From Rothia amarae (GTDB taxonomy: Bacteria > Actinomycetota > Actinomycetes > Actinomycetales > Micrococcaceae): a stretch of 64,000 bases of DNA. Under the pieces are notes generated by a model, which did not search any database, was not told the DNA's origin, and was given only the letters and a program-made list of their open reading frames with translations. Position numbers and translations under genes: made by a program. Below, one piece after another: positions 1 to 64,000 of this stretch; position 1 is the first letter of the stretch; each line of letters begins with the position of its first letter. The stretch lies in contig NZ_CP061538.1 in the NCBI RefSeq assembly GCF_014705945.2, positions 1,736,001-1,800,000 on the forward strand, in the 5' to 3' direction.

Positions 1-81
1 GCCACCCTGCTTACCGGGCATGATGAGTTTTGCTAGCGCGCCAGCAATCAGACCGAGAATAATCCAGCTAAGAATACTCAA
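1..81 (-). CDS. GlsB/YeaQ/YmgE-family membrane protein (partial)
   Basis: Only the first 27 codons are present; the gene runs off the left edge. The reading begins at a TTG codon (81-79) preceded by AGGAAG at a good distance and gives MSILSWIILGLIAGALAKLI followed by MPGKQGG. This is the typical N-terminus of the transglycosylase-associated (GlsB/YeaQ/YmgE) family of small three-helix, glycine-rich stress membrane proteins. The family role is general stress response; no enzymatic function is established. The upstream strand holds the terminator of the DivIVA-like gene, so this is probably its own transcription unit. Confidence 0.7.
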   Translation of the reverse strand, partial: MSILSWIILGLIAGALAKLIMPGKQGG

Positions 82-286
82 GATGTTCTTCCTTTCTGCA
101 GAGACAAACATCGTTATTAGTTCGCCTACTTATTAATGTAACTGTATTAGCATACACATACTTTTCAGGAAAACATGCGTTATGCGGACAAATTAGTAAG
201 TAATCTGAGTTACAGGGAAAGTCTTCATTTTCAACGTCGTCACGCATCGTTTTAACATTCTGGGATAACTGACATCTGATGAAGAA

Positions 287-316
287 GCCCCTTTTCTCAC
301 AACCGCGAAAAGGGGC
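287..316 (-). terminator. Hairpin downstream of the DivIVA-repeat gene
   Basis: A perfect 10-bp stem (GCCCCTTTTC / GAAAAGGGGC) with a 10-nt loop lies 16 bases beyond the stop codon of the 332-922 gene. The U-tract on the minus strand is weak. The rest of 82-331 shows no supportable gene. Confidence 0.6.
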
Positions 317-331
317 ATCATCCAACAACGA

Positions 332-922
332 CTAGCGCAAATCGAGCATGAGAGAAATACACCTATCTAAGAAAGCGTCCACCTGAGTTTCTTCATAGCA
401 CATGTCCCCCGTTGCACTAGAAAACACAGCATTGCGAATAATAGCCGGAGAGAGTTCTTCTGCCGAACGAAAATGGTCGCGCAGCCGATTGCACAATGCG
501 TCGACGTCCTTCACAAAATACCCTTTGGTGAGCTTATGAGATGGACGGCGGAAACGATGCCCTTCTGCTCGATTGAGACGCCCCATCACCAACTCTGCCG
601 TTTCTTCAACGGCATGCTCCCATGCGATTCGTCCGTGTTTTTCGATAAACAGACGACGCTCAAATTCGGCAAATCGATCTTCCACTCGATCGAGCGCATG
701 ATCGACGTCGGAAGGCGAGTACCCACCTTGCTCAGCTTCAAATGACTGCCGGCGAATATCAGCGGAGCTTTGAACACGGCTATCTGGAATGCCCTTCCGT
801 AGTAGCTCAAAGTCATCCGCTAACCCCGCGAAGTACGCATCAACTTCAGTGCGCGAATACCCCTGCTGGTGTTCATCCACCACAATAAATTCGCCGATAC
901 TTGAAGTCTGTCGGTGCTTCAC
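332..922 (-). CDS. Protein with four DivIVA-type repeats
   Basis: This 196-aa soluble protein carries four copies of the short DivIVA/DivI1A signature, G/C-Y-x(4)-VDA-F/L: residues 21-31 (GYSRTEVDAYF), 67-78 (GYSPSDVDHALD), 134-145 (GYFVKDVDALCN) and 175-186 (CYEETQVDAFLD). Actinobacteria use DivIVA/Wag31 for polar growth and septum placement, but those proteins have one N-terminal motif followed by a long coiled coil. Here the motif is tandemly repeated with short helical spacers, as in the loosely annotated DivIVA-domain-containing proteins. The exact role is unknown; a cell-envelope or division scaffold is an inference. It follows cdsA but is separated from it by a strong terminator, so it probably has its own promoter. 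Confidence 0.7.
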   Translation of the reverse strand: MKHRQTSSIGEFIVVDEHQQGYSRTEVDAYFAGLADDFELLRKGIPDSRVQSSADIRRQSFEAEQGGYSPSDVDHALDRVEDRFAEFERRLFIEKHGRIAWEHAVEETAELVMGRLNRAEGHRFRRPSHKLTKGYFVKDVDALCNRLRDHFRSAEELSPAIIRNAVFSSATGDMCYEETQVDAFLDRCISLMLDLR

Positions 923-950
923 TAGCCCTCCAAATGTATTAAAAATAAAT

Positions 951-976
951 GGGTGCGGTAGAGAACTACCGCACCC
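951..976 (-). terminator. cdsA terminator
   Basis: A perfect 10-bp stem (GGGTGCGGTA / TACCGCACCC) with a 6-nt loop is followed on the minus strand by an ATTTATTTTTAA tract. It lies just after the cdsA stop and is a typical intrinsic terminator. Confidence 0.85.
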
Positions 977-1012
977 ATCATGCCACGAAGACCGAACAAT
1001 TCAATGAAGCGA

Positions 1013-1861
1013 TTAGGCAATCAGGGCAAAAAGAGCGAACAACACATAGCCAATGGCGAGGCAAAAAACAATGGAATCCAAGCGATCCATTACCCCACCA
1101 TGACCGGGCAAAATATTGGACATATCTTTAATTCCGATTTCGCGTTTCACCATAGATTCAGCAAGGTCTCCTGTGGTTGCCGTAATCACCAGAAATACTG
1201 CTAGCACTACGCCGAACCACCAGGGCTCATCAATGAACATCGAAGCAATGATGCCCACGATGATGGAACCCACCATGGAACCGGCGAATCCCTCCCAGGT
1301 TTTCTTGGGTGAAATCTTAGGAGCCATAGGATGCTTGCCCCACAGAACCCCTGCGATATAGCCCCAGGTGTCATTACCGATTGCCATAATCAGAATCATA
1401 AAAATCTTGCCCGAGCCACCTTCTTCTCGGAAAAGAAGCATAGCCAGTGCCAGCATGAAAGGAACCCATGCAATCGCAAAGATTGACCCCATGACCGACA
1501 TAATCATGCCGTCTTTTGAACCAAAAAGACGGAAAGCAATCAGGCAAAGAATCGAGGCAACGACGGCGAAAATCAGCCACTGACCGCCCCCCACATAAGC
1601 AATGAAAGGTAGCACCAGAGCAATCACAACAGCCGGTACTAGAGGAATCCCCATGCCGCGCTTCTGATTAATGCCGTTCACGATTTCCCAGGTACCCACG
1701 CCTGCTGCCGCAGCAGCCAAGCTGACCAAGAGCCAGGGAATAAAGAATAGGCCAATAATTAACAGCGAGCCAAGCACAACACCGACCCCAATAGCAGCGG
1801 GCAGGTTACGCCCCGCCCGCGACTTCTTAGGTTCGGGTTTCGTTTCAGTGAGCTGGCTCAT
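1013..1861 (-). CDS. cdsA: Phosphatidate cytidylyltransferase
   Basis: A 282-aa integral membrane enzyme that makes CDP-diacylglycerol from phosphatidic acid and CTP, the branch point to phosphatidylglycerol, cardiolipin and phosphatidylinositol. A soluble basic N-terminus (1-22) is followed by about eight hydrophobic segments. The C-terminal CDS signature is clear: GDLAESMVKREIGIKDMSN, then LPGHGGVMDRLDS, holding the metal-binding acidic and lysine residues. The gene starts 3 bases after the frr stop, so the two are co-transcribed, as is usual in actinobacteria (pyrH-frr-cdsA). The length is normal for the family. Confidence 0.95.
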   Translation of the reverse strand: MSQLTETKPEPKKSRAGRNLPAAIGVGVVLGSLLIIGLFFIPWLLVSLAAAAAGVGTWEIVNGINQKRGMGIPLVPAVVIALVLPFIAYVGGGQWLIFAVVASILCLIAFRLFGSKDGMIMSVMGSIFAIAWVPFMLALAMLLFREEGGSGKIFMILIMAIGNDTWGYIAGVLWGKHPMAPKISPKKTWEGFAGSMVGSIIVGIIASMFIDEPWWFGVVLAVFLVITATTGDLAESMVKREIGIKDMSNILPGHGGVMDRLDSIVFCLAIGYVLFALFALIA

Positions 1862-1864
1862 CGA

Positions 1865-2422
1865 TTAAACCTCGAGAAGCTCAGCTTCCTTGCGCTTGTA
1901 GAGCTCGTCGATGGAATCAACGTGCTTCTTCGTCAACGCATCGAGTTCCTTTTCACCGCGTGAACCTTCGTCTTCGCCAATTTCGCCGTCCTTGACAGCC
2001 TTTTCGATGGCGGTCTTTGCAGTACGACGGATGTTACGAACGGATACACGTGCTTCTTCAGTCTTATTTCCGACGAGCTTGATGTAATCACGACGGCGCT
2101 CTTCGGTCATCTCTGGCATGACAACGCGGATAACGTTACCGTCATTGGCAGGGTTAGCGCCCAAGTCAGAGTTGCGCAGGGCGTCTTCAATATCCTTCAA
2201 CGCAGACTTGTCATAAGGAGTAATCAAGATAGTGCGAGCCTCGGGAGTCTGGAAAGAAGCCAGCTGCTGCATAGGAGTAGGAGTGCCGTAGTACTCTACA
2301 GTGATGGATGCAAAGAGTGAGGGGTTAGCTCGCCCCGTGCGTACATTAGCGTATTCGTTCTGCAGCGCAACAATGGCTTTGTCCATCTTGGTGCCTGCAT
2401 CAGCGAGAGTTTCTTCAATCAC
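1865..2422 (-). CDS. frr: Ribosome recycling factor
   Basis: A 185-aa cytoplasmic translation factor that, with EF-G, splits the post-termination ribosome. The sequence is full length, with the three-helix-bundle landmarks VRTGRANPSLF near residue 30 and the C-terminal KKHVDSIDELYKRKE. The start at 2422 has a ribosome binding site (AGGAGATCACAGGTG region) just upstream. It precedes cdsA with 3 bases between. Unusually, it is separated from pyrH by an extra gene (2537-3154); in most actinobacteria pyrH and frr are adjacent. Confidence 0.97.
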   Translation of the reverse strand: MIEETLADAGTKMDKAIVALQNEYANVRTGRANPSLFASITVEYYGTPTPMQQLASFQTPEARTILITPYDKSALKDIEDALRNSDLGANPANDGNVIRVVMPEMTEERRRDYIKLVGNKTEEARVSVRNIRRTAKTAIEKAVKDGEIGEDEGSRGEKELDALTKKHVDSIDELYKRKEAELLEV

Positions 2423-2536
2423 CTGTGATCTCCTTTAGTAGATGTAGCGCTCAAGACGCTAAACGTATAGCTCTTTCCAGTCTAGTGGATTTAGTGAATG
2501 TGTGCTGAATTGGAAAAATCCAGTTACTCCTAGAAA

Positions 2537-3154
2537 TTATGGGAACCGTACGGTGGCTACTACATATTCTTGAGCAGGGTTCTCTTCCCACTCACCCACC
2601 AGTAGTAATTCTCCGGGGGCGGGCACATAGGTTGCGGCGTCCTGCAACTTTTCGGGAAAGTCCACTACAAAGTTTCTTCTGATGCCATCAATCTCTATGC
2701 TGCCGGTACACGTGTACAGGGTGGATGCATTTATTTGAACCGTATTGAGATTCCACTGCCCAAATCGATGATTGCCTTCGCCTCGTACATCAAGGACGTG
2801 AACCTCCCGTTGCGATGGCAGGGCACCCTGTTCTTGCCCCAGAACAGTATCGAGCAGTTCTCCTATTGCAACCCGGTCTTTGGTCATAGGGCTCACCCAC
2901 CGGCACCCTAGCACGCCATGCTCCAGAGTCAAAAGAGTTGTATCATCTGAAATTTTACGAGCACGGTAGGTCAAGGGAATCTGATACAGCTCCCCCGCCG
3001 CAGCAAGGCATACTAAGCTCTCAATCCCCACTTCTCCCTCACGATCAAGAAGCCTCCAACTTGCGTAGAGATCGCCGGTACCTATCAACCGATTCACTAT
3101 GTGCGTTTTGGTCGGGTTCAACTGTGTCTTATAAATCTTTGCAATTTTTCGCAT
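2537..3154 (-). CDS. Maltokinase N-terminal-cap-like protein
   Basis: This 205-aa protein begins MRKIAKIYKTQLNPTKTH. The ATG at 3154 is preferred over an upstream in-frame start because it has GAGGAAAGG at good spacing. The sequence resembles the N-terminal cap domain of actinobacterial maltokinases (Mak_N_cap) standing alone: an N-terminal half ending in a CRWVSPMTKDRVAI turn and a C-terminal beta-rich half. No kinase domain follows. Stand-alone cap-like proteins are common in Actinobacteria and have no settled function. It sits between pyrH and frr, splitting a normally tight operon, which suggests a lineage-specific insertion. The family assignment comes from pattern recognition and is moderately sure. 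Confidence 0.55.
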   Translation of the reverse strand: MRKIAKIYKTQLNPTKTHIVNRLIGTGDLYASWRLLDREGEVGIESLVCLAAAGELYQIPLTYRARKISDDTTLLTLEHGVLGCRWVSPMTKDRVAIGELLDTVLGQEQGALPSQREVHVLDVRGEGNHRFGQWNLNTVQINASTLYTCTGSIEIDGIRRNFVVDFPEKLQDAATYVPAPGELLLVGEWEENPAQEYVVATVRFP

Positions 3155-3244
3155 AGTATTTTTTCCTTTCCTCAAAAACAAAAAGGGTCCCTCCGCTACA
3201 AATATTTTTTGCAGCAGCGAGGAACCCAGATTGAGAGCCATAAC

Positions 3245-3988
3245 TTAGGCGGTGACGAGCGTGCCCATCTCTTCACCCAAAATGGCGCGGGTAACGTTAC
3301 CATCGCCCTGCATACCAAAAACACGCATTGCCACGTTGTTGTCTTTGCACAGGGAGAACGCAGTCTGATCCATAACACGGATATTGCGCTGCAACGCCTC
3401 ATCGTAGGTCAGGTGGTAAAGACGTTCCGCATCAGGATCCTTATTGGGATCCGCAGTGTAAATGCCGTCTACGCCATTCTTCGCTACCAGAACTTCATCT
3501 GCCTGAATTTCCAACGCACGCTGCGCTGCCACAGTATCAGTGGAGAAATAGGGTAGCCCTGCGCCTGCACCGAAAATAACCACGCGGTCTTTCTGCATAT
3601 GGCGAATAGCGCGACGGGGGATGTAGGTCTCAGCAACCTGAGGCATAGTAATTGCCGACTGCACACGCGTGTCAATCCCCGCCTGCTCCAAGAAATCCTG
3701 CAGAGCCAACGAGTTCATCACGGTACCCAGCATTCCCATGTAGTCAGCACGTGAACGGTCCATACCAGCTTGGGACAGCTCAGCACCGCGGAAGAAGTTA
3801 CCTCCACCAATCACAATAGAAGTCTCAACCTGGCCCACGGTTGCAGCAATCTGTTCTGCTACTCCGCGGATGACCTCAGTTGAAATACCGACTTGGCCAC
3901 CGCCAAAAACCTCGCCCGAAAGCTTCAGGAGGACGCGACGTCGTCCTGTATCATCGCGATGGATAGCGGGGGTAGGTGCATCAGTCAT
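3245..3988 (-). CDS. pyrH: UMP kinase
   Basis: A 247-aa cytoplasmic enzyme that phosphorylates UMP to UDP. Bacterial UMP kinase is hexameric, belongs to the amino-acid-kinase fold and is regulated by GTP and UTP. Landmarks are [14 protein letters not shown] near the N-terminus, [11 protein letters not shown], and the nucleotide-binding segment [20 protein letters not shown]. The start at 3988 ([10 protein letters not shown]) is chosen because GAGAGG lies 7 bases upstream; an in-frame ATG five codons earlier lacks this. The gene lies downstream of tsf in the usual rpsB-tsf-pyrH-frr order. Confidence 0.95.
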
Positions 3989-4060
3989 CGAGAAACCTCT
4001 CATATCGGTATATTCGTATTATTTTGTGCCTCCAGGGCACCCTCTAGAACAGCATACGAC

Positions 4061-4092
4061 AAAGGAGAGCACCGGAACCGGCACTCTCCTTT
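4061..4092 (-). terminator. Hairpin after tsf
   Basis: A 9-bp stem (AAAGGAGAG / CTCTCCTTT) with a partly paired GC-rich loop lies between tsf and pyrH. Its U-tract is poor, so it may only attenuate read-through from rpsB-tsf into pyrH. Confidence 0.6.
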
Positions 4093-4180
4093 GTAATCGG
4101 CGAATCTGTGCACAAATCACACTGCACTTTCAGGCTAGTTCGAACTAACCTGAGGACTCACCTAAGGATTCAAAAAGAAC

Positions 4181-5011
4181 TTATGCACCCACGCGGAAAC
4201 GCTCGAAAGCGGTTGCGGTAGCACCGCTCTCTTCCAGAACCTTAGCTACAGACTTTGAGGAGTCCTTAGCGAAGTCCTGATCAAGAAGGGTGTTCTCCTT
4301 GTAGAAAGCCTTCAGCTTGCCTTCAACGATCTTAGGAATGATCTGCTCAGGCTTGCCCTCAGCTGCGGCGGTTTCCTCAGCAACACGCTTTTCAGCATCG
4401 ACATCTGCTGCGGGAATAGCCTCAGAGTTCAGGTACTTGGGTGACATTGCAGCAATGTGAACTGCTACGTCGTGAGCAACGTCGTCCTTGCCTTCGCCGT
4501 CAACAGCGAGCAAAACGCCAACCTGCGCAGGAAGATCCTTGGAGGTCTTGTGCAGGTAAACAGCTACGGTCTCGCCCTCAACGCGTGCAACGCGACGAAC
4601 AACAACCTTTTCGCCCAGCAGTGCGCCAGCGTCGGTGGTCAGTTCTTCAACGGTCTTACCGTTGATAGAAGCTGCATTGAGTTCTTCAACGGTGGAAGCG
4701 CCTGACGCAATAGCTGCTTCAAGAACGTTGTTACCGAATTCGATGAAGGGGTCAGACTTAGCAACGAAGTCAGTTTCTGAGTTAACCTCAACCATGTAGC
4801 CAACGCCGTTTTCAACGCGTGCTGCTACAAGACCCTCAGCTGCTGCACGGCCTTCACGCTTGGTGATGCCCTTGAGGCCCTTCACGCGAATGATTTCCTG
4901 TGCCTTCTGCTGGTCGCCGTTAGCCTCGTCAAGAGCCTTCTTAACGTCGAGCATGCCAGCACCGGTCTTTTCGCGCAGAGCCTTGATGTCTGCTGCGGTG
5001 TAGTTCGCCAT
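4181..5011 (-). CDS. tsf: Elongation factor Ts
   Basis: A 276-aa cytoplasmic guanine-nucleotide exchange factor for EF-Tu. The N-terminal UBA-like module (MANYTAADIKALREKTGAGM, then LDVKKALDEANGD) is followed by the core signature EINSETDFVAK-like segment (here VEVNSETDFVAKSDPF) that contacts EF-Tu. The C-terminus ends in FERFRVGA. The length is typical for actinobacteria. It lies 120 bp downstream of rpsB with a hairpin between, the standard rpsB-tsf arrangement. Confidence 0.97.
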   Translation of the reverse strand: MANYTAADIKALREKTGAGMLDVKKALDEANGDQQKAQEIIRVKGLKGITKREGRAAAEGLVAARVENGVGYMVEVNSETDFVAKSDPFIEFGNNVLEAAIASGASTVEELNAASINGKTVEELTTDAGALLGEKVVVRRVARVEGETVAVYLHKTSKDLPAQVGVLLAVDGEGKDDVAHDVAVHIAAMSPKYLNSEAIPAADVDAEKRVAEETAAAEGKPEQIIPKIVEGKLKAFYKENTLLDQDFAKDSSKSVAKVLEESGATATAFERFRVGA

Positions 5012-5086
5012 AGTGAACTCCTTGATTGTTTTAGTTCAAAGTTCTTATCTGCCCAGTATTTTACGCCCGGGACAATGTGAAAAGAA

Positions 5087-5118
5087 GACGGCGCCCACCT
5101 AAGTGGGCGGGCACCGTC
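5087..5118 (-). terminator. rpsB-tsf intergenic hairpin
   Basis: A long imperfect GC-rich stem pairs GACGG and GCCCAC with GTGGGC and CCGTC around a 4-nt loop. It sits between rpsB and tsf. There is no strong U-tract, so a partial terminator or attenuator that lowers tsf relative to rpsB is likely. Confidence 0.55.
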
Positions 5119-5131
5119 CTACACAGCATAA

Positions 5132-5962
5132 TTATTCTGCTGAAGCTTCGGTTGAAGCAGCTTCTTCGGTCTGAGCTGATTTCTCAGTCTTAGCTGATTC
5201 GTGCTGTTCGAGGAGCTCGCGCTCCCATTCAGCCATAGGCTCTTCAGCGGAGCCCTTACCGGACTTCTTGTTGTTGCGCTCCAAGAGACCTTCTGCAACA
5301 GCATCTGCGATAACGCGGGTCAGCAGGTTGACCGAGCGGATAGCGTCGTCGTTACCGGGGATGGGGAATGAAACCTCATCGGGGTCACAGTTGGTGTCGA
5401 GGATAGCGACAACGGGGATGTTGAGCTTCTGAGCTTCGTCAACTGCAAGGTGTTCCTTCTTGGTGTCAACGATCCACACCAATGAAGGTGCCTTCTTCAG
5501 ATCGCGGATACCGCCGAGGGTCTTCTCCAGCTTTTCGTGCTCGCGGCGAAGAAGCAGCAGTTCCTTCTTGGTGAACTGTGAGCCTGCTACGTCGTCAAAG
5601 TCAATCTGCTCAAGTTCCTTCATACGATCGATTCGCTTGGAAACGGTCTCGAAGTTAGTGAGCATACCACCGAGCCAGCGGTGGTTAACGTAAGGCATGT
5701 TAACGCGGGTAGCCTGTTCAGCAATAGCTTCCTGAGCCTGCTTCTTGGTACCAACGAAAAGTACGGTGCCACCGTGAGCAACGGTTGACTTTACAGCTTC
5801 GTATGCCTGGTCAATGAAAGCCAATGACTGCTGCAAGTCAATGATGTAGATACCATTGCGCTCGGTGAAAATGAAACGCTTCATCTTGGGGTTCCAGCGG
5901 CGGGTCTGGTGACCAAAGTGAACACCGGAATCAAGAAGCTGACGCATAGTTACGACGGGCAT
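5132..5962 (-). CDS. rpsB: 30S ribosomal protein S2
   Basis: A 276-aa small-subunit ribosomal protein. It begins [20 protein letters not shown], with the S2 signatures [23 protein letters not shown] and [13 protein letters not shown]. After about residue 235 it carries an acidic, Ala/Glu/Ser-rich tail that is longer than in E. coli and usual in high-GC Gram-positives. A strong ribosome binding site (AAAGGAGACGAC) precedes the ATG. The gene is transcribed from a long leader upstream (5963 to about 6310) and leads into tsf. Confidence 0.97.
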
Positions 5963-6320
5963 GTCGTCTCCTTTGTAGCCGTGCCGACCCCTTATTCAAG
6001 GCTAGCCGTACACGCGCATAGTAGTTATCGGTTACATGTTGAGCTTTAGCTCGTCCTGGAAATACTCAGATTCTCTGCTTATCAGCAGATCCTCTCAGGC
6101 CTTCACCGGCTGATGCCGGACCGAAAGTCCCTTCGCTTCTCTCTTCACTCACAAGCGAGTTCGATTAGCTTTGTATTTCGCGTTGTCAGATCAGATGGTT
6201 TCCCCTCTGATAAATACCGTATGTAATCGGTATTTTTTACTCTTCTCTGATCACAGAAATGATTTCGAGCACGGATAACCCGCACAGAGCAAACTGCAAT
6301 GTTCAACTATACAGTATTTG
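5963..6320 (-). promoter_or_regulatory. Long structured 5' leader of rpsB
   Basis: No gene fits in 5963-6545 on either strand. On the minus strand this is the leader of rpsB and holds several hairpins: CTGCT-TATC-AGCAG (6075-6088), CCGGC-TGAT-GCCGG (6106-6119) and AATACCG/CGGTATT (6213-6234). A TATAGT hexamer at about 6305-6310 could be a -10 element. In many bacteria S2 represses its own mRNA through such a leader. No known leader family was recognised, so autoregulation is an inference. Confidence 0.45.
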
Positions 6321-6545
6321 TCCCGATTGTGGAGGTCACTGCGTCCGCTTAAACCGGGCTCGAAAAGTAGGTTACACGGCGTTAGATCACCGCTTCGTTC
6401 TTAACTTTGCGTACTGAAGCTTGTGGATAATCAAAAAATCGGTGTATTTAGGGCAAAGATATCCACAATTTTTGTAAAACGTATTTTGGGGTGAGATTTT
6501 CTGATGAGCTAAGAGACGACCGAACATATTTCTCAAGGACTTCAA

Positions 6546-7103
6546 ATGCCCCGGTTATGTAACTCTTTCAGAGCAGTTCTTCATCTACGCACGGTACTCA
6601 TCTGCTGGTTCGTCGTGCTGCTATTTACACATGCGCTTGCTCTATCTCCTGCGATTTCTAGCGAATATCCACGCTGGCAATGGCCTACCCATCAGGGTGC
6701 GCAAGTTCTGCGCAACTTTGACAAGCCTGCTCAAAAATGGAACTCCGGGCATCGCGGGGTGGATTTAGCGGCAGACGACGCAACGGTTCGCTCCCCCGCC
6801 GCGGGAAAAGTCGTGTTTGCCGGCAAAGTAGTAGACCGCACAGTGATAACGATTGAACATGAGGACGGACGTCGTTCAAGCTTCGAACCCGTCGCTCAAC
6901 CGTTAAAAGTGGGCACAGCTGTAAAGGCGGGAGAGAAAATCGCCGAGATAGATCCGGCGATTTCTCACTGCTCCCAGCTATGTATCCATTGGGGCGTTCG
7001 AGAAGGCACCGGCAAATCCGCCGAATACCTCAACCCTTTGCTCTTTTTAGGGGTAGAAGATCCAAGCGTCCTGCTACCGATTGGTGAAGACTTTGCGGCG
7101 TAG
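6546..7103 (+). CDS. Secreted M23-family peptidoglycan endopeptidase
   Basis: A 185-aa exported protein. Residues 1-39 form a signal peptide (basic start, long hydrophobic stretch, small residues before the cut). The rest is a single M23/LytM domain. The zinc ligands are H69 and D73 in HRGVDL and H148 in CIHWGV; the first histidine of the usual HxH is a cysteine (C146), a variant frequent in actinobacterial members. Such proteins cleave peptide cross-bridges in the wall or act as LytM-type activators. It is divergent from rpsB, a neighbourhood conserved in Actinobacteria. A 15-bp stem-loop follows the stop. Confidence 0.88.
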   Translation: MPRLCNSFRAVLHLRTVLICWFVVLLFTHALALSPAISSEYPRWQWPTHQGAQVLRNFDKPAQKWNSGHRGVDLAADDATVRSPAAGKVVFAGKVVDRTVITIEHEDGRRSSFEPVAQPLKVGTAVKAGEKIAEIDPAISHCSQLCIHWGVREGTGKSAEYLNPLLFLGVEDPSVLLPIGEDFAA

Positions 7104-7133
7104 CAAGCTGAGAGGGGCGATGTGACCGGCGTA

Positions 7134-7169
7134 GCTCGTTTTGACCAGATATACCTGGTCAAAACGAGC
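7134..7169 (+). terminator. Terminator of the M23 gene
   Basis: A perfect 15-bp stem (GCTCGTTTTGACCAG / CTGGTCAAAACGAGC) with a 6-nt loop lies 30 bases after the M23 stop. It is almost symmetric, so it could work in both directions. Confidence 0.75.
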
Positions 7170-7212
7170 GTAGACGGTCAGTCACTTATCACCGCGGAGA
7201 TGACTAGGGCAA

Positions 7213-7256
7213 GAAAAAAGTCGTCCCAGTCGGATTCATACCGACCGGAACGACTT
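7213..7256 (-). terminator. Terminator of tRNA-Ile2
   Basis: On the minus strand a GC-rich stem (AAGTCGT..CCGGTCGG / CCGAC..GGGACGACTT) is followed by a run of six T. It lies 34 bases after the tRNA 3' end and is a clear intrinsic terminator. Confidence 0.8.
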
Positions 7257-7289
7257 ATCACATGGTAGCTCCGAACGAGCTAACCTCTG

Positions 7290-7363
<74 letters not shown>

Positions 7364-7448
7364 CCGCTGTTTCTATAAACAACTCTTATAGATTACCTGA
7401 GATAATCAAAAATTCTAAAATTGTTTGCGCACCTTCGTGGAACTACCT

Positions 7449-8660
7449 TTAGTTTTTGTGCTGGCTCGCTACGAATTCATAGTACTTCTGGCTGGACGTA
7501 TAAAGAGATTCGAACATGTCCCATGTCTTCTTCGCCGCGTGCTTTTTCACCATTTCGTGGCTATAAGCGCCCATCGCTTTCCGTTCAGCTTGAGGGAGTT
7601 CCAGAATAAAGCCTAGTTTCTCAGCAAGATCGGAAGAATTACCTGGTTCAAACAAAAAACCGTTTTTTCCCTCTTCTACCAAGTGAGGTAGCGCGAGCGC
7701 ATTAGCGAGCACCAACGGGCGCGAAGCACTCATAGCCTCCAGCGTCACTAAAGATTGCAATTCAGCAGTACCTGGCTGACAGAATACATTTGCTCTCAGA
7801 TAGCCTTCGCGTAGCTCTTCATCGCTGACGTATCCCAAGAATCGAACACGGTCTTCGACTCCGCATTCCTGCGCCTTCTTCTGCAGAGTTTCTAAGATTT
7901 CTCCAGTGCCCGCAATTTCTAACACCACGTGGTTGAGACGCGATGGTAACTGCGAAAACGCTTCAATCAGTACATCGATGTTTTTCTCAATCGCCAGGCG
8001 TCCAGCGAAGAATATCCGCATTTCTTCTGGATTTTTAGAAATGACTTCATCAGGATTTGGCTCGTAATCAGCCAATTCAATCCCATTGGAAATTGGAATA
8101 ACTGGTTTCTTGAAATGTCCCGATTCTTTCATCGCTTTAGCCGCGATGGGAGTCGGGGTCGTTACGATCTGGGCACGCTCCAAAATACGGCGCATATCCC
8201 CCCAGCTGAAACGTGCAAAAGCATCATTGAACCACTGGGGAAAAGGTAGAAATGGGTCAAGATTCTCCGGCATAAAGTGGTTGGTTGCAATAATGCGAAT
8301 ACCCCGCCGTTTAGCCTGTAGCACCAGAACACGCCCCACAATATAGTGGCACTGAACGTGCACGACGTCGGGCTTTACGTCGTCGAGAATCTGACCTACT
8401 TCACGCCATATACCCCAGGGCGTACAAATACGGATGTAGGGGTGGGTAGGTGCGTGGTGAGATACTAGACGATGCTCTGTGATGCCGTCTACCAGTCGTT
8501 TCTCGCTCTTCGCCTCATCGGGGTTAGCAGCTACCACATGAACTTGATGCCCTCGATCCTTCATAGCTACCGCCAACCGATGTCCGAATTGAGCAGCACC
8601 GTTAATATCTGGTGGGTAAGTATCGGCGCCAATCATGATGGTCAGGGGGCCAGTGGTCAT
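7449..8660 (-). CDS. GT4-family glycosyltransferase
   Basis: A GT-B fold glycosyltransferase of about 403 aa. The N-terminal acceptor domain begins MIGADTYPPDINGAAQFG with the glycine-rich loop and VHVQCHYIVG. The C-terminal nucleotide-sugar domain contains RIFFAGRLAIEKNIDVLIEA and the EX7E motif (ELQSLVTLE). The family includes PimB-like mannosyltransferases and glycolipid-forming enzymes. A role in membrane glycolipid or lipomannan synthesis is likely in this group but is an inference. The ATG at 8660 has AGGTG upstream; an in-frame GTG at 8672 is an alternative start. No neighbouring gene clarifies the substrate. Confidence 0.85.
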   Translation of the reverse strand: MTTGPLTIMIGADTYPPDINGAAQFGHRLAVAMKDRGHQVHVVAANPDEAKSEKRLVDGITEHRLVSHHAPTHPYIRICTPWGIWREVGQILDDVKPDVVHVQCHYIVGRVLVLQAKRRGIRIIATNHFMPENLDPFLPFPQWFNDAFARFSWGDMRRILERAQIVTTPTPIAAKAMKESGHFKKPVIPISNGIELADYEPNPDEVISKNPEEMRIFFAGRLAIEKNIDVLIEAFSQLPSRLNHVVLEIAGTGEILETLQKKAQECGVEDRVRFLGYVSDEELREGYLRANVFCQPGTAELQSLVTLEAMSASRPLVLANALALPHLVEEGKNGFLFEPGNSSDLAEKLGFILELPQAERKAMGAYSHEMVKKHAAKKTWDMFESLYTSSQKYYEFVASQHKN

Positions 8661-8807
8661 CTGTGTTTGCACCTATTCACGTCTTGAGGATTGAAAGCTC
8701 TTTTTCAATTGTGCCATGTTCAGATTGAAGCTTGCCACGAGGATGCTGTATTAAGGGGGAAAATATAGGCGTCTGGACGACGGCGCACACCTGTGCGGTT
8801 ACAGAAA

Positions 8808-8836
8808 AACGCCCCGTACCTTTCGGTACGAGACGT
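8808..8836 (-). terminator. Terminator of the holin-like gene
   Basis: A 13-bp nearly perfect stem (AACGCCCCGTACC / GGTACGAGACGTT) with a TTTC-type loop is followed on the minus strand by a TTTTTC tract, just after the 8863-9795 stop. Confidence 0.8.
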
Positions 8837-8862
8837 TCATCTTTTACGTGCTCTTAGAGTCT

Positions 8863-9795
8863 TTAGCGCTTGATAAGTTTTCCGAGGAATACAAAGAACG
8901 CGCTGACAGATGCTGCAAGAGCTGCGAATGAACCCCAGCGGGCTTTGAGGGCTTCAGGGTCAGTTGCATTCTGGGTGAACTGACGACCGTGAGATGCGAA
9001 CTTTACTTTTGCCTCGCCGGGAGCGTTCTGAACATTAGCCTTGGAGCCAGCAACCAGGTTGGTACCTTCGGACTTCACGCTGTTAACCTGTAGGTCTAGG
9101 TCATCGCGAAGAGTCTTGAGGTGTTCACGGCGCTGGTTGGTTCGCTGCTTGAGCTGGTCTTCGTTAGCGGCAGGAGCCTGCCCGCCTTCCTTCTCAGCTT
9201 CTTCCTTTTCAGCAGCCTTCTTGGCTTCCTTCTCTTCCTGCTTTGCCTTCGCCTTTTCTTCCTGTTCACGCTTCAAACGTGAGGAATTCATGGCGGAGCC
9301 ATCTTTGAGAACACCCAAGTCGTAGAGAACACCGAAGATTGCGGATTCGGGCTTGAACGGAAGTTGCTTCTTAATCATGCCGATGCCGATGAGAACAAAA
9401 ATTGCGGTGAGAATCAAGAACACTGCTGCGAGAACGAGTGCTGCGAGCCAGCCGGGCATAATCTCTGCCAGGCCTAGAATAGCTGCGCTCACCAATGCAA
9501 TGAGCATGCAGAGAGCGAAGAAAAGACCAACAGCGGCAACCGCTGCGCCCTTACCTACGCCAATGCCTTTATCTTTGAGTTCAAATTTTGCAATCTGAAT
9601 CTCGTCTTTAATCTGTTTGGGCGCTAGACGACCGATAACCTTAGTGGCATCGATAGAACGGCTTGCGCTTTCCTTGAGATTTGCAAAGGCTGTGCGTACA
9701 CGGGGGCCTTTTGCTGCATCAGTGCGAACACCTTCAACGCGGACGCTTTCTGCGCGTGCGCTGTCGGGGTTGACTGTCACGATTTTCTCGGTCAT
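8863..9795 (-). CDS. Holin superfamily III / DUF3618 fused membrane protein
   Basis: A 310-aa membrane protein joining two actinobacterial domains. Residues about 30-160 are a Holin-X (superfamily III, phage_holin_3_6) domain with two long hydrophobic segments (about 83-108 and 113-140) after the amphipathic ELKDKGIGVGKGA region. Residues about 175-215 are a highly charged Lys/Glu coiled coil. From about 222 comes a DUF3618 motif (RREHLKTLRDDLDLQVN), ending with a third membrane segment (about 288-306). In many actinobacteria these two domains are separate neighbouring genes. Despite the holin name, such chromosomal proteins are not known to lyse cells; the function is unknown. Confidence 0.8.
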   Translation of the reverse strand: MTEKIVTVNPDSARAESVRVEGVRTDAAKGPRVRTAFANLKESASRSIDATKVIGRLAPKQIKDEIQIAKFELKDKGIGVGKGAAVAAVGLFFALCMLIALVSAAILGLAEIMPGWLAALVLAAVFLILTAIFVLIGIGMIKKQLPFKPESAIFGVLYDLGVLKDGSAMNSSRLKREQEEKAKAKQEEKEAKKAAEKEEAEKEGGQAPAANEDQLKQRTNQRREHLKTLRDDLDLQVNSVKSEGTNLVAGSKANVQNAPGEAKVKFASHGRQFTQNATDPEALKARWGSFAALAASVSAFFVFLGKLIKR

Positions 9796-9914
9796 ACCCT
9801 ACCTCTAAACTAAGTTTACTTTGGTTTTAGTGTATCAGCCCTTTAGTTTATACGGTGTAGCGCCTGGTCATTACCTGAAAATAGTTCGTTTCGACAAGTT
9901 TATTGTTTAAAATC

Positions 9915-9946
9915 AAAAACCCACCAGCAAGAACTGGTGGGTTTTT
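9915..9946 (-). terminator. Terminator of tRNA-Asn
   Basis: A perfect 13-bp stem (AAAAACCCACCAG / CTGGTGGGTTTTT) with a 6-nt loop lies directly after the tRNA 3' end. It is symmetric and has T-runs on both strands. Confidence 0.88.
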
Positions 9947-9953
9947 ATAAATG

Positions 9954-10026
9954 CTCCCCCGACTGGACTCGAACCAGTAACCCTTCGATTAACAGTCGAA
10001 TGCTCTGCCAATTGAGCTACGGAGGA
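9954..10026 (-). tRNA. tRNA-Asn (GTT)
   Basis: A 73-nt cloverleaf on the minus strand. The acceptor TCCTCCG pairs with CGGGGGA plus discriminator G. The D-arm is GCTC..GAGC, the anticodon arm TCGAC-TGTTAAT-CGA gives anticodon GTT, and the T-arm is ACTGG-TTCGAGT-CCAGT. The CCA end is not encoded. Confidence 0.93.
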
Positions 10027-10129
10027 ATATTTTGTTAGGGCTTTTGTTCGCCGCAACGAGTAATAACTCTACACAGGTTTATAGAACCGTGCAAATTGAA
10101 CGAGGGTGACCTCCCTCACTTGCACCAGA

Positions 10130-12037
10130 TTAGTCCTGCCCCTCCATGATGCTACGCCGTCGAAGTTCTAATTCCAGGAGGGAGCGCTGGATATCTTGGA
10201 ATTCTTCGGCGTCGGCTGTCGGGTCTAATCTTTGGAGATTCATCAACAGGTTGGATTTTTGGCGATTGATTTGCTGTTCAAAGAGCCTATTTAAGATGTC
10301 GTGCACATAGCGCGCCAGCTGTTCTTCGGTTCGCGCAGGAATCGGTGAGACTGTGAGTTCGGCAAGTAGAGCATGAACCGGTTCGGGGGCCTGCGAACGT
10401 ACGCTGTTAACCCAGTGGGTGCCGGGGGCAGGAACAACCTCTGCAGCTGCACCAATAATGCCCTCAGCAATTCCCGAGTGCATGCGGTAGCGGTATTGAA
10501 CCTTAGCAAGTTCTTGCCACTGGGCATTGGAAAGATAGTGCGGCACCTGGACAACCACTTCGAGAGCTTCCCGTTCCATCCGCGCTACGGGATCGCGCAT
10601 GTCAGGTATCTCAAACGGGTTAGCTTCTTGCTCTGCACGAGCCTGCTCCGCCCGCTCGACGGCATCTTTCGCTTCCTGCTCTGCCTTAGCTTTATCCCGG
10701 TGGCTCTGCTGAGGGTTTTCCTGGGCATAGTTAACGGCGCGTAGAACTTCATCGGTTTCGATGCCCAGCCAGCCCGACACCTCGCGGATATAGGCAGGGC
10801 GAAGCGTACGATCCTTAATCCCAGCAAGGATAGGAGCCACCGCTCTCATACCGCGAATCCGCCCTTCGAGCGTGTTCATGTCGTAGTTTTTGAGGGTAGC
10901 TTTAAGGGCGAACTCAAAGAGCGGACGGCGAGAGGCAATCAGCGAACGCACGGCGCCGTCGCCACGGTTCAGGCGTAAATCGCAGGGATCCATGCCGTCT
11001 TTTGCAACGGCCACAAAGGTTTGAGCAACGAATTTCTGGTCGTCCTGAAAAGCCGAAAGGGCAGCTTTCTGCCCTGCGGCGTCGCCGTCAAAGGTAAAGA
11101 TAATTTCGCCGCCGGTGCCGTCGTCGCTAATGAGTCTGCGGACTACCTTGATATGTCCGCTGCCAAAAGCGGTTCCACAAGTTGCTACAGCTGTATCAAC
11201 ACCTGCAAGGTGCGCAGCCATAACGTCGGTATACCCCTCGACCACCACGATTTGGCGTTTCTTAGCAATATTTCGTTTTGCGAGATCGAGGCCGTACAGC
11301 ACCTGAGATTTCTTATAGAGCTGAGTCTCTGGGGTGTTGAGATATTTTGGGCCTTGGTCGTCCTCAAAAAGTTTGCGAGCGCCAAAGCCGATGGTCTCCC
11401 CTGCGATACCGCGAATGGGCCACATGAGGCGACCGCGGAAACGATCATAAAGCCCTCGATTGCCCCGGGAGAACATGCCGGTGGCCTCGAGCTCTTCCTC
11501 GGTGAAACCTTTAGCGCGCATGTATTTCAGGAGGTTATCCCAGCCGCGCGGGGCATAGCCCACGCCGAACTGCTGAGTTGAACGCGGATCAAATCCTCTC
11601 CCACCCAGAAATTTTTGGGCTTCTTGAGCGGCGGGGGTGTAAAGATTTTTTTGGAAGAATTCGGCGGCTACTTTATGAGCGTCTAACAGGCGCTGGCGGC
11701 GCCCCACTTCTTCCTTACTGATGCCGCTGCCCTGCTCGTAGTGGAGTTCGTAGCTAATGCGGGCGGCCAGCTTCTCTACTGTCTCCGTAAAGGAAGTATG
11801 ATCCATTTGCATAACGAAAGAGATGACGTCACCAGATTCACCACAGCCAAAGCAGTGATAGGTACCCATCTGCGGGCGTACGTGAAAGGAGGGGCTCCGC
11901 TCATCATGAAAAGGGCATAACCCTTTGAACGAACCAATACCTGCAGATTTGAGGGTTACATAACCCTCAACTATTTCGCGGATATCGGTACGGGAACGAA
12001 CCTCATCTATATCTTCACGTCGAATCAAACCAGCCAC
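10130..12037 (-). CDS. dnaG: DNA primase
   Basis: A 635-aa replicative primase that synthesises RNA primers at the fork together with DnaB. The N-terminal CHC2 zinc finger has C41, H44, C62 and C65 (CPFHDERSPS and YHCFGCG). The catalytic core includes RFRGRLMWPIRG and the TOPRIM motifs VVVEGYTDVMAAH and FTFDGDAAGQKAA. The C-terminal region is rich in Ala/Glu/Arg before the helicase-binding domain. The length is normal for actinobacteria. It lies near dgt, as in many actinobacterial genomes. Confidence 0.96.
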   Translation of the reverse strand: MAGLIRREDIDEVRSRTDIREIVEGYVTLKSAGIGSFKGLCPFHDERSPSFHVRPQMGTYHCFGCGESGDVISFVMQMDHTSFTETVEKLAARISYELHYEQGSGISKEEVGRRQRLLDAHKVAAEFFQKNLYTPAAQEAQKFLGGRGFDPRSTQQFGVGYAPRGWDNLLKYMRAKGFTEEELEATGMFSRGNRGLYDRFRGRLMWPIRGIAGETIGFGARKLFEDDQGPKYLNTPETQLYKKSQVLYGLDLAKRNIAKKRQIVVVEGYTDVMAAHLAGVDTAVATCGTAFGSGHIKVVRRLISDDGTGGEIIFTFDGDAAGQKAALSAFQDDQKFVAQTFVAVAKDGMDPCDLRLNRGDGAVRSLIASRRPLFEFALKATLKNYDMNTLEGRIRGMRAVAPILAGIKDRTLRPAYIREVSGWLGIETDEVLRAVNYAQENPQQSHRDKAKAEQEAKDAVERAEQARAEQEANPFEIPDMRDPVARMEREALEVVVQVPHYLSNAQWQELAKVQYRYRMHSGIAEGIIGAAAEVVPAPGTHWVNSVRSQAPEPVHALLAELTVSPIPARTEEQLARYVHDILNRLFEQQINRQKSNLLMNLQRLDPTADAEEFQDIQRSLLELELRRRSIMEGQD

Positions 12038-12106
12038 CTACACATGATAGCCAGCATTGCTTCTGCGCGTGAAGAGAGTCAGCTGAGGGCGTGGGGCTGA
12101 TGTGAC

Positions 12107-12313
12107 CTACAGTTCGTCGTCGTCCTCAAGCGGAGGTTTGGGATTCTTTCGCCCTAGCCCAAAATCAGCCGGGGATAACCCTATGCAGAGCACAATAGCG
12201 AAAGATGCCAGCCCCCACACCCATGACCCAATGAGTGAACCAATCATCAGCCCCACGCAGAGACTTGCGATGGAGACAATAATGATTTGTTTGACCGAAT
12301 TTTTTGATCGCAT
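12107..12313 (-). CDS. Small two-helix membrane protein
   Basis: A 68-aa protein (MRSKNSVKQIIIVSIASLCV...) with two hydrophobic helices (about 8-30 and 33-50) and a charged tail ending EDDDEL. The ATG at 12313 has AGAAAGGA in front and lies 11 bases after the dgt stop, so it is probably translated in a dgt-dnaG operon. No family was recognised. A small membrane protein here is common in Micrococcaceae, but its function is unknown. Confidence 0.6.
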   Translation of the reverse strand: MRSKNSVKQIIIVSIASLCVGLMIGSLIGSWVWGLASFAIVLCIGLSPADFGLGRKNPKPPLEDDDEL

Positions 12314-12324
12314 GGGGTTCCTTT

Positions 12325-13680
12325 CTACCACAGTGGTTTATCGCCCAGAACCCAGTGGTTACCGGTAATACGGCGGTATAGCGCCACGGCAGAACGATCG
12401 GTGAGGGATGCCACCTGATCGACTACTAAACGCAGTTTAGCTGTGTCATCATTTTGACCCAATTCGCGCATATCCGCGCGAAAGACCGAATCCATATAGT
12501 CGGGGTTTTCCAGCAGAGCTTCTACCAGTACCCCCAGGATTTCTTGCTGATTTTCATAGTGAGGTTGAGCGTCGCGTACCGTCATAACGAAGGTGGTGGC
12601 GATGCCCTTCATCAGAGCAATTTCGTGTTCGGTTTCTTCAGGCACAATGAGTTGCGCGGAGTAGCGGGTGAGAGGTCTATCGACTCCGTACTGTTGCCGG
12701 GTGGCTTCCATCGACGTCGCAGCGAAACGACCAATCAGTTTTGAGGTGAGCGCTTTGAACGCTGCCATCGACGCCCGGGTACCGCTCATATAGGGAACCC
12801 ACCGTTCCAAAGACTCCAGACGCATCAGGGCGGCATCTAATCTTTCATCCTCCACCGCGGGTAGATACCACTGCCTGGTTTTCTCAAACAGTCTCTGCCG
12901 GTTAGCAGTATCTTTGAGAACTTCTAGCTGAACGTGACCGCCAAAAACAGCATCTTCAACATCGTGGACCGAATAGGAAATATCATCCGCCAAATCCATG
13001 ACCATAGCTTCCATGCATTTTTGCTGCGGTGCCACACCGGCTTCGCGAGCACCGCGTCTGAACCAGTCGAAAACGGGCATATCATCGGCATAGACCCCGA
13101 ATTTACGGTTGGGCCTGCCGTCAGCTCTCTCGGGAGCGTCTTCAATACGCCACGGATATTTGCAGGTGGCATCGAGTGTGGCACGGGTGAGATTGAGCCC
13201 TGCCGAACCGCCATCGTGGCGAATCACTTTAGGTTCGAGTCGAGCCAACAGGCGCAAGGTCTGTGCATTACCTTCAAATCCCCCGGCCTCTCGCGCGAGA
13301 TTATTCAGTGCGGTTTCTCCATTATGCCCAAAAGGCGGGTGACCCAAATCGTGGGACAGGCAGGCAGTATCGACGACGTCGGGGTCGCACCCCAGCATGC
13401 GCCCTACCTCGCGGCCGATTTGAGCAACCTCAAGCGAGTGAGTCAGTCGGGTGCGCACAAAATCATCCGTATCAGGGTCCATCACCTGCGTCTTCGCACC
13501 CAAGCGGCGTAATGCACTGGAATGAAGAACCCGCGCACGGTCGCGTTCAAAAGCCGAGCGATAAATATTGCGATGGTGTTCGGGAACCCATCTCGCGGCA
13601 TCCTGATCCGAATAGCCGGGAGTATTGGCTACTTCTTCGCCCAGCACCATGCCGTCTTGAGGGTCAATGATTTTGCTCAT
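12325..13680 (-). CDS. dgt: dNTP triphosphohydrolase (dGTPase-like)
   Basis: A 451-aa HD-domain enzyme that hydrolyses deoxynucleoside triphosphates to the nucleoside and tripolyphosphate. The metal-binding HD motifs are visible: RLTHSLEVAQIGREVG, CLSHDLGHPPFGHNGE and the later MDLADDISYSVHDVED. The length fits the deoxyguanosinetriphosphate triphosphohydrolase-like group of actinobacteria. It sits directly upstream of the small membrane protein and dnaG on the same strand. This places dNTP-pool control beside primase. Confidence 0.93.
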   Translation of the reverse strand: MSKIIDPQDGMVLGEEVANTPGYSDQDAARWVPEHHRNIYRSAFERDRARVLHSSALRRLGAKTQVMDPDTDDFVRTRLTHSLEVAQIGREVGRMLGCDPDVVDTACLSHDLGHPPFGHNGETALNNLAREAGGFEGNAQTLRLLARLEPKVIRHDGGSAGLNLTRATLDATCKYPWRIEDAPERADGRPNRKFGVYADDMPVFDWFRRGAREAGVAPQQKCMEAMVMDLADDISYSVHDVEDAVFGGHVQLEVLKDTANRQRLFEKTRQWYLPAVEDERLDAALMRLESLERWVPYMSGTRASMAAFKALTSKLIGRFAATSMEATRQQYGVDRPLTRYSAQLIVPEETEHEIALMKGIATTFVMTVRDAQPHYENQQEILGVLVEALLENPDYMDSVFRADMRELGQNDDTAKLRLVVDQVASLTDRSAVALYRRITGNHWVLGDKPLW

Positions 13681-13706
13681 GCTTTTATTCTACGGGGCAT
13701 GACAAT

Positions 13707-13733
13707 GGGCGCCTGCTTAGTCAGCAGGCGCCC
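13707..13733 (-). terminator. Terminator of dusB
   Basis: An 11-bp GC-rich perfect stem (GGGCGCCTGCT / AGCAGGCGCCC) with a short loop lies between the dusB stop and dgt. There is little U-tract. Confidence 0.7.
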
Positions 13734-13747
13734 TTGAAAGAGAAGTT

Positions 13748-14935
13748 TTAGCCGCCCGATACGTCTAGTTCCGCATCCACCAGACCGAGCCGCTCGGCAT
13801 CACCCAGAATTCGCGAATCGAGCCATCCGTTGGGCAGATGGGGTTTCTTGGGATTACCTGCACGTCCTCGCGGGCCTTCAACCGCTTCCCCGGGGTAGCC
13901 GATTGAGTGATCGAGCTCGGAGAGATACTCACGAAAAGTTGCCAAATCGGGCACAGTTGCCATTTTCTGGCGCAGCTGGCCACCCACCGGGTAGCCGTGG
14001 AAGTACCACGCAACATGCTTGCGGATCTCGCGTAACCCCTTGAGCTCATCGCCAAAGGTTTCCACCAACAGTTCAGCATGGCGGTAAATCATGTCGGCTA
14101 CTTCACTCACACCGGGCTTGAAGCGAGCTTCCGAGCCTTCAAATGCATTCTGCAAATCACCAAAGAGCCAGGGGCGACCTTGACAGCCTCGTCCGACGAC
14201 TACTCCGTCGATGCCAGTCTGCTCGACCATGGCAATCGCGTCTTCGGCACTAAAAATATCACCGTTACCCAGCACGGGCACATCGGGAATAGCTTCGCGC
14301 AAATCGGCGATAGCGTCCCAATCAGCCTGACCCGAGTAGTGCTGTTCCATGGTTCGACCGTGCAAAGCGATGGCAGCTACACCTGCATCGCGGGCAATCT
14401 TTGCTGAATCCAAGAACGTTAGATGGTTATCGTCGATGCCTTTACGCATTTTGACGGTGACCGGAATATCATTGCGTGCTGCCTCTTTCACCGCATTCTG
14501 CACGATGGCGGTGAACAAATCGGTCTTCCAGGGAAGAGCCGATCCGCCACCTAACTTGGTGACTTTAGGTACAGGGCAACCAAAGTTGAGGTCGATATGG
14601 TCGGCGCGGTCTTCTTCTACCACCATGCGCACGGCTTTACCCACGTTGACGGCGTCTACACCGTAAATCTGAATGGAGCGAATCTTCTCGTCATCGTCGT
14701 GCTCAATGATACGCAGTGACTCAGGACGGCGCTCCACCAGCGAACGCGCGGTCACCATCTCTGTAACATACAGTCCGCCGCCGTATTCGCGGCAGAGACG
14801 GCGAAAAGCCTTATTGGTTACGCCAGCCATGGGCGCAAGAATAACAGGCGTTTCTACCGTATGCTTGCCCAGTCGCAACGGGGGTAACTGAAGTTTCTTC
14901 GTCTTAGTTTGAGGGGTTTCACTTGTTTGAGTCAC
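13748..14935 (-). CDS. dusB: tRNA-dihydrouridine synthase
   Basis: An FMN enzyme of about 395 aa that reduces uridines in the tRNA D-loop. It shows VILAPMAGVTNKAFRRLC at the start of the barrel, the catalytic-cysteine motif NFGCPVPKVTKLGGGSAL, the phosphate-binding segment VLGNGDIFSAEDA, and a C-terminal helical tRNA-recognition domain. The GTG at 14935 (VTQTSETPQTK) is favoured because family members begin just before LQLPPLRLG. The frame stays open for 29 more codons upstream and would add a Cys-rich extension with no ribosome binding site. The gene is divergent from the HTH operon. Confidence 0.9.
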   Translation of the reverse strand: MTQTSETPQTKTKKLQLPPLRLGKHTVETPVILAPMAGVTNKAFRRLCREYGGGLYVTEMVTARSLVERRPESLRIIEHDDDEKIRSIQIYGVDAVNVGKAVRMVVEEDRADHIDLNFGCPVPKVTKLGGGSALPWKTDLFTAIVQNAVKEAARNDIPVTVKMRKGIDDNHLTFLDSAKIARDAGVAAIALHGRTMEQHYSGQADWDAIADLREAIPDVPVLGNGDIFSAEDAIAMVEQTGIDGVVVGRGCQGRPWLFGDLQNAFEGSEARFKPGVSEVADMIYRHAELLVETFGDELKGLREIRKHVAWYFHGYPVGGQLRQKMATVPDLATFREYLSELDHSIGYPGEAVEGPRGRAGNPKKPHLPNGWLDSRILGDAERLGLVDAELDVSGG

Positions 14936-15052
14936 CCTGCAATTCTTGCATAATCCGCACTGTCCGGCAGGTAGGGGTGGGTCACAGCAACAATTACGCC
15001 AAAAGTAAAGTTTCATTGACAAATCACATATGCCATGAAAAGATGTGAAATA

Positions 15053-15066
15053 TCAAGAATTCTTGA
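15053..15066. promoter_or_regulatory. 14-bp palindrome, candidate operator
   Basis: TCAAGAATTCTTGA is a perfect palindrome 35 bp before the HTH gene. It lies between two TTGACA hexamers (about 15016 and 15063) in the dusB / HTH-operon divergent region. The adjacent HTH protein is a natural candidate to bind it, but this is an inference from position alone. Confidence 0.4.
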
Positions 15067-15100
15067 CACGTCACAAATAAATAGCCCTTGATGAGAACCA

Positions 15101-15646
15101 ATGAAGAAAAACCCTTCAGAACTAGACAGTATTACAAACGCCCACCAACAGGTCTTAGATGCATCTGCTCAACTAGAGGAGGCGGTGAGACGAGCTCGCC
15201 AATCGGGCGTCACCTGGCAACAAATCGGCGATGCGATGGGGGTTTCCAAGCAAGCTGCCTCTCAAAGGTTTCAGCAGGCTTCTCTCAAACTTACGGACAA
15301 ATCGCTGGATTCAATCACAAAAGAAATCGAGCAAATTACCGACTCATTTTTTACCGCGTTAGACCGTGAGGATATTTCAACACTGCATTCTTTGATGACT
15401 TATATGACAGCCCGGCAGCTTTCCCAACGAAAGATTCTCAGCATCTGGCATCAAACAAAGGAGGCATGCGGAGATTTTATAGAAATCAGCAATTCGCGGA
15501 TTGAGCACAACGGGACAACTTTTGTATATACCTATCGGCTTCGCCACCAATGGGGCGAACCAGTAGGCCAGATACTTTTCAACATGCGCCAACAAATTAC
15601 AGGATGGGTGATTTTCCTTGACGACTCAGCAGAACTCCCCTGGTAA
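15101..15646 (+). CDS. HTH protein with C-terminal alpha/beta domain
   Basis: A 181-aa protein with no recognised name. Residues about 35-60 (SGVTWQQIGDAMGVSKQAAS) form a clear helix-turn-helix of the sigma-region-4 or Arg-Ser recombinase type, often found in small actinobacterial regulators. Residues about 70-175 look like a mixed alpha/beta domain that could be NTF2-like. The next gene starts inside its last ten codons, so the two are translationally coupled. It could be a regulator of this three-gene operon. Confidence 0.6.
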   Translation: MKKNPSELDSITNAHQQVLDASAQLEEAVRRARQSGVTWQQIGDAMGVSKQAASQRFQQASLKLTDKSLDSITKEIEQITDSFFTALDREDISTLHSLMTYMTARQLSQRKILSIWHQTKEACGDFIEISNSRIEHNGTTFVYTYRLRHQWGEPVGQILFNMRQQITGWVIFLDDSAELPW

Positions 15647-15992
15647 TACCCACAAATCCTCCGAGAAATACTGGACCATCGCCGTATGGGTTGTATACGG
15701 ACTGGTGCTCTCACTCTTTTCAGAACACTGGCTCATAGGAGTAATAGGTGCCCTCTGTTTCGCAGTGGCCAGTTTTTTCGTACTTTATGATTTTCGCTCA
15801 GGTTCTCAACGAATCCAGTGGAAACCATGGCTAGTTACCTACGCAGGTTCCTTGGGAATTAGTATGGGAACTCTTTTATTTGATAGTGGTTCGCAGTGCA
15901 TTATCTGGTCAATAGTCTTTTTAATCATGCTTCGAGCCCTTTATTCTGAAAGCGACAGCCAGAAGAACCGCAAAGCAAAGGACGTGATTTAA
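15618..15992 (+). CDS. Four-helix membrane protein, unknown
   Basis: A 124-aa protein starting at TTG 15618, overlapping the HTH gene by 29 bp. It has four hydrophobic segments (about 21-36, 41-58, 69-87 and 91-105) and a charged C-terminus. No family was recognised. The tight overlap with the HTH gene and the 3-bp gap to the alkyltransferase-like gene indicate one operon. Confidence 0.55.
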   Translation: MTTQQNSPGNTHKSSEKYWTIAVWVVYGLVLSLFSEHWLIGVIGALCFAVASFFVLYDFRSGSQRIQWKPWLVTYAGSLGISMGTLLFDSGSQCIIWSIVFLIMLRALYSESDSQKNRKAKDVI

Positions 15993-15995
15993 CCG

Positions 15996-16328
15996 ATGGA
16001 CGATCTTCGCATTGAAAAGGTTCTGCGCGCAGCAGAATGTATACCTGCCGGCAAAATGGCTACCTATGGGGATCTTGGCAAAATTACTGGCGAATCACCG
16101 CGCGTCGTCGGAAACCTCATGGCAAAGTGGGGAACCAACGTACCCTGGTGGCGCGTCTGCAATGCCCAAGGCAAAATCGCCGGGCATTTCAACCAGGCTC
16201 TCCCCCACTGGCAAGAAGAAAATATAACCCGCAATGATAAACACACCGGGATTAAACTAGCGGCGCACCGCGCAGACTATGCTGAGCTGGTGCGCCATTG
16301 GGAAACAGCTACTCAAAACTTAGAGTAA
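15996..16328 (+). CDS. Alkyltransferase-like (ATL) DNA-binding protein
   Basis: A 110-aa homologue of the O6-alkylguanine methyltransferase DNA-binding domain. The active-site PCHRV of the enzyme is here PWWRV (residues 50-54), so the acceptor cysteine is replaced by tryptophan, the hallmark of ATL proteins such as E. coli YbaZ or yeast Atl1. The arginine finger (SPRVVG, R36) and the tyrosine in ATYGDLG are kept. ATL proteins flip alkylated guanines and hand them to nucleotide excision repair. The gene is last in an operon with an HTH protein and a membrane protein. Confidence 0.88.
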   Translation: MDDLRIEKVLRAAECIPAGKMATYGDLGKITGESPRVVGNLMAKWGTNVPWWRVCNAQGKIAGHFNQALPHWQEENITRNDKHTGIKLAAHRADYAELVRHWETATQNLE

Positions 16329-16334
16329 AACCGC

Positions 16335-17219
16335 TTACGGGGTGGGACGACCGCCGGTTAGACCAAGGGTCTCACCGGATACATACGAAGCTTCATCCGA
16401 CGCCAGGAACACGTAAGCGCCCGCAATCTCAACAGGCTGACCTGCGCGACCCACGGGAGTGTCCTGACCGAACTGAGTGAGCTTCTCCGTCGGCTGACCG
16501 TGGCTAGGCTGCAATGGAGTCCAGAATGGTCCGGGTGCAACAGCGTTCACACGTATGCCTTTAGGCGTCAAGTCCTGAGCTAGCCCCTTAGAGAAGTTGT
16601 TCATTGCAGCCTTGGTGAGCGCGTAGTCCAGCAAAGTCTCCGAAGGCTCATATGCCTGAATCGAAGAAGTGAAAATGATTGAAGAGCCAGGCTTCATATG
16701 CGTTACTGCAGCTTTGGTCACGCGGAATGAAGAGTAGATATTAGACTTCATGGTCTTGTCGAAGTCCTCGTCTGAGATTTCCTCAATCCCGTCATGCCAA
16801 ATCTGACGGCTAGCGTTGTTGACCAAAATGTCCAAGCCACCAAAGGCTTTAACAGTTTCTTCAACGATTTTCTTGCACTGTTCCAAATCCATGAGATCGC
16901 CGGGAAGAGCGAGAGCTTTCTGACCAGCGTCCTCAATAGCTTTGATGACGCGATCGGCGTCAGGCTGCTCCTCAGGCAGGTAGGATATCGCCACATCTGC
17001 GCCTTCACGTGCATAAGCGATAGCAACCGCCGCGCCGAGACCAGAATCGCCACCGGTAATAAGCGCCTTACGACCCTTCAACCGACCGTTGCCTTTGTAG
17101 CTTTCTTCGCCGATATCTGCCAGAGGAGTCATCTCGATATCTAGACCGGGATTAGGCTGGCTCTGCTCGGGGGGAGAAATAACGGGAAATTTCTTGCGGG
17201 GATCAATGAGCTCTGACAT
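16335..17219 (-). CDS. Short-chain dehydrogenase, general-stress type
   Basis: A 294-aa NAD(P)-dependent SDR. It has the dinucleotide motif TGGDSGLG (about 52-59), NNAS, the catalytic Ser in FTSSIQAY and the YxxxK pair in YALTKAAMN. The proline-rich N-terminal extension (PRKKFPVISPPEQSQPNPG) is typical of the YdaD/YhdF general-stress-protein-39 subgroup. The substrate is unknown in this group. Its neighbour, a PRC-barrel/DUF2382 gene on the same strand, is also a stress-type gene. Confidence 0.87.
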   Translation of the reverse strand: MSELIDPRKKFPVISPPEQSQPNPGLDIEMTPLADIGEESYKGNGRLKGRKALITGGDSGLGAAVAIAYAREGADVAISYLPEEQPDADRVIKAIEDAGQKALALPGDLMDLEQCKKIVEETVKAFGGLDILVNNASRQIWHDGIEEISDEDFDKTMKSNIYSSFRVTKAAVTHMKPGSSIIFTSSIQAYEPSETLLDYALTKAAMNNFSKGLAQDLTPKGIRVNAVAPGPFWTPLQPSHGQPTEKLTQFGQDTPVGRAGQPVEIAGAYVFLASDEASYVSGETLGLTGGRPTP

Positions 17220-17271
17220 GGGAGTATCCTCCGAACTTTAAAAGTTTATATTTGAAAAGTATTTCTTATAC

Positions 17272-17306
17272 AAAGAGTCTCCCACTCGAATGAATGGGAG
17301 ACTCTT
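17272..17306 (-). terminator. Terminator of the SDR gene
   Basis: A perfect 13-bp stem (AAAGAGTCTCCCA / TGGGAGACTCTTT) with a 9-nt loop lies between the PRC-barrel gene (ends 17346) and the SDR start. On the minus strand it follows the PRC-barrel gene and is its terminator, insulating it from the SDR gene. Confidence 0.7.
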
Positions 17307-17345
17307 TTAATGCTTAGCTAATAAGTTTGCCTGAGGCAATCAAAA

Positions 17346-18215
17346 TTAGATGCGATCCTTGCGGTCACGAGCATCTACATCGTCGCCTTCAACGCGGATT
17401 TCTTCCTTGCGAACTTCACCCTGTACACGCTCGGTGTCGGTGTGAACGTCCTTTGAAACGTTGACGCGCTCGGTAGCAACGGTGTCTACGGTAACGTTGG
17501 GTCGCTCTTCGTAAGCGGTTACGGTTACGTCCTCTGCGCCTTCCTTGAAGTCGTAGCCAGCGTTGGTGCGTGCCTCTGCTGAGTTAGGATCAATCTTCTC
17601 GCGCTCTACATGGATTTCTTCGCGACGTACGGGAACCTCAACGGTCTCGGTGTCGGTGGTAACAACCTTGCGCAGACGAACACGACCGGTTTCGCGAGCA
17701 GTTGCGGTGTTGGAAACGTTTAGGCGCTCTTCGTGAGCTACAACGTCGCCGTCGCGGCCAGCATGAGCTTCGCGGCGATCCTGGTCTACACCAGCAGCTG
17801 CGTGACGGTCGGTGTGGTCTGCGTGACGGTCACCAGCAACACCTGCTGCGGTGCCTGCGCCTGCTACACCAGCGTGGTTTTCACGACGCTCATTGGTGAT
17901 GCCTGAGTGACCATTGTAGTAGTCGTAGATGCGCTGTTCTTCTTCAGGTGAAAGTTCGCCGTCTTCAGCAATGTTCGGAGCGTCCTTGACGAATTCCTTG
18001 CTGAAAGGAACGGTGATGTCGTCACCGTTGTACTGTGCCTGGTTGACAGGAATGAAGGATTCGTTGGTGCCGAACAGACCGGTGTTTACGGTTACGAAAG
18101 TGGGCTCTGAAGTATCAGCGTCTACGTATACAACGCCGACCTTACCGATTTTCTCGCCGTCCTGTGAAAAGACGGTGGAACGCTTCAGGTTTTCAATAGT
18201 GTTTGCGTTAGTCAT
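17346..18215 (-). CDS. PRC-barrel and DUF2382 (YsnF-type) protein
   Basis: A 289-aa soluble protein. Residues about 5-75 are a PRC-barrel (STVFSQDGEKIGKVGVVYVD). Residues about 105-165 form a low-complexity linker very rich in His, Asp, Arg and Ala. Residues about 168-285 are a DUF2382 domain with its repeated VxVRREEIHVERE and VxKDVHTDTERV units. The family is associated with stress (B. subtilis YsnF) and has no known activity. A short gene cluster with the SDR suggests a common stress response. The His/Asp-rich linker could bind metal ions (inference). Confidence 0.85.
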   Translation of the reverse strand: MTNANTIENLKRSTVFSQDGEKIGKVGVVYVDADTSEPTFVTVNTGLFGTNESFIPVNQAQYNGDDITVPFSKEFVKDAPNIAEDGELSPEEEQRIYDYYNGHSGITNERRENHAGVAGAGTAAGVAGDRHADHTDRHAAAGVDQDRREAHAGRDGDVVAHEERLNVSNTATARETGRVRLRKVVTTDTETVEVPVRREEIHVEREKIDPNSAEARTNAGYDFKEGAEDVTVTAYEERPNVTVDTVATERVNVSKDVHTDTERVQGEVRKEEIRVEGDDVDARDRKDRI

Positions 18216-18431
18216 TGCTTCCTCTTTCTAACTTTGCTTTGATACGGATTTCCGAAGTTCATTCGTTTACAGAACTTCGGTCTGACGCATCGACCAGAAA
18301 TATCATAAGCATGCTCATCATCGTTTTGCAACTCAAACTAAGCGTACTGATAGTAAGTTTCCTGATTTTACGATTTATTACAGGGCTCTCAGCCACCCAA
18401 AACCCTAGTTTTACAAGTTGAAACACCGGAT

Positions 18432-18515
18432 AAATCGAGGTTAAATCCGCTCAACGAATAAATCGAGGTTAAATCCGCTCAACGAATAAATCGAGGTTAA
18501 ATCCGCTCAACGAAT
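18432..18515. repeat. Three perfect 28-bp tandem repeats
   Basis: The unit begins AAATCGAGGTTAAATCCGCT and ends CAACGAAT. It occurs three times without a mismatch (18432, 18460 and 18488), then breaks into AATTCGAA. It lies 12 bp downstream of the GNAT stop, between two genes transcribed away from each other's ends. There are no spacers, so it is a minisatellite-type repeat rather than a CRISPR. Confidence 0.9.
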
Positions 18516-18527
18516 AATTCGAAAAAC

Positions 18528-19508
18528 TTAATCTACGACCACGAAGGAGTTCTCCACCACCGATGCAGCCCCCATCTTTATGAGCTGATCAATCAAGATG
18601 GACAAGTCTTCCATCGACTCGGTGACCTCCACAGTGACGGGATACTGGGCAGCCAGGGGTGAAAGCATCTGCAGGATTGCCTCTCGGGCCTGGGGATAGT
18701 CAAAGTCGTATCCCAGCAGAACTTCGGTAGCCGCATCGTCCTCTACCTCAAATCCCGGCATGTCGTGCTCTAGCGGACGGTAGCTGACGGCAAACGCTTT
18801 GATGTCACCTTTTTTCCCATTTGCTCGCGCCGAGAGAACATCATCTCGTAGAACTAATGCACCGAATGCCTCTGCCTCATCGGAGAGGAAAAGCCTGTTC
18901 ACGCGGCCCAGCGACGTCTGCGCCGGAGGGTCCCACTGATGCGAACGCTGATAGAAATCCCAGACCTTTTGAGTGAGTTCTACAGAGCCGGTAGCTATAT
19001 CTTCAATTGCTTGAGTCATTTCACCCTCCTCGTTCTGGTGGAGGGGTACACCGGGAACAGCCCCAGCCTCTATTCGAACGACGCGCGTGCGCTGAATCTT
19101 CTTGAAACCTTGGGCTAACGCAAATTCAACGGCATCGGATTCCACATCAACTTTTGAGCGAAGCGAGACTACTCCCGAAGGAGAGTCTTGCGCCAGCCTA
19201 CGCAGGCGTTCTAACAGTTCGGTGCCAATCCCGCCCCGGCGATGGTCGGGCGCCACCTCAACATATGCCCATAGATGCTCAGCATGCAGGGACGTTTCAT
19301 AGACAGTTGCAGCGGCAATCGCTACCCCTTTATGCTCAGCAACAAGGGTGCGGCGCCAGGGCGATTCGTCAGAATCCGGAGCGAAAGACGCACGGAAAGT
19401 CGCCGCTGAAGTGCTTTCGGCGTCGGGCCAAATTTGGAGTAGCTCGAGGTCGTCGCCCTCTTGCCAGGGGCGAAAAGTCAAATCATTTTTCATCGGGAGG
19501 GAAATCAT
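18528..19508 (-). CDS. Double-GNAT N-acetyltransferase
   Basis: A 326-aa protein with two GNAT modules, the architecture of mycothiol synthase MshD and related enzymes. The N-terminal module is complete, with the acetyl-CoA-binding motif VAPDHRRGGIGTELLERL (about 87-104). The C-terminal module is less typical. Actinobacteria use many such proteins; MshD identity cannot be claimed from the sequence alone. An internal ATG six codons in (MKNDLTFRPW) is an alternative start. Confidence 0.75.
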   Translation of the reverse strand: MISLPMKNDLTFRPWQEGDDLELLQIWPDAESTSAATFRASFAPDSDESPWRRTLVAEHKGVAIAAATVYETSLHAEHLWAYVEVAPDHRRGGIGTELLERLRRLAQDSPSGVVSLRSKVDVESDAVEFALAQGFKKIQRTRVVRIEAGAVPGVPLHQNEEGEMTQAIEDIATGSVELTQKVWDFYQRSHQWDPPAQTSLGRVNRLFLSDEAEAFGALVLRDDVLSARANGKKGDIKAFAVSYRPLEHDMPGFEVEDDAATEVLLGYDFDYPQAREAILQMLSPLAAQYPVTVEVTESMEDLSILIDQLIKMGAASVVENSFVVVD

Positions 19509-19681
19509 TTCTTAGATGGGTCAAATTCCAATTTCACTCAACTTTAGCGCAGGCAAAACTAAAGCGGAAAGGCTCCATCTGCTGGCTGAGAAGAGGTGGT
19601 TCACCAAGTGTTCATATGCACGTCGGTGCAGTTTAAAGCAATCTTTTGCCAAGGTATCTGAGAGTTCCGTAGGGTAAGAAT

Positions 19682-20308
19682 ATGACTATTGCAGATATGT
19701 TCTTATCCAAGCCCACGCTCGCTGGTTCTCTAGTAGAGCTTCGCCCCTTTAACGATGAAGCAACTTCCGCGATGGTCGAGATCTTGAAAGATCCTGAGGT
19801 ACTGGTTAAGACGGGATCAGTACACACCATGGAGCAAACAGAAGAAGAGCACAGCTTCTCAGAAGCTCAACACTGGTATGAAACACGAAACCAGCAGAAG
19901 AACCGTCTCGATTTAGCGATTTTTTGCAAAGACACCCAGCAGTATGTGGGTGAAGTAGTTTTTAACGAATACGACCCTCGCAACAAATCCGTCAATTACC
20001 GTATTGCAATTGGCGAGGGTGGCCGCGGTCGCGGTTTGGGAACCGAAGCCACCCGTCTCATGGTGGACTACGGTTTCGAGAAACTCGGTCTCAACCGTAT
20101 TTCTTTGGAAGTCTACGATTTCAATAAGCGTGCGCGATACGTCTACTCCTCCTGTGGTTTTGTGACCGAGGGGCGACTGCGCGAAACACTCTATTACAAC
20201 GGCACCTTTCATGATTCGATTATCAAATCAATTCTTCGCAAAGATTGGGAGAGCTTGAAAAATCCAGACATGATCAGTGCACCTACCCTCGCCACCGTCT
20301 CGATCTGA
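19682..20308 (+). CDS. GNAT acetyltransferase, RimJ/RimL type
   Basis: A 208-aa acetyltransferase. It shows LVELRPFNDEATSAMVEI at the N-terminus, YRIAIGEGGRGRGLGTEATR as the acetyl-CoA motif, and NRISLEVYDFNKRARYVYSS as the C-terminal strand/helix. The RimJ/RimL family acetylates protein N-termini or small molecules such as polyamines. Nothing nearby indicates the substrate. A bidirectional terminator separates it from the convergent glyS gene. Confidence 0.85.
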   Translation: MTIADMFLSKPTLAGSLVELRPFNDEATSAMVEILKDPEVLVKTGSVHTMEQTEEEHSFSEAQHWYETRNQQKNRLDLAIFCKDTQQYVGEVVFNEYDPRNKSVNYRIAIGEGGRGRGLGTEATRLMVDYGFEKLGLNRISLEVYDFNKRARYVYSSCGFVTEGRLRETLYYNGTFHDSIIKSILRKDWESLKNPDMISAPTLATVSI

Positions 20309-20338
20309 TTTTTTCTGTCCCCCTGCTTCATTGTAAAA

Positions 20339-20376
20339 ATGCCCCCATGCCGAGTTAGTTCTCAGCACGGGGGCAT
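20339..20376. terminator. Bidirectional terminator between GNAT and glyS
   Basis: A stem pairing ATGCCCCCATGC with GCACGGGGGCAT, flanked by A- and T-rich ends, lies between two convergent genes and can serve both. Confidence 0.8.
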
Positions 20377-20393
20377 TTCTATAAAGACGGCTA

Positions 20394-21776
20394 CTAGCCT
20401 ACAAGTTTAGATGCGAGATAGCTCTTGACCTGATCTAGTGCAACGCGCTCCTGGTTCATGGTGTCGCGTTCACGAATCGTCACTGCCTGGTCTTCGAGAG
20501 TATCGAAGTCAACGGTGATGCAGAATGGAGTACCGATTTCGTCCTGACGGCGGTAGCGGCGTCCGATAGCTCCCGACGTATCGTAGTCAATATTCCAGTT
20601 CTTACGCAGTTCAGCCGCCAGCTTCTCTGCGGTCGGTGTCAGCTCTTCTTTCTTAGACAGAGGAAGAACTGCGGCCTTGACCGGTGCCAAGCGGGGATCA
20701 AGCTTGAGCACGGTGCGCTTATCAACGCCGCCCTTAGTGTTGGGGGCTTCGTCCTCAACATAGGAATCAACCAAGAACGCCATCATCGCGCGGGTCAGCC
20801 CGAAGGACGGTTCAATCACGTAAGGAACGTAGCGTTCACCGGTTCCCTGGTCGAAATATTCCAGCTTAGCGTTGGAATGCTCGTTGTGGACGCCGAGGTC
20901 GTAATTGGTGCGGTTAGCAACACCCATCAACTCGCCCCAGGCGTTGCCCTGGAAACCGAAGTTGTATTCGAGGTCGATAGTGCCATCGGAGTAATGCGCG
21001 CGTTCGTCCTCAGGTACATCAAACTTACGCATGTTGTCGGGGTTAATGCCCAGGTCAACAAACCAGTTCCAGCAATCCTCAACCCAGGTATCGAAGTGCT
21101 GCTGAGCGTCGTCGGGGTGAACGAAGTACTCGATCTCCATCTGCTCAAATTCGCGGGTGCGGAAAATGAAGTTACCGGGAGTGATTTCGTTACGGAACGC
21201 CTTACCAATCTGCCCAATACCAAAAGGAGGGCGCTTGCGAGCAGCAGTGACGACGTTGTTGAAGTTCACGAAAATACCCTGAGCGGTTTCAGGACGCAGG
21301 TAGTGCAGCCCCTCTTCATTATCAACAGGACCCAGGTAGGTTTTCATCAAACCGGAGAAGTTCTGAGGCTCAGTCCACTGACCCTTATTACCGCACTTGG
21401 GGCAGTTAATATCTGCCATACCATTTTCAGGAGCCTTGCCGTGCTTATCTTCAAAAGCCTCCAGCAAGTGATCCTGGCGAAGACGGGTGTGGCAGGAGAG
21501 GCACTCCACCAACGGATCGGTGAAAGTCGCTACGTGGCCGGATGCCTCCCACACTGCGCGGGGAAGAATAACCGATGAGTCAAGACCCACCATGTCCTCA
21601 CGTCCGCGCACGAAAGTCTTCCACCATTCGTTACGAATGTTCTCTTTCAGTTCCACGCCGAGAGGGCCGTAGTCCCATGCTGAGCGGGTACCACCGTAAA
21701 TCTCACCTGCCTGGAAAACAAACCCGCGGCGCTTAGCCAGGGTGATGACGTTATCAAGGGTGGATTTAGCTGCCAT
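20394..21776 (-). CDS. glyS: Glycyl-tRNA synthetase (dimeric type)
   Basis: A 460-aa class II aminoacyl-tRNA synthetase of the alpha2 (GlyQS) type used by actinobacteria. The N-terminus is [18 protein letters not shown]. Motif 2 appears as [20 protein letters not shown] and motif 3 near [13 protein letters not shown]. The cysteines in [10 protein letters not shown] and NCPKCGNKG suggest a zinc site in the insertion. The anticodon-binding domain is at the C-terminus. No T-box was seen in the short upstream region. Confidence 0.95.
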
Positions 21777-21884
21777 GCTTTACTCCTAGTACTCCGCCGC
21801 TGGATACGACGTGCAGGGGTTGGATAAATGTCTTGCGCGCTCTTGCGCTACTTCCAGCCTAACAGTTAGCTCACACCCGATAGA

Positions 21885-22118
21885 ATGAGCGGCATGAATG
21901 AAATTGAAGAAGTATTGATTCGGGACGACATGATTCGCTTAGGCCAGTTCATCAAACTGGCAAATCTAGTCGAAGACGGCGCACAGGCACGCGAAGTCAT
22001 TCAAAATGGTCTCGTGAAAGTTAACGGCGACATTGAAGAAGCACGCGGAAAGCAGCTACACGACGGCGACGTCGTCGAACTCAACGGATTCGCTGCACGG
22101 GTGACCGTAGAAAACTAA
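21885..22118 (+). CDS. S4-domain RNA-binding protein
   Basis: A 77-aa protein consisting of a single S4 RNA-binding fold (IRLGQFIKLANLVEDGAQAR, VIQNGLVKVNG, DGDVVELNG). It belongs to the YbcJ/YaaA-like stand-alone S4 group. Relatives bind structured RNA such as the ribosome; the role is not established. ATG 21885 and ATG 21894 are both possible starts. It is convergent with the esterase gene through a bidirectional terminator. Confidence 0.8.
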   Translation: MSGMNEIEEVLIRDDMIRLGQFIKLANLVEDGAQAREVIQNGLVKVNGDIEEARGKQLHDGDVVELNGFAARVTVEN

Positions 22119-22132
22119 GATGTTCTACCCCA

Positions 22133-22163
22133 AAGTCCGCCAAGCACTCCTCTTGGCGGACTT
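22133..22163. terminator. Bidirectional terminator
   Basis: A perfect 12-bp stem (AAGTCCGCCAAG / CTTGGCGGACTT) with a 7-nt loop lies between the S4 gene and the convergent esterase gene. Confidence 0.85.
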
Positions 22164-22171
22164 CTAAAATA

Positions 22172-22843
22172 TTAGAGAATATGTTTCTGCATAAAGCGGG
22201 CGATATCTCGTACTTCTTCAGGGTTAATAGAGTGGGGCAATCCCTGGTAGACGTGCAACTCCACCTGTGCGTTCTCTTTGAGCCAGTTCGTTGCAAAGTC
22301 CACACGTTCGGGGGAAATAACGGTATCGGCGTCTCCACGACCGTAGAAAACTGGCATGTTCTTCGCCTTAAACTCAGCATCCTTGAAATAGTCTTCACCG
22401 TCAGGAATCACGAACCCACTGCAACCAATGACTGCATGGACGAGGTCTGGACGACGGCGCGCCACCGACGTCGCCATTGCCATGCCCTGCGAGAACCCCA
22501 TCAGGGTCACTGCCTCATAACCTGTAGTTTCCTGTTCTAGAAAATCAATCACGTAGTCGGTCGCAAGTTCCACCGCACGTTGATTCGATTCCAGCGTGTT
22601 CGTTAGCGGATACCACTGGTAGCCAAAAGCAGCGCCGGGGATGATTGCGGTGTCCCCTACCTCGGACAGCGGCGTACCCACAGGTTGAGGCGCACGCAGA
22701 CCGGCGTAGGTCACTGACCCGCCGAGCATTTCACCAATCTGCAGGAGGTCACGCTCGTTGGAACCATACCCGTGAAGCATGAGAATCAGGTGAGTACCTT
22801 CGCGCTCTTCAGGACGGTTGGAGTATTCAATAACGAAATTCAT
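22172..22843 (-). CDS. Alpha/beta-hydrolase, YpfH/carboxylesterase type
   Basis: A 223-aa serine hydrolase of the phospholipase/carboxylesterase group. The nucleophile is the serine in MGFSQGMAMA. The aspartate in YGRGDADTVISPERV and the histidine in GLPHSINPEE complete the triad. The N-terminus (LILMLHGYGSNERDLLQIG) holds the oxyanion loop. It begins 15 bases after the metX stop, so it is probably the third gene of the SAM-IV-controlled methionine operon. A direct role in methionine synthesis is not known. Confidence 0.85.
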   Translation of the reverse strand: MNFVIEYSNRPEEREGTHLILMLHGYGSNERDLLQIGEMLGGSVTYAGLRAPQPVGTPLSEVGDTAIIPGAAFGYQWYPLTNTLESNQRAVELATDYVIDFLEQETTGYEAVTLMGFSQGMAMATSVARRRPDLVHAVIGCSGFVIPDGEDYFKDAEFKAKNMPVFYGRGDADTVISPERVDFATNWLKENAQVELHVYQGLPHSINPEEVRDIARFMQKHIL

Positions 22844-22858
22844 GCTCGCCAGCTTACC

Positions 22859-24022
22859 TTAGAAGGTACGGCGTAAGACCCGTTCGATCTGATCGGTTTC
22901 AATCAGAAACCCGTCATGCCCCGACGGCGAAAGAATCGCCGTAGCTTCCCCCGGCTGAGGTAGCGAGGCTGCCATGACGATAGATTCCGAGGGATAAAAG
23001 AGACGATCCGAATCAACGTAGGCGATATTCCATTCACAAGTTGACGCTGCCAAAGCAGTGGTCAGGGAGCCCCGTCCGCGTGTGATGTCGTGGCTGATTA
23101 GCGCATTATTAATCGCCAAATAGCTATTGGCATCGAAGCGGTCCGCAAGTTTTTTCGCATGATAATCCAAATAGGATTCAACAGCGTAGCGTCCCCGCTC
23201 CCCTGCCTGACATTTTTGCAGTGGTCGCTCCCCACGCTGGGCCACTCGGCCAAATCTAAAATGGAGTTCAGGGGCTGAACGATAGGTGGTGTGCGCGATG
23301 CGCCGAGCAAGACCTAAGCCACCTTCAGGGGGTAATCCATCGTAATAGTCTCCGCCGGCAAAATTCGGGTCCAGGGAAATCGCGAGGTTTTGTGACTGTG
23401 CCCAAGCAATCTGATCGGCTGTAGCAGAGGGACCTGACGCAATGACGACACAGTGCTCTACCCTGTGCGGGTAAGTGAGTGCCCACTCCATAGCGCGAGC
23501 GCCGCCTAACGAACCGCCTACTACGGCGTAGAAAGTTTCTATCCCCAGGGCATCCGCCAGATGCGCTTCAGCATGGACAGTATCTCGAATTGTTACCAGA
23601 GGAAACCTCGATCCCCACGGCTTTCGCGATGAATCAATAGATTCAGGGGTAGGTGATGACGGCCCCGTAGAGCCGTAGCAACCGCCCAGAATATTGGGAG
23701 CTAGAACAAAGTATTTTTCAGTATCAATCACGCAACCGGGGCCCACGATCCCCTCCCACCAGCCCGCCGCTTGGGCGGGGCTGGTGGTATGGGAATCCTC
23801 GGTTATGTTCGCCCGGGAAACATGTGTATCGCCGGTGAGCGCGTGCAAAATGAGAACAGCATTATCGCGGTGTTCATTGAGCTCCCCCCAGGTTTCAAAC
23901 GCCAGAGTGACCTGGGGAATGATCTCTAAGGATTCTAAGGTGAGGCTGCCAATTTCACACGTTTGAACTAGCCCGTTCTGCGGTGTTTTCACCTGCTGCG
24001 GTTGGGTGGGGGCAATCGTCAA
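22859..24022 (-). CDS. metX: Homoserine O-acetyltransferase
   Basis: A 387-aa alpha/beta-hydrolase-fold enzyme that acetylates homoserine with acetyl-CoA, the first committed step of methionine synthesis. It shows LILHALTGDTHV, GPGCVIDTEKYF, the nucleophile elbow VVGGSLGGARAMEWA, and the C-terminal catalytic His in SPSGHDGFLIE. It follows metY by 60 bp on the same strand and shares its SAM-IV riboswitch. Confidence 0.95.
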   Translation of the reverse strand: MTIAPTQPQQVKTPQNGLVQTCEIGSLTLESLEIIPQVTLAFETWGELNEHRDNAVLILHALTGDTHVSRANITEDSHTTSPAQAAGWWEGIVGPGCVIDTEKYFVLAPNILGGCYGSTGPSSPTPESIDSSRKPWGSRFPLVTIRDTVHAEAHLADALGIETFYAVVGGSLGGARAMEWALTYPHRVEHCVVIASGPSATADQIAWAQSQNLAISLDPNFAGGDYYDGLPPEGGLGLARRIAHTTYRSAPELHFRFGRVAQRGERPLQKCQAGERGRYAVESYLDYHAKKLADRFDANSYLAINNALISHDITRGRGSLTTALAASTCEWNIAYVDSDRLFYPSESIVMAASLPQPGEATAILSPSGHDGFLIETDQIERVLRRTF

Positions 24023-24082
24023 GACGTTCTCTCCTTCGAAAACTCACGGCGCGCGATAACGCCGGTCAGCGCACACATACTT

Positions 24083-25432
24083 TTAGGCTACGGCGGAGAA
24101 TCCCAATTCCAGGTCCGCCAAGATATCGTCAATATTTTCGATACCTACAGAGAGGCGCACGAAAGCGGGATTGATTCCCAATGCTTCGAGTTCTTCTACG
24201 CTGGACTGGGAATGAGTGGTCGATGCCGGGTGAACCGCCAGCGAACGCACGTCGCCTATATTCACCAACAGCGAGTGGAGTTGGAGCGCATCTACGAACT
24301 TCTGCGCTTTTGCTGAATCAGCATTCTTGAGAGTGAACCCGAGGACGGCGCCGGGGCCACGGGGAATGTACTTCTGCTTGAGCTCGTAGTAGGGCGATGA
24401 TTCTAGCCCCGCCCACTGCACCGATTCCACGGCGTCGTGATTTTCGAGGAATTGCGCTACCTTAGTGGCGTTTTCTATATGGCGTTCGACGCGTAACGAA
24501 AGAGTTTCAAGCCCAATTGCTATGTTGAACGCGTTAAAAGGAGATATAGACTGCCCCAAATCGCGGAGCAACCCTACGCGCGCTTTGAGAATGTAAGAGA
24601 GATTGACGCCGAATGCGCCGTTCTTACCTAAATCGCGGGCGTAGACCAGCCCGTGGTAACCCTCATCTGGTGTGTTGAAGAGGGGGAATTTCTCGGGGTC
24701 TTTCCCAAAGTCGAAATTACCCGAATCTACGATGGCTCCTCCCACCGATGTTCCGTGTCCGCCAAGGTATTTGGTGGCGGAATGTACCACGATGTCTGCG
24801 CCAAATTTGAAAGGGTTTAAGAGGAAAGGGGTAGGGATGGTGTTATCGACAATAAGAGGTACGCCTGCCTCGTGGGCGACCTCTGCAATCGGCTCGATAT
24901 CAAAGACATCGCCCCGAGGGTTAGGCAGCGTTTCGCCAAAGAACGCCTTGGTGTTGGGGCGCACCGCGTTCTTCCAGTCCTCGATATTGAGAGGATCAGC
25001 GACGAACGTAGTTTCGATACCTAAATTAGCCAGGGTGTATTTGAGCAGGTTAAAGGATCCGCCGTAAAGAGAAGGGGACGCGACGATATGGTCGCCTGCT
25101 CCTGCCACGTTCAAGATAGCGTTCGTCGTTGCCGCTTGACCCGAAGAAAGTAAAAGTGCTCCTACGCCACCTTCCAAAGCGGCGATTCGGTTTTCGACTG
25201 CCTCTTGAGTGGGGTTGTTAATGCGGGTATAGATGGGCCCCAGTTCTGCCAGGGCAAAGCGATTAGCCGCCTGCTCTGAATTCTTGAAGACGAACGAGGT
25301 GGATTGGTAAATCGGTAGGGCACGGGCGCCGGTTGCCGAATCAGGTTCTTGTCCTGCGTGAATTTGTTTCGTTTCGAATTTCCATCCTTCAGGCTGCGAA
25401 GGAGTGGGTATGGCGTTCTGTTCGTTAGTCAT
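24083..25432 (-). CDS. metY: O-acetylhomoserine sulfhydrylase
   Basis: A 449-aa PLP enzyme that converts O-acetylhomoserine and sulfide to homocysteine. The PLP lysine lies in VVHSATKYLGGHGTSVGG. The N-terminus WKFETKQIHAGQEPD and the C-terminal LSVGIENIDDILADLE are typical. The ATG at 25432 with TTTGGAG upstream is chosen; the longer open frame to 25564 runs into the riboswitch and is not coding. It is the first gene of the operon metY-metX-esterase. Confidence 0.95.
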   Translation of the reverse strand: MTNEQNAIPTPSQPEGWKFETKQIHAGQEPDSATGARALPIYQSTSFVFKNSEQAANRFALAELGPIYTRINNPTQEAVENRIAALEGGVGALLLSSGQAATTNAILNVAGAGDHIVASPSLYGGSFNLLKYTLANLGIETTFVADPLNIEDWKNAVRPNTKAFFGETLPNPRGDVFDIEPIAEVAHEAGVPLIVDNTIPTPFLLNPFKFGADIVVHSATKYLGGHGTSVGGAIVDSGNFDFGKDPEKFPLFNTPDEGYHGLVYARDLGKNGAFGVNLSYILKARVGLLRDLGQSISPFNAFNIAIGLETLSLRVERHIENATKVAQFLENHDAVESVQWAGLESSPYYELKQKYIPRGPGAVLGFTLKNADSAKAQKFVDALQLHSLLVNIGDVRSLAVHPASTTHSQSSVEELEALGINPAFVRLSVGIENIDDILADLELGFSAVA

Positions 25433-25546
25433 GCTTGCTCCAAATAGGTTGTAGACGTTGGAACCGCATGCCAAATCTTTAGGGTGTCTAGTGATCGCAA
25501 CAAAGATTATTGATGGTAGGTATGTCCCCAAAGAAGATGGGGCATC

Positions 25547-25663
25547 GGTCCCGCGCTTGCACACCCCGCCGGTGAGGTGTACCCGGTCATCACCCAGGGC
25601 ACCCCACCGCGAGAGGAGGGTTGCCGACCAGTAAGCTGGGGCTTAACACTGGTTCTCTTGACC
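25547..25663 (-). promoter_or_regulatory. SAM-IV riboswitch upstream of metY
   Basis: On the minus strand the RNA reads GGTCAAGAG, then AAGCCCC, CTGGTCGGCAACCCTCC, CGCGGTGGGGTGCC and GGGTGATGACC. This matches the SAM-IV aptamer core used by actinobacteria, with P1 closed by GGTCA/TGACC. The ACACC/GGTGT hairpin and GCAAGCGCGGGACC follow, as expected for the 3' pseudoknot part. A GCCCCA/TGGGG hairpin further downstream may be part of the expression platform. It would switch off metY-metX when S-adenosylmethionine is plentiful. Confidence 0.9.
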
Positions 25664-25910
25664 TGCTTTCATGCTAGCCAAAGGAGGCTAGGGAGGGTCA
25701 AGGAGGGCAGAGTTTTATGTCGAACATTTCTGACCCTCAGAATTTCGGCGTCATATTTTGTCATAGAGTTAACATTCGCGGTGCCAAAAACATGTATTTG
25801 CTCAAAGCACGCCGATGCTCTAGAACCGAACTATTTGAATAGCGTCTAAAATGGGGATATAGCCATGAACACCCAACATGGGGTTGCATCACAACTAGAG
25901 GGGACTTCTT

Positions 25911-28106
25911 ATGACTACTTTTTCTCCGTTGCCTGCGCCTCGTGCGCGTCAGCAGATGACTACCAGAGTCTTTCATGACGATACTTTTTACGATTCTTTT
26001 GAATGGTTGCGAGAGAAAGAGAAGTCAGAGGTTATCGATTACCTCACAGCGGAAAACGAATACTGCGAAAAGGTTACCGCCCAGCAACAACCATTGCGCC
26101 AAACCATTTTTGATGAAATCAAAGGTCGCACACTAGAGACCGATTTATCGGTGCCCACCCGTAAGGGCAACTGGTGGTATTTTTCACGCACGGTCGAGGG
26201 GCAACAGTACCCCCTGATGTGCCGCGTCCCAGCGGTTCGAGAAGGAAGCGTAGAGGAACGTTTCACCCCTCCGCTGGTTGAATCGAATCAGCAGTTAGAG
26301 GGAGAAGAAACTCTGCTCGATTGCAATGCTTTCGCAGCTGATTTACCTTTTTTCTCGCTTGGTTCCTTTGAGCCCTCGCTCGATGGTGAGCTCCTGACCT
26401 TCGGCGTCGATGACGCCGGCGACGAGCGCTACACGCAGTACTTCAAGAATCTGAACACCGGAGAAATCAGCTCGGATCGTCTCGAAGATATTTTTGCTGG
26501 TGCTTTTCTCACTGCCGATGCCACCTATCTCATCTATTCCTTGGTCGACGACTCGTGGCGCCCCTATGAAATTCGCGCACACAAAATCAACAGCTCGGAT
26601 GAAGATATCGTGCTCTTCAAGGAACCCGATCAAGGGATGTGGCTCGAAGCTAATCTTTCAGAAGACCGAACTCATGTGGTGCTCACGTCGTTCTCTTCCG
26701 AATTCACTGAGGTTCGCTTGGTGCCCACAGACAATCTTCGTACCACACCGATGGTCGTGATTCCGCGGACAGAGCGTGTGCAATACAGCGTTGAACCCAT
26801 CATCATAGCGGGGCAACAATATCTCATCATGGTGCACGATTTCGAGGCGATTAACTCAGAGATAGTGCTCTCTCCGATGCCCACCGGGCTAGGATTCTCA
26901 GACTTACGGCAGCAGTGGATTAAGGTAATGCCCCATCGTGACGACGTGCGTGTGGAGGGAGTCTCCTTTTCGTCGCGCCATCTAGTAGTAACTGCTCGCC
27001 AAGATACCACGGTCAAAGTTTTCCTGGCTTCTTTAGATGCTCTTGCGCAGCTGAAGGTAACGGATTCCCCCGCCGGTCTTACTTTCACTGAGCCCGCTGG
27101 TTTTACCGAAGAAATTTACACTACCGGGGTACTGAGCACTTCGGTCGATTCGCCCATCGTCCGCATTAATTACACCTCATGGGTAACTCCTACCCGTATC
27201 TTTGATTATTTTCCAGAACAAGAATCACTAATTCTACGCAGAGAGACGCCGCTTCTTGGGGGCTTTGACTCCGAGGATTACCTTGCCTATCGGATGTGGG
27301 CTCCTGCGCGCGATGGAAAGATGATTCCGCTGTCGGTGGTGCATCGGGCTGATCTCGATAAGTCCCGAGAAAATCCGGTGTTGCAGTACGGCTATGGCTC
27401 CTACGAAGTCTCGGTCGACCCCTATTTTTCGATTCCCCGCCTATCCCTGCTCGACCGCGGTGTCATCTTTGTTGTCGCCCATATTCGCGGTGGCGGTGAG
27501 CTGGGGCGGTCTTGGTATCAGGACGGCAAGAAACTTCAGAAGAAAAATACTTTTTTTGACTTTGTCGACGCCACCGAATTCTTAGGGCAACTGGACTGGG
27601 TAGACGCCCAGCGTATTGCCATCCACGGTGGATCCGCAGGGGGTCTTTTGATAGGTGCGACCCTTAACCTCGCTCCGGAAAAATACTGTGCGGCTATTGC
27701 CGATGTTCCTTTCGTCGATGCCTTGACCACCATTCTTGATCCCAATCTGCCTCTCTCTGCGCTGGAATGGGAAGAATGGGGTAACCCCATCGAAGACCCT
27801 GAAGTCTACTCCTACATGAAGTCGTACACTCCTTACGAGAATATCCGCCAGGCAACTTACCCGCCTATCGTTGCGGTGACCAGTCTTAATGACACTCGTG
27901 TGTTCTACGTTGAGCCAGCCAAATGGGTGGCAAAACTGCGAGAAACAATTTCACCCGATTCCCCTACACCATTACTCAAAATTGAGATGGACGGCGGTCA
28001 CGGCGGCGGCTCAGGGCGGTACACGCAGTGGAAAGAAACCGCCTGGATTTACGCTTTTGCACTGACATACTTGCTCGACCAGGATGGTTGGAATGAGTCC
28101 AACTGA
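25911..28106 (+). CDS. ptrB: S9A prolyl oligopeptidase / oligopeptidase B
   Basis: A 731-aa cytoplasmic serine peptidase. The N-terminal half is the beta-propeller that gates the active site (begins APRARQQMTTRVFHDD, YDSFEWLREKE). The C-terminal alpha/beta-hydrolase carries Ser in GGSAGGLLIGATLN, Asp in TSLNDTRVFYVEP and His in MDGGHGGGSGRY. Oligopeptidase B cuts short peptides after basic residues. The length is normal. It is followed, with a 14-bp overlap, by two paralogous genes of unknown function. Confidence 0.9.
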   Translation: MTTFSPLPAPRARQQMTTRVFHDDTFYDSFEWLREKEKSEVIDYLTAENEYCEKVTAQQQPLRQTIFDEIKGRTLETDLSVPTRKGNWWYFSRTVEGQQYPLMCRVPAVREGSVEERFTPPLVESNQQLEGEETLLDCNAFAADLPFFSLGSFEPSLDGELLTFGVDDAGDERYTQYFKNLNTGEISSDRLEDIFAGAFLTADATYLIYSLVDDSWRPYEIRAHKINSSDEDIVLFKEPDQGMWLEANLSEDRTHVVLTSFSSEFTEVRLVPTDNLRTTPMVVIPRTERVQYSVEPIIIAGQQYLIMVHDFEAINSEIVLSPMPTGLGFSDLRQQWIKVMPHRDDVRVEGVSFSSRHLVVTARQDTTVKVFLASLDALAQLKVTDSPAGLTFTEPAGFTEEIYTTGVLSTSVDSPIVRINYTSWVTPTRIFDYFPEQESLILRRETPLLGGFDSEDYLAYRMWAPARDGKMIPLSVVHRADLDKSRENPVLQYGYGSYEVSVDPYFSIPRLSLLDRGVIFVVAHIRGGGELGRSWYQDGKKLQKKNTFFDFVDATEFLGQLDWVDAQRIAIHGGSAGGLLIGATLNLAPEKYCAAIADVPFVDALTTILDPNLPLSALEWEEWGNPIEDPEVYSYMKSYTPYENIRQATYPPIVAVTSLNDTRVFYVEPAKWVAKLRETISPDSPTPLLKIEMDGGHGGGSGRYTQWKETAWIYAFALTYLLDQDGWNESN

Positions 28107-29127
28107 ATACGCCCCCGCGTCTCACTCCGTTGCTCCCCGTTTCCCCCATGAAGTTCTCGAAAGTCTTCTGATGCAAGCTCCCTACCGAGATATGTGGGGG
28201 CAGTTCGTACAACGCCGTCGGGGAAAAGGCGTCAACATTCGTGCTGTGGCAACCTTCATGGCATACGAACTCTCCGATGCCGCCGGTCACGAGATAGCAC
28301 CTGAGCAGTACAAGGATTCAATCCGCCGTGCGCTCAAAGGTGAAATGCTCACTGACCGCACAGCAATGCGATTTATCTCCGCATTTGGTTTTACAGCATC
28401 CGAAGCCGATGAACTCTGGCGCGCTATCGTGCATCACCGCTACCTCGATAAATCGATTGTTTCCCGTCATGCCAACCATGCCCGACGGCAAGATCCTAAG
28501 CGCGAATACGTCACCCTCTCGGAAACTCTCACTCTTACTATCAATAAAGATGGTCTCATTCGGCAATTTGATTTTGTTGAGGTGGTAATGGTCGAGCACG
28601 ATAAATTGCAATATTTCAATCCGCTCTTTGAAGGCGCTGGTTTAGATATTGAAATTGTCGAAGGCGGAAAACTCAAAAAGATTACTACCGAGTATGAGGC
28701 GGGGGCAGAAAACGAAGAAAATGATATTTATAATCTCGTCATTGAAGCCCCTTACCCTCTCGCTAAAGGGGAGATTCACCGTCTACATGTACGGGCATAC
28801 GTACAAGAACAGGTCGAAGACAACCCAGACTTCGTCAATCACTTTGGAATTGGTGCTTCAGAAAGACCAAAGTTCAATGTCACCACTTTGCTTATTTTCG
28901 ACGAGGGACCCGCAGTAATTCGTCATTGTTTTTGGGATGACAATGCCTATGAAAATCCCGTCGTGGAGGAAATTCTTTCCCCCGGTCATACCCATTATTC
29001 AATGCATTATCCAGTGATTCATAAAGCTTACTGCGGATTCATATGGCCGATACGACGCCCCGACGGGAAATTCGGGGATATAAACATGCGAGGTAATGTT
29101 CTTGTCCCAGGATCGACCAAAGAGTAA
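28093..29127 (+). CDS. Unknown protein A of a tandem paralogous pair
   Basis: A 344-aa soluble protein of no recognised family. The start ATG 28093 overlaps the end of the oligopeptidase gene and has AGGA 8 bases upstream. Residues about 20-120 are helical with a helix-turn-helix-like segment (YKDSIRRALKGEMLTDRTAM and a following helix). Residues about 140-330 are beta-rich, containing GLDIEIVEGGKLKK, a PLAKGEIHRL strand and FDEGPAVIRHCFWDD. The next gene has the same two-part layout. A DNA-binding or sensor protein with a beta-sandwich effector part is one reading. Translational coupling to the peptidase suggests a functional link. Confidence 0.65.
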   Translation: MSPTEYAPASHSVAPRFPHEVLESLLMQAPYRDMWGQFVQRRRGKGVNIRAVATFMAYELSDAAGHEIAPEQYKDSIRRALKGEMLTDRTAMRFISAFGFTASEADELWRAIVHHRYLDKSIVSRHANHARRQDPKREYVTLSETLTLTINKDGLIRQFDFVEVVMVEHDKLQYFNPLFEGAGLDIEIVEGGKLKKITTEYEAGAENEENDIYNLVIEAPYPLAKGEIHRLHVRAYVQEQVEDNPDFVNHFGIGASERPKFNVTTLLIFDEGPAVIRHCFWDDNAYENPVVEEILSPGHTHYSMHYPVIHKAYCGFIWPIRRPDGKFGDINMRGNVLVPGSTKE

Positions 29128-29130
29128 AGC

Positions 29131-30075
29131 ATGACAAAAAAGCGCGAAAAAATTGATCAACGAGTAAATTCTTTTCTCTCTCAGCTTCAGCCGCAAACCT
29201 CTTCTCCTGCCCATACCAATCAGGCAAGTCTGTTGCTACGGGATGCCCTCTTAGAACCTTCCACTCACAAAATATGGTCCCGCTATATTTCGGATAACAT
29301 AGCCACAGATAAAAATGTGTTGAGTTATCGAGCTATTTCTCGTGCTATTTCAGCCTCTGAATGGTCCCGGTATGGAATCGAGTCTCCACCGAACCGGTAC
29401 AAAGATCGCGTACGGCGGGCAATTCTTGGTGAACGACTCACTCTTGATACCCTCCGTCTTTTTACCGAAACGTTTCCTATCGATTCACATGTTGCGCAGA
29501 AAATATCTGATCTCATTGCGCTTAATGCAACTCAAGAAACACCTCCTGATGAAAAACGTATTCCTCGGTTTGATTTCACTACCACGCTCTACGATGTTTA
29601 CGTTGATAAAAAATTTCGCAGCTATAAGATACGGTGCAATCTCGTCTTTCGGGCATTAGAAGATTCTTGTGATTATATCTGGGCTCCTGTTGGCACCGAT
29701 GTTGAGAATATAGAAATTCATCACGGTGGCTCTCTCAAATGGCATGAAAAATTCAAGATGTTTTCATTTGAGTTAGATACTCCCCTCAATGCCTCAGAAT
29801 GTGGGGAGTTACTGTACACCATCACTTTTGAGGATGCTCCTCAGGAAGAGGAGGACGCTATTTTGGCAATGCAATTCGGTAAACCACGTTCCAGCGTATT
29901 TTTTAGATTCTTTTTCGATTATCCCGCAGGAGCTCCGGAAAAGCTGATGGTTTCGAGAAAACCAACAGAGAAGAATTCTACTCTTCCCGAGATCCTCTCC
30001 GAGATCCCCGTGCATCAAGGACGCGCTTCAGCGTATTTTGACCGAGTTCGAAATGACCTGATTTTATTCTATTAA
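29131..30075 (+). CDS. Unknown protein B of a tandem paralogous pair
   Basis: A 314-aa paralogue of the preceding gene, separated by 3 bp. The N-terminal helical part repeats the YKDRVRRAILGERLTLDTLR motif (compare YKDSIRRALKGEMLTDRTAM). The C-terminal beta-rich part repeats VENIEIHHGGSLKW, PLNASECGELLY and an FFFDYPAGAPEKL end. Overall identity is low but the order of motifs is the same, so the pair arose by an old duplication. It is slightly more AT-rich than its neighbours. No function was recognised. Confidence 0.62.
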   Translation: MTKKREKIDQRVNSFLSQLQPQTSSPAHTNQASLLLRDALLEPSTHKIWSRYISDNIATDKNVLSYRAISRAISASEWSRYGIESPPNRYKDRVRRAILGERLTLDTLRLFTETFPIDSHVAQKISDLIALNATQETPPDEKRIPRFDFTTTLYDVYVDKKFRSYKIRCNLVFRALEDSCDYIWAPVGTDVENIEIHHGGSLKWHEKFKMFSFELDTPLNASECGELLYTITFEDAPQEEEDAILAMQFGKPRSSVFFRFFFDYPAGAPEKLMVSRKPTEKNSTLPEILSEIPVHQGRASAYFDRVRNDLILFY

Positions 30076-30201
30076 AAAGAAAAGAACCGCATCCTTAAAC
30101 CGCGCTTAGTATCCGCCTGCGCCATAAGAGCGACATCTGCTCTCCTACACTTATATCGTTGCTGATAGATTTTGAGTGGCTAGCAGAATCTAGAACATAA
30201 T

Positions 30202-30380
30202 GAAGCATTGATTGTCGGTTTCATTATCTTCAGCAACACCCCAGATACTTGTGCTTTTCTGGTGGCCAAGTATCAACGAGCGTTTGGGATTCCCCTACCA
30301 AACGCCTGAGGAGCCGGCATAGCGTGAGATTACTCCGCTGCCGGCTCTTCCCCACTTTAAAGCACATTTTTCGTGCTTAT
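30202..30380 (+). ncRNA. Hairpin-rich intergenic region, candidate small RNA
   Basis: The gene-free stretch 30076-30461 holds four successive perfect hairpins: GATACTTG/CAAGTATC (30244-30274), GCGTTTGG/CCAAACGC (30280-30305), GAGCCGGC/GCCGGCTC (30311-30347) and AAGCAC/GTGCTT (30360-30378). The gatB terminator follows. C-rich unpaired stretches lie between or inside them. A plausible plus-strand promoter is TTGAGT (30172) - 18 bp - CATAAT (30196). It is either a small RNA or a stacked 3' terminator region; no family was recognised. Confidence 0.4.
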
Positions 30381-30384
30381 CTAA

Positions 30385-30418
30385 AAAGCGCCGGGTAGAA
30401 ATATCTACCCGGCGCTTT
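30385..30418 (-). terminator. gatB terminator
   Basis: A perfect 15-bp stem (AAAGCGCCGGGTAGA / TCTACCCGGCGCTTT) with a 4-nt loop is followed on the minus strand by TTTTTAG, 44 bases after the gatB stop. Confidence 0.9.
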
Positions 30419-30461
30419 CTTACGGTGCGTATCCTAGAAACTTATGAAAGCCTTATAGGAG

Positions 30462-31967
30462 CTAGCCTTCTACGCCTAGCTTCTCTAAGATGAGCTCGCG
30501 AACGCGACCAGCGTCTGCCTGCCCACGGGTTGCCTTCATCACCTGACCAACGATAGCGCCGGCTGCCTGCACCTTACCGCCGCGAATCTTATCTGCGACG
30601 TCGGGCATTGCAGCCAGAGCATCATCGATGGCGGCAGTAAGTGCGCCATCGTCAGAAACCACAGCGAGGTTGCGCTTTTCGACAATCTCAGCGGGGCTTC
30701 CCTCACCAGCAATGACGAATTCCAGCACCTGGCGGGCAATCTTGTCGTTGATTTTCTTCTGCTCAATCAACTGGTTGAGTTCAACCACTGTCTGGGCGGT
30801 AGCACCGGTTTCAGCCAAATCGACTTCGCGCACCTTGGCGATACGAGCGATTTCGCCCATCCACCATTTACGGGCGACCGCCGGGCTAGCACCTGCAGCC
30901 ACGGTTTCCTCGATGGCATCCATAGCACCAGCATTGACGACGTCACGGAATTCCTCGTCCGAGTAACCCCAGTCAGCCTTCAAGCGGCGACGACGCTCGG
31001 CGGGCGGCTCGGGAAGTTCCGCGCGAAGACGCTCAATCCACTCAGAGTCCGTCACAACGGGAACTAGGTCAGGCTCTGGGAAGTAACGATAATCATCGGC
31101 ATCAGATTTAGGACGGCCCGCAGTAGTCTCGCGAGTGTCCTCATGCCACATACGGGTTTCCTGAACAATCTTCTGACCAGAATCCAAAACAGCTGCATGG
31201 CGCTGAATCTCATAGCGCACGGCACGCTCTACCGAGCGCAACGAGTTAACATTTTTAGTTTCTGTTCGGGTACCGAATTCAGTAGTTCCCTTAGGCATGA
31301 GGGAAACATTGGCGTCGCAACGAACGTTACCGCGCTCCATCTTCGCATCAGAGATGCCCAGGTTCTTAACGATTTCACGGATGGCTGCCACATAAGCGCG
31401 CGCAAGTTCAGGAGCTCGCTCGCCCGCACCCACGATGGGGCGAGTCACAATTTCAATCAGGGGTACACCTGCGCGGTTGTAGTCCACCAAAGAGAACTCT
31501 GCACCTTGAATACGACCGGTTGAACCACCCATGTGGTTGAGCTTTCCCGCATCCTCTTCCATATGTGCTCGCTCAATATCAACGGTGAAAACGGTGCCGT
31601 CTTCAAGCTCAATATCAATCGAACCATTCTCAGCGATGGGCTCATCGAACTGAGAAGTCTGGAAGTTTTTGGGGGTATCGGGGTAGAAGTAGTTCTTACG
31701 AGCGAAGTGGGAAACTTCTGCGATGTCGCAGCCCAGCGCCAAACCCAGTTTGATAGCAGATTCGACAGCCTTACCGTTCACTACCGGCAGTACGCCCGGA
31801 AGACCGAGCGAGACAGGGGTGATGTTGGTGTTTGGGGTATCGCCGAATTCGTTGGGAGCGTCGTCGAACATCTTCGTTTTGGTGTTCAACTCAACGTGCA
31901 CCTCGAAGCCAAGTACGGGGTCGTACTTCTCCATCGCTTCTTCAAAGCTCAAAATTTCTTCTGACAT
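30462..31967 (-). CDS. gatB: Asp/Glu-tRNA amidotransferase subunit B
   Basis: A 501-aa subunit of the GatCAB complex, which converts mischarged Asp-tRNA-Asn and/or Glu-tRNA-Gln to the amidated forms. The cradle domain signature [13 protein letters not shown], the [14 protein letters not shown] segment, and the C-terminal YqeY-like tail ([17 protein letters not shown]) are present. Its ATG overlaps the gatA stop by one base (TAATG), so the two are coupled. It is the last gene of gatC-gatA-gatB. Confidence 0.97.
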
Positions 31968-33556
31968 TACTTAGCTCCCCCAAAATCGAAGTCGCGAATC
32001 AAGGATTCGGTGTCGGGCATCTGTGCCCACAGCGGAGCACCCCACTTGTTATTCAGCAACGCCTCCAAGCCTGCTCCCACGCGGTAAAGACGTGCATCTT
32101 CATGGGCAGGAGCGGTGAACTGGATACCGACGGGCAAACCGTCTTCATCTGCAAGACCGGCAGGGATTGAAATTGATGGCACACCTGCCAGGTTGGTGGG
32201 TACGGTCGCGATATCACCTAGGTACATAGCCATCGGATCACCCTCGGTCTTCTCTCCCAGCTTGTAAGCGGTGGTGGGAGCGGTAGGCGAGACCAAAACA
32301 TCGCATTTTTCAAAGGCAGCAGCATAATCGCGCTGAATCAGGGTGCGGACCTTCTGCGCAGAACCGTAGTAAGCATCGTAGTAACCAGCAGATAGTGCAT
32401 AGGTACCCAAAATGATGCGACGCTTTGCTTCATCCCCAAAACCGGCGGCACGAGTAGCGCTCATCACGCGCTCAATGGTTACGGGACCTTCTTCAGGGAG
32501 CTTACGCAGACCGAAACGAACGCCATCGTACTTGGCGAGGTTAGAAGAAACCTCAGAAGACATAATCAGGTAGTAAGCTCCCAGTGCTTCCTTGACGGAA
32601 GGCAAGGAGACCTCAACGATTTCAGCGCCGGCTGATTTCAGCAGATCAATGGACTCATTGAAGCGAGCATTCACGCCTGCCTGGAAGCCATCGCCGTTCA
32701 GTTCCTTGATGATACCGACGCGCAGACCCTTGAGACCGCCTTCAGTAGCGCCTTCACGTGCCTGAGCTGCATAGGGCCCCACCGGTTCATTGAGTGAGGT
32801 GGAATCCTTCGGGTCATAGCCGCCTACAACTTCATGCAAAAGTGCAGCGTCAAGAACAGTGCGGGTACAAGGACCCACCTGGTCAAGCGAGGACGCCATC
32901 GCGATAACACCGTAGCGAGAGATAGAACCGTAGGTGGGCTTGACGCCGACCGAACCGGTCACAGCTGCAGGCTGGCGAATTGAGCCACCGGTATCGGTTC
33001 CCAATGCCAAAGGAGCCTGGAAAGCAGATACTGCGACGGCAGAACCGCCACCGGAACCACCTGGGATGCGGTCTAGTGCCCAGGGATTACGGGTAACACC
33101 GAACGCAGAGTGCTCTGTGGAAGAACCCATAGCGAATTCGTCGAGGTTGGTCTTACCCAAAATCGGCATACGAGCGGCACGAACCTTCTGGGTAACGGTG
33201 CCGTCATAGGGGCTCATCCAGCCTTCCAACATGCGTGAAGCCGCAGTGGTGGGCTGTCCCTTGGTCACAATCAAGTCTTTAATAGCAATCGGGACGCCGG
33301 CAAGTTCAGGGAGTTCTTCACCAGCGGCACGGGCGCGGTCTACCTCTTCTGCGACCTGCAGAGCCTGCTGAGCGCTGGTGTGCAAGAAGGCGTTCAATCC
33401 GTCTTTACCTGCAGAGCGGTCAGCACTATCCAGCGTTTGACCATCGGTAGCTTCAATACGATCCAGGTGGGCCTGGGTAATCTCAACGGAAGAAATCTCC
33501 GAGGATTTAAGCTTCTCTACCAGCTCAGCGGCTGATAGTTTAATCAATTCGTTCAT
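31967..33556 (-). CDS. gatA: Asp/Glu-tRNA amidotransferase subunit A
   Basis: A 529-aa amidase-signature subunit that releases ammonia from glutamine. The Lys-Ser-Ser triad lies in [10 protein letters not shown] and [12 protein letters not shown], with [11 protein letters not shown] beyond. It is slightly longer than usual (about 480-500 aa) because of an insertion near residue 45 ([20 protein letters not shown]). It starts 11 bases after gatC. Confidence 0.97.
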
Positions 33557-33567
33557 CGCTCTCCCCC

Positions 33568-33864
33568 TTAGCTTTCTTCCAAAATGGCAGGAACCTTAAA
33601 TTTGCCGTCAGCTTCATCGGGAGCACCCGAGAGAGCTTCTTCAGCGGTGAGAGTTTCTCCTACTACGTCTTCCCGGAAAACGTTCTTCAAAGGAATCGGG
33701 TGGGAGGTTGCGGGGATATCATCCGAAACCGCATTTGATACCGATGCTACAGATTCAACGATCACGCCTAGTTCTGAGGCAAGCGCCTCAAGTTCGGCGT
33801 CCGTCATTTCAATATGAGCCAGCTCCGCAAGGTGGGCTACCGTCTCACGGGTAATGTCAGACAT
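33568..33864 (-). CDS. gatC: Asp/Glu-tRNA amidotransferase subunit C
   Basis: A 98-aa subunit that wraps around and stabilises GatA-GatB. The N-terminus [19 protein letters not shown] and the C-terminal [11 protein letters not shown] segment are typical. It is the first gene of the gatCAB operon. Confidence 0.95.
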
Positions 33865-33971
33865 GAATACTCCGTTAGTGGCGAAAAGTTTTCCTCATCT
33901 AGTCTAGCTCTCAGAGCCAAATTTGGCGCATTAGAGCAAGAAGCCGAAGAACGGCATGAGTTTTTAACAGA

Positions 33972-34010
33972 GAAGAACCCCGCAATAGCTGAGCCATAGC
34001 GGGGTTCTTC
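33972..34010 (-). terminator. Terminator of the Rpf-LysM gene
   Basis: A perfect 12-bp stem (GAAGAACCCCGC / GCGGGGTTCTTC) with a 15-nt loop lies 40 bases beyond the stop of the 34052-34798 gene. The U-tract is weak. Confidence 0.7.
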
Positions 34011-34051
34011 GAAACCATCACAAGGATGATGAGCTTTTGTTCATTGAAGAA

Positions 34052-34798
34052 TTAGAGGTAGATAACCTGTCCAACTTCGATGAGGTCGGGGTTGGTGATG
34101 CCGTTAGCAGCTGCCAAGTCCCAGTAGGAGGTGTAACCGTGAGCCAAAGCGATTTCTGAAAGGGTATCGCCAGCCTGAACGGTGTAGGTGTTAGCTACAG
34201 GAGTTGCGGCAACAGGTGCCTGAGCGGCGGGCGCTACAGGAGCCTCAGTTGCGACGGGGGCAGCAGGTGCTTCAACAGCAACAGGTGCCTGAGCGACGGG
34301 AGCCTCAGTTACGACGGATGCAGCAGGTGCTTCAACAGCAACAGGAGCCTCAGTTGCAACGGGCGCAACGGGAGCTACAGCCTCAGCCTGAGGTGCCACA
34401 GTGGTTTCCTGAACAGGAGCTGCTGCAGGTGCAGCAGTGTTTGCGGTTTCACCGGAGCCGTAAAGACCAAGGTTTGCGGAGCAAGCAGGCCATGCGCCCC
34501 AGCCCTGACCGGCAAGTACGTTTTCAGCTACACGAATCTGCTCAGCTTTGGAAGCAGTGGTAGGTGAACCGGAGCCACCAAATGCAGCCCAGGTTGAAGG
34601 AGTGAACTGCAGACCACCGGAGAAGCCGTTGCCGGTGCTGATGCCCCAGTTACCACCGGACTCGCACTGTGCCAGTGCGTCCCAGGTTGACTCTGATGCA
34701 GCATTTGCGGGAGCAGCGAAAGATGCTACTGCTGCGCCACCAACTACGAGAGCTGCTGCTGAGCGGGTTACATTACGGCGAATTGAAGTCTTTTTCAC
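34052..34798 (-). CDS. Resuscitation-promoting-factor-like protein with LysM
   Basis: A 248-aa secreted cell-wall hydrolase. The GTG at 34798 (GGAG 5 bases upstream) is chosen over a longer frame that would read through the structured leader. Residues 1-33 are a signal peptide ending ANA. Residues 35-110 are an Rpf/transglycosylase-like domain (STWDALAQCESGGNW with the catalytic E46, then GGLQFTPSTWAAFGG). Residues about 118-195 are an Ala/Pro/Val linker with imperfect APVA repeats. The C-terminal LysM (YTVQAGDTLSEIALAHGY) anchors it to peptidoglycan. Rpf proteins cleave glycan strands and promote regrowth of dormant cells. Confidence 0.92.
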   Translation of the reverse strand: MKKTSIRRNVTRSAAALVVGGAAVASFAAPANAASESTWDALAQCESGGNWGISTGNGFSGGLQFTPSTWAAFGGSGSPTTASKAEQIRVAENVLAGQGWGAWPACSANLGLYGSGETANTAAPAAAPVQETTVAPQAEAVAPVAPVATEAPVAVEAPAASVVTEAPVAQAPVAVEAPAAPVATEAPVAPAAQAPVAATPVANTYTVQAGDTLSEIALAHGYTSYWDLAAANGITNPDLIEVGQVIYL

Positions 34799-34993
34799 GA
34801 TGCTCCGAGAGGGCCACCTAACGCTCGTCCAGTCCCCTGGCTTCAATGCGTTGCCGTCTACCCTAGATGCTATTGGGTATCTGTTGAGGTTTTGCCCTGT
34901 AGACGGACTCAGGTGTGCGGCAAAACCCGGCATGTTCATCAGAGCGAAGTTTGCTCTGAATCATGTGCCCCGATCGCTCGGGGATTTCGTTCG
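34799..34993 (-). promoter_or_regulatory. Structured leader RNA with predicted pseudoknot before the Rpf gene
   Basis: About 195 nt between the predicted start of transcription and the GTG fold strongly. Hairpin A is CCCCGA/TCGGGG (34968-34983). Hairpin B pairs GGCATG..CAGAGC with GCTCTG..CATGTGCC (34929-34969). Hairpin C has the 9-bp stem GGTTTTGCC/GGCAAAACC (34888-34927). Inside its loop, GTAGACGG (34899-34906) is fully complementary to CCGTCTAC (34854-34861) outside, giving an 8-bp pseudoknot. A CCAG-GGGA-CTGG hairpin follows toward the GTG. It does not show the ydaO (c-di-AMP) consensus by eye. A ligand-sensing role is an inference. Confidence 0.6.
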
Positions 34994-34999
34994 TTGATA

Positions 35000-35029
35000 A
35001 CGATACTGTAACGATTTCGATTCTGCCAA
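35000..35029 (-). promoter_or_regulatory. Candidate promoter of the Rpf gene
   Basis: On the minus strand, TTGGCA (35029-35024) and TATCGT (35005-35000) are 18 bp apart and would start transcription just before the structured leader. The remaining gene-free stretch (35030-35452) is AT-rich, and nothing else stands out except the ligA hairpin. Confidence 0.45.
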
Positions 35030-35380
35030 CCACTTTTTAGGATAAATCACGAAATGGTAAAGAATTCAGCAGGTTTAGCGTTTTCCGGGTGTTTTCCCTG
35101 AATTTTTTATGTCACAGCCTTAACCCCACGCAAAATCCGCGCCATTCCAAGGTAAAAATTCATAAGCAGACTTCGTACTTTACCGGTTTTTTTGTTACCA
35201 AAACGCAATATTTGCATCCTCAGCGCCATAAAAAAATTTTAAAAAAACTTGTATAGACCACCCTGGAAGAGAGGCTTTTTAAGGGACATCGCCCAAAAAT
35301 GCGACCCGCCTCTCATACGAAGACGCATCCTTTCTACTCCTTCTGAGCTCCTAAAAATTTTGCAACGTACAACACAACAG

Positions 35381-35418
35381 TCCAGCCGCCCTCTGTCGTC
35401 TTTCAAAGGACGGCTGGA
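35381..35418 (-). terminator. Hairpin after ligA
   Basis: An 8-bp stem (TCCAGCCG / CGGCTGGA) with a further partly paired interior lies 35 bases after the ligA stop. The U-tract is weak. Confidence 0.6.
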
Positions 35419-35452
35419 ACTGCTTTTTATCTGCTATAGCCCAGACTCATAA

Positions 35453-37654
<2,202 letters not shown>

Positions 37655-37687
37655 TCAAGACCATAAGAGGGGCTTTAAACACTCGAT

Positions 37688-37719
37688 CCGGCACAGCTAT
37701 CTTTTCGATGCTGCGCCGG
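37688..37719 (-). terminator. Hairpin after the PP2C gene
   Basis: An imperfect stem (CCGGCACAGC / GCTGCGCCGG) with a 12-nt loop lies just after the stop of the 37736 gene. Confidence 0.55.
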
Positions 37720-37735
37720 GTTGAGAAGGGGTTAC

Positions 37736-38818
37736 TTATTCGCCGTGCTCGCGCATGAGGCGGCGTTCGTCATTGAAGGACTCCTGCTCCACGGTGGCGG
37801 TGTGTTTAGCTTCAAAGTCTTCTGAGCGATCCACCAGCCGATTCTGCTGGGTCTGGGTCAGTTCTTTGAGCAGTTCGGCATTTTTCTGAGCTGTTTCTTC
37901 TGTGATGGCATCGGCAACCACCACGGTGATGTTGTCGCGACCACCTGCTCGCAGTGCCGCCATCTGAAGCACATCGGCGGCATCTTGCGGGTGCTGAACC
38001 GTAGCAAGAACGCGCGCCATGTACTGGTGGGAAAGCTCGCCGGAAAGACCGTCTGAGCACATCATTAATCGATCGCCCTCACGAGCGGGAATGACCCAAA
38101 AATCAGGTTCCCAATAGTTACCAGTACCCAGGGCACGAGTAATAACGTTGCGGCGCGGATGGGTGAGCGCCTCCAAAGCGGTAATCTGCCCCGTATCAAC
38201 GAGGTACTGAACTTCTGAGTGGTCTACCGTAACCTGCTCCAGATGAAGCCCCTCTACTGAAGCGCCCGAGAGTGAAAGATTCGCATCTTCTGGCTCGTAC
38301 TCATCGTTACGCACCAGGCGGTAGGTTCGGGAATCACCCACGTTGAAGATGAACCACATATCCTGATCCCCAATATTGGTCAGCCACGCGCCCGTCACCG
38401 TAGTACCGGCGCGCTGATTGAGAACATCCTTAATCTTCTCGTCTGCCTCACCAATAATCTCGCGTAGCTTCTCCAGCGTACGCATAATCTGACGGTTCAG
38501 GGCAGTCGTTCCTTGACGACGTCGCCGCAACAAACCGCGCGCCTCTGCTTCATCTGCGGCTTCCCCTTCAGCCTCTAGCTCAAGAGCATAGGCTGCAAGT
38601 TCTTCGTCACTCATTCCACCAGGGCGGGTAAAGAGAGGAGCGTAAGAGATCGTGCGAGCGCACAGGCGAGAGGCAACCTCGCCCGCTTCATGACCGCCCA
38701 TGCCGTCTGCAACAACATGGAGGGTTCCGGCGATAGCAAACGAATCCTCGTTATTATCGCGGTGGGCGCCAACGTCTGTTGCGCTACCAGCCAGAGTAGT
38801 CAGGTGTGATGTGCTCAT
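37736..38818 (-). CDS. PP2C-family Ser/Thr protein phosphatase
   Basis: A 360-aa cytoplasmic metal-dependent phosphatase. The motifs DVGAHRDNNEDSFAI, VVADGMGGHEAGEVAS, FNVGDSRTYRL, MCSDGLSGEL and GGRDNITVVV supply the metal aspartates. It belongs to the PstP-like group. An insertion rich in Glu and Ala (about residues 75-100) and a C-terminal charged tail are unusual. It overlaps the upstream cyclase gene by 4 bp (ATGA), so the two are translationally coupled. Confidence 0.92.
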   Translation of the reverse strand: MSTSHLTTLAGSATDVGAHRDNNEDSFAIAGTLHVVADGMGGHEAGEVASRLCARTISYAPLFTRPGGMSDEELAAYALELEAEGEAADEAEARGLLRRRRQGTTALNRQIMRTLEKLREIIGEADEKIKDVLNQRAGTTVTGAWLTNIGDQDMWFIFNVGDSRTYRLVRNDEYEPEDANLSLSGASVEGLHLEQVTVDHSEVQYLVDTGQITALEALTHPRRNVITRALGTGNYWEPDFWVIPAREGDRLMMCSDGLSGELSHQYMARVLATVQHPQDAADVLQMAALRAGGRDNITVVVADAITEETAQKNAELLKELTQTQQNRLVDRSEDFEAKHTATVEQESFNDERRLMREHGE

Positions 38819-40029
38819 TCGAAATCTATCTCCAATTCGTTTCCTATACCGGGGGTCAACCCCACCGGCCGGATCTCTCCAAAACCGCGAATATCCTGAA
38901 TATCTCGGGGAGTGAGGACAAATCGCTGATCGTCTGCGAGCGTATGTGCGGTGCTATCATCGGTCACGACATCTCCCGGGTTTGCTACTGCAACGAGCCG
39001 GGAGGCGAGGTTGACGGTGGGACCGTAGATATCGCCCAGCTTGGGGAGGATTCGCCCCCAGACAAAAGCTACGCGAGCTTCTGGCAGGTGCGGATCTTCT
39101 TTAATAAGTTTGGATAAAGCCAGCGAAATTCGCGCTGCGGCTTCAGGTGTTTCTGTTAAAAACATTACTTCATCGCCGATGGTCTTGATAATTCGACCAC
39201 CGCCGACGGCGACTACCTCGGCGCATCTCTGTTCGAAAGTCTGCACTAAATCTGCCAGGGTTTGTTCGTTCATGCGGCGAGATAGCGTGGTGTACGAAAC
39301 CAGATCGGCAAATCCTACGCCCCGTACTAAAGGGAGCAGGGTGGGGTCATCAATATCGTTCTGTTCAGAACGCAACGCCAAACGCAGCACTGCTGCAGAA
39401 AGCTGGCGGCGGTATCCATAAATCAGGATTTCTTCAAGGTCTTCGAGTAGCTCGGGGAGGAACTTCAGCAGTTCTTGGCGGGCTTTGGAATCCGTATAGC
39501 CCTTGTTGGTCATCATGTCTTCAACCAACGCTTCAATCTGCCACGCCACCATGCGGTCGGTGAGCTGACCAATCGAACGCGTAATGGAGATGACGCCCTC
39601 TTCAGTGAGCCCGTGCTCGCGGCTGAGCCCGGTAATAGTGCCCAAGGCGTCGGCATCGGACTCAGTGAAAAACAAATCTTTATCGGTGAGATTGGGAAAG
39701 CCCAAAGCACGCCAGATTTTTCGGGAGGTCAGCAGAGAAACGCCGCTTTGAGCGGACACGTCTCGACGGTTCAGATGCCTGTTGTCCCCCAGGAGAACTT
39801 TCTCCAGTGCTCGCATGGCTGCGCGGTCTTCAGGGGTGCGATACAGGTTGCTCTGTGCGCGGTTTTCCAGATATTGAAAGTGCTCTGAGGTCGGCTCCGC
39901 TGGTAGGTTCTCGGCTGAACCGGGTGCCGTTGATTCCACGTGAGCTGTCCTTCCATTGGTCGCTGCTTGATCAGCAGGCAAAATTCTCTGTGATTTACGA
40001 TACTCCACAAAACGTTCGGAGGTAGACAC
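38815..40029 (-). CDS. Class III adenylate cyclase with N-terminal regulatory domain
   Basis: A 404-aa protein. Residues about 40-205 form an adenylate-cyclase regulatory domain of the Rv1264 type (SGVSLLTSRKIWRALGFPNL, TDKDLFFTESDADAL), which in M. tuberculosis inhibits the enzyme at neutral pH. Residues about 220-395 are a class III cyclase. The metal Asp is in FADLVSYTT. The adenine-specifying Lys and second metal Asp are in KTIGDEVMF. The transition-state Asn and Arg are in GPTVNLASRL. All expected residues are present, so it should be active. It is coupled to a PP2C phosphatase. Confidence 0.93.
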   Translation of the reverse strand: MSTSERFVEYRKSQRILPADQAATNGRTAHVESTAPGSAENLPAEPTSEHFQYLENRAQSNLYRTPEDRAAMRALEKVLLGDNRHLNRRDVSAQSGVSLLTSRKIWRALGFPNLTDKDLFFTESDADALGTITGLSREHGLTEEGVISITRSIGQLTDRMVAWQIEALVEDMMTNKGYTDSKARQELLKFLPELLEDLEEILIYGYRRQLSAAVLRLALRSEQNDIDDPTLLPLVRGVGFADLVSYTTLSRRMNEQTLADLVQTFEQRCAEVVAVGGGRIIKTIGDEVMFLTETPEAAARISLALSKLIKEDPHLPEARVAFVWGRILPKLGDIYGPTVNLASRLVAVANPGDVVTDDSTAHTLADDQRFVLTPRDIQDIRGFGEIRPVGLTPGIGNELEIDFE

Positions 40030-40060
40030 GAAAAACCGTGATTCCTCAAGAAAATTTGAA

Positions 40061-40555
40061 TCAATACATGCCTGACCAGCTCAAACGCTGCATCAGCCGA
40101 TTCTGTGCTCCTCGAATTTCATGAGAAAAATCATGCCCTCGAGGAACTGACCGCAGTACGTGGACTTCCCCTTGAACATGCAGGTGAAGATGAGCGCCGT
40201 CCGCACCGCGCAGAGCAGCAGGGCGGACGTCAACGCCCTCAATAACTGCCAATGGTAAAGACACCTGCGAGGAGGTCCCAAACCCGCGTTGGATGACAAC
40301 ACGGGAATTCGTTAAGAAGAAACCCGTACTCCCCCAGCGCACCACTCGCCGCAAACACTTACACGAAAAGAAAGTCGCCAGGAAATATCCGGCCCATGCC
40401 AGCACAGAGGAATCAGCAGAAATAGTAGAGGCAAAGCTAAAAGCCAGGACTGCCCCCAGTCCTTCCCAGAGCGCCGGAAGTAACGCGCTGGCTTGCGAGC
40501 GCGTAGCAATCAAAACTTCTTCACCCGGGGCTAATGTTCCTCTAAGTTTCATCAT
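40061..40555 (-). CDS. PH-domain membrane protein
   Basis: A protein of about 164 aa, starting MMKLRGTLAPGEEVLI, with two hydrophobic segments (about 30-50 and 53-68) followed by a bacterial PH-like domain (GFFLTNSRVVIQRGFGTSSQ, LPLAVIEGVDVR). The family is membrane-bound and of unknown function. A longer TTG-started frame overlaps birA and is less likely. It lies between birA and the cyclase on the same strand, an arrangement common in Micrococcaceae. Confidence 0.78.
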   Translation of the reverse strand: MMKLRGTLAPGEEVLIATRSQASALLPALWEGLGAVLAFSFASTISADSSVLAWAGYFLATFFSCKCLRRVVRWGSTGFFLTNSRVVIQRGFGTSSQVSLPLAVIEGVDVRPAALRGADGAHLHLHVQGEVHVLRSVPRGHDFSHEIRGAQNRLMQRLSWSGMY

Positions 40556-40587
40556 CCACCAGAGTACGAGAGATTCCTGAAAAAATC

Positions 40588-41454
40588 TCAGGAGCGCCAA
40601 TCGGTGCGTGGGCGGAGATGCACAACATCACCCACCGAATAAGAAGCTGTTTCCCCGCTGGAAAGTCGAACCATGATTTCACCGTCCTCCCCCAAATCTA
40701 CTGCGGTGCCGTGAACCTGTTGATCGCCGGGGAGGTGAACAGTGACTTCTTTACCGAGAGTACTCATGCTCTGGTGTAGGCGTTCTCGAAGGGAAAGACC
40801 GTCGAGAAGTGGACGAGTGGGGTCTGCCTCTGCAGTGAAAAATGCGCGGGCAAACTGGGCGAAGGTTTCTGCTACGTTAGAAAGCACTTCTTCTAGGTTG
40901 ACCGTGTGCCCTGTTTCTACCCGGAGAGAGGTGGCAGTTTCTACGGGAAGCTGTTCGGCTGTCATATTAAGGTTGAGCCCAATTCCCAAAATTACTGAAT
41001 AGTGCCCACCCGGTTCACTCACGAGTTGAGAGAGAATACCGCAACACTTTTTTTCTCCGATAAGGATGTCGTTGGGCCATTTGATGCTGGGCTGAACCGA
41101 ATAACGGCGCAAACTATCTGTTGTAGCCAGGGCAAGAAGTTGAGTGAGCCAGTGTAACTGGTGAGGTGGTACCCGATATGCAGGGTTAGCATGCGGACGA
41201 ACCACAAAAGAAACAGCTAAGGCGCTGCCTGCTGGGGCAGTCCAGACTCTGTCTAAACGCCCCCGCCCTGATTGTTGGTCTGCCGTTGCTACCAGCGAGA
41301 GCTCCCCCCAGCCCCGAGCGGTCACTGCATCTGCTAGAGCTAGTTGCTGAGAGGCGTAGGCGTTGGTCGAACCCACCGCATCCAAGATAATGGTGCGGGA
41401 AAAGGACGGCAGAACGAGTTGAGAGGCATCAATCGTAGGGGCAGGTTCCAGCAT
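40588..41454 (-). CDS. birA: Biotin-[acetyl-CoA carboxylase] ligase
   Basis: A 288-aa enzyme that attaches biotin to carboxyl carrier proteins. It shows ILDAVGSTNAYASQ, the catalytic loop QQSGRGRLDRVWTAPAGSAL, IKWPNDILIGEKKCCGIL and a C-terminal SH3-like domain. There is no N-terminal HTH, so it is the non-regulatory class. The ATG at 41454 has GAGGAG 7 bases upstream. The carboxylase genes accD and accE lie divergently just beyond, matching its substrate pathway. Confidence 0.94.
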   Translation of the reverse strand: MLEPAPTIDASQLVLPSFSRTIILDAVGSTNAYASQQLALADAVTARGWGELSLVATADQQSGRGRLDRVWTAPAGSALAVSFVVRPHANPAYRVPPHQLHWLTQLLALATTDSLRRYSVQPSIKWPNDILIGEKKCCGILSQLVSEPGGHYSVILGIGLNLNMTAEQLPVETATSLRVETGHTVNLEEVLSNVAETFAQFARAFFTAEADPTRPLLDGLSLRERLHQSMSTLGKEVTVHLPGDQQVHGTAVDLGEDGEIMVRLSSGETASYSVGDVVHLRPRTDWRS

Positions 41455-41589
41455 GAAATATCTCCTCGTCCGCACAGAAACAGGTATGGGCTTCGGTCTT
41501 AGGTCTTACCTGAGATACATTAGAGCATAGATTGAATACCGTGATTCGGCTCGCATGAGATTCTGGATCATCAAATAGAGGAGTTTCCT

Positions 41590-41880
41590 TTGAGTTACTT
41601 TGCATGCACCTATGTGTACGGCCCAGCGGAAGAACAGGCAAAATTCCGCCCCGCGCATCGCGCTTATTTAGGCGAGCTAGTGGAGGCAGGCAAGCTAGCA
41701 GCTTCGGGCCCCTTCGTAAGCGAGGACGATCCGGGGGCTTTGCTGTTGTTCATAGGTCAAAGCACCGAAGAAGTTGAAGAATTAATTGCCCACGACCCTA
41801 TGCATCAGGGCGGCGCCGTACTGTCTTATACCGTGCGCGAGTGGAACCCCGTGATGGGTAGCGTAGGACCTCAGAACTAA
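41590..41880 (+). CDS. YciI-family protein
   Basis: A 96-aa protein of the YciI/YCII dimeric alpha-beta barrel family. It starts at TTG 41590 with GAGGAG 8 bases upstream. The expected RPAHRAYLGELVEAGKLAASGPF and DPMHQGGAV segments contain the conserved His and Asp. The family is of uncertain enzymatic role. It lies between birA and accD on the plus strand. Confidence 0.85.
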   Translation: MSYFACTYVYGPAEEQAKFRPAHRAYLGELVEAGKLAASGPFVSEDDPGALLLFIGQSTEEVEELIAHDPMHQGGAVLSYTVREWNPVMGSVGPQN

Positions 41881-41989
41881 GTTCACCCGGCCATCCGAAA
41901 TCACAGGCGGTGTGACTGACCGGTCACTCCAAATAGCTGGTGCTAATAGCCGATAAACGTGAAAAACCCCTCTGATTTCGGTGTTCTCT

Positions 41990-42020
41990 TTGACCGCCGG
42001 TGCCCCGAACGCACTATAGT
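41990..42020 (+). promoter_or_regulatory. Candidate accD promoter
   Basis: TTGACC and TATAGT are separated by 19 bp, 59 bases before the accD GTG. The spacing is longer than ideal. It supports the later start at 42079, because the longer open frame from 41959 would lie across this promoter. Confidence 0.4.
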
Positions 42021-42078
42021 TGTGGAGTTATACACGCTCGATTACAGCGCCTCCCGAGCCAATCTGCAAGGAATTGAA

Positions 42079-43701
42079 GTGTCCGAAATCAACAACAGTT
42101 CATCTGTCACAACCTCTGAAGAATTCGATGTCAGCACCACAGCGGGCAAAATTGCAGACTTTTATGCGCGCAGGGAGGCTACTTTAGCTCCTACCGGTCA
42201 GGCACCCATTGACCGTCAGCACGCACGCGGCAAACACACTGCCCGAGAGCGTATCGAGATGCTTCTCGATGAAGATTCCTTTGTAGAATTCGATGCGCTC
42301 GCCAAACACCGCACCAGCGCTTTCGGTATGGACAAGAAACGCCCGGTAGGCGACGGTCTGGTGTCTGGATATGGCACCATCGACGGACGCCTGGTTGCAG
42401 TATATTCCCAAGATTTCACCGTCTACGGCGGTTCACTTTCGCAGGTTAACGGCGAAAAGATTGTCAAAGTGCAAAAGTTCGCCCTGCAGAACGGCTGCCC
42501 CGTCATCGGCATTAACGACGGTGGTGGCGCTCGTATTCAAGAAGGCGTGGCGTCTTTGGCGATGTTTGCCGATATCTTCCGCATGAACGTGCGCGCGTCC
42601 GGCGTCGTTCCGCAGATTTCGGTCATTATGGGCCCTTGCGCAGGTGGCGCAGCATATTCACCGGCTCTAACCGACTACATCATCATGGTCGATAAGACCT
42701 CGCACATGTTTATTACCGGCCCAGACGTCATTAAGACCGTAACCGGTGAAGAAGTCGATATGGAAACCCTCGGTGGAGCCCATCAGCATAATGCGGTGAC
42801 CGGCACTTCCGCCTACCTGGCAGAAGATGAAGAAGACGCGTTCGATTTCGTGCGCGAACTCATTGAGTTTTTGCCTTCGAATAATCTCAGTGAGTCGTTC
42901 CCGCTGGAGCATGACCAAGAGGGCGACATCAACGTGGATGACCTAGAGTTAGATCAGCTCATTCCTGATTCTGCTAATCAGCCCTACGACATGCGCACGG
43001 TCATCGAATCCGTTGTGGATGAGGGGCACTTCCTTGAATTGCAGGCGCTCTACGCGCCCAACGTGATGGTAGGTTACGCCCGCGTTGAAGGACGCACAGT
43101 CGGCATTGTAGCCAACCAGCCCATGCAGTTCGCAGGAACGCTTGATATTAATGCATCGGAAAAAGCCGCACGCTTTGTGCGCAACTGCGATGCGTTCAAT
43201 ATCCCCGTTCTGACTTTTGTAGATGTTCCCGGCTTTTTGCCCGGCACCGATCAGGAGTTTAACGGCATTATCCGCCGAGGTGCTAAGTTGCTCTACGCCT
43301 ATGCTGAAGCAACCGTTCCGCTGGTCACCGTGATTACCCGCAAGGCGTACGGTGGCGCGTACATTGTGATGGGCTCCAAAAAATTGGGTGCAGATATCAA
43401 CCTGGCGTGGCCTACCGCTCAAATTGGTGTGATGGGTGCCCAGGGTGCCGTCAACATTCTCTACCGCCGTGACCTCGCTGCGGGAGAGGAAGCTGGCGAG
43501 GACATCGAGGCTAAGCGCGCCGAACTGGTACAGAAATACGAAGAGGAGCTCTTGAACCCCTACCAGGCTGCAGAGCTGGGCTACATTGATGAGGTTATCG
43601 CCCCCAGTGAGACCCGTCTTCGCATTATTCAGTCGCTCAGAGCGCTGCGGGATAAGCGCGCTGCCAGCCCCGCCAAGAAGCACGGCAACATCCCCCTTTA
43701 A
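42079..43701 (+). CDS. accD: Acyl-CoA carboxylase beta subunit (carboxyltransferase)
   Basis: A 540-aa carboxyltransferase of the AccD/PccB family that transfers CO2 from biotin to acetyl- or propionyl-CoA. The GTG at 42079 has AAGGA upstream. Motifs include [20 protein letters not shown], the acyl-CoA oxyanion loop [25 protein letters not shown], and the second loop [11 protein letters not shown]. AccE follows 48 bp downstream, and birA lies divergently upstream. The enzyme probably pairs with an AccA biotin-carboxylase subunit encoded elsewhere. Confidence 0.95.
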
Positions 43702-43749
43702 GCGACGCCTCGTCCTTTTCTTTTTTGAATCTTCTGTTGGAGTTTATCT

Positions 43750-44157
43750 GTGGCTAATTCAAGGTCTTTCCCCTACCTGCCGTTTGGCAATCGCGAGCGT
43801 ACGAAAGCTGAAAAACTCAGTGGGGCGCCGCGGCACAAGGGTGAGCCCCAGCAGGGCATTTCAGATAAGAAGACTAGTGTTGATACTAGTGAAGTGGCTT
43901 TTTCGGGCATTGATGAAAGCCGCCCTTCTAACACTGCTCAGGACAACCAGCAGCCTTTTATTACCGTGCTCCAGGGGAATCCGACCGATGAAGAAATAGC
44001 GGCGCTCACCGCCGTTGTTTCTGCAATGGCTGCGCAGAATACTCACGATGAATATTCAGCATTAGCCCTGTGGCAACGCCAGCTCAACCGCGGTCAACGT
44101 CTGGGCGATCTGTTGCGTCCTGGCCCTGGCTCCTGGCGGCGCGCTCGTCCGATGTAG
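43750..44157 (+). CDS. accE: Acyl-CoA carboxylase epsilon subunit
   Basis: A 135-aa protein with a GTG start and GGAG 8 bases upstream. The C-terminal half holds the family signature ITVLQGNPTDEEIAALTAVV. The N-terminal 70 residues are charged, low complexity and probably disordered, longer than in most members. Actinobacterial epsilon subunits stimulate the alpha-beta carboxylase complex. It follows accD in an obvious operon. Confidence 0.88.
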   Translation: MANSRSFPYLPFGNRERTKAEKLSGAPRHKGEPQQGISDKKTSVDTSEVAFSGIDESRPSNTAQDNQQPFITVLQGNPTDEEIAALTAVVSAMAAQNTHDEYSALALWQRQLNRGQRLGDLLRPGPGSWRRARPM

Positions 44158-44207
44158 GGGCAAGCCCCTTTTGAATGAGGTGTGGTGCGAGTCATAGAAT
44201 AATAGCT

Positions 44208-45938
44208 ATGACAAAATTTTCAACTCTGCCTGCCATCTACCGTGAAGAACGAACCTCAACGGCTATTGATGCTATCGCCAACGAATTCTATGAAAAGCAA
44301 TTAGAACTTGACCCTGAGTGGGCAACCCTTGCCGGACGAACCGGTAGGGAATCCGAATACGGTGATTATTCACCGGCGGGTCGCCTACAGCGCATCACTT
44401 TGATTCGCCAGACGCTGGAAAAATTGCGCCATGCAGCGCCGGTAGACGACGTCGATCGAGTGACTCTCGATGCCATGAACGAACGTCTGGGGCTTGAGGT
44501 AGAACTCTTTGAGGCGGGTCTGGGCGATTGGGAACTCAATAATATCGAGTCGCCCGTCCAAAATATTCGCGCGATATTTGATCAGATGAAGCGGGAGACT
44601 CCCCAGGATTGGAAGAATATCGCAGCACGCTTGCACAACGTCGATGGTGCAACAGCCGGTTTTATTCAGTCCCTTGATGCTGCACGAGAGAAGGGAAATA
44701 TTTCCCCTCGCCGGCAGATTGATATTGTGCTCGAACAGATTTCTGCTTACACCACTGAGGGCGGGTTCTTTGATGAGGTAGCCGCTGAAGTTGCAGCAGC
44801 CGCTCCCGAACACGCGGATTTTGCCACAGAAGGCGCCACCCGTGCCAAAGCTGGCTATGAAGAACTCAGCACCTACTTGAAAGATACGTTGTACCCGCAA
44901 GCTGGTGAGCAAGACGCCGTGGGTGAAAAACGTTATTCGCTCTATTCTCGCCAGTTCCTAGGTTCGGTGGTTGACCTCGATGAAACATACCGCTGGGGCG
45001 TTGAAGAGCTCGACCGAATCATTGCCGAGCAGAAGGCGACGGCAGAGGAAATCAAGCCGGGTGCAACTATCGAAGAGGCGAAGAAAATTCTCGACGCTGA
45101 CCCCGAACGTACATTGCACGGTACCGACGCCCTGCGCCAGTGGATGCAGACTCTCTCCGATAGCGCCGTTGAAGCCCTGGGCAGAAAGTACTTTGTGATT
45201 GAAGGAGCCATGCGCGAGCTGGAGTGCATGATTGCCCCTACCCAAGAAGGCGGCATCTACTACACCGCACCCTCCCCTGATTTTGAACGTCCCGGGCGTA
45301 TGTGGTGGTCTGTTCCTGAGGGTGAAGATACCTTTGGTACCTGGCAGGAAACCTCCACCGTGTATCACGAAGGCGTGCCCGGGCATCATCTGCAATCGGC
45401 AGTCGCAGCCGCTATGGCTGAGACCATGAACCAGTGGCGTGCGAACGCAGTGTGGGTATCCGGTCATGGTGAAGGATGGGCGCTGTATGCCGAACGTCTG
45501 ATGGAAGAACTCGGGTTCCTCTCCGATGCCGGCGACCGCATGGGCATGCTAGATGCTCAGCGCATGCGTGCGGCACGAGTCGTCTTTGATATTGGGCTGC
45601 ACTGCGGCAAAGAAATTCCCTCCCGCTGGGTTGAAGAGCTGGGGCTTGAACCGGGGATTTGGGACGCCGATTCGGGCTTTGCTTTCTTGAAGGCAAACCT
45701 TGATCTTTCGCCGGGGCAGCTACGTTTTGAGTTCCTGCGCTACCTCGGCTGGCCCGGTCAAGCGCCGTCGTACAAGATCGGTCAGCGGATATGGGAGCAA
45801 CTGCGCGATGAGGCTAGAGCTGCCGGCACCGCGGGGGAAGACGACCGTGATTTTCATACTCGCGCGCTGAAATTGGGTTCGATGGGATTGGATTCGCTCC
45901 GCAGGGCACTCTCCATGGATGCGCCAGGCGCAAACTAA
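44208..45938 (+). CDS. DUF885 zinc-metallopeptidase-like protein
   Basis: A 576-aa cytoplasmic protein of the DUF885 family. The HExxxxHH-like motif STVYHEGVPGHHLQ and the later SGHGEGWALYAERLMEELG provide probable zinc ligands and a catalytic Glu. A start at ATG 44208 (MTKFSTLPAIYREERTS) is preferred over an earlier in-frame start. Family members are predicted carboxypeptidases; the substrate is unknown. Confidence 0.87.
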   Translation: MTKFSTLPAIYREERTSTAIDAIANEFYEKQLELDPEWATLAGRTGRESEYGDYSPAGRLQRITLIRQTLEKLRHAAPVDDVDRVTLDAMNERLGLEVELFEAGLGDWELNNIESPVQNIRAIFDQMKRETPQDWKNIAARLHNVDGATAGFIQSLDAAREKGNISPRRQIDIVLEQISAYTTEGGFFDEVAAEVAAAAPEHADFATEGATRAKAGYEELSTYLKDTLYPQAGEQDAVGEKRYSLYSRQFLGSVVDLDETYRWGVEELDRIIAEQKATAEEIKPGATIEEAKKILDADPERTLHGTDALRQWMQTLSDSAVEALGRKYFVIEGAMRELECMIAPTQEGGIYYTAPSPDFERPGRMWWSVPEGEDTFGTWQETSTVYHEGVPGHHLQSAVAAAMAETMNQWRANAVWVSGHGEGWALYAERLMEELGFLSDAGDRMGMLDAQRMRAARVVFDIGLHCGKEIPSRWVEELGLEPGIWDADSGFAFLKANLDLSPGQLRFEFLRYLGWPGQAPSYKIGQRIWEQLRDEARAAGTAGEDDRDFHTRALKLGSMGLDSLRRALSMDAPGAN

Positions 45939-46013
45939 GAATTTGCTGTGCCATCGAAAGAATCGATACCGAGATAGTTGCCTCCTTGTCCCCGCCCGGG
46001 TTTAGATAGGAGT

Positions 46014-47051
46014 ATGCATTTCGGAATTATTTCAACAGGCCCCATCAGTGCGGAGTTTTCTCAAGCTATCAAGTTCACTGATGGGGCTGATATTTCCGCC
46101 GTTTTTAGTAGGAACGCTGAGTCCGCCCAGGCTTTTATTGACCAGCAGCAGTTGCAGGCAACCGCGTTCGATTCGGTGGAAGCGCTCTGCGCAAGCAACG
46201 ACGTCGACGCCGTCTATATTGCATCCCCCAACTCATTGCATCTCTCGCATGCGCTGGTAGCTATCCAGGCGGGCAAGCACGTTGTGATTGAGAAGCCTGC
46301 GGTGTGGAATCCGGCTCAGTGGGATCAGGTCTGGGGAGCAGCCGAAAAGCATAAGGTTCTAGTTTTTGAGGCGGCTCGCCATATCTATGAACCTGCCCAG
46401 AAAATTGTTCGCGACTACCTGGTAGGCAAGAAACCTAAAACGGTTCGCCTGAATTTTTCGCAGTATTCTTCCCGTTGGGATGCCGTTGAAGCCGGTGAAG
46501 AGCCCAACATTTTCTCGCTGAAAACGGGCGGTGGCGCACTCGTTGACCTGGGTGTTTACCCTATCTACGACGCTATCTACTGGTTTGGTGAACCCGACGG
46601 CGTCCGCTACTTTCCAGCTCTAGCACCTACAGGGGTAGACGGCGCGGGAACTTTGGTGTTGGTCTACAAGGACTTCAACGTCATTATTACTATCGCTAAG
46701 AATGCTCATTCAGATGCGCCGTCGGAAATTCTGCTGGGTCGGGAAACTCTGCGACTTTCTTCCGTCCAGGGAATCGACCTGGTGACCGAATATACTGCCG
46801 GAGATGAGCAGGTCCTTTTTGATTCGAAGGCTACCCCAGGTTCCCGCCCGCTCTCGGAGCTGATGCGTTTTGAGGCAGAGTTTTTCTGCGACATGATTCA
46901 GGCACATCTTGAGGGAAACTTCGATGAGGCTCGAGTAAACCGCTACCGCTCGCTCACGTTGCTTTCCCGCTCTGTGAATGAGGTCTGCACGAATGCACGC
47001 TATACCGCGGGTATTTTCTTTGAGAACGAGACGTTGGAGATTTCTGGTTAA
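46014..47051 (+). CDS. Gfo/Idh/MocA-family oxidoreductase
   Basis: A 345-aa NAD(P)-dependent dehydrogenase. The Rossmann start MHFGIISTGPISAEFSQAIK is followed by DVDAVYIASPNSLHLSHAL and the catalytic EKPAVWN lysine motif. The C-terminal alpha/beta domain has GGGALVDLGVYPIYDAIYWF. Family substrates are sugars and related compounds; which one is not indicated. AGGAG is very close to the ATG. Confidence 0.88.
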   Translation: MHFGIISTGPISAEFSQAIKFTDGADISAVFSRNAESAQAFIDQQQLQATAFDSVEALCASNDVDAVYIASPNSLHLSHALVAIQAGKHVVIEKPAVWNPAQWDQVWGAAEKHKVLVFEAARHIYEPAQKIVRDYLVGKKPKTVRLNFSQYSSRWDAVEAGEEPNIFSLKTGGGALVDLGVYPIYDAIYWFGEPDGVRYFPALAPTGVDGAGTLVLVYKDFNVIITIAKNAHSDAPSEILLGRETLRLSSVQGIDLVTEYTAGDEQVLFDSKATPGSRPLSELMRFEAEFFCDMIQAHLEGNFDEARVNRYRSLTLLSRSVNEVCTNARYTAGIFFENETLEISG

Positions 47052-47063
47052 TGTTCCACGAAG

Positions 47064-47097
47064 CAGTAAAGGACACTCATTTGAGTGTCCTTTACTG
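47064..47097 (+). terminator. Terminator of the oxidoreductase gene
   Basis: A 16-bp stem (CAGTAAAGGACACTCA / TGAGTGTCCTTTACTG) with a 2-nt loop is followed by TTTTAAG. It probably also serves the convergent symporter gene. Confidence 0.85.
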
Positions 47098-47148
47098 TTT
47101 TAAGGTGCCTGATGCCTTTTTACCTTATGAGGGATTCAGCTCAATCAG

Positions 47149-48552
47149 CTACGCAACTTTGCTTCCGATGAGCTTGGTTGAGTTTGCTGTCTCATCACCG
47201 AATGAATCGCCAGTTTCGGTAAACCCGTCATTGGTGCGGGGCGCGTTGTAGATGGATTCGTCCATGATGCCCTCTCGCTTAGCAACGATAGCAGCAACCA
47301 GAGCCTGCCCAGCTACGTTGAGCGCGGTGCGACCCATGTCGATAATCGGGTCAATCGCTAGGAGCAGACCGACGCCGTCCAGTGGCAAGCCCAAGGTGGA
47401 GAGGGTCAGGGTGAGCATGACGGTTGCACCGGTAGTTCCAGCGGTAGCCGCAGAGCCGAGAACGGACACCATCATAATGAGCAGGTAGTGCGTGAAGTTA
47501 AGGTCAACCCCGTAGAACTGCGCCACGAAAATAGCCGCCAGTGCCGGGTAGACCGAAGCGCAACCGTCCATTTTTGAGGTAGCTCCCAGCGGGATGACGA
47601 ACGAGGCATAGGAGCGGGGCACACCGAGGTTCCGTTCGGTGATGGACTGGGTCAGCGGCATCGTACCCATAGACGAGCGTGACACAAAGCCCATTTGGAT
47701 GGCGGGCCAAGCGCCGGTGAGGTACTGCTTGACCGATAGACCATTCACCTTGATGAGAATCGGGTAGACCACGAACATGACCAGCAGTAGCCCCACGTAG
47801 AGCGCCACCACGAATTTGGCGAGTGCGCCCATGGACGTCCAGCCGTAGGCGTAGACCGCGCGCCCAATCAAGCCGACGGTGCCCAGGGGCGCCAGGCGAA
47901 TAATCCACCAAAGAATTTTCTGGACAATTTCCAGCACAGAATTCACCACGGTGAGGAAGGGCTGGGCGGCGGGGCCAACCTTGAGTGCAGCGACGCCTAC
48001 GACGCCGGAGATGACCAGCATTTGCAGAACGTTGAAGGATGCCGAGCCGGTGAGCGCACCGGAGTCTGATTCGCTAATGTTTACGCCCAGTCCGAGGAAG
48101 TTCACGGGAATAAGGCCGGTGAGGAAGGCGAGCCAACTCCCCTGTTTGCCTTCGTAGCTAGGCGGAGTGGCTAGTCCGGTGTTTGCGCCGGGTTGTACGA
48201 TGATGCCCAGCGCAATGCCGATAAGTACGGCGATAAATGCGGTGATCGCAAACCAAAGCAGGGTTTGTGTTGCGAGCCGAGCGGCGTTGGTGACTTTGGA
48301 GAGGTTGGCGATGGAGCTGACCACCGCGGTGAAGATGAGCGGAACGATGGCTGCTTTGAGGAGGGTGACGTAGCTGGAACCGATGGTGTCCAAGGTGGTC
48401 ATGAGCCAGTTGGGGTTCTCTTGGGCGTCGCCGCCCATCCAGGTGGCAATGAGACCGAGGACGACGCCGACGACGAGCGCGGCAATGATTTGATTGCCGA
48501 AGGAGGTCATCCAAGCAGGAAAACGTGGAGTGTGAGTTCGGGGAGTAGACAT
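47149..48552 (-). CDS. Dicarboxylate/amino-acid:cation symporter (DAACS)
   Basis: A 467-aa integral membrane transporter. It has about eight hydrophobic helices and the re-entrant-loop signatures SRSSMGTMPLTQSI and GATSKMDGCASVYPALAA near the C-terminus. The family takes up glutamate, aspartate, C4-dicarboxylates or cystine with Na+ or H+; this sequence does not settle which. The ATG at 48552 (MSTPRTHTPRF) is chosen over an in-frame extension that lacks a ribosome binding site. It is the last native-looking gene before the insertion-sequence region. Confidence 0.87.
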   Translation of the reverse strand: MSTPRTHTPRFPAWMTSFGNQIIAALVVGVVLGLIATWMGGDAQENPNWLMTTLDTIGSSYVTLLKAAIVPLIFTAVVSSIANLSKVTNAARLATQTLLWFAITAFIAVLIGIALGIIVQPGANTGLATPPSYEGKQGSWLAFLTGLIPVNFLGLGVNISESDSGALTGSASFNVLQMLVISGVVGVAALKVGPAAQPFLTVVNSVLEIVQKILWWIIRLAPLGTVGLIGRAVYAYGWTSMGALAKFVVALYVGLLLVMFVVYPILIKVNGLSVKQYLTGAWPAIQMGFVSRSSMGTMPLTQSITERNLGVPRSYASFVIPLGATSKMDGCASVYPALAAIFVAQFYGVDLNFTHYLLIMMVSVLGSAATAGTTGATVMLTLTLSTLGLPLDGVGLLLAIDPIIDMGRTALNVAGQALVAAIVAKREGIMDESIYNAPRTNDGFTETGDSFGDETANSTKLIGSKVA

Positions 48553-49015
48553 GTCTACAAGGTACGCCTTGATGACTGCGGCACGGTAGCTTTCATGACA
48601 AAATATTACTTTACGAGTGAAAGTATTTTGGGGCACAAACAGAGGGGTGGGGTGCGGTAATGTTTTTTGCATCGAGCTTGAAGATGTCTAACCCTCTGCG
48701 GCCATGAGCAGTAACAACGAAACCTGTTACCCATTCAAAAACCAGCGCCCCCCTACCCAGTTATTAGTAGATAACCTACATTATGAAGCATAAATTATTC
48801 TGGTTATTGAAATCTAACACAGTTAATATTGAACTGCTCTTATCGCGTTGTATTCAGTAGGTTATAGCGATGAACGATGCCAGGATTACTCGCTCTATCA
48901 GGCTTATATATAAGGGTGAAACCCAACAACCCATCATCCATTAGGAAACAGCCGTGTCAGACAGGTCTTTTTACACTCAAATAAACCGCTTAGAAAAATA
49001 AAAGCGAGCATCATT
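48553..49015. other. Gene-free stretch before the IS cluster
   Basis: No coding frame was supported. It becomes AT-rich toward the IS border. Features seen are a C-run near 48748, an inverted repeat ATAACCTAC/GTAGGTTAT (48771 and 48858, about 80 nt apart) and a TATATATAAG motif near 48905. None could be given a function. Confidence 0.5.
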
Positions 49016-49918
49016 GAGGCTTATTCAAAAGTCCTCCCAGCCGCATAAAACACCAGACCCCGCACCACCGAAAACACCTGCCGATACAAACTCAACGGCC
49101 GCCTAAACCCCGAATAAAGAACCCGCCAGGTCTTCACTTGAGCGATAACCCGCTCCACCACAGCCCGTAATCTATTGATAATGCGATTATTATCCTTGAC
49201 ACCCTGAGGCACTTTCACACCAGGCTTACGCCTGGTCGGGGTTGCTAACCCCAGGCCTATATAGCCCTTATCGGCCAGAGTCGAGGAATCCAGTAGCTGA
49301 TCTAGCCCGTGAGCTCTGAAAGCATGAGCATCATGCCTTGCCCCGGGTAGCGGGTCAGTGATGACTAAGAGCCTGCCATCGAGGGTGCAGATGACTTGGT
49401 GGTTGAAACCGGTTCGTTTATGTTTGCCCGAAAAATTTGTTTTTCCTAGTGAACGCCAGTTCCAGGTGGGTACAAGAGTTCCATCGACAACCAAAGAACC
49501 TGGTACATCCAGGCTCATTTTCAAAGGCTGTTCTAGAGGTTTGAAGACCTTTGCAAGCGCCTTTTCGATAGTGTTGATGGTCCGTGAGATAGTAGGTTGC
49601 GAGACGGTGAAGATTTCAGCAAGTAGCTCTTCGGTGAGATTGTGTCGGTGGTAGAGCAGAGTGGTTTTGAGTGCCTGAGCTGGAGTGAGGGCTGGTGGTC
49701 TTCCTCCTGGTTTACCCCAGATGAGTTGGTTGGTCAGGGCTGTCAGTAGAGCGGCAAATTGCGTGGCGGTAAGGCCGGTTGTACGCTGGTGGTGCAACGG
49801 TTCTTCCTGGTGCGGTTTGAGAATATTTGTGGTTATTTATCCTCAAGGTTGCCGCTATGGTGGGGCCGTTGTTTAGTTGGTGGGGGTTGGGGTGTGTACC
49901 CCCTTATGAATAATCCTC
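49016..49918 (-). mobile_element. IS5-family insertion sequence, copy 1
   Basis: The element has imperfect terminal inverted repeats GAGGCTTATTCA (49016-49027) and TGAATAATCCTC (49907-49918) around one transposase gene. Its size is about 903 bp. The outermost bases differ at one position between ends. No target duplication is visible at the flanks (CATT and AAAG), as if it has recombined with a neighbouring copy. Confidence 0.85.
49021..49797 (-). CDS. IS5-type DDE transposase, copy 1
   Basis: A 258-aa transposase with an N-terminal HTH (TEELLAEIFTVSQPTISRTI) and a DDE_Tnp_4 core: D105 in LVVDGTLVP, Asp in LADKGYIGLG and Glu in RAVVERVIAQVKTW. Its stop codon lies inside the left inverted repeat. 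It appears intact and could be active. Two more divergent relatives follow in the same orientation. Confidence 0.9.
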   Translation of the reverse strand: MHHQRTTGLTATQFAALLTALTNQLIWGKPGGRPPALTPAQALKTTLLYHRHNLTEELLAEIFTVSQPTISRTINTIEKALAKVFKPLEQPLKMSLDVPGSLVVDGTLVPTWNWRSLGKTNFSGKHKRTGFNHQVICTLDGRLLVITDPLPGARHDAHAFRAHGLDQLLDSSTLADKGYIGLGLATPTRRKPGVKVPQGVKDNNRIINRLRAVVERVIAQVKTWRVLYSGFRRPLSLYRQVFSVVRGLVFYAAGRTFE

Positions 49919-49935
49919 AAAGGAGGAGTTAAAAA

Positions 49936-50930
49936 GTGAAGCCCTTAAAAAGCAAAGCCTTTATTTATGGTTTATTATTCACATTTATCATCGCAGTTAT
50001 AAGTTTATTAGGCTCAAAGTTACCATTTTTAGATAAGATAGGTGCTTTAACAATTGCTATACTGATTGCGATTCTATATAGACATTTTAAGGGTTACCCT
50101 GAAGCATATCGTTCAGGAATCGCATTTTCGTCTAAACGTTTACTGAAATTAGCTATTATATTATATGGATTAAAGCTAAATATTTATGATGTAATTGGAA
50201 AAGGTAGCGATTTATTATTAATCGATATTGGAGTCATCCTTTTTAGTATCGGATTAATGTTATTACTAAATAAATATATTAAAGGAGATAAAAACCTCAT
50301 CCTATTATTAGGTATTGGCACTGGGGTGTGTGGCGCGGCAGCTATTGCAGCAGTATCTCCAATATTAAAATCTAGAGAAAAAGATTCTGCGATTAGTATT
50401 GGTATTGTCGCACTTATTGGCACTATATTTTCGCTCGCATATACTGTAATATATTCTGTTTTTACAATATCTCCTGAAGTATTTGGGGTCTGGTCAGGTA
50501 CAAGTTTACATGAAATTGCACATGTAATTCTTGCTTCGGGCTTCTCAGGTCAAGAGGCTTTGAGTATGGGACTGTTAGGAAAACTGGGACGTGTGTTTTT
50601 ATTAATACCTCTGAGTATTATTTTAATCTTAATTATGAGAAAAAAATCGCATAGTGAGACTGAAAAAAACGTATTGATGTACCTTACTTTTTACTTGGTT
50701 TTGTCATAATGGCACTATTCCATACTTATGTATCCTTGCCACACATGGTTATGCAAATTATAGATAACATCACTACTATATGCTTATTAATGGCAATGGT
50801 TGCATTAGGGTTAAATGTTTCATTTAAAGACTTAAAAGATCGTGCTTTCAAACCATTAATAGTTGTCATTATTGTATCTATTTGTTTATCAACTGTGACA
50901 TTTATTGTTGCTAAGTCCTTTTATGGTTAG
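49936..50930 (+). pseudogene. YeiH-family putative sulfate exporter, frameshifted
   Basis: The gene begins at GTG 49936 after AGGAGGAG and encodes a polytopic membrane protein: GVCGAAAIAAVSPILK, SGTSLHEIAHVILASGF and GKLGRVFLLIPLSI are YeiH (UPF0324) signatures. Frame 1 stops at 50709, but the family sequence continues in another frame as LGFVIMALFHTYVSLPHM to 50930. The shift lies in TACTTTTTACTTGG near 50690, where five T stand where six would restore the frame. The DNA is very AT-rich, unlike all neighbours, and points to a staphylococcal or other Firmicute donor. It sits between two IS5 copies. Confidence 0.85.
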
Positions 50931-51744
50931 AATATAAGTATAATAAAAAATTGATATAGAGAGGCTTATTCATAAGGGGTCCGAAGCCGCAAAAAAAATC
51001 AGCCTCCGCACCAGAAGAAAACACCCGCAAATAAACACCGAGCGGCCGACGGAAGCCCGTATGTAAAACCCGCCAAGTCTTCACCTGCGCAATCGTCCAT
51101 TCAACCACCGAACGTAACCGATTGATCCTCCGATTATTCTCCTTCACCCTAGCCCTCATCCTTGCACCCGCTTTTCGTTTAGTCGGTGTGAGCAACCCCA
51201 GCCCGATGTACCCCTTATCTGCCAAAGTGGACTCACCCAAGAACCTCCCTAGCTGGTGAAAGCGAAAAGCATAAACATCATGCCTAGCCCCCGGCACCGG
51301 GTCGGTAATGGCTAGCAATCTCCCGTCTAAGGTACAGATGACTTGGTGATTGAAACCGGTTCTTCTGTGCTTACCTGAAAACAGTATTTGCCCTTGTGAA
51401 GACCAGTTCCAGATGGGAATTAACCTGCCGTCTACTACGAGTGAGCCAGGGACATTCTTGAGTGATTCAAGCTCGGGAACCTTCAACTCAGTCAGCTTCA
51501 ATAAGGCACTTTCGATGCGGTTGATGATTCTAGAAACGGTGGCTTGCGAGAGATCAAAGATATCAGCTAAGAGGTCTTCGGTGATGTTGTGGCGTAGATA
51601 GATGAGGGTAATTTTCAGGGCTTGTGTCAGGCTGGTTTTGCGAGGTCTGGTGCCTGGTTGATTCCAGATAAGGTTCTTGTTCAGGGCTGTGGCGAGTGTG
51701 GCGAATTGTGCGCTAGTGAGCCCAGTTGTACGCTTGTTGTGCAA
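50911..51744 (-). pseudogene. IS5-type transposase, copy 2, C-terminal frameshift
   Basis: The frame resembles copy 1 throughout the HTH and DDE core (LVVDGRLIPIWNW, LADKGYIGLGLLTP, RSVVEWTIAQVKTW). After VFSSG the frame changes. The family ending VRRLIFFAASDPL followed by a stop lies in another frame, so a one-base insertion near 51025 makes the protein run past the IS end to 50911. The Glu of the VER motif is present as VVEW. The altered C-terminus and foreign tail suggest it is inactive. Confidence 0.75.
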
Positions 51745-51865
51745 CGGTTCTTCCGGTTTGGCTTGAGGTTATTTGTGATGATTTAACGCTCATTTTTGCC
51801 TTCGGTGGGACCGTTGTCTAGTTGGTGGCGGGTTCCTGGTTTTTACCCCTTATGAATAAGCCTCT
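50960..51865 (-). mobile_element. IS5-family insertion sequence, copy 2
   Basis: Perfect 21-bp terminal inverted repeats begin AGAGGCTTATTCATAAGGGG (50960-50980) and pair with 51845-51865. The size is about 906 bp and the orientation is the same as copy 1. Together the two copies flank the yeiH segment (49919-50959) like a composite transposon. No clear target duplication was found. Confidence 0.85.
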
Positions 51866-51888
51866 TTATATAATGAATGAATAATAAT

Positions 51889-51981
51889 TTAAATAGGTAG
51901 AGGAATTCCGCCCGTAATCATATAACTGGCCCCAATTCCTGCTGCAAAGAATTGACCATCGGAGAGAGGGTTTTCTTCAAA
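51889..51981 (-). pseudogene. C-terminal fragment of an unrecognised protein
   Basis: Between IS copies 2 and 3 the minus strand encodes a plausible protein end, ENPLSDGQFFAAGIGASYMI then TGGIPLPI and a stop at 51889-51891. It begins exactly at the end of IS copy 3, so it is probably the tail of a gene cut by IS activity. Its 5' part is not found beyond copy 3. The family is unknown. Confidence 0.4.
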
Positions 51982-52326
51982 GCTTATTCAAGAGTGATGA
52001 TGGTCCGAGAGATGGTCGGCGGGGAGGTGTTGAACAGTTCCGCAAGGAGCTCTTCGGTTATGTTATTCCGATGATAGAGCAGAGTCGCTTTCTGAGCTTG
52101 AGGCAGGGTGAGTGCTGTTGGGTTGCTGCCTGGCTTGCCCCAGGTGATGTGGTGGGTGAGGGCTGTGAGCAGCTTGGTAAATTGCTGGTGGATGAGGCCG
52201 GTTGTACGCTGGTGTGGCAATGGTCTTCTCTGGTTGGCTGAGTTTATTTAGTCGAAGATTTAACTCTCATTGTGCCACTGGTGGGGCCGATGTTTAGTTG
52301 GGGCCACCCTTTAGGAATAAGCCTCT
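51979..52326 (-). mobile_element. IS5-family remnant, copy 3 (internal deletion)
   Basis: A stretch of about 350 bp has GCTTATTCA at one end (51982-51990) and GGAATAAGCCTCT at the other (52314-52326), matching the ends of copies 1 and 2. The middle of the transposase gene is deleted and only the N-terminal part remains. It is a deletion derivative that could still be mobilised by a full copy. Confidence 0.75.
51984..52220 (-). pseudogene. IS5 transposase N-terminal fragment, copy 3
   Basis: Seventy-eight residues (MPHQRTTGLIHQQFTKLLTA to SRTIITLE) match the first part of the copy 1 transposase, including the HTH (TEELLAELFNTSPPTISRTI). The frame ends at the fused left end, so the DDE core is missing. 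Confidence 0.85.
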
Positions 52327-52336
52327 GAGTTGGGAA

Positions 52337-52936
52337 TTAATTAATTCTCACGTCTGCAAAGTTTCTCACCCTTACTTTTTCAGCAACTTCTAAAAACAGA
52401 GGGTCCTCAGGTGAGGCATTTATATAAAAGAGAGACTCATCTTTATTAGTCATATCCCCACCCCAAGAAACTATCCCTTCATAGTCTTTGAGTACTTCTT
52501 GAATTATCTTAATTTCATATGCAAAATAGGAGTCAATAGGCATAGAAGGTCGGATTTGAAGCGCAGTACCGGATGATAAATTAGAGTAAGGGGTTTGAAT
52601 CGCCTCTTCGGTTTTAGCTTTCCATCCCGAAATTTCCCCGGGTTTAATATCTTTCACTCGGTAATGCATCTGACGCACCAAATCCGAAAGAATGATGTTC
52701 ACATCCCCGATTCTCATCTCGCAACTGGAACTGATCCCTGAAATAACACATCTTTCAATGGATGAAACACCATCAGCTGGATTTTGCACGGGCCATCCAT
52801 TGAGCGAAAATTCATAATTATCTTGATTTAACTGGCTCGCCTGAGCAGGGGGTTGAGAAGAAACAACTGGGCATATTGCAACAGTCAATGAACCCGCAAT
52901 AAATTGTCTACGATCTAAATATTTAATAAACACTTG
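52337..52936 (-). CDS. Tat-exported M15-peptidase homologue lacking metal ligands
   Basis: A 199-aa protein starting at GTG 52936 (AAAGG 8 bases upstream; TTG 52942 is an alternative). The N-terminus has a twin-arginine signal (DRRQFIAGSLTVA, RR at 9-10). The body aligns with actinobacterial M15 D,D-carboxypeptidase-like proteins (NGWPV, SDLVRQMHYRV, GIVSWGGD, DESLFYI). However, SNHxSGTAxDI reads SNLSSGTALQI (His to Leu120, Asp to Gln127) and ESHF reads ESLF (His to Leu169). All three zinc ligands are gone, so it should bind but not cut. It overlaps the small membrane gene by 14 bp. Confidence 0.7.
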   Translation of the reverse strand, partial: QVFIKYLDRRQFIAGSLTVAICPVVSSQPPAQASQLNQDNYEFSLNGWPVQNPADGVSSIERCVISGISSSCEMRIGDVNIILSDLVRQMHYRVKDIKPGEISGWKAKTEEAIQTPYSNLSSGTALQIRPSMPIDSYFAYEIKIIQEVLKDYEGIVSWGGDMTNKDESLFYINASPEDPLFLEVAEKVRVRNFADVRIN

Positions 52937-53252
52937 CAACACCTTTACAAATAAGAAAAATTGAGGGAGCTAGAAAAATTATATAAGCCAGTAGTTTTAT
53001 GAATAAATTTCGATATATTTTATAAATTTTTCTATTGGCGATGTAAAAAACACTTACTGCCAAGAGGAGAGAGGGTAAGAAGAATACAAAAATATATAAA
53101 ACAGGATTCTCTAACCTGTCGGACACATAGTAATTATTCAAAGGACCAATATATTCTATATAATACTGGACTAGTATAAAAGATGGAACAATGAGTAATA
53201 AGCTGGAAGCTATATTTCCTAATACCCAACCTAAAGAATATCTTATTTTCAT
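52923..53252 (-). CDS. Small three-helix membrane protein
   Basis: A 109-aa protein with three hydrophobic segments (about 10-28, 50-70 and 84-104). No family was recognised. It starts 6 bases after the stop of the 732-aa hydrolase gene and overlaps the next gene, so all three belong to one operon. In such clusters a small membrane protein may serve as a holin, an export partner or an immunity protein; the sequence does not decide. The DNA is AT-rich compared with the rest of the chromosome. Confidence 0.6.
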   Translation of the reverse strand: MKIRYSLGWVLGNIASSLLLIVPSFILVQYYIEYIGPLNNYYVSDRLENPVLYIFVFFLPSLLLAVSVFYIANRKIYKIYRNLFIKLLAYIIFLAPSIFLICKGVASVY

Positions 53253-53258
53253 TGCGAA

Positions 53259-55457
53259 TTAGCCTCGGCAAAGAGTATTATAATTTTCCAGAACATCATA
53301 AACGCCTTTTACTTCTTTAGAGTACACTTCGGCCTTAGGTCCGACTCCGTTATAGCGTCCAATGAGCGCTTGAATATCCGCTGGCTTCATGGAGAGACTA
53401 GGTCTGGGAACACCAATATCGTTCGCATCCCAAAAATGCAAATATGCAGTACATTTAATATTAAAATCAATATCATCTTTTAATTTAAACCAAACAGTTC
53501 TTAAGTCTTTTACTGGATCGAACAAATTACCGTTTATTATTTTCTTAGATACACAATAATTCCACCCAGATATTGCTGAAGATGCAAAAATTTGTCCCCA
53601 TCCGGTTGACGACTCACTTTTGGCACCCACGATGACTGCATCGTCAGCTGCGATATCAGTAGGATTCCACTTACGTGACTCCCAAAGAACCGGGGCTTGT
53701 ATCAAGGCCTTTCTGATACCCAGCTCTCGAGCTAGATTTGTAATTAAAATATCCTTTGAGAGGATGCGGTTAAAGGCCATGGTGGTAGTCACTCCACCTA
53801 AAGTAGCCCAATCTCTGTCTGTCCAACCATCACCCCCAGTTTCAGGCACTCCAATGGATACTAGATATTTTTGTAAATCTTTTAGTAGCGCATCTTTATA
53901 TAGTTTTTCGTTAAAGAAAACATCAAGTTTTGATGAAACAGAAGTTTGGTTATAGGTATTTTGCCCAATATCTCGACCTGAAGAGATATTCTTATCAATC
54001 TCAATCAAAGAGTCACCAGTTCCAACACTTACTGTATCAATCTGATCGAAAGCCCAGTTAGTGGGTAAAGGGTACCCTAAGTTACCGGAGAATCCACTTG
54101 ACATATCACACACAAAGCTAGTCGAAGAGAGCCCTTCATCGAAAACTCGTTGGCAGACATTCCTGGCACCATATATGCCCACCTTGTAACCCGAACTTGA
54201 AAGAAGCGCATTATTGAGTGCTCGGAAATACGGAAGAACATTAGAGGTGACTTCACCGTCTAAAGCATCATAATCAACCGAGAAGTAGATTATCGTTCCA
54301 TCTTTGAAACCAAACTTCTTAGCCCAGAAAGTTGCATCTTCAGCATCCTGAGCACCCTGAGCAGGGGTGAAATAGTCTACAGAGTTATTAAAGGTCTGAT
54401 AGATGGGGAAACATCTCAAACCATTTGATGCAATCGTAGCGAGTTCCCCAGGTTGTATCTGCTTTTCTAAGAGATTCTTTGTAGAAGGATTATAGAGATA
54501 GCGCCCTACATATCTATACCCTGCCGCATATAAAGCTTTAGCTCTGGCATCAGTAATTTTAGTAACGCCATCACAAGCAGAACCTGCTCTGCTCTGATCT
54601 CCATAGGAAACAAGCAAAGAGCTCCATGTGGCAAAATCAGCCTTCCCTGTTGCTGGAAGCTTAGCGAATGTCTGGAACGCAGTAACAGCTGTTGAGACCT
54701 CTGCTGTAAAAGATCCAAACGCTACACTTCTTTTATTGAGAATCATCGCTGCTGTGAACAGCTGAGCCCAGATACCAGTGCTGCCCACTTGAAGTACGTG
54801 ATTTTTCAGAGAACTCTGGGTACCAGGGCCAAAGACTCCATTCGCTACTCCATCAGCCATTCCAGCCTCATATTGAATGGCGAACAGCATGCATTGCGCT
54901 ACGGTTCGGGAGTGATAGCCTTCTGCCGGAATGATTTGAAAATCTCTTCTTTTAACATATCGTCCATTCAACCACTGTTGAATTTGACGGATGGAAGGAT
55001 TTCCTCCGGAGATTAAGACATAAGGGTCCATGTTAAGTAACCCTTTAAATACTTTAGGCTCTATTCCTGATCCTGGCAGAGCGCTGGAGACACCCATGTC
55101 CTTCTTTAATTGAGTCACTGAAGCTTGGACGGTGGGGTTATACGTCCCGTCGATTTTTCCTCCGTCGTAACCTTTGCAGTAAAGACCTGATTGGATAATT
55201 TTGAGGATATTTTCGGGGGTTTTTGTACTTGCATTGATAACGGGAAACTTTGTTTGCAAAGTAGAAAGGGTCGTTGGGCCGAAGCCGTCGGATAAATTTG
55301 TGATTCCTAGTTCGTGTTGTAGTGCTCTCGTGAGAGCGTACATGACGGTCCAGCTGGTGTTTCCGTTTTCTGGTACAGCTGCGATTCCGAGCGTAGCGCC
55401 CTTGTTATAGGTGGAATTGATGAATTGTTGTGCTTTTAGTACCATTAGGTCGCTCAT
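53259..55457 (-). CDS. Multidomain peptidoglycan hydrolase (PG-binding, DUF1906, lysozyme-like)
   Basis: A 732-aa protein without a signal peptide or membrane segment. Residues about 35-290 contain repeated peptidoglycan-binding-like units (DGFGPTTLSTLQTKF, KIDGTYNPTVQASVTQLKKD, GVFGPGTQSSLKNHV, VSTAVTAFQTFAKLPATGK). Residues 294-491 are a DUF1906 glycoside-hydrolase-like barrel (GYRYVGRYLYN, YFSVDYDALD, IYGARNVCQRVF). Residues about 575-728 resemble a lysozyme-like domain (VLWESRKWNP with a candidate catalytic E593, STGWGQIFA, IGRYNGVGPKAE). DUF1906 proteins such as Rv2525c act on the cell wall. Two downstream genes form an operon with it. Composition suggests acquisition. Confidence 0.8.
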   Translation of the reverse strand: MSDLMVLKAQQFINSTYNKGATLGIAAVPENGNTSWTVMYALTRALQHELGITNLSDGFGPTTLSTLQTKFPVINASTKTPENILKIIQSGLYCKGYDGGKIDGTYNPTVQASVTQLKKDMGVSSALPGSGIEPKVFKGLLNMDPYVLISGGNPSIRQIQQWLNGRYVKRRDFQIIPAEGYHSRTVAQCMLFAIQYEAGMADGVANGVFGPGTQSSLKNHVLQVGSTGIWAQLFTAAMILNKRSVAFGSFTAEVSTAVTAFQTFAKLPATGKADFATWSSLLVSYGDQSRAGSACDGVTKITDARAKALYAAGYRYVGRYLYNPSTKNLLEKQIQPGELATIASNGLRCFPIYQTFNNSVDYFTPAQGAQDAEDATFWAKKFGFKDGTIIYFSVDYDALDGEVTSNVLPYFRALNNALLSSSGYKVGIYGARNVCQRVFDEGLSSTSFVCDMSSGFSGNLGYPLPTNWAFDQIDTVSVGTGDSLIEIDKNISSGRDIGQNTYNQTSVSSKLDVFFNEKLYKDALLKDLQKYLVSIGVPETGGDGWTDRDWATLGGVTTTMAFNRILSKDILITNLARELGIRKALIQAPVLWESRKWNPTDIAADDAVIVGAKSESSTGWGQIFASSAISGWNYCVSKKIINGNLFDPVKDLRTVWFKLKDDIDFNIKCTAYLHFWDANDIGVPRPSLSMKPADIQALIGRYNGVGPKAEVYSKEVKGVYDVLENYNTLCRG

Positions 55458-55688
55458 TGAGCCTCCAGATTTTTAGATTGATTAGAGTTAACGATACGTG
55501 GTGTAGGTCGTATGCGAGCTGATCTGAGATGATTAGTAGTTTAAACTTGTCGCACGTTGTCTGGGGATCAAATATATTGTGCTGAATTCGTATAGAAACG
55601 TTTATCAAAAACGAACGATTTCGACACAGGCAGTACCGAAGGGCGCTGGTTTGCCACGCATCACCATCAAGCCGACGTTCGACCCTCG

Positions 55689-55717
55689 TTGCAACAGTTC
55701 AGCAGCTACTGTATAGT
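55689..55717 (+). promoter_or_regulatory. cmtR promoter, leaderless transcript
   Basis: TTGCAA (55689-55694) and TATAGT (55712-55717) are separated by exactly 17 bp. The cmtR ATG is 7 bases after the -10 box, so transcription would begin at or next to the start codon. No ribosome binding site is present, consistent with a leaderless mRNA. Confidence 0.7.
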
Positions 55718-55724
55718 TCAGTGT

Positions 55725-56084
55725 ATGCTGACTATTGCTTCGCGCTTGGACGTGATGAACCGATTGGGTCGAGCGATGGCCGATCCCACCCGATCCCGTA
55801 TTCTCCTGACCCTGCTGGGCGGCCCGGCCTACCCGGCCGCTCTCGCCCGAGAGCTGGAACTGACGCGGTCAAATGTGTCGAACCACCTCACTTGCCTACG
55901 GGACTGCGGAATTGTGGTCGCCGACCCGGAGGGGCGAAAGACCCGATACGAGATCGTCGACGCCCATCTTGCCCAGGCGTTGAATTTACTGCTGGATACC
56001 ACTCTGGCTGCCGACGAGAATGCTCCGTGCATTGACTCGGCATGTGACGTGCCCGGGTGCGCCACCGGAGAGGGGAACAGGTAA
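55725..56084 (+). CDS. cmtR: CmtR-type ArsR/SmtB cadmium/lead sensor
   Basis: A 119-aa winged-helix repressor. The recognition region LTRSNVSNHLTCLRDCG carries C57 and C61, and the C-terminal tail APCIDSAC carries C102. These are the same positions as the metal-binding cysteines of M. tuberculosis CmtR, which senses Cd(II) and Pb(II). An upstream in-frame start is rejected because it would cover the promoter. The cadD gene begins at the next base after the stop, so the repressor controls its own operon. Confidence 0.92.
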   Translation: MLTIASRLDVMNRLGRAMADPTRSRILLTLLGGPAYPAALARELELTRSNVSNHLTCLRDCGIVVADPEGRKTRYEIVDAHLAQALNLLLDTTLAADENAPCIDSACDVPGCATGEGNR

Positions 56085-56678
56085 GTGGTAACTAGTCTCC
56101 TAGGGGCGGTTGGTCTGTTTATCGCCACCAATATCGACGACATCATCGTGCTCTCGCTGTTCTTCGCCCGTGGGGCCGGCCAAGCGGGGACCACACTTCG
56201 GATCCTGACCGGGCAGTACCTTGGTTTCGCGGGCATCCTCGCAGCCACGATTCTGGTCACCCTAGGGGCGGATGCCTTCCTGCCCACCGAGGCGATCCCC
56301 TACTTCGGGCTAATCCCCCTGGCCCTGGGACTGTGGGCGGCCTGGCAAGCCTGGCGGGGAGACGATGACGACGATGACGCGAAAGTCAGCGGAAAGAACG
56401 TAAGCGTCTTGACCGTCGCCGGGGTGACCTTTGCCAACGGTGGCGACAATATCGGCGTCTATGTCCCGGTTTTTCTCCACGTGAATACCGCCACCGTTAT
56501 CATCTACTGCGTCGTCTTTCTGATCCTGGTGGCAGGCCTGGTCCTGTTGGCGAAGTTCGTGGCCACCCGTCCACCCATCGCGGAGGTTCTCGAACGCTGG
56601 GAGCATGTGTTGTTCCCGATCGTTTTGATCGGCCTGGGTATCTTCATCCTCGTCAGCGGCGGCGCCTTCGGCCTTTAA
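56085..56678 (+). CDS. cadD: CadD-family cadmium resistance transporter
   Basis: A 197-aa membrane protein with about five hydrophobic segments. The family motifs NIDD (16-19) and NGGDN (118-122) are present. A run of six aspartates (93-98) in a cytoplasmic loop may bind metal. It starts GTG directly after the cmtR stop. CadD proteins give cadmium resistance by efflux or binding; the context with CmtR supports this. Confidence 0.9.
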   Translation: MVTSLLGAVGLFIATNIDDIIVLSLFFARGAGQAGTTLRILTGQYLGFAGILAATILVTLGADAFLPTEAIPYFGLIPLALGLWAAWQAWRGDDDDDDAKVSGKNVSVLTVAGVTFANGGDNIGVYVPVFLHVNTATVIIYCVVFLILVAGLVLLAKFVATRPPIAEVLERWEHVLFPIVLIGLGIFILVSGGAFGL

Positions 56679-56812
56679 TAAGCTCATCTCTTATGCTCCT
56701 AGGGCCTCTCTAGGTTTCCTCACCGGCATCAACTGAACCGTCTATGAAGTTGTGAAAGGCCGTTGCCGCAGGGACTCGACCACGCTAGGGAGACAGAAAT
56801 TCTAAAACTGCC

Positions 56813-57121
56813 CTATTGGGGTGTACACGCTGCTACAGCTTGAGGAGCATCTGACCGGTCGAGTGTGTGGACGACAATGACATCGCCTTCACGGGCCTGA
56901 TCCAGTGCCTTGTGCAGTCCGGGGCGGTTGGTGATGGATCCGGATTTCTTATCAACGTAAATGTATTTGCTGGCAATACCTTCCTGGCGCAGAGCGTCGA
57001 TTTGTCGGTCAAGGTCCTGTTTCGCGGTCGACACCCGGGCGTAGCCAACCTTTTCGCCAGACACACCCTCGGGCTGTTCGGAAATATCTAGAGGCAGCGA
57101 CACATCTGTTCGTTTATCCAT
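56813..57121 (-). pseudogene. Serine recombinase (resolvase), N-terminal fragment
   Basis: Residues 24-90 are the N-terminal catalytic domain of a Tn3-type resolvase (EKVGYARVSTAKQDLDRQID, DKKSGSITNRPGL, GDVIVVHTLDR). After LDR the sequence changes to unrelated residues and stops. The rest of the catalytic domain and the DNA-binding domain are missing. It is debris of a transposon. Confidence 0.8.
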
Positions 57122-57236
57122 AAACCCACCCTAGCGAACAGGCGTTTTTGTAGTTCACAATATGTTCGTTTGGGGTGTTGTCAGAGTCAAAAGTCGTTGG
57201 CACAGATTCCGAGAGTCATCCTGTCGCAATGCCCGG

Positions 57237-57839
57237 TTATGTGGACTTCGAGGGGTCCTTCTGCCGCGTAGGTAATACCCCAGTTTCTTTGCGCAGCGCC
57301 CGGTAGACGGTGGTGCGACTAACTCCCAGAATTTCGCCGATCTGAGCGACAGTCATGTCTTTTTGTTCGTAGAGTTTCCGTGCGGTGCGCAACTTATCCC
57401 CGGACAAGGAGGGCGGCCTGCCGCCGGTGCGGCCGCGAGCCCGGGCAGCCTCAAGCCCGGCGTTGATCCGCTCCCGGATCAGGTCACGCTCAAACTCTGC
57501 CAGTGAGGCGAAGATGTGGAAAATAAGTCGCCCGCCGGAGGAGGAAGTGTCGATGTTTTCCTGCAGCGACCGAAACTCCACTCCCCGCTCTTGGAGGCCG
57601 GCGAGTTGATCAATCAGATGCCTAATTGACCGGCCCAATCTATCCAGGCGCCAGACCACCAACGTGTCACCGGGGCGAAGTTGATCGAGCAACTTGTCGA
57701 GTTCAGGACGCGACTCCAACAATCCGGAGGCGGTGTCGGTGAAAATCCGGTAGCAGCCGGCCGCAGTGAGAGCGTCGTGTTGGAGTCGGGCGTCCTGGTC
57801 GCCGGTGGAGACCCGGGCGTAGCCGAAATCATGTCCCAT
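57237..57839 (-). CDS. Serine recombinase (resolvase/invertase)
   Basis: A 200-aa site-specific recombinase of the Tn3 resolvase type. The catalytic serine is in YARVSTGDQDARL; WRLDRLGRSIRHLID and FASLAEFERDLIRERI supply the active-site arginines. The C-terminal HTH is DMTVAQIGEILGVSRTTVYR. The ATG at 57839 (MGHDFGYARVST) is preferred. The likely res site lies just upstream. It resembles resolvases carried on corynebacterial plasmids and transposons. Confidence 0.9.
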   Translation of the reverse strand: MGHDFGYARVSTGDQDARLQHDALTAAGCYRIFTDTASGLLESRPELDKLLDQLRPGDTLVVWRLDRLGRSIRHLIDQLAGLQERGVEFRSLQENIDTSSSGGRLIFHIFASLAEFERDLIRERINAGLEAARARGRTGGRPPSLSGDKLRTARKLYEQKDMTVAQIGEILGVSRTTVYRALRKETGVLPTRQKDPSKST

Positions 57840-57967
57840 ACTCAAAAACGTATCAGAACCCGTGCGGAGGTCAGTGAATGGGCACATAGAATACGGCACT
57901 GTGTTGTGATACAAAAGTGTAACGCGCCCACCTTTACGTATGGGACTATTTCGGAAACCGGGTTTTT

Positions 57968-58004
57968 GTGTCAGAAACGAAGCTTAAACGGTCGTTTGTG
58001 ACAC
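57968..58004. other. Candidate res / recombination site
   Basis: GTGTCAGAAACGA and TCGTTTGTGACAC form 13-bp inverted arms with one mismatch around an 11-bp centre, 130 bp upstream of the resolvase start. A further TGTGTCA half-site occurs near 58050. This is the position and form expected for a resolvase res subsite. Confidence 0.5.
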
Positions 58005-58088
58005 ATTGAGCGACGGTGCTCAAAAGTAGGCTCATGGAGCTAACTTTATGTGTCAAAAGTCTATTTCAATAATAGATTGATTCACAAC

Positions 58089-58313
58089 CTATAAGACGCG
58101 GGCGGGTGAGGCTATGAGGAAAAGCCCGGCGGGACAACCCCCGGGCACATCTACTAGCCAGTGACCATCACGATGGTCGCCGAGAAGAGCGGAAAAGGCC
58201 GCCTGGGAGTCAAAGCGCGGCAGACACAACCAATCAATGCTGCCCTGCCGGCAGACCAGGGCGGCCGTGTGAGTATCGGACAATAATGCGTAGTCCTCCA
58301 AGGGTCTGGACAC
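58089..58313 (-). pseudogene. Glycoside hydrolase family 15 gene, N-terminal fragment
   Basis: The first 55 residues ([49 protein letters not shown]) match the N-terminus of actinobacterial GH15 glucoamylase/trehalase-like proteins, which are normally about 600 aa. After DVPGG the match is lost and the frame ends. It is a remnant cut by mobile-element activity between the resolvase and the copper genes. Confidence 0.75.
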
Positions 58314-58481
58314 AGGAGCTTTCCCCTTTCCTCAGTGGTGCGACCAGAGGGAGAAGAAACATCCACCCCGGTGCACCCGCTGCGGTGACAACGACCCATC
58401 GCCCGCAGCAGGTGGCAATCGTCACGGTTATCCCTCTTTTTCAGATTCCAGTCCTCGGGATCAGAAAAAGACGGGCACCTG

Positions 58482-59165
58482 TCATAGGTCAGTGAGCATC
58501 TGCTGCATCTGAGCGATCTCGACCTCCTGGTCGTTGATAACTTGTTCGGCCAGGGTGATCGCATGGGGATTCTGGCCGTCAGCAACCTCGTCACGGGCCA
58601 TGTCCACCGCACCTTCGTGGTGGGCGGTCATCTGCTCCAGGTAGAGGCGGGCAGCCTCGGTGCCCTGGGCTTCCTCAAGGGCTGTCATGTCCTCCTGGCT
58701 CATCATCCCGCTCATGCCACCCATCTCGCCGTGATCCATGCCACCCATCTCGCCGTGATCCATGCCCCCAGAGTCGGTGACCGGCTGCTGCCCCCAGGCC
58801 TCGAGCATGGCGTTCATCCGATCAATCTCCGGTCCCTGGGCGTCAATAACCCCCTGGGCAAACTCCACGACCTGGGCGGGGATACCCTCCTTGGCCAGGA
58901 GCATCTCACTCATCTCCACGGCCTGCTGGTGATGGGGGATCATCATCTGGGCAAACATGATGTCCGCGTCGTTGTGATCGGCGGAGATCTCCCCGTCCGC
59001 CTCAGTCGTCGCCGTGGTGGCCGAGGTCGTCTCAGGGGTAGTCGTCGCAGTGCTGGTGGCCGAGGTGGTGGCGTCGGTGTTGCCTGACTCGGTGGCCTCA
59101 CCGCAGGCGGCCAGCGCCAGGGTGGAGGCCACGGCGAGAGTGGAAAGAACAAGGGTGCGCTTCAT
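58482..59165 (-). CDS. DUF305 lipoprotein, copper-island type
   Basis: A 227-aa exported lipoprotein: signal with lipobox LALAAC (Cys about 20), a Thr/Ser/Ala-rich linker, then two DUF305 halves, each with a His-His motif (MIPHHQQAVEMSEML and MTAHHEGAVDMAR). A Met/His-rich tandem repeat MDHGEMGGMDHGEMGG lies between them. DUF305 proteins are ferritin-like and often sit in copper or silver loci. The repeat and His-His motifs suggest extracytoplasmic metal binding. The ATG at 59165 is chosen over an upstream start. Confidence 0.87.
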   Translation of the reverse strand: MKRTLVLSTLAVASTLALAACGEATESGNTDATTSATSTATTTPETTSATTATTEADGEISADHNDADIMFAQMMIPHHQQAVEMSEMLLAKEGIPAQVVEFAQGVIDAQGPEIDRMNAMLEAWGQQPVTDSGGMDHGEMGGMDHGEMGGMSGMMSQEDMTALEEAQGTEAARLYLEQMTAHHEGAVDMARDEVADGQNPHAITLAEQVINDQEVEIAQMQQMLTDL

Positions 59166-59213
59166 GGTGGAGCCTTTCAGGGTCATATGGGGGCAGTGGA
59201 GAGAAGTGGTGGA

Positions 59214-61448
59214 TCAGTGGACGGCGGTGGATGCCGGAGTAGGCGTGGCGTGTTCCTCTTTCGACTCGGTCGGAGCCAGGTGAGCCGGGTCCAGATCAAT
59301 GCGGCGTAACAGCTGGGCGTTCAGGGCCACCACGATGGTCGAGGCAGACATCAAGATCGCGCCCACGGCCGGGGACAGCACGAACCCGATCGAGGCAAGC
59401 ATTCCGGCGGCCAACGGCACGGCGAGGATGTTGTAGCCAGAGGCCCAGATCAGGTTCTGGATCATCTTGCGGTAGCTGGCCTGGGACAGCTCAATCATCG
59501 ACAGCACTGCCCGCGGGTCATCACTGGCTAGGACCACCCCGGCAGATTCCATGGCCACATCCGTGCCGGCACCGATGGCGATACCGACGTCCGCGCGGGT
59601 CAGAGCGGGGGCGTCATTGACACCGTCACCGACCATGGCCACGCTCAAACCCCGGTCCTGCAGCTGCGTGACCTTGGTGTCTTTGTCCTGGGGCAGGACC
59701 TCGGCGAAGACCTCATCAATGCCTAGGTCCTGACCGACGGCGTGGGCCACCTGCTGCGCGTCGCCGGTGATCATCGCGACCTTCACCCCGCGGTCCTGCA
59801 GGGCTTTCACGGCGGCGCGGGATTCGGGGCGGATCTTGTCCCCGACGGCCACCGCACCGATGATCTGACCGTCGCGGACAATATGGAGCACACCGGCCCC
59901 ACGCTCGGTCCAGGCGCTGGTGGTGTCGGTGAGCTCGGCCGGGGTGGTGAGGTTGAACTCGCGCAGCATGTTCGGCCCGCCCACGAGGATCTCAGCGCCA
60001 TCGACAGTGGCCCGGACCCCCCGGCCGGAGGCGGCGCTGAAACCAGTTGCACGGATTTGCCGACGGGAGGCCTCGGGATGGGCGGCCGCGGCCGCCACGA
60101 TGGCGCGGGCCACGGGGTGCTCACTGTCGGCCTCCGCGGCGGCGGCCAGGGCCAGCAGCTCGCCCTCGGTGACGCCGACAGCTGCCGCGACACCGGTGAC
60201 CGCGTGCGCACCCTCGGTCAGGGTGCCGGTTTTGTCGAAGAGCACCACGTCGATGGTGCGCATCCGCTCGAGCGCCATCCGGTCCTTGATGAGCACCCCG
60301 GATTTCGCGGCCCGCTCGCTGGAGATCGCAATGACCAGCGGAATCGCCAGGCCCAGGGCATGCGGGCAGGCGATGACCAGCACCGTGACCGTGCGCACCA
60401 CGGCATCGTCCGGGCTGCCGATAATGGTCCACACCACCGCGGTGATCAGAGCGGAGATCAGCGCGAACCAGAACAACAACGCCGCCGCCCGATCCGCCAG
60501 GGCCTGGGCCCGGGAGGAGGACTCCTGGGCGTCAGCAACCATGCGTTGGATCCCAGCCAGGGCGGTGTCCCCGCCGGTAGCCTCCACCCGGATGCGGACG
60601 GTGTTGTCGGTGGCCACGGTACCGGCGACCACCTTGTCACCGGTGTCGCGGAAGACGGGACGGGATTCGCCGGTGATCATTGCCTCATCGAATTCGGCGG
60701 CTCCGTCGAGGATGATTCCGTCGGCCGGCACCCGGGCACCGGCCCTCACCAGCACGACGTCGTCGACGACCAGCTCGGAGATGGCCACGGTGCGGGTGGT
60801 CCCGTCGATGACTTTCTCGGCCTCATCCGGCAGCAGGGCAGCCAGCGCATCAAGCGCGGAGGACGCGGCCCCGAGAGCGGACATCTCCAGCCAGTGGCCC
60901 AGCAGCATGATGGTCACCAGCAGGGCCAGCTCCCACCAGAAGTCCAGCTCAAAACCGCCCAGCCCCAGAGTGGTGACCCAGGAGGCGACAAACGCCACGG
61001 TGATGGCCATGGCGATCAGGAGCATCATCCCGGGTTGGCGGGATTTCAGTTCTTTCCATCCGCCCTTGAGGAAAGGCGTTCCGCCGTAGACGAAGATAAT
61101 CGTGCCCAGCACCGGGGGGATCCAGGTGGATCCGGGGAATGCCGGGAGGTGGTAGCCGAGCAGGTGGGCGACCATGGGGCTGAAAATAACGACGGGAATG
61201 GACAGAATCAGCGACCACCAGAAGCGGTCCCGAAACATTGCGGTGCTGTGTCCGGCGTGTTCGCCGTGACCATGAACGTGGTGGTCGTCGTCCAGGGCAG
61301 AGTGCGGGTGATCGTGGGGCATCGCCTGGCCGTGGGTGTCGGCATCTGCGTGGTGTTCGTGGCTGGCATGATCCGGGTGTTGGGTGTGGTCTGTTTCCGG
61401 AGCGGGGTGATCACCATGGTGATCACCGGAATGGTGGGGAGTGCTCAT
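59214..61448 (-). CDS. copB: P1B-type copper ATPase, CPH (CopB) class
   Basis: A 744-aa metal-pumping ATPase. The N-terminal 70 residues are very rich in His and Asp, in place of HMA domains. The transmembrane motif is C361-P362-H363 (VIACPHALGLAIPLV), the CopB class (P1B-3), rather than CPC. TGES is present, the phosphorylated D405 lies in LFDKTGTLTEG, and GDGVNDAPAL is near the C-terminus. CPH pumps export copper or silver. It forms an operon with the HMA protein upstream, as in the C. glutamicum copB locus. Confidence 0.93.
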   Translation of the reverse strand: MSTPHHSGDHHGDHPAPETDHTQHPDHASHEHHADADTHGQAMPHDHPHSALDDDHHVHGHGEHAGHSTAMFRDRFWWSLILSIPVVIFSPMVAHLLGYHLPAFPGSTWIPPVLGTIIFVYGGTPFLKGGWKELKSRQPGMMLLIAMAITVAFVASWVTTLGLGGFELDFWWELALLVTIMLLGHWLEMSALGAASSALDALAALLPDEAEKVIDGTTRTVAISELVVDDVVLVRAGARVPADGIILDGAAEFDEAMITGESRPVFRDTGDKVVAGTVATDNTVRIRVEATGGDTALAGIQRMVADAQESSSRAQALADRAAALLFWFALISALITAVVWTIIGSPDDAVVRTVTVLVIACPHALGLAIPLVIAISSERAAKSGVLIKDRMALERMRTIDVVLFDKTGTLTEGAHAVTGVAAAVGVTEGELLALAAAAEADSEHPVARAIVAAAAAHPEASRRQIRATGFSAASGRGVRATVDGAEILVGGPNMLREFNLTTPAELTDTTSAWTERGAGVLHIVRDGQIIGAVAVGDKIRPESRAAVKALQDRGVKVAMITGDAQQVAHAVGQDLGIDEVFAEVLPQDKDTKVTQLQDRGLSVAMVGDGVNDAPALTRADVGIAIGAGTDVAMESAGVVLASDDPRAVLSMIELSQASYRKMIQNLIWASGYNILAVPLAAGMLASIGFVLSPAVGAILMSASTIVVALNAQLLRRIDLDPAHLAPTESKEEHATPTPASTAVH

Positions 61449-61499
61449 GACGTTCCTTTCGCTCAACCCGGTCGGGGTCGAGATGATGGGTAAAACTGA

Positions 61500-61826
61500 T
61501 CAGGATAAGACGGTGTAGCCGGTCTCCTCGATAGCCCGGCGAACCATCTCCGGAGGTACGACACCGGTGACCGTGACGGTGGAAACACCACCAGCAGCGA
61601 GATCAACCTGGACGTCGTCGACCTGGGGAAGGGCCTGAAGGGCCTGGGTCACGCTTTTCGCGCAGTGCCCGCAGCTCAGGCCGGTGACCTGGTAGCTAGA
61701 GGAGGACCCTCCTGCTGACGAGTCGCTGGCGGCAGGGATGGAGGCGGTGTCGGCACGTGAGGCAGGTCCGCAACAGCTGCAGCCGTGGGAGGCCATCGGC
61801 AAGAGGCGGGGCGGGGAGGTGATCAT
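61500..61826 (-). CDS. copZ: HMA-domain copper chaperone
   Basis: A 108-aa protein with a single HMA domain; C52 and C55 in GLSCGHCAKSV bind Cu(I). The N-terminal 40 residues contain a further Cys cluster (CSCCG, 16-20) and a Ser-rich linker. Similar extended HMA proteins lie next to copB in corynebacteria. TAGGAG is 7 bases before the ATG. It would deliver copper to the ATPase encoded next. Confidence 0.85.
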   Translation of the reverse strand: MITSPPRLLPMASHGCSCCGPASRADTASIPAASDSSAGGSSSSYQVTGLSCGHCAKSVTQALQALPQVDDVQVDLAAGGVSTVTVTGVVPPEMVRRAIEETGYTVLS

Positions 61827-61874
61827 GGGAAAGCTCCTACGGGTCGGTGGGATGCGGCGATGCTACTCTCTAGC

Positions 61875-61895
61875 ATATACCCCAGGGGGGTATAT
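61875..61895 (-). promoter_or_regulatory. CsoR-type operator upstream of copZ-copB
   Basis: ATATACCCC-AGG-GGGGTATAT is a perfect 9-bp inverted repeat with a 3-bp centre, the typical CsoR box. It lies between a weak -35 (TTCCAA) and a -10-like TATGCT on the minus strand. No csoR gene is in the window, so the regulator must be elsewhere. Confidence 0.75.
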
Positions 61896-61940
61896 TTGGA
61901 AGGGATGAAGGGCACGGCCCTCACGCGGGGCAGGGTGCGG

Positions 61941-63068
61941 TCACCGAGCAGCCTCCTCACTGTCGGGAGGGGACAGCGGGAGGCGGAGGGTAAACACCGC
62001 TCCGCGACCGGGTCCGGGGGAGGTGGCGGTGAGAGTGCCGCCGTGGGCCTCGATCAATGCCTTGGAGATGGTCAGACCGATCCCGGCCCCGCCGTTGTCC
62101 CGGCTGCGGGCGGCATCCCCCCGGTAGAAGCGTTCGAAGATGTGTCCAAGCTGGCCAGGTGGGATGCCCTCGCCGTCATCGGCAACGTGGATGAGCGCGG
62201 TGGACGCCCCCTGTCGGTGGACGCTGATCCGGACCTGCCCACCGGCCGGGGTGTGCCGTAGCGCGTTCGACAGGAGATTGCTCATCACCTGGCCGAAGCG
62301 TTGCCGGTCCACGAGCACCCGGGCGGTGTCCGTAATGGTCTCGACCTGTAAATCGACGCCTTTGTCAGCATAAGCTTCCCCCGCGGCAGCAGCGGCGGTA
62401 TGGAGCAGATCCCCGAGCCCTTCCTCCGCCAGGTCCAAATCGATCCGGTGTTCCTGGGCCCGGGAGACATCGTCGATGTCTTCCATCAACCGGGTCAGGC
62501 GGGCGAGTTGATCAGCCATGATCGTGTGGATGGCATTATTCCAGTCCACAACCCCGTCCTGGAGACCATCGAGGTAGACCGTGAGCACCGATAAGGGGGT
62601 GCCCATTTCGTGGGCCAGATCAGAGAGCATCTGGCGGCGGACCTGTTCGATGTGTTCCAGCCGGTCGGCCATGGTGTTGAAGGCATGCGCCAGGGTGGTG
62701 ACCTCGGGGCCTGCTTCTCCGGCGGGCACGCGGATACGGTAGTTGCCGGCCGTCAGGCTGGTAGCGGCGCGGGTGAGATCCTGCAGGGGGGTGCGCAGGC
62801 GACGCGATAACCACAGGCTGGCCAGCAGGGCGCTGATCAAGGCGGTAGGCAGGGCGACGGCCAGGGTGATCAGGTTGGCGTCCCGGTAGGCCTGCTCGGC
62901 ATGGAACAGCTCCAGCGAGGGGTCCTCCTGGCCGGTCATCAACATATGATCATGGAACAGGGTCGGGCCCACCATCGTGGCCACGGCCGCGGCCACCAGC
63001 AGGCTAATCACCACGACCAACACCTGGGCGGCCAGGAAGCGGAAGGTCAGGCCGGGTCCGTGATTCAT
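61941..63068 (-). CDS. copS: Sensor histidine kinase of the copper locus
   Basis: A 375-aa membrane kinase. Two transmembrane helices (about 9-33 and 68-88) enclose a short extracellular loop with His39, His41, Met42 and Met44, a plausible copper site. A HAMP domain (about 89-140) precedes the H-box LSDLAHEMGTPLSVL with H153 and an HATPase domain (SNLLSNALRHT, GIGLTISKALIEAHGG). It overlaps copR by 4 bp. Together with copB nearby this matches the C. glutamicum CopRS arrangement. Confidence 0.9.
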   Translation of the reverse strand: MNHGPGLTFRFLAAQVLVVVISLLVAAAVATMVGPTLFHDHMLMTGQEDPSLELFHAEQAYRDANLITLAVALPTALISALLASLWLSRRLRTPLQDLTRAATSLTAGNYRIRVPAGEAGPEVTTLAHAFNTMADRLEHIEQVRRQMLSDLAHEMGTPLSVLTVYLDGLQDGVVDWNNAIHTIMADQLARLTRLMEDIDDVSRAQEHRIDLDLAEEGLGDLLHTAAAAAGEAYADKGVDLQVETITDTARVLVDRQRFGQVMSNLLSNALRHTPAGGQVRISVHRQGASTALIHVADDGEGIPPGQLGHIFERFYRGDAARSRDNGGAGIGLTISKALIEAHGGTLTATSPGPGRGAVFTLRLPLSPPDSEEAAR

Positions 63069-63787
63069 GGCTGCCCCACCCGGTAGCCCACGCCACGCAC
63101 GGTGTCGATAAACCCCCGGCCCCGGGTGTCGGTGCCGAGCTTGCGACGCAAGTTGCCGATGTGGACATCGACGATGCGTTCATCACCGACCCAGGTGGTG
63201 TCCCAGACCTCGGTGACCAGGTCGTGGCGGGTCAGCACCTGGCCGGGGCGCAGAGCCAGGGCAAGCAGCAGCTCGAACTCCGTGCGGGTGAGCTCTACGG
63301 TCGTCTCCCCCACCCGCACCTGATGGGCGACGGGGTCAAGAATGAGGTCACCAACGATCAAGGGGGTGGTCACCTGCGGTGGGGTGGTGCTGGTGCGCGG
63401 GCGGCGCAGCACCGCATGCACCCGGGTCACCAGTTCCCGGATGCTAAAAGGTTTGGTGATGTAGTCATCCGCCCCCAGGGTCAAACCGCTGATCTTGTCG
63501 TCCTCGCTGCCACGCGCGGTGAGCATGAGGATGTAGCAGTCCGAGAAGGTGCGGATCCGTCGGCACACCTCCAGGCCGTCGAGTTCGGGTAGCCCCAGAT
63601 CCAGCACCACAACATCGGGGGAAAAGTGACGGGCCTCGTCCAAGGCCTGGGTGCCGGTGTGCGCCTGGCGGGTATCGAAGCCGGCCCGGATGAGGTAGGA
63701 GGCCACCATCTGAGCCAGGGGTTGTTCATCATCGACGACCAGCACCCGCCCCGGGGGCGTGGCGGTGGTCGGTGTGTAGTCAGCCAT
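63065..63787 (-). CDS. copR: OmpR/PhoB-type response regulator of the copper locus
   Basis: A 240-aa regulator. The receiver has the acidic pair in VLVVDDEQPL, phosphorylated D63 in VVVLDLGLPELDG and Lys in YITKPFS. The C-terminal winged helix reads TRTEFELLLALALRPGQVLTR and RIVDVHIGNLRRKLG. The ATG at 63787 is chosen over a long upstream frame. A perfect CopR-type direct repeat lies 60 bp upstream, so it probably regulates itself. Confidence 0.92.
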   Translation of the reverse strand: MADYTPTTATPPGRVLVVDDEQPLAQMVASYLIRAGFDTRQAHTGTQALDEARHFSPDVVVLDLGLPELDGLEVCRRIRTFSDCYILMLTARGSEDDKISGLTLGADDYITKPFSIRELVTRVHAVLRRPRTSTTPPQVTTPLIVGDLILDPVAHQVRVGETTVELTRTEFELLLALALRPGQVLTRHDLVTEVWDTTWVGDERIVDVHIGNLRRKLGTDTRGRGFIDTVRGVGYRVGQP

Positions 63788-63846
63788 AGACCCCAGTATC
63801 GCTCCGGCCAGGGGGGAATACCACCCTCGCTCAGTGCCCGGCGGGG

Positions 63847-63866
63847 AAATCTTCATCAAATCTTCA
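63847..63866 (-). promoter_or_regulatory. CopR-box direct repeat
   Basis: On the minus strand TGAAGATTT-GA-TGAAGATTT is a perfect 9-bp direct repeat with 11-bp period. It has the form described for CopR of Corynebacterium glutamicum. It lies upstream of copR. Confidence 0.75.
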
Positions 63867-63870
63867 AACA

Positions 63871-63999
63871 TCACCCTTCGACCGCCGTCACCCCTGTGCC
63901 CCACCCCGGGCCGGCGGCATCGCCTCCACTGGTCGGTTCAGCAGGCGCCACCAGGGATTTCACTGCCTGCACCGCATACCCGGGGCGGGTAGAAGGACA
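63871..63999 (-). other. Open frame at the window edge, possible gene end
   Basis: A frame enters from the right edge and ends at a stop near 63873 with a RPGYAVQAVKSLVAPAEPTS-like sequence. It could be the tail of a copper-locus gene or chance in GC-rich DNA. It lies next to the CopR box. Confidence 0.25.
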
Positions 64000-64000
64000 T

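Follow-up and report, generated by a model that had tools for sequence, protein, structure and literature searches.

Rpf enzymes wake dormant actinobacteria and, since they cut the cell wall, need restraint. The window analysed here, a stretch of 64,000 nucleotides from Rothia amarae (contig NZ_CP061538.1), carries on its minus strand a gene of this kind behind a 195-nt leader, which extends from a promoter-like site to a GTG start codon. The initial annotation had suggested that this leader is a regulatory RNA with an 8-bp pseudoknot that controls exit from dormancy. Is the leader a genuine folded RNA, does it belong to a known family, and how might it act on the gene behind it?

The rpf gene (34052..34798, minus strand, GTG start at 34798-34796) encodes a secreted Rpf-LysM protein, in which PF06737 covers residues 33-106 (E 2.4e-30) and a LysM domain residues 205-247 (E 7e-13), in agreement with the Rpf type originally annotated; with the NCBIfam Rpf model NF046106, the protein scores 147, under the model's cut-off of 180. 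The assignment of the start codon rests on the Shine-Dalgarno sequence GGAG (34803..34806, minus strand) and on the position of the start among relatives. The rpf frame stays open through the whole RNA up to an ATG at 34939 (34939-34052, minus strand; 295 aa), and this upstream ATG was judged not to be the start.

A compact variant of the lysM-Actino family

At the curated Rfam cut-offs no match is reported at the leader. Below its cut-off of 153.8 bits, however, the lysM-Actino family (RF03090) aligns with the leader from end to end (model positions 1-215, 65.2 bits, E 3.3e-15 for 601 bases searched; E 3.2e-15 in the whole-genome search). The supposition that this RNA falls outside the known Rfam classes is therefore not upheld; what stands of the proposed different regulatory RNA is a structured leader that is distinct from ydaO and tied to rpf, in a class that Rfam already holds. 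The window copy scores below the cut-off because about 71 nt of the RF03090 model, located between P3 and helix B, are deleted in the alignment of the compact form. Apart from this insert, the window RNA and RF03090 share the same gene type, the same place and the same outer helices. Furthermore, as the family name implies, the gene immediately behind the window RNA is an actinobacterial cell-wall gene of the lysM type, and an over-threshold member precedes rpf in the same genus (R. mucilaginosa record L203, 242 bits). By these alignments, the leader RNA is best described as a compact member of an already catalogued orphan RNA family, scoring under its threshold, and not as a new class. A literature search found no paper naming 'lysM-Actino' or 'RF03090'.

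All 35 Rothia genomes contain an RF03090 match, one per genome at E <= 0.01, of which six pass the cut-off and 29 fall below it. The matches are 135-142 nt long in 28 genomes and 204-221 nt long in the other seven. In the family sample, matches at E <= 0.01 occur in 121 of 245 genomes and in 19 of 32 genera, with three genomes over the cut-off. The few over-threshold copies and the mostly compact lengths therefore suggest that the RF03090 entry and its cut-off describe a Rothia subgroup with the long insert, within a family that is mostly compact. Most Rothia copies escape the cut-off, and lysM-Actino looks more widespread than its Rfam entry suggests.

To describe the compact form, alignment A1 was assembled from 33 of 38 compact loci (L011-L014 and L018 omitted as near-copies, L010 kept), the seven long loci being excluded. 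Model R1 was built from A1, and 80 further loci found with RF03090 were then added and re-aligned. All 100 of 100 sources were matched in alignment A2. Alignment A3 holds 102 matches from 100 sources; it omits L064, L102, L109 and L119, which are near-copies of A2 rows, and L091, the second copy within one genome. The window copy has a core of 139 nt (34799..34937, minus strand) and scores 131.3 bits with R1, to whose seed it belongs.

A conserved pseudoknot in the leader

The exact 8-bp pairing of the initial annotation is present: CCGTCTAC (34906-34899) faces GTAGACGG (34861-34854) and forms helix B. It is crossed by a 9-bp pairing, helix A, between GGTTTTGCC (34927-34919) and GGCAAAACC (34896-34888). 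In RNA letters, CCGUCUAC (34899..34906)/GUAGACGG (34854..34861) thus crosses GGUUUUGCC (34919..34927)/GGCAAAACC (34888..34896), all on the minus strand. Among 500 dinucleotide-preserving shuffles of the leader, some exact 8-bp pairing arose in 13.6% and a 9-bp pairing in 4.6%, and two crossing pairings of at least 8 bp in 0.8%. A lone 8-bp match is weak evidence; the crossing pair of helices is not. The four stable hairpins noted at the outset were located at 34983-34968, 34959-34939, 34927-34888 and 34840-34829, the third being helix A of the pseudoknot. Folded without pseudoknots, the leader has a moderately low energy (z -1.96), with 7 of 200 shuffles equally stable.

The fold was examined through the changes that its helices have undergone in relatives. 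Across the 24 nested pairs of A3, an alignment fitted to them, 92.7% of cells are standard pairs, against a shuffled mean of 82.3%, and changes on both sides occur in 23 of the 24. Such double-sided changes include all eight pairs of helix B and all four of P3 (CACC, 34912..34915, with GGUG, 34815..34818, minus strand). We further compared the duplex energy of each strand with its own partner and with partners permuted between sequences, using 49 representatives below 80% identity. The own-partner total was -784 for helix A (permuted mean -535, sd 17), -637 for helix B (permuted mean -382, sd 19.5) and -165 for P3 (permuted mean -111, sd 5); as the sequences are related and not independent, these figures are not probabilities. 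The strands nevertheless differ greatly in sequence, as GGGUUUUGCC, GGGUCAUACC and CGGGCCUGCC illustrate. Helix A is present in none of the models used, which makes its swap test an unfitted one. It is 81.7% paired in A1, where it shows a one-base offset outside Rothia (a bulged A), and for this reason it was tested by duplex energy. Compensatory changes, the check that the annotation had called for, hence support the pseudoknot: two crossing helices, each with covariation support, form an H-type-like arrangement, and the leader is a genuine folded RNA that evolution has conserved. The pseudoknot and hairpin P6 both share in this conservation, and invariant unpaired bases are present.

The consensus line of RF03090 printed by cmscan shows no pseudoknot. 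Helix B corresponds to the nested 9-bp helix of that line, and the hairpin that it crosses, helix A, is beyond the reach of a covariance model.

Among weak or diverged matches, helix A was tested in 46 rows of alignment A4 against mononucleotide shuffles of its 3' strand. The result was p <= 0.1 in 30 rows and p > 0.1 in 13 (L318, L328, L342, L331, L279, L296, L298, L277, L323, L319, L207, L286 and L282), with three rows lacking a testable strand (L290, L251 and the second, antisense match in L289).

The core has one further pairing and possibly another. P1 joins AUGC (34930..34933, minus strand) to GCAU (34800..34803). A possible P5, seen by eye in A1 and not counted, would join ACCC (34875..34878) to GGGU (34863-34860), the last two bases of which are in competition with helix B. 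Upstream of the core, the window carries 5' hairpin A (CCCCGAGCGAUCGGGG, 34968..34983, from the folding of the leader) and 5' hairpin B (UCAGAGC..GCUCUGA, 34939..34959), the latter having a hairpin of other sequence at the same place in many relatives. The 45 nt 5' of the core have a mean z of -1.46 in the 49 representatives, 33 of which lie below -1. In many relatives, stable hairpins of varying sequence immediately precede the core, their counterpart in the window being 34939-34983; their role is perhaps protection of the transcript.

Hairpin P6 and its k-turn-like loop

P6a pairs ACGC (34848..34851, minus strand) with GCGU (34824-34821), and its three modelled pairs all show double-sided changes and are 100% paired, in an alignment fitted to them. 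P6b is a hairpin, CCAG-GGGA-CUGG (34829..34840), with a GNRA loop and double-sided changes in three of its four pairs. The two are separated by an internal loop with a bulged strand AUU-GA-AG (34841..34847) and an opposite strand AC-GA (34825..34828). Among the 102 copies, the bulged strand measures 7 nt in 96 and the opposite one 4 nt in 90; a 3-nt bulge without fixed sequence is followed by G.A in 90 and by A.G in 89, and the cap is GGGA in 101. Deviations were seen at position 2n (U or C in 12/102) and at position 1b (A in 12/102).

A 3-nt bulge followed by G.A and A.G is the layout described for k-turns in PMC10573300, and P6 has it, placed between two helices. The k-turn hairpins of riboswitches such as SAM-I share this layout, which in P6 is capped by a GNRA loop; in contrast to them, the P6 k-turn is predicted from sequence alone. 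P6 may serve as a docking arm. The present analysis adds the extent of the compact form (a core of about 135 nt), an unfitted test of the pseudoknot, and this k-turn-like P6 as a candidate docking hairpin.

Distribution beyond Rothia

Outside the Micrococcaceae, one clear occurrence is in Amnibacterium setariae (Microbacteriaceae), whose two copies score 80.8 and 66.8 bits with the broader model R2, of which both are seed members, and 58.8 and 38.5 bits with R1, the seed of which lacks them; one copy is also matched by RF03090 (E 7e-5). The second clear case is a metagenome-assembled genome (MAG) labelled Acidobacteria, a label that looks wrong, with the same arrangement. In both loci (L222 in A. 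setariae, L221 in the MAG) there are two RNA copies with an Rpf domain after each. Weak matches of 19-26 bits precede rpf in Frondihabitans and Curtobacterium. Order-wide scans of 396 genomes each gave 24 positive genomes with R1 and 27 with R2; as eight candidates were scored per genome, they constitute a weak negative. The sole out-of-family match (E 0.003) had no Rpf downstream and was taken as chance.

The RNA went undetected in several genera of the family that do possess an rpf gene of this type. Among the genomes sampled, R2 found no copy at such a gene in, e.g., genera g14, g16, g21 and g10, save for one weak 13-bit match in g10. At locus L138 (1334-1424), in or after the rpf gene, several microRNA hairpin models match on both strands, all below their cut-offs; the stretch is surely not a microRNA and is perhaps an inverted repeat of note.

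A leader tied to rpf

The RNA is tied to a single type of gene. An Rpf domain lies within 1200 nt downstream in 174 of 175 matches, a count in which some genomes enter under two names, and the exception is a weak match in another family. In the window, the RNA match ends at 34799 and directly abuts the GTG start. Among relatives, the search for a start codon began 8 nt ahead of the RNA end; the first one in frame lies between -7 and +12 nt of that end, most commonly directly after it (41/174). Of the 102 copies, 92 have GGAG in their final 14 nt. The longest end-to-end stem comprises 3-6 bp and covers at least one GGAG base in 85 of these 92, G-U pairs being allowed and chance not controlled for. 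The window P1 has 4 bp and touches a single GGAG base, the last G. Its support in A3 is weak: a standard fifth pair occurs in only 32 of the 98 sequences counted, and pairing over the whole helix reaches 81.5%, the alignment having been fitted to it.

A scan for terminator-like sites on the minus strand of the leader found none. Together with the adjacency of the start codon and the overlap of GGAG with P1, this favours control of translation over attenuation. In genera g3 and g12, the diverged copies have no GGAG at the RNA end and a start that is further away, and gating of the Shine-Dalgarno sequence is hence not universal.

A leader RNA has been described on another rpf gene, namely the switch in the 5' UTR of rpfB of M. 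tuberculosis, the ligand of which is likewise not known (PMC6009663). As presented there, it differs from the window RNA in being a transcription attenuator with an intrinsic terminator, in being confined to some pathogenic mycobacteria, and in preceding rpfB. The word pseudoknot does not appear in that paper, whereas the lysM-Actino RNA is pseudoknotted.

We tentatively propose the following mechanism. The crossing helices A and B, P3, and P6 with its k-turn-like bend and GNRA loop would build a compact body, which the short helix P1 would close. The 3' strand of P1 overlaps or abuts GGAG, beside the GTG start in the window, and with the body folded and P1 formed, ribosome access would be reduced. 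A signal that alters the fold could then open P1 and allow Rpf to be made. With its riboswitch-like fold, set downstream of the promoter and ahead of the start codon of rpf alone, the RNA would thus gate expression of that gene. The leader probably controls the amount of Rpf protein made; the direction of the gating and a ligand or a protein as its signal are conjectural, and a part in the exit from dormancy is suggested by the identity of the gene. A conserved RNA on the ribosome-binding site of rpf, in many members of the family and oral Rothia among them, would offer a direct handle on the signal for waking up.

Relation to c-di-AMP and ydaO

The rpf leaders of other actinobacteria supply an obvious candidate for this signal. 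In the Streptomyces rpfA leader, binding of c-di-AMP leads to premature termination, according to PMC10117811. Control by c-di-AMP is presented as known for rpfA in Streptomyces and as predicted for rpf1 in Corynebacterium, and cell-wall genes are given as the usual targets of actinobacterial c-di-AMP riboswitches (PMC10117811, PMC9960051). The ydaO/yuaA riboswitch (RF00379) of these leaders occupies the same position before rpfA or rpf1 as the lysM-Actino RNA does before rpf. The window RNA differs from it in fold, shows no sequence match to it, has no terminator that we could find, and occurs where the cyclase domain (DAC) is undetected. As the annotation had remarked of its consensus, ydaO is not seen here: the window contains no match at the curated cut-off, and the stretch 34600-35200 has none at E <= 10. 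The genome has one ydaO match, elsewhere, before a gene read as NlpC/P60-like, and it has a DAC match.

A second kind of c-di-AMP riboswitch might therefore stand in the place of ydaO, with c-di-AMP shutting rpf off. The choice of a cell-wall gene would suit this reading, as would the distribution of the two RNAs. In 80 named rpf loci, which are the best matches to the window protein and not a random sample, the lysM-Actino RNA precedes rpf in 32 (R2, E <= 1; five of them weak, at 19-27 bits) and ydaO in 11 (Rfam), and none has both. The ydaO-rpf loci belong to Streptomyces, Kitasatospora, Nocardia, Aldersonia, Antrihabitans and one unclassified MAG. In addition, the 19 genera with RF03090 matches initially all fell within the 25 genera in which a survey detected DAC (none being found in 51 of 240 family genomes), the seven DAC-negative genera being RNA-negative. 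This genus-level link was rejected as a detection artefact because 12 DAC-negative genomes have the RNA before rpf when searched with R2, and a further three when searched with R1. In the search concerned, Rpf was found in 68 of 68 family genomes (123 matches), and 74 upstream regions were searched with R2.

The DAC-negative genomes examined numbered 27 (20 from the survey, with G131, G136, G148, G161, G235, G260 and G123), and 15 of them, in genera g2, g3, g5 and g12, have the RNA before rpf. R2 accounts for 12 (E <= 6.5e-6) and R1 for three, in g5, with the match in L290 spanning model positions 23-125 only; the R2 seed includes the three R1 cases and contains nothing from g2, g3 or g12. In these 15 genomes, a search for DAC at E <= 1 yielded nothing at the Pfam cut-off (best E 0.039). 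Helix A is retained in the DAC-negative set, with an own-partner total of -199 against a permuted mean of -122 (sd 12) and 0 of 3000 permutations as good; of the 16 rows, two add nothing to these totals (L290 and the antisense match of L289) and two are probably out of register (L296 and L298). Diverged copies outside g5 (L287, L289, L296, L304 and L277) have no RF03090 match at E <= 0.05, and their kinship consequently rests on R2, position and helix A. Finally, the 11 genomes of g2, g3 and g12 that were examined yielded no ydaO match, and ten of them keep the lysM-Actino RNA. Retention of the RNA in genomes without a detectable cyclase domain constitutes a natural experiment against the most obvious ligand, and for this reason c-di-AMP appears unlikely as the signal, a possible source of error being a diverged cyclase in these genomes. 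We regard a c-di-AMP riboswitch of a second kind as very improbable.

A relation of the RNA to ydaO itself was also rejected: an Rpf motif lies downstream of none of the best 30 ydaO loci of the family, as judged by a regular expression on a picked frame that looks wrong for, e.g., L147, L163 and L169. Six genomes, G068, G148, G161 and G235 of g5 and G060 and G087 of g27, have ydaO over the Rfam cut-off and no DAC at E <= 0.1; either their cyclase has diverged or the riboswitch has outlasted it.

Other readings of the leader

A protein might take the place of a ligand, with a k-turn-binding or other RNA-binding protein acting on P6 to control translation or decay. About nine of ten copies have the k-turn layout in P6, and a single target gene per genome suits a protein-mediated leader, including one through which a protein that binds the RNA regulates its own synthesis. 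Conservation that reaches beyond P6 into the pseudoknot speaks against it, and k-turns in riboswitches are often purely architectural. On balance, this reading strikes us as rather unlikely. The structure might also be constitutive, protecting the mRNA or fixing the level of translation in response to no signal. The hairpins of varying sequence that often stand just 5' of the core fit such a stabilising or insulating role, as does persistence of the fold in g3 and g12 after the link to GGAG was lost; against this, invariant unpaired bases and a GNRA-capped, k-turn-like hairpin exceed the needs of a generic stabiliser, and one specific gene carries the RNA across two families. We consider a signal-free role improbable. 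As to k-turns in general, PMC4316175 presents them both as protein sites and as elements of riboswitch architecture.

A chance pairing in a GC-rich region, the leader perhaps lying inside the longer reading frame, can be dismissed with near certainty: the frame is indeed open from the upstream ATG, and an 8-bp pairing is frequent enough in shuffles, but covariation, the RF03090 match and the position of the start next to the RNA end in relatives all contradict it. We therefore favour, with moderate confidence, the reading in which the compact lysM-Actino leader gates translation of rpf through P1 touching the Shine-Dalgarno sequence, in response to a signal that is probably not c-di-AMP. A bolder version, which we hold as doubtful, would make lysM-Actino a widespread class of translational riboswitch dedicated to rpf in Micrococcaceae and some Microbacteriaceae, with a pocket at the junction of pseudoknot and P6, that replaced the c-di-AMP riboswitch at this gene; its signal, other than c-di-AMP, might just as speculatively be, for instance, a cell-wall precursor or fragment.

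Sequences upstream of the RNA

The promoter-like site TTGGCA-18-TATCGT (35000..35029, minus strand; TTGGCA 35029-35024, TATCGT 35005-35000) was found by sequence scan, with one such site in the scanned stretch against 0.5 expected in shuffles, which is weak support; the transcript would start near 34993. A direct repeat, CGTTAC-N5-CGTTAT (34997..35013, minus strand), overlaps the -10 element with an 11-bp period and is possibly a response-regulator site. It resembles the two-direct-repeat sites reported for MtrA in PMC5650626, which also lists rpfB among the targets of MtrA in M. tuberculosis. In the 180 nt 5' of the RNA, AAATCG occurs in 33 of the 49 representatives, CGTTAC (on either strand) in 22 and GATAAC in 22, far above the 2.4, 3.9 and 2.6 expected from mononucleotide shuffles. 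Elsewhere in the window, a SAM-IV riboswitch lies on the minus strand at 25548-25663 (109.7 bits, above its cut-off).
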